From positions 1 through 36,938 of the forward strand of contig JACPEP010000009.1 of the NCBI GenBank assembly GCA_016183425.1: a DNA stretch of 36,938 nucleotides, read 5' to 3'. Positions within the stretch are counted from its first letter, which is position 1, and the number at the start of each line of letters is the position of its first letter. This document shows, piece after piece, positions 1 to 36,938 of the stretch. The notes under the pieces were generated by a model. That model was given only the letters and a program-made list of their open reading frames with translations. It ran no database searches and was not told the DNA's origin. The position numbers were made by a program, and so were the translations under genes. Source of the DNA: Chloroflexota bacterium. Lineage in GTDB: Bacteria > Chloroflexota > Dehalococcoidia > JACPEP01.

Positions 1-90
1 GGCGCAAGGGGTACTGCGTCCCCAGTCGAAGGACAGAGGGCTCCCGGTGCTCCTTCACAGTATCCTACCTATTCCACTATACGTGCCGAA

Positions 91-208
91 GGGGTGTCCC
101 CCAAATATCATCCATCTCCCCTTCTCCCTGAGGGAGAAGGGGATTAAGGGGATGAGGGTGTATTTTCATACTCTGTGGTGCCCAGCGCAAGCGGGCAGGG
201 GGGATTGC
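91..208 (+). repeat. 118-bp interspersed repeat, copy A
   Basis: This stretch is almost identical to 36620-36737, with three substitutions noticed over about 118 bp and the same orientation. It contains the palindrome CTTCTCCCTGAGGGAGAAG and the flanking words GGGGTGTCCCCC and TATTTTCATACTCTGTGGTG. It does not encode a transposase and has no clear terminal inverted repeats, so it looks like a non-autonomous palindromic intergenic repeat. Confidence 0.85.
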
Positions 209-220
209 TATGAAAATAGC

Positions 221-288
221 CCGCTCACCCTTCGACGGGCTCAGGGTGAGCGGCTATCGCTCATGGTTCGACAGGCTCACCATGAGCG
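221..288 (+). repeat. Two tandem hairpins with a shared loop sequence
   Basis: Hairpin 1 has arms 221-231 and 243-253 (CCGCTCACCCT / AGGGTGAGCGG), a perfect 11-bp stem. Hairpin 2 has arms 258-267 and 279-288 (CGCTCATGGT / ACCATGAGCG), a perfect 10-bp stem. The loops are the same 11-base sequence TCGACrGGCTC with one difference. The compensating stem changes with a constant loop are typical of REP-like mobile palindromes. Confidence 0.8.
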
Positions 289-624
289 GATATTTTTATC
301 CTTTGTAGCCCGCCTGAGGCAGATGGGCGATTCTGATCTCCGCCTATGGCGGGGAGAAGAATCTCTGTCATCACGCACGTCCTATTTGCATAGGACACCA
401 CAAAGGATGAAAATGCGGGCAATCCAGAGGAGTTCGCTCCTCTGGCGGGGGTTTCAGGGGGTGTCCCCCTGATTACAATTCCTCCCCCTCTCCCGCGAAG
501 TGGGAGAGGGGGACAGAGGGGGTGAGGGCATCTTTCATAGCAATGACATTAGAATGACATTTTCAAACACACTCTATTAAGGAGAAACTTTACAATAATA
601 AACTTTCTGTTGTTTTTTCGTAAA

Positions 625-656
625 CTCTTTAGCAAAGGCTTGACAAAGCCTGGCTA
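625..656 (+). promoter_or_regulatory. Conserved leader hairpin / promoter element, copy 1
   Basis: A 32-base sequence here is identical to 6062-6093, upstream of the paralogous gene. It folds as TTAGC-AA-AGGCTT-GACA-AAGCCT-G-GCTAA, an 11-bp stem with a small internal bulge. It also contains a perfect -35 box TTGACA at 640-645, followed 16 bases later by GATAAA (662-667) as a weak -10. The same bases therefore could be a promoter overlapping an operator palindrome or a structured 5' leader. A second conserved block, CTGAGrCGAAA, precedes the Shine-Dalgarno of both genes. Confidence 0.6.
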
Positions 657-711
657 AGCATGATAAAAGAAGAAAGTGTTTCATGTCCTGAGGCGAAAAG
701 GGGGAGTCGTG

Positions 712-3700
712 ATGAGCGATCAGAGTTGTAGGCAAGGCAAAGAGTGGGGAGGGGCGGTGGTATGGCTCCTGATGACAGCGGCCCTGGTTTCGGCGCTGCT
801 GTGGGGGACCAGCTTCATCGTCAAAGGGGGAAGTAGCGCGGCCGCCGCCAGTCAGGTGCCCCTGGAGGGTGGTATAAGTACCCGCGCCTCGGTTCTTCCC
901 GTGGTGGGCACCAGCGTCGTTATCACGCCCACTCCCCAGACCATAGCCACTGGCGAGAGTGCTCAAGTAGACATCCAGATTCAGAACGGCGTTAACCTCT
1001 ACGCCGCCGAGGTGGATGTGCGCTTCAACCCGGCGGTTCTGGAGGTTCAGGACTCCGTTCCTCTTTCCCCCGGAATCAACATCCAGCCCGGGACTTTTCT
1101 TAACCCCGCCTCAGGTTTCGTGGTGACCAACACCGCCAACAACGTTTCGGGCACCATTAAGTACGCCGTCACCCTCCTCAACCCCGCCCCGGGGGTCACG
1201 GGCACCGGCACCCTGGCCCGAGTCACCTTCAGCGGCAAAACGCCCGGCACCAGCCCCGTGACCATCACCTCTGCCCTGCTGGCCAACCGGGATGGCGACC
1301 CCGTCGCCAACACCACCCAAAATGGCACGATAACCGTCACTGAGATAGTGGGCAACGTGGACGTCCTGCTGACGCCGTGCCTCACCGACACCGGCAAGTC
1401 TCCCCGCCACCGAGTAGGCGAGATATTCACCGAAACAGTGCGTATCAAGCCCATAACTAATCAGCAGGTCAGCGGCGTGGACGCCTTCCTGGACTTTGAA
1501 CCTTCCATTAAAGAGGTACTGGGCCTCACCGATGGCGGGACGCTGGGCGTCACCTTCGGCACCAACGGCTACAACAACACTCTGGGCGTCATCACCTACG
1601 GCGCCGCCACCTTCTCCAGCTTTCCCACCGGCGCCTTTGACCTGGTGCACATCCGCTTCCGGGCCAAGTCCGATAGCACCGGCTCTCCCGTTTCTTTCTC
1701 CACCGCCGAGGGACGCCTGACCAGGGTGGACAACCTGGGAACCGACGTCACTCGCTTCCGCCGCGGCTGCCTCAACGACATCGTTTTCGATGTGCCTATC
1801 ATCGTTGATCCACCCCTCAAAGACGCTATGGTGGGCCAGGTGTTCACCACCGCCGTCGTCGTCAACCAGTCGACGGGGGTAACGGTGAACGGCGTGGACG
1901 TTTTCATCGACTATGACCCCACCAAAATAAGGGCGGAAGTGATCACCGACGGTGGGGTGTTGGATGTCGTTTTCGGCACCAACGGCTTCAATAACAGCGT
2001 GGGCGTCATCACCTACAGCGCCGCCACCTTTAGCCGGGTCATCACCAGACCCTTCACCGCCTTTACCATCCGATGGCGGGCCAGCGGCGACACCATGTCC
2101 AGCACCACCCCCATCGCCTTCTCTTTCGTCCCCGGACGAAAGACCAACGTCATCTACAACGAAGCTACCATTGCTGGAGAGCATAGGGACGGGGCAGCCC
2201 ACGTCACCTATGACGTTCCCGTGATCCTTACTTCCAGCGTCCCCACCGCCTTCATCGGCGTGCCCTACGTGGTGAGCATCGTAGTGCAACCAACTACCCC
2301 GGTATTCGTCGACCCACCGGTGGATATGGTTAACACTTACATCAACTTCAACCCCTCATATCTGAGGGTGCAGGCGATCACCCCCACGGCGGCACTGCCC
2401 ACCACCCACGTCATCACCTGGAACAACTCTACGGGCACCATCGACTTCTCGGCGGGCAATCACGTTGCCAGCAGCCGCCCCACGGATACCTTCACCGCCG
2501 CCATCGTTACCTTCGATCCGGTGACCACCACCATCACCACCACCCACCTGGGGCTGAACTTCGCCGGAGAGCGGTTCACCACCGTCATGGATCCCGATGG
2601 CAACGTCGTCCCCGGCTTCCACCAGGATTATGATGCCGCTATACAGAGCGGCGCTATGCTGGTGCTGTGGGCCCAGTTTGAGGGCACTCCGAGTTGCGCC
2701 GGCCTCATGCCCATCACCGTGTCCATCTACTACCCCGCCTACCCGACCCTGTACGCCTCCCAGGTCTTGACGCCGGTCAAGGTTGGCAAATGGGGCTACA
2801 ACGGTGCGCCCATCCTGGTTACGCCACCCTTCGCCAACTACGACATACGGGTGGACCAGCAACATAGTCTGGCCAACCGCGTCAGCAGCGTGGTGGAGGT
2901 CAGAGCGCCCACCACTATCGTGAACCTGGGCACCCTCCTCGAAGGGGATGCCGTCGGCGAGGCCGGCCCCTCCAGCGGCCAGGTGAACATCGCCGACTTC
3001 GGTAAGCTGGCGGCGGTCTACCTGCGCACGGGTACCGCCTGCGGCATCGGCAACGCCGACTTCGATGGCTCCGGCCAGGTGAACATCGCCGACTTCGGCC
3101 TCCTGGCCAAGAACTACCTGAAGACGTCGCCCCAGAGCGTGGCGCCCATAATCACCTACAGTAGCACCAGCGCCGGGGTGTTTGGCGCGGCAATGGAGAC
3201 GCCGTCAAAAAAAGCTGATGGCCGCCCGGCGGCGGCCACTCCAATTCCTCCAGCAGCGTTAGTTGCCACCAGGGGTAGCTCTGACGACGGTTTCCACGGT
3301 ACCCTGATGGCGGCACCGCCCCAGCCCCACACGGCATCGACGGTGGACATCCGCTACCTGCCTACCACCCAAACGGTGGCCACCAGCGCCGCCTTCACGG
3401 GCACGGTGCGCATCGAGCCCAACGGTCAGCAGGTAAGTGGCGCCGATACCTTCGTGGATTTCGATAGCTCGCGGTTGGAGGTAGTGGCCATCACCAATGG
3501 CAGCACCCTGGGCGTGACCTTCAGCACCAACGGCTACAACAACAGCGTGGGCGCCATCACCTACAGCGCCGCCACCTTCTCCGGATACCCCACCTCCAAC
3601 TTCACCCTGTACGATATCGCCTGGCGCTCCAAGACAGTTACCGGAACGGCGGCGGTAAACTTCTCCACCTCCGAAACCAGAAATACCACTGTCGACTATC

Positions 3701-5805
3701 TGGGCGATACCTCCATAATCAAAGACCGGATCAGCGGCACGGTGACCATCGTAGCGCCGCCCACCGCCGACTTCGTAGGCAGCCCCACCTCCGGCAAGAT
3801 ACCCTATATGGTGACCTTCACCGATACCTCCACCGGGACATCTATCAGCTCCTGGCTGTGGAGCTTCGGCGACGGGGTGACCAGCACCCTCCAGAACCCC
3901 CCCCATTCTTACAACAGCACGGGCGTTTACACCGTCAGCCTCACCGTTAGCAACGCCGGCGGCTCCAGTACCAAGACCCGGACCAGCTATATATCGGCCC
4001 AGGCCATGAACGCCGAGTTCGGCAGCAGCTCAACCCAGGGCCACACCCCCCTCACCATCTCCTTCACCGATGCCTCCACGGTGGCCCTGGGCTCCATCGC
4101 TTCCTGGTACTGGAACTTTGGCGATGGCAGCACGGCTACTACCCAGAGCCCTACCCATACTTACGGTTCGGCGGGCTACTATACCGTTACCCTGACCATC
4201 ACCGATAGCCTGGGCCTCTCCGATACGGAGGTCAAGGACTACTATATTTCGGCCCAGGCCTTACACCCCATGTTCACCGCCAGCCCCACCAGCGGCAAAG
4301 CCCCGCTCACCGTGGCTTTCACCGACACCTCTATCGCGGAGATCGGCTCCATCGTCGCGCGGTACTGGAACTTCGGGAACAGCACCAGCACCGCCCAGAA
4401 CCCCACCTTCACTTACAACAGCAACGGCATCTATACCGTCTCCCTCACCATAACAGACAACCTGGGGCTGTCCGCCATCAATACCAAGAGCAGCTACATC
4501 ACGGTTACCGCCGACGCCAACTTCATCGGCTTCCCCACCAGCGGGCGAGTGCCCCTCACCGTTCAGTTCACCGATACCACCACGGGCACAGTGAACAGTC
4601 GGCTGTGGAGCTTCGGCGACGGCGGCACCAGCACCACCCAGAACCCCAGCCATGTCTACGCCGCTAACGGCATCTTCACGGTCAGCCTCACCGTTACCGA
4701 CACCTTTGGCCTCTCCGACAAAGAGACCAAGGCCAGCTACATCTCCGTCACCCCCGACGCCGAATTTACGGCCAGTCCCACGTCCGGCCCCATACCCCTC
4801 ACCGTCCAGTTCACCAATACCACCACCTCGGGACTGTTGCCCGTCGGGTGGGACTTCGGCGACGGCGGCACCAGCACCGCCCAGAACCCCACCCATACCT
4901 ATAGCAGCAACGGGGTATTCACGGTAAGCCTGACGACTACCGACACCTTCGGCCTCTCCGACAAAGAGACCAAGACCAGCTACATCTCGGCCACCGTGGA
5001 CGCCAACTTCACCGCCGCCCCGGTATCGGGGACGGTGCCCCTCACCGTGTACTTCACGGATACCACTTCGGGCACACCCACCGGCTGGCTGTGGGACTTC
5101 GGCGACGGCTATACCAGCACCGCCCAGAGCCCTAACCACGTCTACAATAGCAGCGGCACCTTTACCGTCACCCTGACCGCCTCCGGAGCCGGCGGCGCCA
5201 ATACCGAGACCAAGACGGAACTCATCACCGCCACCGGCGTCAACCTGGTCCTTCAGTTGGCCTTCCAGGGGGGCAGCTCGGGCAGCGATCGCTACGTCAA
5301 CCCCATAAAGGTCACCCTGGCCGCCAGCCCGGCCGTCAGCTACGTGGTAACTACCACCAACACCGGTGTCCTGACCCTGTCTGGCATCCAGCCGGGCACC
5401 TACACCATCACCACCGCCGGACCCCACGCCCTGGCCAACCGCAAGACCGGCGTCGTCGTTAGCGCTCCCGCCACCACCGTGGACATGAGCACCCTCAAGG
5501 AGGGGGACGCCAACATGAGCGGCCAGGTGAACATCTCCGACTTCGGCATCCTGGCTGGCTCCTACCTCACCACGGGCAGTCCCAGCGGCTGCGTGCCCGA
5601 TTTCATCCAGTGGGCGGCTACGGGCACCTGGAGCTTCACCCGCACCGGTTTATACCAGTGCTGGGCCGACTTCAACAAGAGTGGGCAGATAAACATCTCG
5701 GACTTCGGCCTCCTGGCCGGCTCCTACCTGCAAACGGGGCCCGTGGCCGTGGGCTACGAGAGCGCCGTCAATACGGACAGTACCGCGCCTGAGGTTGTTC
5801 AATAA
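712..5805 (+). CDS. Giant surface protein: 5 cohesin-like modules, 6 PKD domains, 2 dockerins
   Basis: This 1697-aa exported protein probably acts as a cell-surface scaffold. The start at ATG 712 is chosen because GGGGGAG (700-706) lies 5 bases upstream and the N-terminus then matches the downstream paralogue. Residues about 8-30 are a hydrophobic signal/anchor. Cohesin-like beta-sandwiches lie at about 67-212, 215-359, 361-500, 501-642 and 877-1014; several carry the signature TNGYNNSVGVITYSAATF or close variants. A pre-dockerin module (648-745, HSLANR motif) and a dockerin (746-806) sit mid-protein. Six PKD domains (FGDG motifs, the third reading FGNS) occupy 1018-1508. A second pre-dockerin module (1510-1598, HALANR) and a terminal dockerin (1599-1680) follow. 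Canonical Ca-loops start at D783, D1599 and D1653, for example DANMSGQVNISD. Having cohesins and dockerins in one chain suggests self-assembly or chain extension; this is inference. No catalytic domain is visible. Confidence 0.88.
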   Translation: MSDQSCRQGKEWGGAVVWLLMTAALVSALLWGTSFIVKGGSSAAAASQVPLEGGISTRASVLPVVGTSVVITPTPQTIATGESAQVDIQIQNGVNLYAAEVDVRFNPAVLEVQDSVPLSPGINIQPGTFLNPASGFVVTNTANNVSGTIKYAVTLLNPAPGVTGTGTLARVTFSGKTPGTSPVTITSALLANRDGDPVANTTQNGTITVTEIVGNVDVLLTPCLTDTGKSPRHRVGEIFTETVRIKPITNQQVSGVDAFLDFEPSIKEVLGLTDGGTLGVTFGTNGYNNTLGVITYGAATFSSFPTGAFDLVHIRFRAKSDSTGSPVSFSTAEGRLTRVDNLGTDVTRFRRGCLNDIVFDVPIIVDPPLKDAMVGQVFTTAVVVNQSTGVTVNGVDVFIDYDPTKIRAEVITDGGVLDVVFGTNGFNNSVGVITYSAATFSRVITRPFTAFTIRWRASGDTMSSTTPIAFSFVPGRKTNVIYNEATIAGEHRDGAAHVTYDVPVILTSSVPTAFIGVPYVVSIVVQPTTPVFVDPPVDMVNTYINFNPSYLRVQAITPTAALPTTHVITWNNSTGTIDFSAGNHVASSRPTDTFTAAIVTFDPVTTTITTTHLGLNFAGERFTTVMDPDGNVVPGFHQDYDAAIQSGAMLVLWAQFEGTPSCAGLMPITVSIYYPAYPTLYASQVLTPVKVGKWGYNGAPILVTPPFANYDIRVDQQHSLANRVSSVVEVRAPTTIVNLGTLLEGDAVGEAGPSSGQVNIADFGKLAAVYLRTGTACGIGNADFDGSGQVNIADFGLLAKNYLKTSPQSVAPIITYSSTSAGVFGAAMETPSKKADGRPAAATPIPPAALVATRGSSDDGFHGTLMAAPPQPHTASTVDIRYLPTTQTVATSAAFTGTVRIEPNGQQVSGADTFVDFDSSRLEVVAITNGSTLGVTFSTNGYNNSVGAITYSAATFSGYPTSNFTLYDIAWRSKTVTGTAAVNFSTSETRNTTVDYLGDTSIIKDRISGTVTIVAPPTADFVGSPTSGKIPYMVTFTDTSTGTSISSWLWSFGDGVTSTLQNPPHSYNSTGVYTVSLTVSNAGGSSTKTRTSYISAQAMNAEFGSSSTQGHTPLTISFTDASTVALGSIASWYWNFGDGSTATTQSPTHTYGSAGYYTVTLTITDSLGLSDTEVKDYYISAQALHPMFTASPTSGKAPLTVAFTDTSIAEIGSIVARYWNFGNSTSTAQNPTFTYNSNGIYTVSLTITDNLGLSAINTKSSYITVTADANFIGFPTSGRVPLTVQFTDTTTGTVNSRLWSFGDGGTSTTQNPSHVYAANGIFTVSLTVTDTFGLSDKETKASYISVTPDAEFTASPTSGPIPLTVQFTNTTTSGLLPVGWDFGDGGTSTAQNPTHTYSSNGVFTVSLTTTDTFGLSDKETKTSYISATVDANFTAAPVSGTVPLTVYFTDTTSGTPTGWLWDFGDGYTSTAQSPNHVYNSSGTFTVTLTASGAGGANTETKTELITATGVNLVLQLAFQGGSSGSDRYVNPIKVTLAASPAVSYVVTTTNTGVLTLSGIQPGTYTITTAGPHALANRKTGVVVSAPATTVDMSTLKEGDANMSGQVNISDFGILAGSYLTTGSPSGCVPDFIQWAATGTWSFTRTGLYQCWADFNKSGQINISDFGLLAGSYLQTGPVAVGYESAVNTDSTAPEVVQ

Positions 5806-6061
5806 ATATAAATCTAGCCGTTGTTTTTTCGCCCTTCAGCAAAGGATGTTTAATATCAGGGGGATGGTCGAGGAACGTTGTTAAACGCTCTCTTTAGCAG
5901 AGACTGTTTAACAAAAGGGAGTCCGTCCTTCCCAGGAAGGATTGGCAGGGGGTCCGGGGGCCCGCCCTGAGCCAGTCGAAGGGATGTGCCCCCGAAGAAC
6001 TCTAACCCCGAAGAGGTTCCTTGAACCCCCTCGAGGGGGTTTGGGGATAATATTAAACAGT
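5806..6061 (+). repeat. Intergenic repeat insertion with inverted repeat and palindromes
   Basis: No gene is seen between the two large surface genes. A perfect 8-bp inverted repeat TGTTAAAC / GTTTAACA flanks 5879-5913. The words TTAAACxxTCTCTTTAGCA recur at 5881 and 6053, partly duplicating the leader element on either side of about 170 bp of GC-rich palindromes. That filler includes the 18-bp perfect palindrome AACCCCCTCGAGGGGGTT at 6024-6041. The text GTTGTTTTTTCG at 5819 also matches 609, upstream of gene 1. This pattern fits tandem duplication of the gene with its leader, followed by repeat insertion. Confidence 0.55.
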
Positions 6062-6093
6062 CTCTTTAGCAAAGGCTTGACAAAGCCTGGCTA
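6062..6093 (+). promoter_or_regulatory. Conserved leader hairpin / promoter element, copy 2
   Basis: The 32 bases are identical to 625-656. They contain the AGGCTT-GACA-AAGCCT hairpin extended by TAGC/GCTA, and the -35-like TTGACA at 6077-6082. A downstream GCTAAA at 6098-6103 could pair with the first TTTAGC (6065-6070) as an alternative fold, or could serve as a poor -10. The block CTGAGACGAAAGGGGAGGA leads into the Shine-Dalgarno of the next gene, as it does in copy 1. Confidence 0.6.
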
Positions 6094-6148
6094 TCATGCT
6101 AAAAGGGGGTAGTATTTTGACCCTGAGACGAAAGGGGAGGAATTTTTA

Positions 6149-8872
6149 ATGAGTGATCACGGTCATCGACAAAGTAAAGAGTGGGGAGGGGCGGTGGTGT
6201 GGCTCCTGATGACGGCGGCCGTAGTTTCGGCGCTGCTGTGGGGGACCAGCTTCCTCATCAAGGGGGGTGACGGAACGGCGGCCGCCGCCGGTCAGGCTCC
6301 CCGGGAAGAGGCGGTGGCCGCCAAGACGGCCAGCATCCTGCCCGCTGTTCCCCTTCAGGCACCCAACACGGTAGACCTGAAGATCCTGCCCTCTCCCTAC
6401 ACCGCCGCGGTGAGCAATACCTTTGAGATGCGCATTCAGGTTGAGCCAATGACGAAGGTGGCCGGAGTAGATGCCTTCATCGACTTCAACCCCAACTTCG
6501 TCCAGATTCAAGCCATAACCGACGGTGGGACGCTGGGGGTAACCTTCGGCACCAACGGCTTCAACAATAGCGTAGGCGTCATTTCCTACAGCGCCTCCAC
6601 TTTCAGCGGTTTCCCGACCACGGTATTTACCCTGGCCAGACTGGCCGTCCATGTCATCACCGCCACGCCACCCGGAGGCACCAATCTCACCTTCTCCACC
6701 GCCGAGGGCCGCGTAACCCAGATAATAGGGGGTGAAAGTGTTGCCGACAATGTTACGGGTAATCTTATCAGCGGCACCATCAACGCCTACATTACCCCGA
6801 CTGCCAGCTTCGAGCCGTCGGCAGCCATCACGGGGACAGTGCCCCGGACGGTAGCCTTCACGGATACCTCCCAGTTCAACCCCACTAGCTGGCTGTGGAG
6901 CTTCGGAGACGGCGGCACCAGCACTTCCCAGAACCCCACCCGCACCTATACCACTAAGGGCAACTACACCGTGACCCTCACTGCCACCAACGTGGCCGGA
7001 AGCAGCGTGTTCAGCCGCACCAATCTGGTCAACCTCTACAACCCGGTGACGGCTACCAAGACCGCCTCACCGCTGACGAGCACCGTGCCTATGACGGTGG
7101 TCTTCACCGATATCTCCACCGGCGATGTGGCCTCCCGGCTGTGGAGCTTCGGCGATGGGGTGACCAGCACCCTCCAAAACCCCACCCATACCTACGCCGC
7201 CAAGGGAGTCTACACCGTGACCCTGGCCGTGAACGGCCTGGGCGGCGACTCCAGCACCGACACCAACATAGAGTTCATCCACGCCTACAACCCGGTGGTG
7301 GCCGACAAGACCGCTTCGCCTCTGACCGGCACGGTGCCCTTGACGGTGGTCTTCACCGACCTCTCCACCGGCGATGTGGCCTCCCGGCTGTGGAGCTTCG
7401 GCGACGGGGTGACCAGCACTCTCCAGAACCCCACCCACACCTACACCTCCAGGGGAACCTACACCGTGACCTTGATGGTGAACGGTTTGGGCGGCGACCC
7501 CAGCACCGATACCAACACGAACTACATCCACGCCTACAATCCGGTGACGGCTGGCCTCACCGGCACACCTCTTACCGGCGTGGTGCCTCTCAACGTCACT
7601 TTCACCGACGCCTCCACCGGCGATGTGGCTTCTCGACTATGGGGCTTCGGAGACGGCGACACCAGCACGGCTCAGAACCCCACCCACATTTACACCACAG
7701 TGAGTTTCTTTGACGTGTTTCTGACGGTGGACGGCCTGGGCGGAGACAGAAATACCCTGACGCGCACCGCCTACATTAGGGGCCTATCGCCCCTCTTCGC
7801 CAACTTCGTTGGCGTTCCGGTGACCGGCGGCGTCCCCTTGACGGTGGCCTTTACCGATACCACCACGGGCACCGAGGGGCACGGCGCCCTTACGTATGCG
7901 TGGAACCTGGGAGATGGCGCAACCAGCGCTCTTCAGAACCCCACCCACACCTACCAGGCGGGCGGCATCTACACCGTGTCCCTGATGGTGACCAGTACCT
8001 ACGACGCCAAGACCGCGGTGAAGGGGAGCTACATCACCGCCGTGGGCAACCCCATCGCCAACTTTACCGCCAGCCCCATCACGGGCAACATACCCCTCAC
8101 CGTCTACTTCACCGATACCTCCCAGGGCGATATCCTTAGCCAGTCCTGGGATTTCGGCGACGGCGGCGGCAGCGCGGCTCAGAACCCCAGCCACGTTTAC
8201 TCCAACATCGGTAGCTTCACCGTCACCCACGTCGTGACCGGGCCCTTCGGCGCCAACGTTATCGTTAGGACGGACTACATCACCACCACCGGGGCCGACA
8301 TCTTCGGCCAGATAGTCCTGGACGGCAGCCTGCGGCCCGCCAGCGGCTGGGCGATACCTCTTCTCGTGACCCTGACCGCCAGCCCAGTACAGACCTACAT
8401 CGTGACCACCACTACCAAGGTGGACAGCACAGCCGTCTTCACTGTACCCGACGTGGCCCCGGGCACCTACACCATGACCATAGTCGGCGCTCACAACCTG
8501 GCAAACCGAAAGCTGAGTCTGGTAGTCACACCGCCTACCACCACCGTCAACATGGGCATGCTGCGGGAGGGGAACATCAACATGGATAGCCAGGTGAACA
8601 TCGTCGACTTCGGCCTCCTGGTGAAGCACTACCTGACCTCGAGCAGCCCCGCGCACTACCTGACCTCGGTCAGCCCCGGTGGGTGCCTCTATGAGTTCCT
8701 GGACTGGGCTGCCGCGGGCGGCACTCCGTGGATAAAGACGGCGCGCACATACAACTGCTGGGCCGACCTGGATTGGAGTGGCCAGGTCAACATAGGTGAC
8801 TTCGGCCTCATGGTTAAGAGCTACCTGCGCAGTAGTCCTATTGACCTGGCGGGGCCTCGCACGGGGGAGTGA
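6149..8872 (+). CDS. Surface protein: cohesin-like module, 6 PKD domains, terminal dockerin
   Basis: This 907-aa protein is a shorter paralogue of the preceding 1697-aa one; both start MSD and share the stretch EWGGAVVWLLMTAA in the membrane segment (residues about 10-33). GGGGAGGA at 6134-6141 lies 7 bases before ATG. One cohesin-like module (about 72-217, with GVDAFIDF and TNGFNNSVGVISYSASTF) is followed by six PKD domains (218-690). PKD 2-4 are tandem copies. Next come a pre-dockerin beta module (716-805, HNLANR motif) and a dockerin (806-890). The dockerin Ca-loops read NINMDSQVNIVD and DLDWSGQVNIGD. Between the loops lies a roughly 50-residue insert with two Cys, as in the larger paralogue. 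PKD domains usually act as spacers or mediate carbohydrate or protein contact on the surface. It probably pairs with cohesins of the neighbouring anchored proteins; this is inferred. Confidence 0.87.
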   Translation: MSDHGHRQSKEWGGAVVWLLMTAAVVSALLWGTSFLIKGGDGTAAAAGQAPREEAVAAKTASILPAVPLQAPNTVDLKILPSPYTAAVSNTFEMRIQVEPMTKVAGVDAFIDFNPNFVQIQAITDGGTLGVTFGTNGFNNSVGVISYSASTFSGFPTTVFTLARLAVHVITATPPGGTNLTFSTAEGRVTQIIGGESVADNVTGNLISGTINAYITPTASFEPSAAITGTVPRTVAFTDTSQFNPTSWLWSFGDGGTSTSQNPTRTYTTKGNYTVTLTATNVAGSSVFSRTNLVNLYNPVTATKTASPLTSTVPMTVVFTDISTGDVASRLWSFGDGVTSTLQNPTHTYAAKGVYTVTLAVNGLGGDSSTDTNIEFIHAYNPVVADKTASPLTGTVPLTVVFTDLSTGDVASRLWSFGDGVTSTLQNPTHTYTSRGTYTVTLMVNGLGGDPSTDTNTNYIHAYNPVTAGLTGTPLTGVVPLNVTFTDASTGDVASRLWGFGDGDTSTAQNPTHIYTTVSFFDVFLTVDGLGGDRNTLTRTAYIRGLSPLFANFVGVPVTGGVPLTVAFTDTTTGTEGHGALTYAWNLGDGATSALQNPTHTYQAGGIYTVSLMVTSTYDAKTAVKGSYITAVGNPIANFTASPITGNIPLTVYFTDTSQGDILSQSWDFGDGGGSAAQNPSHVYSNIGSFTVTHVVTGPFGANVIVRTDYITTTGADIFGQIVLDGSLRPASGWAIPLLVTLTASPVQTYIVTTTTKVDSTAVFTVPDVAPGTYTMTIVGAHNLANRKLSLVVTPPTTTVNMGMLREGNINMDSQVNIVDFGLLVKHYLTSSSPAHYLTSVSPGGCLYEFLDWAAAGGTPWIKTARTYNCWADLDWSGQVNIGDFGLMVKSYLRSSPIDLAGPRTGE
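7037..7783 (+). repeat. Three tandem 249-bp PKD-coding repeats
   Basis: PKD domains 2, 3 and 4 of the 907-aa protein are encoded by consecutive units with an exact 249-base (83-residue) period. The word GGCGATGTGG recurs at 7121, 7370 and 7619. Units 1 and 2 are close to identical around the FGDGVTSTLQNPTHTY stretch; unit 3 has diverged more. This indicates recent in-frame duplication of domains. Such repeats can also be collapsed or expanded in assembly. Confidence 0.8.
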
Positions 8873-8891
8873 TTATGTGACGTTTTTCAGA

Positions 8892-8904
8892 GCGACCTTG
8901 TCGC
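8892..8904 (+). other. Small hairpin followed by T-run in intergenic gap
   Basis: GCGAC (8892-8896), loop CTT, and GTCGC (8900-8904) form a 5-bp stem 19 bases after the preceding stop codon. A short ATTTTTA tract follows at 8910-8916. It could weakly attenuate transcription between the 907-aa and 445-aa genes, but the stem is short. Confidence 0.3.
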
Positions 8905-8932
8905 ACGTAATTTTTAGTAGATAAGGAGGACC

Positions 8933-10270
8933 ATGAATACAACCAAACTGAAGTGGCTCGTTCCCTTTCTCGGTATTGTCCTACTCTTAGGTGGTATCGC
9001 GAGCCTTCGTAGTGGAGCAGGGGCGCTGGCCAGCCCGGGGCCGGTGAGTCTGAGCATTCTGCCCGCCGCCCGGGACATGATGATGAACTCCACTGCTGAG
9101 TGGCAGATCCAGGTGGCCGCCGGAGTAGGTGAATCGGTAATGGGTGTGGATGCCTTCGTTACCTTCGATCCCGCCGTCTTCCAGGTGGTAGGGACCATCA
9201 CCGACGGCACAACCTCGTTTAGCGTGCCCTATAAAGATTTCAATAACAGTGTAGGGATCATAACCTACAGCGCCATCACCGTCACCGGCTACGTTACTAA
9301 CTCTACCTTCACCCTGGCCCGCTTCGCACTAAGTGCCGTGGCTACGGCCACCGGAAGCTCGATAAGCTTCTCTAGCACGGGACTCAATACGACTCGGGTC
9401 GCAGACAAGGACGGCAACCTGTATCCCGCTTTGACCCTCAACGGGGCCACCGCCAACAGCCGGGCCATCGATGCCGCCTTCGCCTGCCCCTCCGCCGTGG
9501 TCAACACTCCGGCTTCTTTAACCGACCAGTCCCTAATAGCTTCGGGGGGCGCCATTACTCAATGGCTATGGGGCTTCGGCGACGGCATGAGCGCCCTGCT
9601 GACCACGTCGGGGAGCACCACCCATGTCTACACCCAGACGGGGGTGTACACCGTCTCCCTGACAGTTACCGGCACGGTATCCAGTGTCACCTACTCCGAT
9701 TCTGAAGTCAAGACCAGTTGCGCCACCATCCGATCCGCAGAGGTGGCGGCACCGACACCACCTCTGACCACTATCAAGGGCTCCGTCTATGAGGATAACA
9801 ACGGGAACGGCGTCATGGACGCCGGAGAGGCCGGGATTAGCAACGTGGCCGTAAGGGTCACCAGCGATGGCTGGACCAAGGACACCCTCAGCGGCTTAAA
9901 CGGCGCCTACGAGGTCTGCTGCCTCACTCCGGCCACCTTCAAGGTCTCCATCACCGTACCCGGGGGCTGGACGAACACTACGCCCACCCTGGTAGCGGTC
10001 ACGGTGTCCGGTAACCCGCCAACGGTAGTAGTAGACTTCGGCCTGGCCAGGCCAGCCGCGGCGACGCCGGCGCCAGCGCCTCCCGCACCCACGCCCACAC
10101 CCGTGGTAGTGCCAACGCCCACTCCAGTAGTGCCCGGGGTGCCTCGTACGGGCACGGGCGGTCTGGATTCTCCCGGGGCCACCGGGCTCTGGATAGTGAT
10201 CGCCCTGGCGCTTCTGGCGGCGGTCGGGTGGGCGGGGTCCGCCTTTGGCGGAGCGAGACGAAGGAGCTAA
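8933..10270 (+). CDS. Anchored cohesin-PKD-SdrB surface protein with sortase-like VPRTG signal
   Basis: This 445-aa secreted protein has an N-terminal signal segment (residues about 7-32). A cohesin-like module (about 38-180) keeps GVDAFVTFDP and NNSVGIITYSA. A PKD-like domain has the motif WGFGDG (about 185-275). An SdrD-B-type beta domain follows at about 285-385, with the Ca-type loop DNNGNGVMDAGE. Next is a Pro/Thr/Val linker, then VPRTG, a hydrophobic segment (GLWIVIALALLAAVGWAG) and the basic tail RRRS. The last three elements have the layout of a C-terminal cell-wall sorting signal, with VPRTG in place of LPXTG. AAGGAGGA at 8923-8930 precedes ATG closely. It has no dockerin, so it could be the surface anchor for the dockerin-bearing proteins. 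It lies 60 bases downstream of them and is followed by a strong hairpin. Confidence 0.85.
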   Translation: MNTTKLKWLVPFLGIVLLLGGIASLRSGAGALASPGPVSLSILPAARDMMMNSTAEWQIQVAAGVGESVMGVDAFVTFDPAVFQVVGTITDGTTSFSVPYKDFNNSVGIITYSAITVTGYVTNSTFTLARFALSAVATATGSSISFSSTGLNTTRVADKDGNLYPALTLNGATANSRAIDAAFACPSAVVNTPASLTDQSLIASGGAITQWLWGFGDGMSALLTTSGSTTHVYTQTGVYTVSLTVTGTVSSVTYSDSEVKTSCATIRSAEVAAPTPPLTTIKGSVYEDNNGNGVMDAGEAGISNVAVRVTSDGWTKDTLSGLNGAYEVCCLTPATFKVSITVPGGWTNTTPTLVAVTVSGNPPTVVVDFGLARPAAATPAPAPPAPTPTPVVVPTPTPVVPGVPRTGTGGLDSPGATGLWIVIALALLAAVGWAGSAFGGARRRS

Positions 10271-10312
10271 GAAACTGCTAAGCACCTTTAAAAACAGTTA
10301 GAGCTTTTGCGG

Positions 10313-10345
10313 TGGGGAAGCCCCGTCAGAGGTGGGGCTTCCCCA
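10313..10345 (+). terminator. Strong GC hairpin after the 445-aa surface gene
   Basis: Arms TGGGGAAGCCCC (10313-10324) and GGGGCTTCCCCA (10334-10345) form a perfect 12-bp stem with a 9-base loop, 43 bases after the stop codon. Only a short mixed TCCTCTTT tract follows. It is therefore a good hairpin with a weak U-tract, probably a terminator for the surface-protein operon. Confidence 0.7.
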
Positions 10346-10416
10346 TCCTCTTTGAGATACACAGATGGTGTTTAATAAAGGGGGTTCAAGGGATCTGGTA
10401 GAGGATGCTTGACTAT

Positions 10417-10670
10417 GTCATTCTGAGGGAGTCCGCCTTAGGCGGACGACCGAAGAATCTCTTCGTAAGTCTTTGAGATCCTTCGCTCCGCTCAGGATCA
10501 TCGTGTCCCACTTACTATAGGACACCGCAAGAGGGTGAAAATACGCTCTAAGCCATCACCCTCTTGGTCCCCTCCTCCCGCCACCGAGCGGGAGAGGGGA
10601 GATTCGGGGGATTTGGGGGTGTCCCCCAAATCCCTGTCAGGGGGGCCATGCCCCCTGAACCCCCACATTT
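10417..10670 (+). repeat. Cluster of interspersed palindromic repeats
   Basis: The 10350-10690 gap has no gene. GTCATTCTGAGGGAGTCC at 10417 begins a unit also seen at 21612. It holds the hairpin GTCCGCC-TTA-GGCGGAC (10431-10447). GTGTCC (10503-10508) and GGACAC (10520-10525) form another hairpin whose right side resembles 388-410. The CTCCCGC...GCGGGAG palindrome near 10568-10590 and GGGGGTGTCCCCC near 10614 match units at both window ends. Confidence 0.7.
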
Positions 10671-10691
10671 TTAGAGGAATGACCAATCATA

Positions 10692-10710
10692 TTTCTAAAC
10701 ACCTTAGAAA
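10692..10710 (+). promoter_or_regulatory. AT-rich inverted repeat just upstream of a Shine-Dalgarno
   Basis: TTTCTAA (10692-10698) and TTAGAAA (10704-10710) are perfect inverted repeats with a 5-base spacer. They end 3 bases before the AGGGAGG ribosome-binding site of the next gene. This could be a leader hairpin controlling access to that site or an operator. There is no direct evidence for a binding protein. Confidence 0.35.
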
Positions 10711-10727
10711 ATAGGGAGGTGACGGCT

Positions 10728-11573
10728 TTGAAGAAGGGGTATAGACTTCTCCCGCTTGTGTTGGGTATAGGGCTGATAGCAGCGCTCCTGGTGGCCCTAG
10801 GAGTTACGTGGCACAAAGGCCGCCCGGAGGCGGAAGCATTTCAGGGGGGAACGGTGGAGGTGAACCTGGAACCTGCCTCGCGCTCGGTGGCGGTAGGGGA
10901 GGTCTTCACCATGACCATCCAGGTCGACCCTCACGGCCAGCCGGTGAGCGGGATAGATGCCTTCATCGACTTCACCCCTTCATACCTACAAGTTCAGGCG
11001 ATCACCAACGGCGGCACCCTGGATTTCACCTTTCCCACCAACTCCTACAATAATACCGCCGGCGCCATCACCTATAGCGCAGGCACCTTCACCAGCTTTC
11101 CCACCACCCCATTCCCCCTCGCCGTTATCACCTTGAAGGCCCTGGCCGCCACGCCGGGAACCAACTTCGGCTTCTCCATCGCCCCCGATCGGCAGACCCG
11201 GGCCGACTATCTGGGGCAGGACAACATTACCCGCTGGGTAAAGGGGGCAGTGGTGGCCATAAGGGAGACCAGAACGCCCTTACCAAGCCAGGCCACCCCA
11301 CCCCCCACCCCCACCCCCAATTTGAAGGTGGAGCTTCCTACGGCCACCCCTCGCCCAACGACTCCCACTCCAGGCGCCCCTGCCACACCACCCACCGGCG
11401 TTGCCACGCCGCGGCCTGGCGGCGTTACTGCCACCCCACCCCCCGAAGCCACTCCTTCCGCGATCTTCACCCTAGGGAGCGTTTTTTCTCCTTGGCTGTG
11501 GGCAGCGGCCATGGCGGTGATCATCATACTGGTGGGCGGAAGCCTGGTGCTCTATGGGCGAAGGGGACAGTAG
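10728..11573 (+). CDS. Membrane-anchored single-cohesin protein
   Basis: The start is placed at TTG 10728, giving 281 aa: AGGGAGG (10713-10719) lies 8 bases upstream of it but overlaps the alternative GTG at 10719. Residues about 6-28 form an N-terminal hydrophobic signal. A single cohesin-like module follows (about 38-180), with GIDAFIDFTPSYLQVQAIT and NNTAGAITYSAGTF. It is strikingly similar to the cohesin of the 907-aa protein. A Pro/Thr linker (about 185-245) leads to a C-terminal transmembrane helix (WLWAAAMAVIIILVGGSLVL) and the short basic tail YGRRGQ. It has no VPRTG-type motif, so it is likely a direct membrane anchor. Architecturally it resembles anchoring scaffoldins that display one cohesin on a glycosylatable stalk. 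The expected partner is a dockerin of the upstream proteins; this is inferred. Confidence 0.82.
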   Translation: MKKGYRLLPLVLGIGLIAALLVALGVTWHKGRPEAEAFQGGTVEVNLEPASRSVAVGEVFTMTIQVDPHGQPVSGIDAFIDFTPSYLQVQAITNGGTLDFTFPTNSYNNTAGAITYSAGTFTSFPTTPFPLAVITLKALAATPGTNFGFSIAPDRQTRADYLGQDNITRWVKGAVVAIRETRTPLPSQATPPPTPTPNLKVELPTATPRPTTPTPGAPATPPTGVATPRPGGVTATPPPEATPSAIFTLGSVFSPWLWAAAMAVIIILVGGSLVLYGRRGQ

Positions 11574-11676
11574 TGGAAAAACTCCCACCTTAAGACGAGG
11601 ACACTAAGGGGCAGGACACCCCATCAAAGGGAATTTCATGGAAAGGCCGCGGGGGAAGGGAAGGCTGAGTGCCAGA

Positions 11677-14124
11677 CTATCTGGTCACCACATTTACCAA
11701 TCGCTGAGAGATGTAAATCACCTTCTCCACCACTTTTCCGTCCAGATGAGCCTTGATGCGTTCCCGGCCCAGGGCCAACTCTTTGGCCTCGGCCTCAGTG
11801 ATGGATACGGGCGCCGATACCCGATCTCTCAGCCGGCCATTCACCTGGATGACCAGGGTGAACTCCTCTTGGGCGGCCAGCGCCTCGTCCCATGACGGCC
11901 AGGGCTGACCATGGATACTGTAGGGTCGGTTTCTCCTCTGCCATAGCTCTTCCGCCAGATGGGGGGTGCTGGGCGCTAAAAGCAAAAGCAGGCTATCGAT
12001 AGCCTCCTGCCATGTCTCGAAGTCTACGGAACCCTCCTCCTTCAGTCGGCTTAGGTCGTTGGTGAACTCCATAAGGGCGGCGATCATGGTATTGAAGCGA
12101 AAGCGCTCTATATCGTGAGTGACCCGCTTAATAGTCTGGTGAGTTATGCGTCGTAGCTCTTTAGTTTTTTCCTCAGTAGCGGTGCTGGGGGAGGGGGGCT
12201 GGGTTAGAACCAGGTGCCATACCCGGTGCAGCCATCGAGAGACCCCGCTGAGTCCTCGATCGTTCCAGTCGCCACCCTGATCCCAGGGTCCGACGAACAT
12301 TAGATAGGCCCGCACCGCATCGGCTCCTTCCTCCTCCACATAGGCATCTGGGTTGACCACGTTGCCCCGAGACTTGCTCATCTTCTGCCGCTGGGCGATG
12401 ATGATGCCCTGATTGTAAAGGCGGAGGAAGGGCTCATCAAAAGAAAGCAGTCCCCTGTCACGCAGGGCCTTTGCGAAGAACCGGGCGTAGAGGAGGTGCA
12501 TGGTGGCATGTTCGGCGCCGCCGGTGTACAGGTCTACCGGCAGCCAGCAGGCCATTTTGTCGGGGTCAAAGGGGCCGTCCTGGTAGTGGGGGCTGGTGTA
12601 GCGCAAGAAGTACCACGAGGAGCAGATGAAGGTATCCATGGTGTCGGTCTCCCGCTTGGCAGGGGTGCCACAGTTGGGACAGGTGGTATTCACAAAGCCC
12701 TGGTGGTACTTCAAGGGCGATTCGCCTGTGGGCCGGAACTCGGCGTCCGAAGGCAGAAGCACGGGCAGGCGCTCCTCGGGCACAGGGACGATGCCGCACT
12801 TAGGGCAATAAACGATGGGAATGGGCGCTCCCCAGTAGCGCTGACGGGAGATTAGCCAGTCTCGCAGGCGGTAGGTGATGGTGCGTCCTCCCCAGCCTCG
12901 CTCCTCAAGATGGTCAGCGATGGCCTCTTTTCCCTGAGAGTTGGGTAGGCCGTTGAAGGGGCCAGAGTTGACCATGGTTCCCTCTTCCAGGTAGGCTTCA
13001 CTGAGCTCCTCCCCCGACCAACTGGGCGGGGCGATCACCACTGGTATCGGCAGTCCGAACTTCTTGGCGAAGTCGAAGTCTCGGGCGTCGTGGGCGGGAA
13101 CCCCCATCACGGCTCCCGTCCCGTAGGTCATTAGGACGTAGTCGGCCACCCAGATGGGAACCGGCTGGCCGTTGAGACGGTTGATGCAGCAAGCTCCGAT
13201 GAAGACTCCCGTCTTTTCCTTCTCGGTAGACAGGCGCTGAATGTCGCTGAGGCGTCGGCTCTGGGCTACGTAAGCGCTTACCTCCTCCCGACGCTCTAAC
13301 GTGGTCAGCCTCTCCACCAGGGGATGCTCCGGAGCCAAAACCATGAAGGTAACGCCATAAACGGTATCGGCCCGGGTGGTGAAGACGCGAATCTCCTTTT
13401 CTTCAATTCCAGGCACATCCAGGGCAAAGGAGATCTCGGCTCCAGTGCTCTTGCCGATCCAGTTTTTCTGCATGAGCTTGATGCGCTCTGGCCAATCTAT
13501 CTTAGAGTGGTCCAGTAGCTCATCGGCGTACTTGGTGATGCGCAAGAACCACTGCTCCAGGTCTTTCTTGGTCACTGGAGTTTGGCACCGCTCGCAGGTT
13601 CCATCCGCAGTCACCTGCTCGTTGGCCAGCACCGTCTGGCACTGGGGACACCAGTTGGCCGCCGCCTTGGCCCGATAGGCCAGGCCGGCATGATAAAACT
13701 GGAGGAAGAGCCACTGAGTCCATCGGTAGTACTCGGGGAGGCAGGTGATGACCTCGCGGCTCCAGTCGTAGATGGCGCCGATGCTCTTCAACTGGCGGCG
13801 CATATTCTCGATGTTTTGCATCGTCCACGTGTGGGGGTGGATGCTTCGGCTGATGGCGGCGTTCTCCGCTGGCAGGCCGAAGGCATCGAAGCCGATGGGA
13901 TGGAGAACGTTGAACCCCTTCATGCGCATGTATCGGGCATGGGCGTCAGAGGGAGCCAGGGCGTACCAGTGGCCGATGTGGAGGTCGCCGGAGGTATAGG
14001 GGAACATGGTCAGGGCGTACCACTTGGGCCGGCTGCTATCCTCCGTCACCTGGTAGAGGCTGTCTGCCGCCCACCGCTCCTGCCATTTTCTCTCGATATC
14101 TCTGGGCTCATAATCAGCGGACAT
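11677..14124 (-). CDS. leuS: Leucyl-tRNA synthetase
   Basis: Charges tRNA-Leu with leucine using ATP in the cytosol. The 815-aa product is a normal length for bacterial LeuS. HIGH is at residues 49-52 (DLHIGH) and KMSKS at about 581-585. Two Cys-rich zinc-ribbon-like patches (CPQC...CERC and CPKC...CPNC), the CP1 editing domain between them, and the C-terminal anticodon-binding region are all present. The start at 14124 (ATG, MSADYEPRDIERKW) is preferred over the upstream TTG at 14202. That upstream codon falls inside the predicted -35 box, and the extra 26 residues do not look like LeuS. AAGGT lies about 9 bases upstream. The gene is transcribed alone and converges with the surface-protein operon. 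No T-box leader was seen. Confidence 0.97.
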   Translation of the reverse strand: MSADYEPRDIERKWQERWAADSLYQVTEDSSRPKWYALTMFPYTSGDLHIGHWYALAPSDAHARYMRMKGFNVLHPIGFDAFGLPAENAAISRSIHPHTWTMQNIENMRRQLKSIGAIYDWSREVITCLPEYYRWTQWLFLQFYHAGLAYRAKAAANWCPQCQTVLANEQVTADGTCERCQTPVTKKDLEQWFLRITKYADELLDHSKIDWPERIKLMQKNWIGKSTGAEISFALDVPGIEEKEIRVFTTRADTVYGVTFMVLAPEHPLVERLTTLERREEVSAYVAQSRRLSDIQRLSTEKEKTGVFIGACCINRLNGQPVPIWVADYVLMTYGTGAVMGVPAHDARDFDFAKKFGLPIPVVIAPPSWSGEELSEAYLEEGTMVNSGPFNGLPNSQGKEAIADHLEERGWGGRTITYRLRDWLISRQRYWGAPIPIVYCPKCGIVPVPEERLPVLLPSDAEFRPTGESPLKYHQGFVNTTCPNCGTPAKRETDTMDTFICSSWYFLRYTSPHYQDGPFDPDKMACWLPVDLYTGGAEHATMHLLYARFFAKALRDRGLLSFDEPFLRLYNQGIIIAQRQKMSKSRGNVVNPDAYVEEEGADAVRAYLMFVGPWDQGGDWNDRGLSGVSRWLHRVWHLVLTQPPSPSTATEEKTKELRRITHQTIKRVTHDIERFRFNTMIAALMEFTNDLSRLKEEGSVDFETWQEAIDSLLLLLAPSTPHLAEELWQRRNRPYSIHGQPWPSWDEALAAQEEFTLVIQVNGRLRDRVSAPVSITEAEAKELALGRERIKAHLDGKVVEKVIYISQRLVNVVTR

Positions 14125-14173
14125 GTTTGTTACCTTATGAGATAGACGCTCTGTGAAGGGTCTCTGAAGGGGG

Positions 14174-14202
14174 ATTATATCAAACCCAGCCTGGAGGCAC
14201 AA
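14174..14202 (-). promoter_or_regulatory. leuS promoter
   Basis: On the minus strand, TTGTGC (14202-14197) and a perfect TATAAT (14179-14174) are separated by 17 bases. The expected transcript start is near 14167, giving a leader of about 43 bases before the ATG at 14124. Confidence 0.75.
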
Positions 14203-14351
14203 GGACGGGGGCTGGTAGGCTGAACATCACTGATAACCCCTGTGGCTTTTGAGTGGGCCTGGAAAACTTAAAATGAAGGAGTTAACCAGCGAGTGCAAGA
14301 CAACACTATCGCCTTGGGTTTGCCAGAGTTACGAGTATTCTGTTCGCTCTG

Positions 14352-14378
14352 TTGTTCTGTCGCCGAAAGATGTATAAT
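14352..14378 (+). promoter_or_regulatory. Probable promoter of the helicase-nuclease gene
   Basis: TATAAT is at 14373-14378, preceded by a weak -35 (TTGTTC, 14352-14357) at a short 15-base spacing. The expected transcript start is near 14385, 29 bases upstream of ATG 14414 and about 59 upstream of the alternative TTG 14444. Confidence 0.5.
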
Positions 14379-14413
14379 AGTCCCGACCTTTTCGCCGGCG
14401 GTGCATATCGGAG

Positions 14414-17400
14414 ATGCACTCGAAAGCATGGAGAGCGGCCGATTTGAGTGAGAAAGTAGAGCAGACTAGCGCCCCCTTTGGTCATAGTACCAGCCGTGTT
14501 TCTGATACGGCAGAAGAACGGGTGTTTCGCGATCAAGCGGTACGGCTTTTCACTTATCTACGTGAGCTAACCCAACTCCGGTCGAAGACCATTAGAACCC
14601 TTGACCAATATGAGAAAGTGCTGTGGCTGTGTGACATACCGCGCCAACCCGGCTGCCATTCAATGGCTTGGCAGTCTGCTGAGGAAAGGCAAGGCGCGGA
14701 GACATGGGTGGAAATCCACAAGCCACCATTAAAAGCTGCACCAAGGCCACCAAAGACACTTCTGGACTGGATGGACAACCGTGAAATAGACAATTCCTCA
14801 CTCGATATGCCACCACTGCGAGAGCGGATTCCGGCAGGCGCGCCCCCCTCGGGAGAAGAAGTCACAGGTTCTGGGCAGTTTCGGGAGTTGAAAGACTGTC
14901 CTGAGGTCAAGATGCTGTGGGAGAAGTACGTTGAACAGGAGTGGTGGCCCTGGGCCGAAAAGGATCGGGAGCTTCAAAAGATCCAGAAGGTCTACACCGA
15001 CCTGTTCTCAATATATCAAAAACAGCAGCGTTTGGGCGAACAATATGAAGTGGTCCTCGGTCTGGGATGCCTCGCTTGGCGGACGCCAGAAGGACAAGAG
15101 ATAAAACGCCATCTCATCACGGCACAAACCGCTTTAACCTTTGACAGCGTACGTGGGATCATAACGGTCGGACCTGCGGGTGAGGGAGCTAAGCTGGCCC
15201 TAGAACAAGACATGGTGGAGCCGAGCCAACGTCCAAGCGCAACAGAACAACAGACTATCGAAACCACAATAACCGAAATCGGGGACGAAATATGGGACGG
15301 TACCCTCGTCAATGATGTGTTGAAGAGTTGGGTTCATGCAGTGTCGGAAAGGGGACAGTTCGACGATACACTCGAGCCTCCTTCAAGAACCGACGTAAAC
15401 CCAATAGTCCACTTGGCGCCGGCAATCATTCTGCGCAAACGCACCGAACGTAACCTGCTTCGAGTTCTCCAAAAAATCATTGACCAGCTTAGTAACGAGG
15501 AATCGCAAATACCGGTAGGCATTAAGCGTTTAACTATGATCATGGATGACACGACTCATGTGGCTCGGGAGGACGAAGATTTTGACGCTGAATCGGCGGT
15601 AGCTCAGGACATTTACTTCCCATTACCGGCCAATGAGCAGCAGATAGATATTGCCACTAAGCTATCGGCCAGGCAGGGAGTGCTAGTCGAAGGGCCGCCG
15701 GGAACGGGCAAGTCACACACCATCGCCAACTTGGTGTGTCACCTGCTTGCGACAGGAAAGCGTGTTTTAGTCACCAGTCACACCTCACGAGCTTTGAGAG
15801 TTCTGCGAGACAAGTTTCCAAAGGACGTAGCCCAGCTCTGTATCGTCCTTCTTGGAGATGATATTAACGCCATCCAAGCACTCGAATATTCGGTGCAAGG
15901 GATTACTGATCGCAACAATCGCTGGAACCCACAAGCCAATCGTACGTTAGAGGCAAACCTGGAAAAGGAACTTGACGAAGCCCGGAGGCATGAAGCGCAA
16001 ACATTAAGCAAACTCAGAGCCGTTCGAGAAGCCGAGACATACAGACACATGCCTCTCTTCGGCTCCTATAAAGGCACGGGGGCAGCTATTGCCAGCCAGC
16101 TCAGAGAGGAAGAAGCGCGTCATTCGTGGCTCTCCGTGGAACCAGAGGCAGAGCACGAGCCACCTGTTTCGGACGAGGAAGCGGTAGAGCTTCTCCAACT
16201 CCTCCGGCTAATCAGTACCAGAGGGACGGAGGAATTGGCCCTAGTGTCTTTGAAGCCAGAAGTGCTTGTTGCTCCTGACAAGTTCGCAGCGATGGTCTCG
16301 GCAGAAAAAAATGCCTATTCACGGCTTGCAGAGGCAGAACGGGAACGTAGTCACTCGGCATACCCCTTGCTGGCGAAGGCAAGGCCAGAACAACTTGGAG
16401 ACCTGTCTAACGGGCTGGCAGATTTCGTCAGGACCTGTGAGGCAGTCAGCAATCACATTCAACCCTGGGTGGCAAGGGCCGCCAAGGAGATCACTGCAGG
16501 TTTGGATGGGCGCTGGCGAGAATTGTTCAACATGACCATGAGCCACCTTGCGTTCGTTGAAGATCGCTGTCGGCAGGCATCTGAGCTTCAGATATTAGGG
16601 CTGGGGAATCGGGATCGAAGCATAGTAAGAGCCCATGCTTCCGAATTGTTACATCACTTGGAAACAGGTGGCAAGCTGGGTTTTTGGCCATTTGTTCCGA
16701 AAGTTGTGAAAGAAGGTAAGTATCTGATCAAAGAAGTCTACGTTGATGGGCGTCTATGTGACAGCCCCCAATCTTTGAAAAAGCTTATTGAATGGTTGGA
16801 GATTGCCGACCATTTGGAGGTTATAAAGGGGAACTGGTGCGAGGTTACCGAACCTCCGTCTGGAACTTTCGCCACCCAGGTTTCAGGATATTTGGATTTG
16901 TGTAAAGCGCTCGAATCGTCCCTGGGGCTACGTGACAAGGTCTTGGCCCTCAAGGAATTAATTGGTGGTATACCAGGGCTTCCTGAGCCGACCTGGCACA
17001 CGGTCCAAGATCTAAAGTCTTTGCAGAGAGCCACTAAGGCGGCCATGCTTGAGAAGGAACTCGAGCGAGCCCGAAAGCCATTCGAAGATTTGGAGAATAT
17101 CGTGCGGCCAGTAGCATTAAGTCCCCAAGCTCACCCAGCGAACAGAGAAGTCCTCGAATCCGTTGCTCAACGGGACGTTGACCGCTACCAAGAGGCGTAT
17201 TCTAAGCAGTGCAATCTTAAGGAGTCCAAGGAACAAGTGCGACGCCGAAACTTCCTAAGAGAACGGCTAGAGGCCTGCGCGACAGAATTGGTAAAAGAAT
17301 TGGGCTCCAGCTTTCAAGACGAAAATTGGGATAATCGGATGGCCCAATTCACCGCCGCGTGGAGTTGGCGTAGGGCTGACCGCTGGCTAAGAGAGCTTCG

Positions 17401-19732
17401 CGATTCCAATGCGCACAGACAACTCGTACTAGAGCTTGATGCGCACCGACGTCGGGTACTCGAGCTAACCAGTCAGTTGGCCGCCGAAAAAGCCTGGGGG
17501 CATGTTTTTCACAGACTGGACGAAGAGCAACGCCAGCACCTCGTGGCTTGGACAATGGCTATCAAGCGCATCGGCAAGGATAAGGGGAAATATGCCAGCA
17601 TGCACCGCAGGGCGGCTCGCGATCACATGGAAAAATGCCGCTCTGCAATTCCAGCTTGGATCATGCCAATTTATCGGGTAGCAGAATCGATCAATCCAGT
17701 CACAGATGCATTCGATGTAGTTATCATTGACGAAGCCAGTCAGTCCGGTCCCGAAGCTCTCTTTCTCCAATATCTTGCAAAGAAAATCATCGTAGTTGGT
17801 GACGATAAACAGATCAGTCCAGATAATATCGGCATCGTCCGTGAGAACGTGGAACTTCTGAGGCAGAAGTATATCCCAGACTTACCACATAGTGATGCCT
17901 TGGGTTCCGACAACAGCTTCTTCGATCAAGCCAAGATTCGCTATGGAGGAAGAGTCCGATTGCGAGAACACTTCCGATGCATGCCTGAAATCATACAGTT
18001 TTCTAACAATCTCTGTTACGGCACGGAACCTTTGGAGCCATTGAGGCAGTACGGCGCAGATCGTCTAGAGCCGGTCATAGTGCGCCCCATTATTGATGGG
18101 TACCAGAGAGGCAGTAGCGGTAGAATAGAGAACCCACCGGAGGCTGAAGCGGTAGCCGACGAGATTAAGCGTTGCTGTCAGGACCCTGCATACAATGGCA
18201 AGTCGATGGGGGTGATTAGTCTTCTAGGAGAAGCCCAAGCAAACCTGATCCATAAGCTGCTTCTGGAAAGGATTGGACCCCAAGAGGTTGAAAAGAGAAG
18301 CCTCGTATGTGGGGATTCTTATGCTTTTCAAGGAGATGAGCGCGATGTAATGTTTCTAAGTCTTGTTTCGGCTCCTGGTGAAGGTCATCGAATCGGGACT
18401 CTGACCAGCGACCGAGACAAGAGACGGTTCAACGTAGCTGTGAGCCGTGCGCGGGACCAATTGTGGCTGTTCCATACCGCCACTCTAAATGATTTGAGCC
18501 ACGATTGTCTGCGCTATCAACTCCTAGATTACTGCCTAAACCCTAAAGTTGAGCCGCGTGTGTTGGAGGGCATAGACACCGATGCGCTCCGCAACGCAGC
18601 CAACAACTCATCCCGCAGACAGGACGCCCAATCACGCCCCTTTGAAAGCTGGTTCGAGGTCGACGTTTTCCTGAAGATCTTGGAGCGAGGCTATCGGGTA
18701 ATCCCACAATTCGAGGTTGCGGGACGGCGGATTGATCTCGTGGTCGTGGGGATGCAGGGCCGGCTTGCAGTTGAATGCGATGGTGATGAGTGGCACGGTG
18801 CTGAAAAATACGATGAGGATATGGCACGCCAGAGGATACTAGAGCGATGCGGCTGGACATTCTGGCGCGTTCTGGGTAGCGAATTTTACCGAAACCAGGA
18901 TCAGGCACTGGAAAGCCTGTGGGAAACTCTGGACAAGCATGAAATTTATCCGCATGGCAGAACTCGGCGTGCCCACTCTGGCAGCGTCCCCACAGAGATC
19001 ATCCAAACATACGTAATATCTCCTGACGGAGGAGAAGATGCACTAACATCTGCACCCGGCGAGACGGAAGCTAACGAAGAACACCAGCTAGGATTCGAGG
19101 GCATCGAAGCCAATAGTAGCGTCGGTTCCGGCGAAGTGGCAATGCCTGCACGTCAAGTGTTAAAGCTGCAGCGAGGGGCTGAAACTCGACGCGAGAATGG
19201 CGTTGGTAAAGGCTCCGCAAACTTCTTCCTAGCCCCGTACCGGGGCTGGATCGCTAAGCCTCTACCCGATCCGCGCACAGCTTCCACAAATGAGGTAGAG
19301 CTTGCTCTCGTTGAGATCATTGATGCAGAGGGGCCCATGCCGTGCCACCGGGCCTATCACATATACGCAAAGGCGGCTGGCATTCACAAGGTAGGTCGTC
19401 AGATTCGCGATTTATTCAACCGAGCTATCTCGCAGGCAGTCGGCTATAAACTCCTTGAAGAAGCCCACGAATACGGAACTAATGACCAGATGAACAAGGT
19501 TGTGCGGAAGTATGGCACGTCGCCAGTAGTGCCTCGGCTCCGCAGCGACAGGCAACTTGATGAGATTCCCCCCTCTGAGTTAGCCGCAGTGATGAACTGG
19601 TTGCTGCAACAAAAGCCAGGCTTTGATGATGAAGAGCTGCTTCGGCGCATCTTGGACATCTACGAAGTGGAGCGCCTGACGTCGGGCATTCGGGAAAGAC
19701 TGTTACAAGTTAAGAGACGACTCTCGATTTAG
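14414..19732 (+). CDS. Large SF1 helicase with C-terminal Vsr/DUF559-like nuclease (defence-type)
   Basis: This is a 1772-aa multidomain protein. After an unassigned N-terminal region of about 400 residues comes an SF1 (Upf1/DNA2-like) helicase. Its Walker A is GPPGTGKS (427-434), Walker B DEAS (1106-1109), then GDDKQ (about 1131), FQGDE and NVAVSRARDQLW (about 1310-1355). A long coiled-coil-rich insertion separates Walker A from Walker B. Residues about 1410-1510 form a PD-(D/E)xK domain of the Vsr/DUF559/MTES_1575 kind, with IDLVVVG (D1441) and VECDGDEWHG (E1454). The C-terminal 170 residues resemble DUF3320 of large helicase proteins. Similar helicase-Vsr architectures occur among antiphage proteins (Hhe-like); defence is inferred, and no HEPN motif was recognised. 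ATG 14414 has GGAG directly abutting it. TTG 14444 has GGAGAG at 8-base spacing and may be the true start. GC is lower than in flanking genes. Confidence 0.85.
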   Translation: MHSKAWRAADLSEKVEQTSAPFGHSTSRVSDTAEERVFRDQAVRLFTYLRELTQLRSKTIRTLDQYEKVLWLCDIPRQPGCHSMAWQSAEERQGAETWVEIHKPPLKAAPRPPKTLLDWMDNREIDNSSLDMPPLRERIPAGAPPSGEEVTGSGQFRELKDCPEVKMLWEKYVEQEWWPWAEKDRELQKIQKVYTDLFSIYQKQQRLGEQYEVVLGLGCLAWRTPEGQEIKRHLITAQTALTFDSVRGIITVGPAGEGAKLALEQDMVEPSQRPSATEQQTIETTITEIGDEIWDGTLVNDVLKSWVHAVSERGQFDDTLEPPSRTDVNPIVHLAPAIILRKRTERNLLRVLQKIIDQLSNEESQIPVGIKRLTMIMDDTTHVAREDEDFDAESAVAQDIYFPLPANEQQIDIATKLSARQGVLVEGPPGTGKSHTIANLVCHLLATGKRVLVTSHTSRALRVLRDKFPKDVAQLCIVLLGDDINAIQALEYSVQGITDRNNRWNPQANRTLEANLEKELDEARRHEAQTLSKLRAVREAETYRHMPLFGSYKGTGAAIASQLREEEARHSWLSVEPEAEHEPPVSDEEAVELLQLLRLISTRGTEELALVSLKPEVLVAPDKFAAMVSAEKNAYSRLAEAERERSHSAYPLLAKARPEQLGDLSNGLADFVRTCEAVSNHIQPWVARAAKEITAGLDGRWRELFNMTMSHLAFVEDRCRQASELQILGLGNRDRSIVRAHASELLHHLETGGKLGFWPFVPKVVKEGKYLIKEVYVDGRLCDSPQSLKKLIEWLEIADHLEVIKGNWCEVTEPPSGTFATQVSGYLDLCKALESSLGLRDKVLALKELIGGIPGLPEPTWHTVQDLKSLQRATKAAMLEKELERARKPFEDLENIVRPVALSPQAHPANREVLESVAQRDVDRYQEAYSKQCNLKESKEQVRRRNFLRERLEACATELVKELGSSFQDENWDNRMAQFTAAWSWRRADRWLRELRDSNAHRQLVLELDAHRRRVLELTSQLAAEKAWGHVFHRLDEEQRQHLVAWTMAIKRIGKDKGKYASMHRRAARDHMEKCRSAIPAWIMPIYRVAESINPVTDAFDVVIIDEASQSGPEALFLQYLAKKIIVVGDDKQISPDNIGIVRENVELLRQKYIPDLPHSDALGSDNSFFDQAKIRYGGRVRLREHFRCMPEIIQFSNNLCYGTEPLEPLRQYGADRLEPVIVRPIIDGYQRGSSGRIENPPEAEAVADEIKRCCQDPAYNGKSMGVISLLGEAQANLIHKLLLERIGPQEVEKRSLVCGDSYAFQGDERDVMFLSLVSAPGEGHRIGTLTSDRDKRRFNVAVSRARDQLWLFHTATLNDLSHDCLRYQLLDYCLNPKVEPRVLEGIDTDALRNAANNSSRRQDAQSRPFESWFEVDVFLKILERGYRVIPQFEVAGRRIDLVVVGMQGRLAVECDGDEWHGAEKYDEDMARQRILERCGWTFWRVLGSEFYRNQDQALESLWETLDKHEIYPHGRTRRAHSGSVPTEIIQTYVISPDGGEDALTSAPGETEANEEHQLGFEGIEANSSVGSGEVAMPARQVLKLQRGAETRRENGVGKGSANFFLAPYRGWIAKPLPDPRTASTNEVELALVEIIDAEGPMPCHRAYHIYAKAAGIHKVGRQIRDLFNRAISQAVGYKLLEEAHEYGTNDQMNKVVRKYGTSPVVPRLRSDRQLDEIPPSELAAVMNWLLQQKPGFDDEELLRRILDIYEVERLTSGIRERLLQVKRRLSI

Positions 19733-19933
19733 CAAGTCGCTACTGATTCTGGTCTGTCAACGTTTAGCATAGGGTAGAGCCACAGGAAATCGCTTTTTGT
19801 CTGTCGCTTCCTCTCCCATACAGCCGCTCGCGAAGGCTTCCCCCTTCGACTGAGACTTGACGGCGAAATCTTGAGGGCTCAAGACCGAAGGGTATCCTTT
19901 TTCAGCACCCGTGGTGCTCATGGAAAGCGCCTA

Positions 19934-20692
19934 TCACATCATGGTCAGGCCGCCGCTGATGCTCAGGGTCTGGCCGGTGATGAAAGAGGCATCGTCGCTG
20001 GCGAGGAAGACTACGGCGCTGGCGATTTCCTCCGGCCGAGCTAAGCGGCGCAGTGGTGTGGCCTGAACGATAGCGTCGATGACCCGCTTTCCCCACTCCT
20101 GGCTGGTTATCTCTGCCAGAAGGGGGGTATCGGTGATGCCGGGACAGATGCAGTTAACGTTGATGTTGTAGCGCGCCATTTCCCGGGCCATGGTCTTGCT
20201 GAAGGCGATTATGCCGCCTTTGGCCGCGGAGTAGACGGCTTCCCCGGTGCTCCCCGCTCGCCCGGCGTCGGAGCTGATGTTCACGATCTTGCCCCGCTTC
20301 CGCTCTATCATCCCGTCCAGAACGGCCCGGGTACAGATGATGGGCCCCAGTAGATTGATGGCGATAAGCCGCTGCCACAGCTCCTCCGAGTTCTGGACGA
20401 AGAGCTGAAGCTTATCCCATCCGGCGTTGTTCACCAGGATGTCAATGCGGCCCATCTCCTGGATGCCCCGCTGCACCGCCTGATTCACCTGAGAGCTTTG
20501 GGTGACATCCATCTCCAGGGCTAGGCCCCGCCGCCCGATGGCCTCGATTTCCCTAGCTACTTTAGTGGCCCCTTCTCGGTCCAGGTCGCCCACCAGGACA
20601 TCGGCCCCCTCTCGGGCCAGAGCAAGACAAATGGCCCGCCCGATGCCTCGCCCCCCTCCGGTAACCAGGGCGACTCTATCCGCTAGCTTCAT
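19934..20692 (-). CDS. BadH-like short-chain dehydrogenase
   Basis: A 252-aa classical SDR that uses NAD(P) to oxidise or reduce a hydroxyl/ketone. The cofactor motif TGGGRGIG is at residues 11-18, NNAG at 88-91, and the catalytic set is N113, S141, Y154 and K158. The stretches NNAGWD, IAINLLG, SSDAGRAGSTGEAVYSAAKGG and the ending FITGQTLSISGGLTM closely resemble BadH (2-hydroxycyclohexanecarboxyl-CoA dehydrogenase) from recall. A role in alicyclic acyl-CoA beta-oxidation is therefore plausible, but FabG-like activity cannot be excluded. AAGGAGGG lies 5 bases before the ATG. It is the last gene of a minus-strand run, 30 bases after an amidohydrolase with which it is probably co-transcribed. 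Confidence 0.85.
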   Translation of the reverse strand: MKLADRVALVTGGGRGIGRAICLALAREGADVLVGDLDREGATKVAREIEAIGRRGLALEMDVTQSSQVNQAVQRGIQEMGRIDILVNNAGWDKLQLFVQNSEELWQRLIAINLLGPIICTRAVLDGMIERKRGKIVNISSDAGRAGSTGEAVYSAAKGGIIAFSKTMAREMARYNINVNCICPGITDTPLLAEITSQEWGKRVIDAIVQATPLRRLARPEEIASAVVFLASDDASFITGQTLSISGGLTMM

Positions 20693-20722
20693 CTTTCCCT
20701 CCTTATGTCAACAACCACCTCA

Positions 20723-21553
20723 TCAGCCACCGAAGAGAATCCGCTCCGCATTGCGATAAAGCACCTTTTCCATGGTGCTGCTTTTCAAAGGCAGGGCACA
20801 GAAATCACGTATGTTGTCCCCAATGCCCTGGGGAATGGCGGGCCAATCGGAGCCGAAGATTGTTTTATCGGCGTTGCGCTCGAACTCGGGAAAGTAATCC
20901 AGGAGGCGCTGGGGAGGCAGACCAGAAATCTCCATGTAGATGTTGGAATGGTGCCGGGCCAGGAAGAAAGCTCGCTCATAAAAGGGACCCCGACCGCTGT
21001 GGGCCATGACGATGGTCAGGCGGGGGAAATCCACGGCCACATCGTCCAGGTAGAGGGGGTCGCCGTACTTCATGCGCGACCCTCGAAAGGTAGAGGAGCC
21101 CGTATGAATGAGGACCGGTATCCTCAGCCGCTGAGCCTCGGCATAGACGGGGTATATAGAGACATCGTTGGGGTAGTAGAGGCCGTAGGGAGGCAAGAGT
21201 TTGAGCCCTCTCATGCCCAGTTCCTCGACGCAGTAGACCAGCCGGGCCGCCGGGTCGGCCTCATTGTTGGGGTTGATGCTAGCAAAGGGGATGAGCATCT
21301 CCTCCCCGCGACAGAACTGGGCCACGAACTCGTTGGGCACCATGCCCGTGGTCACCGGAGCGTTCTCGGCCAGAATGACGCCATAGTGCACTCCCTCCTT
21401 CTGGAGATGGGCCTTGAGGGAGGCGGGGTGGGCGATGATAGCCATGCGCTCCTCGAAGGTCTCCGGATTCAGACGGCGCACGAAATCCAGGGAGGGAGGA
21501 TTGTACTGTTCCTTCTGAAGAATGTGAATATGGAAATCGATGACCTCAGGCAT
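20723..21553 (-). CDS. Amidohydrolase-2 family protein (ACMSD-like TIM barrel)
   Basis: This 276-aa metal-dependent hydrolase or decarboxylase belongs to the amidohydrolase-related family. H8 and H10 (DFHIHI) form the first metal site. H150 (LIHTGSS), H185 (MAHSGRGP) and D236 (FGSDWP) complete the expected metal and catalytic set. Members hydrolyse C-N, C-O or lactone bonds or decarboxylate aromatic acids; the substrate cannot be read from sequence. AAGG lies just upstream of ATG. Next to a BadH-like SDR and a FadH-like reductase, it probably serves breakdown of a cyclic or aromatic compound. A palindromic repeat separates it from the reductase gene, so it may have its own promoter. Confidence 0.82.
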   Translation of the reverse strand: MPEVIDFHIHILQKEQYNPPSLDFVRRLNPETFEERMAIIAHPASLKAHLQKEGVHYGVILAENAPVTTGMVPNEFVAQFCRGEEMLIPFASINPNNEADPAARLVYCVEELGMRGLKLLPPYGLYYPNDVSIYPVYAEAQRLRIPVLIHTGSSTFRGSRMKYGDPLYLDDVAVDFPRLTIVMAHSGRGPFYERAFFLARHHSNIYMEISGLPPQRLLDYFPEFERNADKTIFGSDWPAIPQGIGDNIRDFCALPLKSSTMEKVLYRNAERILFGG

Positions 21554-21611
21554 TTTCCTTCTCTTTTAGTTCTTCCTTGTCAAAATAATAATAATCGAGG
21601 ATGTTGCGTTT

Positions 21612-21690
21612 GTCATTTTGAGGAGTCCCTGCCAGCGGGGATGACGAAGAATTTGAGAGATTCTTCTCCGCCTCTGGCGATCAGAATGAC
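21612..21690 (+). repeat. Fold-back interspersed repeat
   Basis: The ends GTCATTTTGA (21612-21621) and TCAGAATGAC (21681-21690) are inverted with one mismatch, giving a 79-bp fold-back unit. Its left part, GTCATTyTGAG-GAGTCC, matches 10417 onward, and both copies contain GAAGAAT. It lies between the FadH-like reductase and the downstream amidohydrolase. Confidence 0.7.
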
Positions 21691-21724
21691 AGGCTGCGAA
21701 TTTAACACTCCTCTTAATTTGCTA

Positions 21725-23722
21725 TTATAACTGGCAGGCCACCAGAAAGGCCTCATGAATGGCGTAGAGGGCGCTCCGGGGCCTTACCGCATCTCCCACC
21801 AAGTGAATCTCCTTGACGTTGCTCTTGAGAGCGTTGAATAGTCTATTTTCGGGCCAGGCGCCCACCGCCAGGACTATTGTATCCGCCGGCAAAAAACGCC
21901 GCCCCTCTTTGTGGGAGACCCAGACCCCCTCCTCCGTTATCTCCTCGGCTCTGGCTTCCGCAACCGTCTGAACTCCTGACTTTCTTAAGCTGAGGAGGGT
22001 GCTCCAACGGGTGGTGCGGCCGATGTCGTTGCCCAAGCGGGGCAGCATCTCCACCACCGTCACCTCTCTAGGGCCGCGGGTGGCGGCCAGCGCCTCTTGA
22101 TCAGGGAGAACCTGGTAGCGGGTCAAAAAGAGGGACGCCTCCGGGTTGGCCCCGCCTTGATAAGCCAGGAATAGAGCGACGTCGCACCCCACCCCACCAC
22201 CCCCGATGACCACCACCCGGTTTCCCGCCCCAACCTTGCCCTCCAGAATATCATTGGCGTGAACCACGTGGGGGAACTGGGCACCCGGGATAGACAGCGT
22301 CCTGGGGTTGGAGCCGGTAGCCACGACCACCGCCTCCGGGTTGAAAGCTGTCACCGTCTCTACGCTGGCGGTTCGGCCCAGTTCCACCCGAACACCTTTT
22401 TTCTTAAGCTGAATCTCCAGATAGGAGAGGAGGCGCTGAAAGTCTCCCTTTTCCGGGGAGGCGCTGGCGGGATGAAACTGGCCCCCCAGATGGTCATCCT
22501 TCTCCCATAGAGTGACCTGATGGCCTCTTTGGGTGGTCACCAGGGCGGCTTCCATTCCTCCTGGCCCGCCTCCGATCACCAGCACCCTCTTCCTGGCAAT
22601 GGCCGGACTTACTTGTCGTTCCCCCTCGTAGCCAGCGCGAGGATTTACCAGACAGGTAACCGGCTCATCGGCGAAGAGCCTATCGAAACACCCCTCCTGA
22701 CAACCGATACAGGGGACGATGTCTTCCACACTGCCCTCCAGAGCCTTTCTAGGGAAATAGGGATCGGCGTGGAGGGGCCGGGCCATAGAGACGAAATCCA
22801 CCAAACCCTCCCGAAGCGCGGACTCTGCCAGTTGGGGCTCGTTGATACGAATACCGCCGATAACGGGCACCCGTACCGCCCTCTTTATCTGGTGGATGAG
22901 GGGCATCCATGCCCCCGGCGGCACCGCCGAGGGGGTGATGGGGACGGTGGTCTCATGGCCACCCATAGTGACATGGATGGCATCCACCCCGGCTGTCTCC
23001 AAGGCGCCGGCGATGGCCTTGGCCTCCGGGAGGCCGTTGCCGCGGGGCAGCAGCTCATGTCCGGAGATGCGGCATATGATGGGGTAACCTCCCACCTCCT
23101 CACGGGCGAGACGGATTATCTCCAAGAGAAACCGTAGGCGGTTTTCTAGGCTGCCGCCGTAGTCATCGTTACGTTGGTTGGTGATGGGTGACAGAAACTC
23201 CCGAACCAGATAGCCGGTGCAGGCATTTATCTCCACGGCGTCGAAGCCGACCCGCCGCCCGCGGTCGATGTCCTCCACGAACTTCCTTTGTATCTCTTTG
23301 ATCTCGGGCACCGTCAACTCCCGAGGAGTTTCGCCGGTAAAGCGAGATGGGATGGGGGACGGGGAAACGGGGGGGCCGCCGATGACGCTAGAATGGGCGT
23401 ACTTGCCTGGGTGAAAGAGTTGGAAGGCGGCCAACGCCCCCTCAGCGTGAATGGCCTGGGTGAGTTCCTTCAGGCCGGGGAGAAACCGCTCCTCCCCGAT
23501 GCCGGGGGAAAGGGGGCCTTCCCGCCCCGACCCCTCGTCTACTTGGTAGGCCCCGGCAATCACCAGGCCAGTCCCTCCCGCCGCCCGCTCTCTGAAAAAA
23601 TCTACCATCTGCTGGCCGACATAGCTGTCCTGGGCGTAGTTGGTGTCTATACAGGCCATGACGATGCGATTCTTGATGGAGAGAGAGCCAAGGCGTCCCT
23701 CTTTAAAAAGGTGCGGAAACAT
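21725..23722 (-). CDS. FadH-like FMN/4Fe-4S/FAD reductase (old yellow enzyme family)
   Basis: A 665-aa NAD(P)H-dependent flavoprotein with the 2,4-dienoyl-CoA reductase/enoate reductase layout. Residues 1-330 are the FMN TIM barrel (LSIKNRIVMA, QLFHPGKYA, NQRNDDYGGSLENR). A 4Fe-4S cluster is held by C338, C341, C345 and C357. An FAD fold begins at GGGPGG (384-389) and a second Rossmann fold at IGGGGVG (506-512). ATG 23722 is chosen because MFPHLFKEG is the usual N-terminus and upstream codons overlap the preceding gene. No strong Shine-Dalgarno precedes it, and it starts 17 bases after that gene's stop, suggesting translational coupling. It probably reduces an unsaturated acyl-CoA or enoate in the same pathway as the BadH-like SDR; the exact substrate is unknown. 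Confidence 0.9.
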   Translation of the reverse strand: MFPHLFKEGRLGSLSIKNRIVMACIDTNYAQDSYVGQQMVDFFRERAAGGTGLVIAGAYQVDEGSGREGPLSPGIGEERFLPGLKELTQAIHAEGALAAFQLFHPGKYAHSSVIGGPPVSPSPIPSRFTGETPRELTVPEIKEIQRKFVEDIDRGRRVGFDAVEINACTGYLVREFLSPITNQRNDDYGGSLENRLRFLLEIIRLAREEVGGYPIICRISGHELLPRGNGLPEAKAIAGALETAGVDAIHVTMGGHETTVPITPSAVPPGAWMPLIHQIKRAVRVPVIGGIRINEPQLAESALREGLVDFVSMARPLHADPYFPRKALEGSVEDIVPCIGCQEGCFDRLFADEPVTCLVNPRAGYEGERQVSPAIARKRVLVIGGGPGGMEAALVTTQRGHQVTLWEKDDHLGGQFHPASASPEKGDFQRLLSYLEIQLKKKGVRVELGRTASVETVTAFNPEAVVVATGSNPRTLSIPGAQFPHVVHANDILEGKVGAGNRVVVIGGGGVGCDVALFLAYQGGANPEASLFLTRYQVLPDQEALAATRGPREVTVVEMLPRLGNDIGRTTRWSTLLSLRKSGVQTVAEARAEEITEEGVWVSHKEGRRFLPADTIVLAVGAWPENRLFNALKSNVKEIHLVGDAVRPRSALYAIHEAFLVACQL

Positions 23723-23739
23723 CGTTGTCGAGGCCACAG

Positions 23740-24585
23740 CTAGAGATTGTAAACGCGGAGGGCATTGTCTCGCAAAATCTTTTTCTTTGACTCTTCTCGG
23801 AGCCCCAAAGCCTCGACCTGGGCCAGCGTCTCTTTGTGCTGGAGGCCGGGGAAATCGGTGCCAAAGAGGACCTTGTCTGCGCCGCGGGTGTTGATAAAAC
23901 GCACCAGAGAGGGATCCCAGTAGCGGGGAGCGTGCATGCTGGTGCCAACGTACACGTTGGGATGCTTCCAGGCGATGGCCAGCATCTCTTCTACCCACGG
24001 CCAGCCGGTGTGCGCCCCGATAAGCTTGAGGGTAGGGAAGTAGAGAGCGATGTCATCCAGAAAGATAGGCCGAGCGACGGCGCTGGGCATCATCTCCGCC
24101 GAGTGGCCCACCTGGATCTGCACCGGCACGTCCAGCTCGGCGCACTTGGCATAGAAAGGGAAGTAGAAACGGTGGTTGACGGGAAGCCCGAAGCCATAGG
24201 GGTGCAGATGAGCCCCCCCGAAGCCGTACTCTTTAACTGCAATCTCCACCTCCCGCACCCCCTCCATGCGTCGCCAGGGATTGATGCCCATCAACCCGTG
24301 GAAGCGGCCCTGCCCCTGGGCCACCACCGACGCCACCTCTTCTGCCGTCATGTCCCAAAGCATCTCACCGGTGCGGTAGGAGCGCATCTTGACCGCCGGG
24401 ATAAGAACCTTCTCTACCCCCGCCTCATCCAGGAGGGATAAGAACTGAGGTATGGGATAACCCTTTATCCGTTCTTCCATGCGCCACCAAGAAATGACCT
24501 GGCGGATCTCCTCCGTTTCAAACCAGTAGTGCCGTACCGCCTCCGGAGTGAACAGGTTGCACCAGATGTCGATGGCGTCCGTCAA
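23740..24585 (-). CDS. Amidohydrolase-2 family protein lacking the N-terminal HxH
   Basis: This 281-aa TIM-barrel protein begins the minus-strand catabolic run. The start is TTG at 24585, with AAGGA about 11 bases upstream; no ATG is available nearby. H161 (VGHS), H192 (GAHTGWPW) and D244 (FGTDFPG) fit the amidohydrolase-2 family. However, the first-strand HxH is replaced by W8-C9-N10 (DIWCNLF), so the usual metal site is incomplete. The same family occurs two genes downstream with a full HxH. This copy may use a different metal geometry, may have changed chemistry, or may be a non-catalytic partner. It overlaps nothing and is followed after 17 bases by the FadH-like reductase. Confidence 0.8.
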   Translation of the reverse strand: MTDAIDIWCNLFTPEAVRHYWFETEEIRQVISWWRMEERIKGYPIPQFLSLLDEAGVEKVLIPAVKMRSYRTGEMLWDMTAEEVASVVAQGQGRFHGLMGINPWRRMEGVREVEIAVKEYGFGGAHLHPYGFGLPVNHRFYFPFYAKCAELDVPVQIQVGHSAEMMPSAVARPIFLDDIALYFPTLKLIGAHTGWPWVEEMLAIAWKHPNVYVGTSMHAPRYWDPSLVRFINTRGADKVLFGTDFPGLQHKETLAQVEALGLREESKKKILRDNALRVYNL

Positions 24586-24645
24586 TGCTATAAATGTCCT
24601 TCTTGATACCTTGTCTTGCCTTCCCCACCATGGCGGGCCAGGCTG

Positions 24646-24675
24646 ACTATATCACAGGCGCCGAAGGGGTGTCAA
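24646..24675 (-). promoter_or_regulatory. Promoter of the minus-strand catabolic operon
   Basis: On the minus strand, a perfect TTGACA (24675-24670) is followed after 18 bases by TATAGT (24651-24646). The predicted transcript start is near 24639, about 54 bases before the TTG start of the amidohydrolase. Its -35 box is only about 32 bases from that of the divergent gatC promoter. Confidence 0.7.
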
Positions 24676-24707
24676 CGCAGGGGGGCATTGGCGCGAGGGC
24701 GTAGCCG

Positions 24708-24736
24708 TTGCCCGTAGGAGGAGGCGATGATATAAT
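24708..24736 (+). promoter_or_regulatory. gatC promoter, predicted to give a near-leaderless mRNA
   Basis: TTGCCC (24708-24713), a 17-base spacer and perfect TATAAT (24731-24736) lie just upstream of gatC. Transcription should start around 24743, only about 3 bases before the ATG at 24746. There is no Shine-Dalgarno, consistent with leaderless translation. Confidence 0.75.
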
Positions 24737-24745
24737 GGGCAAACC

Positions 24746-25054
24746 ATGGCTGGAAAGGAAGAACGTCGCCGGTTGAGCCGCCAGGAGGTGGAGCACATTG
24801 CTCTCCTGGCCAGGGTGGGCCTCACGGAGCAAGAGGTAGAGAGGTTTCAGGGGCATTTATCCCAGATACTGGACTATTTCGCTATCCTTGAGGAGGTGGA
24901 TACCAGCGGCATATCTCCCACTGCTCAGGTCATAGCTCTGGAAAACATCTTTCGTTCCGACGTGGCCTCTCCTTCGCTGCCCCGGGAGCAGGTTCTGGCC
25001 AACGGCCCCCAGGTGGAGGAAGGCTGCTTCAAGGTTAAGGCAGTGCTGGAATAG
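24746..25054 (+). CDS. gatC: Asp-tRNA(Asn)/Glu-tRNA(Gln) amidotransferase subunit C
   Basis: A 102-aa subunit that stabilises GatA-GatB in the amidotransferase which converts Glu-tRNA(Gln) or Asp-tRNA(Asn) to the amidated form. The family hallmark LSRQEVEHIALLARVGLTEQEVERF spans about residues 10-34 (given in parts: LSRQEVEHIALLARVGL, then TEQEVERF). The C-terminal half has FRSDVASPSLPREQVLANGP, the usual pre-terminal GatC motif. The ATG lies almost at the predicted transcript start. gatA normally follows directly but here is displaced by about 1.1 kb. gatB is not in the window. Confidence 0.95.
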   Translation: MAGKEERRRLSRQEVEHIALLARVGLTEQEVERFQGHLSQILDYFAILEEVDTSGISPTAQVIALENIFRSDVASPSLPREQVLANGPQVEEGCFKVKAVLE

Positions 25055-25106
25055 GAAACTCGATCTCATGCCTGTGAATATCTTCCAGTGGTAAGACACG
25101 ATTACA

Positions 25107-25711
25107 GTGAACCAACTGGGCTATTATCTGAAAGATAGGTCTGGTAAAAGGGATTTGATAGAATATGTTAGGCAAGTATTAAGGCAGACGGTTCAACCAA
25201 GCCAACAACCCACACCGACGAACCTTCAATACTATGTGGACCTGTTTGGTGAGCAAGTTACAGAAGACGCTGCTGCTGATCTAAAAAAGTATTTCCAATT
25301 TCAGCAAGCAAGAGGAGTAACTATTAGTGGCCTGCCCACCGGGCTATCACCTTTGGCTATTCACACAGGAAACATCAGGCCAAGTAACACAGCCATTGCG
25401 GTTGTAGGCGAGGGTTTGGCAGGCTGGTTCTTCATGTAGGAATGCAGCCACTGGCGCGACCGATTGAGTGGCCCACCGACCTGGTATTTGCCGACTCGCA
25501 GAGAAAGAGGTATGCTTTAGTTCAGGTGAAGGCTACCCAAACCAGCAATGTGAAAGGACAGATCAGTTCAGCAGCTGTAGACTACATCGAGCATGTAAGG
25601 CATGTCCAAGAGATGGATCCCAATACAACCTATATCTGCCATTTCATAGGGGTAGTCATCAGAGATGGCAACGACTTCGACCTATTGAGCCTTTCCCTGG
25701 ACATCGTTTAG
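25107..25711 (+). pseudogene. PD-(D/E)xK-type nuclease gene split by a frameshift
   Basis: Two adjacent open frames read as one protein. The first (GTG 25107 to TAG 25439, 110 aa) ends GLAGWFFM. The second (25442-25711, 89 aa) begins MQPLARPIEW but has no proper ribosome-binding site. Read upstream, its frame continues as FLHVGMQPL. A one-base loss near 25427-25434 would split GLAGW|FLHVGMQPLARPIEWPTDLVF. The second half carries a nuclease-like core, TDLVFADSQ...YALVQVKATQ, matching D...QxK of PD-(D/E)xK enzymes. The intact product would be about 200 aa. The break could be a real mutation or an assembly error; the codons are not an obvious slippery site. The low GC and position between gatC and gatA suggest an inserted accessory gene, perhaps a restriction-like nuclease. 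Confidence 0.65.
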
Positions 25712-25720
25712 GAGGGCACC

Positions 25721-26134
25721 ATGGCAAGTAGCGAATTACTACAAGAAATGGACAACTCCAATAACCCCTTCCTATTGAAAAAAAGAGGAGCTTTTGCTGA
25801 ATCCTTAGATGCTTATGCTGAGGAGTACGTTCAAAGCATACGGCGTGGTAGTAACTTCATCTCAGAGCTTTGCTTTGAGCAAATGTTCGATATAACGCTG
25901 CTCATATTCTTGAAAGAAAGTCGAGAATTTGCAAACAAAGAAGAACTCATTTCAGCAATAAAGGAGGAGCTTTTCGAAAAACTGCATGAGAAACGAGTTT
26001 TTGACTGGGAGAATTTCGGTAACTACTTTAATTCGTGTAGAGAGAAGCTTTTCAGGAGGCGGAGACAAACGCCTTTTAGTGTTACTCCAGCCCTGTTGCT
26101 AGCAACAGAAAAACGAAAGCTAGCCGCCGAATAA
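25721..26134 (+). CDS. Small hypothetical protein beside the nuclease fragment
   Basis: A 137-aa protein of unknown function. GGAGGG (25711-25716) is 4 bases before ATG 25721, overlapping the end of the broken nuclease gene, so the two were probably co-translated. It looks largely helical and is rich in Glu, Lys and Phe, with a basic stretch (KLFRRRRQ) near residue 108. No known motif was recognised. GC is much lower than in the flanking gat genes: 23 of 60 bases at 25861-25920, against 45 of 60 at 26581-26640. Its pairing with a nuclease suggests a two-gene cassette, perhaps nuclease plus partner or inhibitor; this is inference only. Confidence 0.7.
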   Translation: MASSELLQEMDNSNNPFLLKKRGAFAESLDAYAEEYVQSIRRGSNFISELCFEQMFDITLLIFLKESREFANKEELISAIKEELFEKLHEKRVFDWENFGNYFNSCREKLFRRRRQTPFSVTPALLLATEKRKLAAE

Positions 26135-26140
26135 TCGTGC

Positions 26141-27616
26141 ATGCTTGAGCTTCATACTCTCACCATCCACCAGGCCGGGGACCTCCTCCGTCGTCGAGAG
26201 ATTACCTCCTCAGAGCTGACCGAGGCCGCTCTGAAGCGTATCCAGGAGGTGGAGGGTCGACTTCGCGCTCTGGTCACGGTGACTCCTGAGTTGGCTCGAC
26301 ACCAGGCTCAGGAGGCAGATCAGCGGATAAAAAGTGGCGAGGCGACCCCTCTTACCGGCATACCAGCCATCATAAAGGATAACATCTGTACTCAGGGTAT
26401 CACCACAACCTGCTCTTCCCGTATGCTGCAGAACTTCATCCCCCCTTACGATGCTACCGTAGTGGAAAAACTCAAAGGGGCAGGCATGGTGATGGTGGGC
26501 AAATCTAACCTGGACGAGTTTGCCATGGGCTCATCCACAGAGAACTCAGCCTTTTTTGTCACCGCCAATCCCTGGGACCAGGACCGGGTTCCTGGAGGCA
26601 GCAGCGGTGGCTCGGCAGCGGCGGTGGCAGCGGGAGAAGCCATGTATGCCCTGGGTTCAGATACTGGCGGCAGTATCCGCCAACCGGCGGGCTTCTGTAG
26701 CATCGTGGGCCTGAAGCCCACCTATGGCCGGGTAAGCCGCTACGGCCTGGTGGCCTTCGCCTCTTCCTTGGATCAGATTGGCCCTCTAACTCGGGATGTA
26801 ACGGACTGTGCCCTGGTGCTTCAGACCATCGCCGGACACGACCCCAGGGATTCCACCTCCGTGCCCCAGCCGGTGCCTGACTACTCTCAAGCCCTTGTGC
26901 CTGACTTGCATGGCTTGAGAATCGGCATTCCCCAAGAGTATTACCCAGGGGAGATGGAGCCCCAGGTGAGCTCGGTGCTAAAGGGGGCCATCGCCAAATT
27001 GGAGGAGCTGGGGGCGGAAGTGCAATGGGACGTGTCCCTACCGCACACCCGCTATGCCCTGGCTGCCTATTACATCATCGCTCCTTCGGAAGCCTCAGCC
27101 AACCTGGCCCGCTACGATGGAGTGAAGTACGGTTATTCCTATCAAGAGGCGGAAAACATGTGGCAGGCCATGGAAAAGACCCGCCAGTACGGCTTCGGGG
27201 CTGAGGTAAAACGGCGCATTATGCTGGGCACTTATGCGCTTTCCGCTGGCTACTACGATGCCTACTACCTCAAGGCCCAGAAGGTGCGCACTCTTATTAA
27301 GCGAGATTTTGACCAGGCTTGGGAGCGCGTCCATGCCCTGGTGGTTCCCACCTCTCCCACCCCACCCTTCAAGATCGGTGAGAAAGTGGAAGAACCCCTC
27401 CAGATGTATTTGAGCGACATTTTTACCATACCGGTGAACATCGCGGGTATACCTGGCATTGCGGTGCCGGCAGGTTTTGTGAAAGGGCTGCCAGTGGGTA
27501 TGCAGATATTGGGCCGACCCTTCGACGAGGCGACCCTGTTCCGCATCGCCTATGCCTATCAAGAGGCGACGGAGTGGCACCAAACGCTGCCGGAGCTCAG
27601 AGATTCAGCGCTGTAA
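26141..27616 (+). CDS. gatA: Asp-tRNA(Asn)/Glu-tRNA(Gln) amidotransferase subunit A
   Basis: A 491-aa amidase that releases ammonia from glutamine for the transamidation catalysed with GatB and GatC. The Ser-cisSer-Lys triad is visible as K79 (IIKDN), S154 (PGGSSGG) and S178 ([13 protein letters not shown]), with normal family length. It starts 6 bases after the small hypothetical gene, but no Shine-Dalgarno is apparent before ATG 26141. It may depend on coupling to that gene or on a less obvious signal. High GC and typical codon use mark it as backbone sequence. It is separated from gatC by a low-GC insertion. Confidence 0.97.
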
Positions 27617-27642
27617 TCCCTAAGCTTTAATTTAATCAAGCG

Positions 27643-27672
27643 TTGACCCTATAGATGGGAACAGGATATAAT
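27643..27672 (+). promoter_or_regulatory. purF operon promoter
   Basis: TTGACC (27643-27648), an 18-base spacer and perfect TATAAT (27667-27672) lie in the gap between gatA and purF. The predicted transcript start is near 27679, leaving a leader of about 56 bases. No purine or PRPP riboswitch fold was recognised in it. Confidence 0.75.
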
Positions 27673-27734
27673 GCATATGGTGTCTTCTTAATTCTGGGCG
27701 TAGCTGGTCGGTAGCGGTCTCTAGTGAGGGCACA

Positions 27735-29171
27735 TTGAGCCGTTCCTGGCACGAAGAATGTGGCGTTTTCGGGGTTTACGCCCCAGGAGAGGATGTATCT
27801 CGAATCACCTTCTTTGGACTCCATGCCTTACAACATCGGGGGCAGGAGAGCGCCGGCATTGCCACCACCGATGGCAAACTAATCCATATTCACACCGGCA
27901 TGGGCCTGGTGTCCCAGGTCTTCCGTGAAGAGCATTTGCGCCGCCTGCCGGGTAAGATCGCCATCGGCCACAACCGCTATTCTACCTCCGGTGCCAGCAA
28001 GCCAGGCAACGCCCAACCCATAAAGGGCCAGAGGCGACCTGCCTCAGAGGGGATAGCCCTGGCCCACAACGGCAATCTGGTCAACACCCAGGAGTTGAGG
28101 CGTCGGCTGAAAAAACCCCACCACTTCCCAGTAGAAACAGACTCTCAGCTTATGGCTCTTCTCCTCTGTACATCTCCCGGTCGTGACTGGATAGAGAGGG
28201 TTCGCCATACCATTCCGGAGTTCCGGGGCTCTTACTCTCTTGTTCTGTTGACCCGGGACAGCCTTATGGGGATACGCGACCCCTATGGCGTCCGTCCCCT
28301 CTGCCTGGGGAGATTGCGGGGAGGATGGGTGTTGGCTTCGGAGAGTTGCGCCCTGGACCACATTGGCTCCCAATTCGTCCGAGAGGTGGAGCCAGGTGAG
28401 TTGGTGTGCATCGACAGTCGTGGGGTTACCAGCCTCATGATAGCCCAACCCGCCAAAGGCGGGCGGGCATTGTGTATGTTCGAATTCATCTATTTCGCTC
28501 GCCCCGATAGCATCATCAACGGCCAGCTTCTTTATCCGGTGCGTCAGGCCATGGGGGCCCAGCTAGCGGTGGAGCATCCGGTGGCGGCGGACCTGGTCAT
28601 AGGGGTGCCCGATTCGGCCACGGCGGCGGGCATTGGATATGCTCAGGCCTCGGGAATCCCTTTCGTTGAGGGACTTCTCAAGAATCGCTACGTAGGCCGT
28701 ACCTTTATCGAGCCTGACCAACGCATCAGAGAGTTGGGGGTACAGCTAAAGTTCAACGCCTTGCCCGAGATTCTCAAGGGGAAGCGAGTGGTAGTGGTGG
28801 ATGATAGTATTGTGCGAGGCACCACTACTCCCCGCATCGTTGCCCTTTTGCGTCGCGCCGGTGCCAGAGAGGTGCATATGCGCGTTTGCGCCCCTCCCAT
28901 TCGGTATCCCTGCTTTTACGGGGTGGACATGGCTACCCAAGGAGAGCTCATCGCTGCCCACAAAAGCACTCCTGAAATCGCAACTATCATCGGTGCCAAC
29001 ACCCTGGGGTATCTGAACCTGGACGGCCTCATCCATGCGGTGGGGCTGCCCCGGAACATTTTCTGTCTTGCTTGCTTTACCGGTGACTATCCCATCCCCT
29101 CCCAACCAGAAATGGAGCGAGAGCTAACTGCCGTTCCCCGAGGGGATCGGGAGGGCATATCTATACTTTAG
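27735..29171 (+). CDS. purF: Amidophosphoribosyltransferase
   Basis: Catalyses the first committed step of purine synthesis, making 5-phosphoribosylamine from PRPP and glutamine. The 478-aa product starts at TTG 27735, with GAGGG (27726-27730) 4 bases upstream. Residues 1-8 form a propeptide before the N-terminal nucleophile Cys9 (CGVFGVYAPG). The Ntn glutaminase domain is followed by the PRPP loop VVVVDDSIVRGTTT. Cys residues at GRALCMFE, RYPCFYG and the pair FCLAC match the 4Fe-4S ligands of the Bacillus-type enzyme, which implies oxygen-sensitive turnover. It is the first gene of a purF-purM-purH run. Confidence 0.97.
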   Translation: MSRSWHEECGVFGVYAPGEDVSRITFFGLHALQHRGQESAGIATTDGKLIHIHTGMGLVSQVFREEHLRRLPGKIAIGHNRYSTSGASKPGNAQPIKGQRRPASEGIALAHNGNLVNTQELRRRLKKPHHFPVETDSQLMALLLCTSPGRDWIERVRHTIPEFRGSYSLVLLTRDSLMGIRDPYGVRPLCLGRLRGGWVLASESCALDHIGSQFVREVEPGELVCIDSRGVTSLMIAQPAKGGRALCMFEFIYFARPDSIINGQLLYPVRQAMGAQLAVEHPVAADLVIGVPDSATAAGIGYAQASGIPFVEGLLKNRYVGRTFIEPDQRIRELGVQLKFNALPEILKGKRVVVVDDSIVRGTTTPRIVALLRRAGAREVHMRVCAPPIRYPCFYGVDMATQGELIAAHKSTPEIATIIGANTLGYLNLDGLIHAVGLPRNIFCLACFTGDYPIPSQPEMERELTAVPRGDREGISIL

Positions 29172-29190
29172 TCCTCGCCCAGGAGCCATT

Positions 29191-30210
29191 GTGACAGAGA
29201 CCTACGCCGCCGCCGGGGTAGACATAGACCTCGCCAACCAAACGGTAGCCCTCATAAAGAAACACGTGCGTTCCACCTTTGGCCCCCAGGTGCTGGGAGA
29301 TATAGGCCTTTTCGGCGGGCTGTTTCATCTCCAGGGATACCGAGAGCCGGTGCTGGTTGCCAGTGCCGATGGGGTGGGCACCAAGCTCAAGGTGGCCGCT
29401 CTCCTGGGGCGCTATCACTCTCTGGGCCTGGACATTGTTCACCACTGCGTCAACGACATTCTCACCTGTGGGGCGGAGCCCCTTTTTTTTATGGATTACG
29501 TGGCCATGGGTAAGCTGGTGCCAGAAACCGTGGCATCCCTGGTGTCCGGTATGGCCGAGGCCTGTCGTGGAGTGGGTTGCGCCCTCCTGGGGGGCGAAAC
29601 AGCGGAAATGCCGGGCATCTATGCTCCGGGGGACTTAGACCTGGTAGGGTTTATTGTAGGGGCGGTAGAACGGGAGAATGTCATCGACGGCCGGTCTATC
29701 CTCCCCGGCGATGTGTTACTAGGTCTTCCTTCCCAGGGGCTACACACCAATGGCTACTCCCTGGCGCGCCGTGTGTTCAGCATTACTTCTCAAGATCCAG
29801 TGGCTTCCTGGGACATATCTTACCCTGAGCTGAGCCGTTCTCTAGGGGAAGTGCTGATGGAGCCTCATCGATGCTATTATCCACTATTGAAGCCAGTGCT
29901 ACCTTGTATCAAGGGTATAGCCCACATTACGGGCGGGGGTCTGGTGGACAATGTGCCCCGGGTACTGCCTGACGGCCTGGCGGCGCGCTTTTATCGTGGC
30001 ACGTGGCCGGTGCCCGCCATATTTGGCCTGCTTCAAAGGCGAGGCGATGTAACAGAGCAGGAAATGTACCGCACCTTCAACATGGGCTTAGGGATGGTCC
30101 TCTTTTGTGCTGAGAAGGATAGAGAGTGGTTGCAAAAAGCGGTGCCCGAAGCGATGCGGGTGGGGGAGGTGGTGGAACGACAAGGTGGGGACGGAGTAAT
30201 GCTGCGCTAG
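29191..30210 (+). CDS. purM: Phosphoribosylformylglycinamidine cyclo-ligase (AIR synthetase)
   Basis: A 339-aa enzyme that closes FGAM to AIR using ATP. Conserved blocks include TYAAAGVDID near the start, ASADGVGTKLKVA, HHCVNDILTCGAEPLFFMDY, LGGETAEMPG and AHITGGGLVDNVPR, all typical of PurM. The start is GTG 29191 with AGGAG (29181-29185) 5 bases upstream. The gap to purF is 19 bases and to purH 23 bases, so a single transcript is likely. Length is normal and no damage is visible. Confidence 0.97.
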   Translation: MTETYAAAGVDIDLANQTVALIKKHVRSTFGPQVLGDIGLFGGLFHLQGYREPVLVASADGVGTKLKVAALLGRYHSLGLDIVHHCVNDILTCGAEPLFFMDYVAMGKLVPETVASLVSGMAEACRGVGCALLGGETAEMPGIYAPGDLDLVGFIVGAVERENVIDGRSILPGDVLLGLPSQGLHTNGYSLARRVFSITSQDPVASWDISYPELSRSLGEVLMEPHRCYYPLLKPVLPCIKGIAHITGGGLVDNVPRVLPDGLAARFYRGTWPVPAIFGLLQRRGDVTEQEMYRTFNMGLGMVLFCAEKDREWLQKAVPEAMRVGEVVERQGGDGVMLR

Positions 30211-30233
30211 TAGCTGCAATAGGAGGGTAAGGA

Positions 30234-31769
30234 GTGCGTGCTATTGTAAGCGTCTTTGACAAGCAGGGGCTGTTAGAGCTAGGTGGCGCCCTGACGTCGC
30301 TGGGTGTAGAGCTTTTCAGCACGGGAGGCACTTACCGCACCTTGGCCGAGGCGGGCATTCCGGCGCGGCAGATCAGCGACCTCACCGGATTTCCAGAGAT
30401 ACTGGACGGCCGGGTAAAGACCCTCCATCCCGCCGTGCATGGCGGCATTCTGGCGCGGCGGGATGTGCCCAGACACCAGGATGAGCTAAATCGGGCAGGT
30501 ATTCATCCCATAGATATGGTCATCGTCAATCTATACCCCTTTGTGGCCACCGTTTCGCGCCCCGGGGTATCTCTGGAAGAGGCCCTGGAGAACATTGATA
30601 TCGGCGGCCCGACTATGATTCGGGCCGCGGCCAAGAACTATCCCCACGTCACGGTGGTGGTTGACCCTGCCGACTACAGCTCAGTGGTGGAGGCCCTGCT
30701 TGGGGGAGGAGTAGATATGGCCATACGCCGCCGCCTGGCGCAGAAGGCCTTTCAGCACGTGGCGGCGTATGATACCGCCGTTGCCCGATACCTTCGACAG
30801 GGTGAAGAGGGCTTTCCGGAGCAACTCACTGTGGCCCTCACCAAGAAACTGGACCTTCGCTATGGAGAGAATCCTCACCAGAAAGCGGCCTTCTACCGGG
30901 AAGACTCCCTGGGGGAAGCCACCGGGGGCATTGCCGCCGCCACGCAGCTAGGGGGCAAGGAGCTCTCTTTCAACAACATCCTGGACGCCGACGCCGCCTG
31001 GCGGGCCGCCTCAGACTTCCCCGAGCCTACAGTAGCTGTGGTTAAGCACACCAATCCCTGTGGCCTAGCTAGCCATCCCGACCTGACAGAGGCCTATCGC
31101 CGTGCTCTCGCAGGCGACCCTGTTTCCGCTTTTGGTGGCATCGTGGCGGTCAATCGGCCCCTGGACGCCGCCGTCGCCCAGGAGATAAGCAAAACCTTCT
31201 ACGAGATTGTCATCACCCCCGAGTTTACCCCTCAGGCCTTGGGAATTCTCCAGAAAAAGCGAGACCTGCGTCTCCTGGCTACGGGATCCTTAGATAGTAA
31301 CACTTCACCGGGATGGGACTTCCGCCGCGTTCCGGGCGGTTTTCTAGTGCAAACCTTTGATTGGCATGGGAACGAGGAAGAGGTAACCCTAAAAAAGGTC
31401 TCCGAAAGAGCTCCCACGGAAGAAGAGATACCAGATCTTCTCTTCGCCTGGCGGGCGGTGAAGCATGTGAAGTCCAACGCTATTGTGCTGGCCAGAGACA
31501 AGGCCCTTTTGGGGATGGGCGCTGGACAGCCCAACCGGGTGGTAAGCGTCGCCATCGCCCTGGAAAAGGCGGGGGAAAAAGCCGGGGGAAGCGTTCTCGC
31601 CTCCGATGCCTTCTTTCCCTTCCCCGATGGAGTAGAAGCGGCGGCCAAAGGGGGTATCACCGCCATCATCCAGCCGGGAGGCTCGGTGAGGGATGAGGAA
31701 GTCATCCAAACGGCCAACCGCTATCACATAGCTATGGTTTTTACCGGGGTGCGCCACTTCCGGCACTGA
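30234..31769 (+). CDS. purH: Bifunctional AICAR formyltransferase / IMP cyclohydrolase
   Basis: Performs the last two steps to IMP. The 511-aa product has an N-terminal MGS-like cyclohydrolase domain (about 1-190; FSTGGTYRTL, KTLHPAVHGGIL, NLYPF, DIGGPTMIRAAAKN). A C-terminal formyltransferase domain follows (LRYGENPHQKA, VKHTNPCG, DPVSAFGG, ending IAMVFTGVRHFRH). The start is GTG 30234 with AGGAGG (30221-30226) 7 bases upstream. It closes the purFMH run; the rest of the pathway lies outside the window. Confidence 0.97.
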   Translation: MRAIVSVFDKQGLLELGGALTSLGVELFSTGGTYRTLAEAGIPARQISDLTGFPEILDGRVKTLHPAVHGGILARRDVPRHQDELNRAGIHPIDMVIVNLYPFVATVSRPGVSLEEALENIDIGGPTMIRAAAKNYPHVTVVVDPADYSSVVEALLGGGVDMAIRRRLAQKAFQHVAAYDTAVARYLRQGEEGFPEQLTVALTKKLDLRYGENPHQKAAFYREDSLGEATGGIAAATQLGGKELSFNNILDADAAWRAASDFPEPTVAVVKHTNPCGLASHPDLTEAYRRALAGDPVSAFGGIVAVNRPLDAAVAQEISKTFYEIVITPEFTPQALGILQKKRDLRLLATGSLDSNTSPGWDFRRVPGGFLVQTFDWHGNEEEVTLKKVSERAPTEEEIPDLLFAWRAVKHVKSNAIVLARDKALLGMGAGQPNRVVSVAIALEKAGEKAGGSVLASDAFFPFPDGVEAAAKGGITAIIQPGGSVRDEEVIQTANRYHIAMVFTGVRHFRH

Positions 31770-31902
31770 GCTTCGGGAGCGCCTTTGTATGGCGTCCCTT
31801 GCCGGGAATCTGGGCTGCTCTAAGCCCATGACCGCGTCGGTTTGGAGCTGTTGCATGATATTATTATGTTCATCATATAGAATATATGAAGGGGGATAGG
31901 CA

Positions 31903-33516
31903 ATGGGCTCTCTTTATCTTAACAGGCTCTCAGCCGGAGAGCACGAAATTTTGATTGGGAAACTCCATCAGACGCAGAAGAGCAAGTGTTTTATCTGCGA
32001 AGAACTGATAGACCTTGTTCTACACAAAGATTCGATAGACATAGATCATATGATACCAACAAAACTTGGCGGGAAAGATGACCCATCTAACTTCGCTCTA
32101 ACTCATTCGAGTTGCAATCGTTCCAAGCAGGCGGCAAACTTAGAAGTTGCACGTATCCTTCAAAGATTCACAAAGCTTAAGGAACAGGTGGGGAAGGAGA
32201 ACCGCAATCCCAATCTGGACGACGTTCTTCGGCTGTATGGCGGCTCAAAATTCGAACTGCCGGTCATGCCTGCCTCAGACGCAATCCGGTGCTCGCTTCC
32301 TGATCTTGGAAACAACGACGTCTCTGTTCTGCCGCTATACACTGATGAATTAAGCGGATTCAAATACTTTTTCGTAAAACTGCCGATCGAGTACCTCCAT
32401 CACGACGAGAAGATAAACCCACGGTCCATCGGGCAGAATATCTCCAAACTGGTTGAGGAGTTTTACCATAAACGCCCACAACTTCACATCTCACTTGGCT
32501 GGATAACGCTTGATCAAAATCTTCGCTCTCCAATCCGTATCTTCGACGGCCAACACAAGGCAGCCGCCCAAGTTCTGCTGGGAATTAGAGAATTACCGGT
32601 TCGGGTGTTTGTGAACCCGGATATTGACACGCTGTTAACAGCAAATACAAACGCCGGAACAATACTGCGCCAAGTGGCATTTGACAAGTCCGTCCAACGT
32701 CATTTGGGAAGTGCTCTGTATGTTGACCGTGTAGAGAGATACAAGAAAGACCTGAATCTTAATGAGGAGGATTTCAATTTCTCGGAGAAGGACCTCGTGA
32801 GATTCTTTAAGGGTGAGTCTCGCGAGATGAAGCGCTATATTCTTGATGCAGTCAGGGATTCTATTACCCACAACCCCGAAAATAAGCTGAAGGACTACAT
32901 CGATTTTGGAGGCCGCGGAAAAGAACGCCCGCTCTCATATTCAACGGTGGAGAAGACCTTCTATTCGTTCTTCATCTACCAAGACGTTTTGGAAACCGCT
33001 ATCAACTACCAACTCGAAAACGGAGAAAACCCTCGTGAGATGGAGAAGGAGCAGATTCTTGAATTGATGAATATCATCGCCGAGGAAATCTACATTGGCA
33101 AATATGACAGTGATATTGGCACCTATCGCATAGAATACAAGTTACAGGCAGGCGAACTATTGCCTCTTGAACACGTGCGAGCTTTCCGTATGAGTAGGGA
33201 GGAAATCCTTTGGAACTGGCTAAAGTACGTGTCTCAGATCATTCGCAACTTCTTTATTATGCAGGGTGTCCCAATTGAGGAGAGCAAACTGTTTCAATAC
33301 AAGTTCCCGGTGCCTCTCTGGGAAAGGATCAGAACGTTTGTCGGAAACTTCAACTGCTTGTCTTTGTGGTCGAACACACAACTATCAACGACCGTTTTTG
33401 GTGGCAAACAAAATTATGAATACTGGCAACACATATTTGAGAAAGGAAAAACGCCGCAAGGTCAGCAGATACTCGCAGAACCGATCAACCTGATCGAGCT
33501 GATGAAGACGAGATGA
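31903..33516 (+). CDS. HNH nuclease fused to a DGQHR (DndB/ParB-like) domain
   Basis: A 537-aa protein with an N-terminal HNH zinc-finger nuclease: C29-x2-C32, D48-H49, N63, H68 and C71-N72 (about residues 20-80). A DGQHR-type domain follows, with the motif FDGQHK at 214-219 (about 130-330). The C-terminal part is helical and unassigned. DGQHR domains occur in DndB-type proteins of phosphorothioate systems. DGQQR-plus-HNH proteins (GmrSD, SspE, DUF262-DUF1524) cut modified or phosphorothioate-linked DNA; here the domain order is reversed. A restriction-like role is inferred. AAGGGGG lies about 10 bases before ATG. GC is clearly below the flanking purine genes (23 of 60 bases at 33061-33120). 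No dnd, ssp or methylase genes are adjacent, so it looks like a solitary acquired gene. Confidence 0.82.
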
Positions 33517-33624
33517 TATGAGGCGAACAAGGCAATCCAGCTGGCTCGTTACACTCGCAATTGATTTTTGATGTTATGATTTAATGTTCCATGGCTTTTC
33601 ATGAGGGGTTGGGTGGTGTGAGGC

Positions 33625-34332
33625 ATGCCTTCGGTAGATATCGTCATCCCGGTCTACAATGAAGAACGGACTCTGGATGGAAGCGTGGAGCGGCTGGCAA
33701 ACTTCCTCCAAGACAGTGTAGCTCTCCCCTGGCGCATCGTCATCGCCGACAACGCCTCCACCGATGGCACACTAGAGCTGGCCCGCTCTCTGGCTGAAAA
33801 ATACCCTCAGGTTGCCACCATCCACCTGGATGAGAAGGGGCGCGGCCGGGCCCTACGGAGGGCGTGGCTGGAAAGCCCCGCCGACATCGTCTGTTACATG
33901 GACGTTGACCTTTCTACCGATCTCTCCGCCCTCCCCCCTCTTCTAGCCGCCATCCTGGAGGGCTACCCAGTGGCCATTGGGTCACGGCTTCTCCCAGACT
34001 CACAGGTGCGCCGCTCTGTAAAGCGAGAGGTTATATCCCGGATCTACAACCTTCTTGTTCGGCTGCTCTTCTTTTTCTCCCTCTCTGACGCCCAGTGCGG
34101 CTTCAAAGCCCTGAGCCGGCAAACGGTTCGGGAGCTTGTGCCATTGGTGAAGAATCAGGAGTGGTTTTTCGATTCCGAGCTCCTTATCTTGGCCCTACGG
34201 AAGGGCTACCGGGTCAAAGAGGTGCCGGTGACATGGGTAGAGGATGCCGATAGCCGGGTGGACATCCTTAAAACCGCCTGGGAAGACATTCGGGGCCTGC
34301 TGCGCATGCGCTTCACCCCTTTGTCGAAGTAA
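33625..34332 (+). CDS. Family 2 glycosyltransferase (polyprenyl-phosphate sugar type)
   Basis: A 235-aa GT-A fold enzyme without membrane segments strong enough to call. VDIVIPVYNEE (residues 4-14), ADNASTDGT (41-49) and the metal-binding DVD (93-95, YMDVDLSTDL) are classic GT2 motifs. CGFKALSR and WFFDSELL match dolichyl- or undecaprenyl-phosphate glucosyl/mannosyltransferases. It probably loads a sugar onto a lipid carrier at the inner face of the membrane, for glycosylation of surface polymers or proteins. The nearby Thr/Pro-rich surface proteins are possible but unproven targets. The start at ATG 33625 has only a weak GTGAGG upstream. Confidence 0.85.
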   Translation: MPSVDIVIPVYNEERTLDGSVERLANFLQDSVALPWRIVIADNASTDGTLELARSLAEKYPQVATIHLDEKGRGRALRRAWLESPADIVCYMDVDLSTDLSALPPLLAAILEGYPVAIGSRLLPDSQVRRSVKREVISRIYNLLVRLLFFFSLSDAQCGFKALSRQTVRELVPLVKNQEWFFDSELLILALRKGYRVKEVPVTWVEDADSRVDILKTAWEDIRGLLRMRFTPLSK

Positions 34333-34436
34333 GGAGGGGTCCCCTTCGCTAAACCCACCCTACTAACTACTCCTGCCGACCGCTGCGATCGCGAAGCCAC
34401 CGAACCTGGATCCGGTCGCTGAGGAGGTGCCTGATC

Positions 34437-35552
34437 ATGCTTGAGCACACTGATGCCCTGTCCGCTGAGAAGACAGTCATCCAGAGGCTCCCCGTTCTGG
34501 ACCGCTACCTTACGCTGTGGATTTTCCTGGCCATGGCCTTCGGGGTGGGTCTGGGGTACCTTGTTCCCCGAGTGGCCGACCTCATTACTTTATTTCAGGT
34601 AGGCACCACTTCTATCCCCATAGCGGTGGGTCTCATCCTCATGATGTATCCTCCCCTGGCCAAGGTCAGATACGAGGAGATGGGGCGGGTGTTTCGCAAC
34701 TGGCGGGTACTGGGGCTTTCACTAATGCAAAACTGGCTTATAGGTCCGGTGCTCATGTTCTTCCTTGCCATCATCTTCCTACGGGGCTATCCCGATTACA
34801 TGGTAGGGCTTATCATGATCGGCCTGGCGCGATGCATAGCCATGGTCATCGTATGGAACGAGCTGGCCAAGGGAGACACGGAGTATGCTGCTGGTTTGGT
34901 GGCCTTAAACTCCATCTTTCAGATAGTCTTCTATTCCGTTTACGCCTACATCTTCATCACGGCAATGCCGGGGTGGTTTGGGCTGGGTGGGGTGATAGTG
35001 AGCATCACCATCCATCAGATCGCCGAGAGCGTGCTCATTTACCTGGGCGTACCCTTCTTGGGAGGCATAGTGACGCGCTTTGTGCTCATCAGGGCAAAGG
35101 GACGTCATTGGTATGAGGGCAGGTTCATCACCAGGATCAGCCCCATTACCTTCGCCGCTCTTCTTTTCACCATCGTGGTGATGTTCTCCCTGAAGGGGGA
35201 AATCATCGTAAGGCTGCCCATGGATGTGGTGCGCATCGCTATCCCGCTGCTACTCTACTTTGTGCTCATGTTTCTGGTCTCCTTTTACATGGGCAAGAGA
35301 ATTGGCGCCGACTATTCAAAGACAACATCCATAGCCTTCACCGCTGCCAGCAACAACTTTGAGCTGGCCATTGCCGTGGCCGTGGCCGTATTCGGCATTG
35401 GCTCTGGGCAGGCCTTTGCCGCCGTAGTTGGCCCACTGGTGGAAGTGCCAGTGCTCATTAACCTGGTAAACGCGGCTCTCTATTTCCGGCGAAGGTATTT
35501 CCGCCACGAGCTACAGATGGTGATGGTGCCAGAATCAGGGAATGAAAGGTAG
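34437..35552 (+). CDS. acr3: ACR3-type arsenite efflux permease
   Basis: A 371-aa integral membrane protein with about 10 hydrophobic helices that exports arsenite. [21 protein letters not shown] (residues 21-41, shown as [15 protein letters not shown] then GVGLGY), the conserved Cys in [14 protein letters not shown] (C133) and the Glu in [11 protein letters not shown] (E309) match the residues known to matter in Acr3. AGGAGGTG (about 34420-34427) lies upstream of ATG 34437. There is no arsR or arsC next to it, so it is not in a typical ars operon. The glycosyltransferase 104 bases upstream is probably functionally unrelated. Confidence 0.93.
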
Positions 35553-35583
35553 CCTTCGTGAGATTAGGAAGGAGTAGAGCTTC

Positions 35584-36279
35584 TCAAATCTCCCTGGTCA
35601 CGGTGAGGCCCCAAACGGAGGCCGCGCCGGCCTCCTTAAGGGCGGCGGCACAGGCGTTCAAAGTAGCTCCGGTGGTGCACACGTCGTCGATGAGAAGGAC
35701 ATTGCTGCCATCAAGTCGGCGGGAAAGGCAAAGGAAGCTCCCTATTACATTTTGACGTCGTTCCTCCACACTTAAGGCTTTGGCCTGAGCCGGACTATTC
35801 CTCTGGCGCGATAAAACATGCTCCTCCACAGGAAGGCCAGTAAACTTGCCCAGCTCTCGGGCCAGCAAAGCGGATTGATTATAGCCCCGGTCCCTAAGCC
35901 GCTGGGGATGGAGGGGAACGGGGACCAAGATCTCCCCGAAAAGGGGATGGGCCTCCAAATAGCAGGCCATTAGATGAGCCAAAGGTGCTGCCAGGACCGA
36001 TAGATTCCGGTACTTCAGGTGGTGGATGGCGTTTCTGGCCAGCCCTTCCATAAGGAATGGGGAGCGCAGGCCGTCTAAGGCCCACCAATCCTGGCAGCAA
36101 TAACCTTTATTGACGCCTGGCTTCCCGCACCGGGTACACATGGGCGAGGGCACCATAGGTAGAGAGGCGACACAGGCGGAACACAAGAAGCTACCTCCTG
36201 CGCCACAACCCAGGCACCGGGGAGGAAAGAAAAAGTTCAATAACAGCTGGGGAAGTTCTCTAATAAAGGGACTGGTCAT
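35584..36279 (-). CDS. comF: ComF family phosphoribosyltransferase-like protein
   Basis: A 231-aa ComF-like protein. The N-terminal zinc-ribbon region has C22-x2-C25, C33-x2-C36, C48-x2-C51 and C61-C62. The C-terminal type I phosphoribosyltransferase domain has the PRPP loop VLLIDDVCTTGAT. ComF acts in DNA uptake in transformable bacteria, possibly through PriA. It begins 6 bases after the stop of the small Flp-like gene, without a clear Shine-Dalgarno, which suggests translational coupling. Other competence genes are not present here. Confidence 0.92.
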   Translation of the reverse strand: MTSPFIRELPQLLLNFFFPPRCLGCGAGGSFLCSACVASLPMVPSPMCTRCGKPGVNKGYCCQDWWALDGLRSPFLMEGLARNAIHHLKYRNLSVLAAPLAHLMACYLEAHPLFGEILVPVPLHPQRLRDRGYNQSALLARELGKFTGLPVEEHVLSRQRNSPAQAKALSVEERRQNVIGSFLCLSRRLDGSNVLLIDDVCTTGATLNACAAALKEAGAASVWGLTVTREI

Positions 36280-36285
36280 GGAATT

Positions 36286-36441
36286 TCAGGAGGAGGCCTT
36301 AATACCTTCCTGGATGGCGACGATGATATCACCTATCCTATCTGTACCCATGACGACAAAGGTAGCTCCCATAACGAGTACGATAAACAGAACTACCATC
36401 CCGTACTCGAACCAGTGGGTTCCCCTAAAAGGACTATTCAT
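36286..36441 (-). CDS. Small Flp-pilin-like membrane peptide
   Basis: A 51-aa peptide starting at ATG 36441, with AGGGAGA 8-9 bases upstream; a longer frame to 36498 lacks such a site. After a short polar head (MNSPFRGTHW) comes FEYGMVVLFIVLVMGATFVVMG, given as FEYGMVVLFIVLVMG followed by ATFVVMG. A tail IGDIIVAIQEGI follows. This layout resembles Flp/Fap pilins, whose processed helix begins near a conserved E-Y-G. A Flp pilin is likely but not certain at this length. It is co-transcribed with comF, and no tad genes are visible. Confidence 0.65.
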   Translation of the reverse strand: MNSPFRGTHWFEYGMVVLFIVLVMGATFVVMGTDRIGDIIVAIQEGIKASS

Positions 36442-36800
36442 CAAATAATCTCCCTCTTTGAGCAAGGATCGGCTGCTTCTATGATAACACAGTCTCACAG
36501 TATCGATTTCTTTAAGTACAAGTGTTCACATTCTCACGAAAATACCGCTGTGGCGAGTGACAAGGGGAGATGCCGCGATATCCCCTCTGGGAGTCCAGGG
36601 GCCCTCTGGCGGGGGGTTGGGGGTGTCCCCCAAATATCACCCATCTCCCCTTCTCCCTGAGGGAGAAGGGGATTAAGGGGATGAGGGTGTATTTTCATAC
36701 TCTGTGGTGACCAGCGCAAGCGGGCATGGGGGATTGCCCACCAATTTCTAGGGCGGGCGGGGGGGGGCAAGAGAGATGTTAAACCTTGTTGCACATGGTC
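36442..36800. other. Intergenic region with repeat, no gene seen
   Basis: After the Flp-like gene no convincing coding sequence is seen. A minus-strand open frame (36534-36920) runs through the repeat and the promoter and is rejected. The region contains the 118-bp repeat copy B, a GGGGTGTCCCCC word and GC-rich tracts. A minus-strand TATCAT at 36486-36481 may be the -10 of the Flp-comF transcript, but no matching -35 was found. Confidence 0.6.
36620..36737 (+). repeat. 118-bp interspersed repeat, copy B
   Basis: Same orientation as, and about three differences from, 91-208 at the other end of the window. It contains the same CTTCTCCCTGAGGGAGAAG palindrome and the CAGCGCAAGCGGGCA segment. No coding capacity was found. 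Confidence 0.85.
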
Positions 36801-36829
36801 TTGACAGGGGGTGAGGGTGGGGTTATAAT
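36801..36829 (+). promoter_or_regulatory. Full-consensus sigma-70 promoter with no gene seen downstream
   Basis: TTGACA (36801-36806) and TATAAT (36824-36829) are both perfect and are separated by the ideal 17 bases. Transcription should start near 36836. The remaining 100 bases include GAGGAGG but no sustained frame, so the product lies beyond the window edge or is a non-coding RNA. Confidence 0.75.
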
Positions 36830-36938
36830 CCATCGTGGGGAAGAGTGAGGAGGACCTTAACAACTGAATAGTGGATGGGAAGGTGGCGGTTTGGTGTAGA
36901 TAGAGAGGGTTTGGGGACAACCCAAGCCCTAGTAGAAC

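Follow-up and report, generated by a model that had tools for sequence, protein, structure and literature searches.

A large helicase-nuclease encoded by a Chloroflexota bacterium is a probable stand-alone anti-phage protein

Gene, domains and relation to described systems

Hhe (DUF4011-helicase-Vsr, NCBIfam NF042953) is built of a DUF4011-type N-terminus, an SF1 helicase with a large insertion, an MTES_1575/Vsr nuclease and DUF3320, in this order. MTES_1575 from Microbacterium testaceum likewise unites an SF-I helicase, a Vsr REase and two wHTH domains overlapping DUF3320 in one protein, together with HEPN and transglutaminase domains (PMC3710099). The CnuH helicases of the CoCoNuT systems possess a UPF1-like core, in which Walker A is followed by a large insertion of helices that include coiled coils, and in type III-B also a fused Vsr-like nuclease; CoCoNuTs include McrB/McrC-type partners, and the authors argue for RNA as the target (PMC11090510). 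ProA (NF058533) and the PADLOC candidate PDC-S37 are, with Hhe, the nearest named models of the protein described here. Our literature search on ProA, PDC-S37 and DUF3320 as defence proteins returned no paper on ProA, none naming PDC-S37, and no study of the helicase-nuclease family described below.

The gene analyzed here lies in a window of 36,938 nucleotides (the whole stretch of DNA considered in this work, contig JACPEP010000009.1) from a bacterium of the Dehalococcoidia that belongs to a sparsely sampled group. The initial annotation described a single 1772-aa gene joining an SF1 helicase, a Vsr/DUF559-like nuclease and a DUF3320-like tail, and our ORF list indeed contains one intact reading frame of this length with an ATG start. 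Its features, all on the plus strand, are:

14373-14378, plus strand: TATAAT, possible -10 element, 35 bases before the ATG (direct reading of the sequence)
14414-19732, plus strand: whole helicase-nuclease gene, 1772 aa, GC 0.525, GC3 0.538 (ORF call and composition)
14519-15613, plus strand: N-terminal module, residues 36-400 (family conservation, AlphaFold2, profile-profile comparison)
15692-15715, plus strand: Walker A, residues 427-434, GPPGTGKS (motif reading; AAA_11/AAA_30 in Pfam)
15848-17689, plus strand: all-helical insertion, residues 479-1092, about 610 residues (AlphaFold2 model)
17690-18553, plus strand: rest of the helicase core, motif II to VI, residues 1093-1380 (AAA_12 at 1168-1353; motifs)
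18644-18943, plus strand: MTES_1575/Vsr-type PD-(D/E)xK nuclease, residues 1411-1510 (Pfam, motifs, family alignment)
18734-18736 and 18773-18775, plus strand: codons of D1441 and E1454, nuclease site
19211-19729, plus strand: C-terminal tail, residues 1600-1772, DUF3320-like (sub-threshold Pfam match, profile-profile comparison)

All SF1 motifs are intact: Walker A (GPPGTGKSHT, 427-436), motif II (DEAS, 1106-1109), GDDKQ (1129-1133), FQGDERD (1305-1311) and RFNVAVSRARD (1338-1348), and they are nearly invariant across the family. Pfam identified MTES_1575 at residues 1414-1506 (1.6e-31), AAA_12, AAA_11 and DUF559 (1.9e-5), and among the relatives of solved structure found by sequence are SMUBP-2, SEN1, UPF1 and DNA2. 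The two nuclease residues fall exactly where the initial annotation had placed them; in 26 aligned relatives D1441 is invariant and E1454 nearly so. In the tail, which probably comprises two winged helices, DUF3320 was matched by Pfam only below its cut-off (E 0.011, 16.2 bits against 25), but profile-profile comparison of 15 family tails with the tails of DUF4011 helicases gave E-values of 5e-10 and 3e-10, and the label "DUF3320-like" is therefore fair. The length of the tail varies across the family from 0 to more than 400 residues, which marks it as a changeable part of the protein. One relative (locus L022, positions 1327-1500) lacks the C-terminal tail and seems to bear an additional N-terminal winged-helix domain, which gives the impression that the DNA-binding part has moved from one end to the other. 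The N-terminus, helicase, nuclease and tail are conserved family-wide, which rules out a chance assembly.

The initial annotation suggested a comparison with Hhe and Mokosh. The order of parts is that of Hhe, including the SF1 helicase fused to a Vsr/MTES_1575 nuclease, but the protein scores only 142.4 bits with NF042953 against an equivalog cut-off of 2000, and its N-terminus has no Pfam DUF4011 (PF13195) match; moreover, the likeness in the tail (E 5e-10) and in the N-terminus (E 1e-4, see below) was measured against DUF4011 helicases of the same class and not against the tested Hhe. The layout also resembles that of ProA, the best NCBIfam match (274.7 bits over residues 383-1753), yet here too the equivalog cut-off is far higher (1500 bits) and the first 627 model positions are unmatched. 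Membership in Hhe and ProA was rejected on these scores. PDC-S37 is the best PADLOC match (249 bits), with nuclease and tail included; its best stretch aligns residues 868-1766 with model positions 711-1529 of 1550. The match to Mokosh components MkoC (1.6e-39) and MkoA has its best stretch confined to the helicase; unlike Mokosh, the window protein is the product of a single gene and has no PLD nuclease match in Pfam, and since the PLD-like nuclease is absent Mokosh membership was rejected as well. With type III-B CnuH (PMC11090510) the protein shares the plan of a UPF1-like helicase, helical coiled-coil insertion and fused Vsr-like nuclease, a likeness drawn from description and not from sequence; in contrast to the McrB/McrC-type partners of CoCoNuTs (PMC11090510), the neighbours of the window copy are metabolic, a search with PF10117 (McrC) found no match in its own genome (95% complete), and the absence of McrBC partners led us to reject CoCoNuT membership. 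The HEPN and transglutaminase domains of MTES_1575 (PMC3710099) are not found by Pfam in the window protein. None of the Pfam, NCBIfam or PADLOC models, in the copies that we used, describes this helicase-nuclease as a family at its own cut-off; on present evidence, we regard it as a variant of a known helicase-nuclease type and not as a new mechanism.

The N-terminal module and the helical insertion

The N-terminal 400 residues were initially regarded as unassigned and as a potential new sensor domain. The first half of this statement holds: neither Pfam nor PADLOC, in which the N-terminal 402 residues were also searched alone, yields a match. The second half requires modification, as the module is attached to the helicase and part of it looks DUF4011-like. 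In 301 phylum genomes the N-terminal profile found only ORFs of 1525-1849 aa and one 332-aa fragment; occurrence in such long, helicase-sized ORFs indicates that the N-terminus, which is conserved throughout the family, moves together with the helicase instead of being an independent sensor domain, while the module may still have a sensing role. A Pfam scan of the N-termini of 72 relatives matched DUF4011 in one of them (1.9e-4). When the profile of the module was compared with that of 12 DUF4011 helicases from the class, a stretch of 69 columns (residues 192-260) aligned with the DUF4011 core (E 1e-4, probability 57%); three unrelated control comparisons gave E-values of 0.11-0.41 and probabilities under 1%. 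This suggests that part of the module is a diverged DUF4011, a remote link that is probably real.

In the AlphaFold2 model, built from 73 sequences (mean pLDDT 88, pTM 0.79), residues 36-400 form long helices and a beta region. The fold search found nothing significant: the best PDB match has an E-value of 0.69 and the best match in BFVD (viral proteins), an AAA domain protein, 4e-3. Yeast Upf1 (9qdq) aligns weakly over 140 residues (Z only 2.9, rmsd 6.7), and the aligned part of Upf1 is the region just ahead of its first RecA domain, where UPF1/DNA2-like helicases have a stalk and an OB-type 1B domain. Lack of significant fold matches does not, however, make the module a new fold.

Overlooked in the initial annotation was the large insertion between Walker A and motif II of the helicase. 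It is modelled as an all-helical body (mean pLDDT 90, pTM 0.60), in which long helices (approximately 506-542 and 998-1034) probably form an arm. Its fold search retrieved only generic long-helix proteins (SMC arms, dynein stalk, Lamassu) with Z under 10, not above the general level of helical bundles. DUF4011 helicases have an insertion of similar size (490-940 residues from Walker A to motif II), and profile-profile comparison detected no homology between the two (E 0.12); the insertion of CnuH lies in the same place (PMC11090510).

Locus, distribution and neighbours of relatives

The gene was correctly described as solitary. Its upstream neighbour leuS and the downstream SDR/amidohydrolase/flavin-oxidoreductase group are both on the minus strand, and it therefore constitutes its own transcription unit. 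The initial annotation of an own promoter follows from this layout; of the promoter itself only the perfect TATAAT is visible, for which a consensus promoter scan listed no site, and no good -35 element was found. The gene sits among housekeeping and catabolic genes, with no visible defence island in its own genome, and its GC3 is below the range of the other window genes (0.64-0.82), one HNH gene excepted.

We found at least 496 candidate relatives in other genomes, and the protein seems to occur in hundreds of genomes, of bacteria as well as some archaea. Within the class, close relatives sharing its N-terminus are present in 9 of 392 other genomes (10 of 393, or 2.5%, with its own) and within the phylum in 10 of 300 (11 of 301, or 3.7%, with its own). 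In one genus, G123 carries a relative and four other genomes (G067, G082, G134 and G145, 98-99% complete) do not. No leuS gene accompanies a relative at any other locus examined, though some of the flanks span only 1.5 kb. A phylum-wide repair helicase kept at one locus, which the initial annotation had named as the finding that would speak against defence, is thus not what we see, and on account of the patchy presence and the missing synteny we rejected a housekeeping role of this kind. The tree of 74 relatives scrambles the phyla (37 changes for 20 phylum labels); neighbours nearest to the window copy come from Desulfovibrio (52% identity), Thermomicrobiales, a myxococcal MAG and an Aenigmatarchaeota MAG, and as MAG bins can contain foreign contigs, little weight should be given to any one odd placement. 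Some relatives are located on viral contigs. Among 452 plasmid records with some match only three cover at least 80% of the protein, and the many matches on Klebsiella plasmids therefore probably belong to other helicases. A copy on the Deinococcus actinosclerus plasmid CP029776.1 (61236-67495) covers 97% of the protein and is apparently interrupted by an IS701-family transposase.

The 105 genes of at least 140 aa that adjoin relatives (about 40,000 aa in total) matched 133 PADLOC models at E 1e-15, and 105 control genes of nearly equal total size, drawn from remote positions in 20 of the genomes that carry relatives, matched 5. As the flanking genes were predicted with a simple ORF caller, and a single methyltransferase can be matched by many models, the figure of 133 is higher than the true number of defence genes, yet the contrast with 5 is large. 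Components of Mokosh, BREX, restriction systems of types I-IV, PbeA and SoFic are among the flanking genes. Two relatives from the same class illustrate such settings. The one in G123 (loci L200 and L201, C1:1633000-1658000) resides inside a prophage, between a phage DNA methyltransferase gene and genes for minor head, portal and terminase proteins, on the strand opposite to these genes. The one in G250 (locus L206, C1:248000-258300) has an McrC gene (PF10117, 5.5e-49) about 6 kb upstream. Beside this McrC gene lies an AAA-type gene of 805 aa, which is likely McrB, and between the pair and the relative there is a gene resembling the N-terminus of a restriction endonuclease.

Proposed action and alternative explanations

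From sequence comparisons we consider it quite probable that the helicase-nuclease was acquired horizontally and defends on its own against phages (or mobile elements). This supports the initial annotation of a single-protein helicase-nuclease of defence type. The reading draws on the intact motor and nuclease sites, the patchy presence and scrambled tree, the low GC3 and the defence-gene company of relatives; on their prophage, McrC, plasmid and viral-contig settings; and on the nearest named models being ProA, Hhe and the candidate PDC-S37. Counted against it are the position of the window copy among housekeeping and catabolic genes and the inflated number of PADLOC matches. In such a protein the tail and the N-terminal module would hold on to invading nucleic acid, probably DNA in branched or single-stranded form, at the replication forks or ends of the invader. 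The SF1 motor of the UPF1/DNA2 type would then translocate at the expense of ATP and, with the helical arm, sense or license the substrate; the arm may serve to connect motor and nuclease or to determine the permitted substrate. Finally, the fused nuclease would cut, within the same polypeptide and without partner genes.

An SF1 helicase combined with a PD-(D/E)xK nuclease also fits repair enzymes such as Dna2. A protein serving the host in DNA repair or replication, like eukaryotic Dna2 or bacterial AddAB, would hold the same two activities in one chain, and the solved relatives listed above speak for it; such a role appears improbable to us, given that no more than a few percent of the genomes in class and phylum contain the family, that its tree mixes phyla, that relatives occur in prophage and defence-gene settings and that the GC3 is atypical. 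Less easily dismissed, though still unlikely, is defence directed at RNA, in which the motor would run on phage transcripts and the Vsr-like nuclease would act as an RNase. UPF1-like motors act on RNA too. In CnuH, to which this reading is drawn by analogy, the UPF1-like core, the helical insertion and, in type III-B, the fused Vsr-like nuclease recur (PMC11090510), but the McrC gene is missing from the genome, the DUF3320-type wHTH tail points to DNA and MTES_1575 is annotated as a restriction endonuclease fold. Because of this tail and the nuclease family, DNA seems a somewhat better candidate for the target than RNA.

The gene could also belong to mobile elements and act mainly against their rivals (plasmids, other prophages) and not for the host. 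Relatives in a prophage, on viral contigs and on plasmids, including the Deinococcus copy, fit this idea, which we hold to be doubtful; it is compatible with phage defence and not opposed to it, and most copies are on contigs not shown to be mobile. Returning to defence, we put forward only tentatively that the relatives make up a widespread, uncatalogued family, in which the N-terminal module and the 610-residue arm would be a sensing device without solved counterpart, one protein recognizing, unwinding and cutting its target. If the defence reading is true, this is a compact one-gene system that could easily be transferred to a laboratory host, and comparison with Hhe and ProA would separate the sensing parts from the killing parts.

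The only possible defence neighbour of the window copy is the HNH gene mentioned above (31903-33516, plus strand), 12 kb away. It encodes 537 aa with an N-terminal HNH nuclease (2.9e-8), its GC of 0.459 is far below that of the purine-operon genes around it, making it the second atypical gene of the window, and by eye its product shows an FDGQH motif resembling DGQHR/DndB proteins; it is possibly another acquired defence gene. At the other end of the window, two giant secreted-type proteins with many PKD-like repeats are encoded at 676-5805 and 6149-8872 (plus strand); the first contains a cohesin domain, and more cohesin-like genes follow the pair up to 11573.
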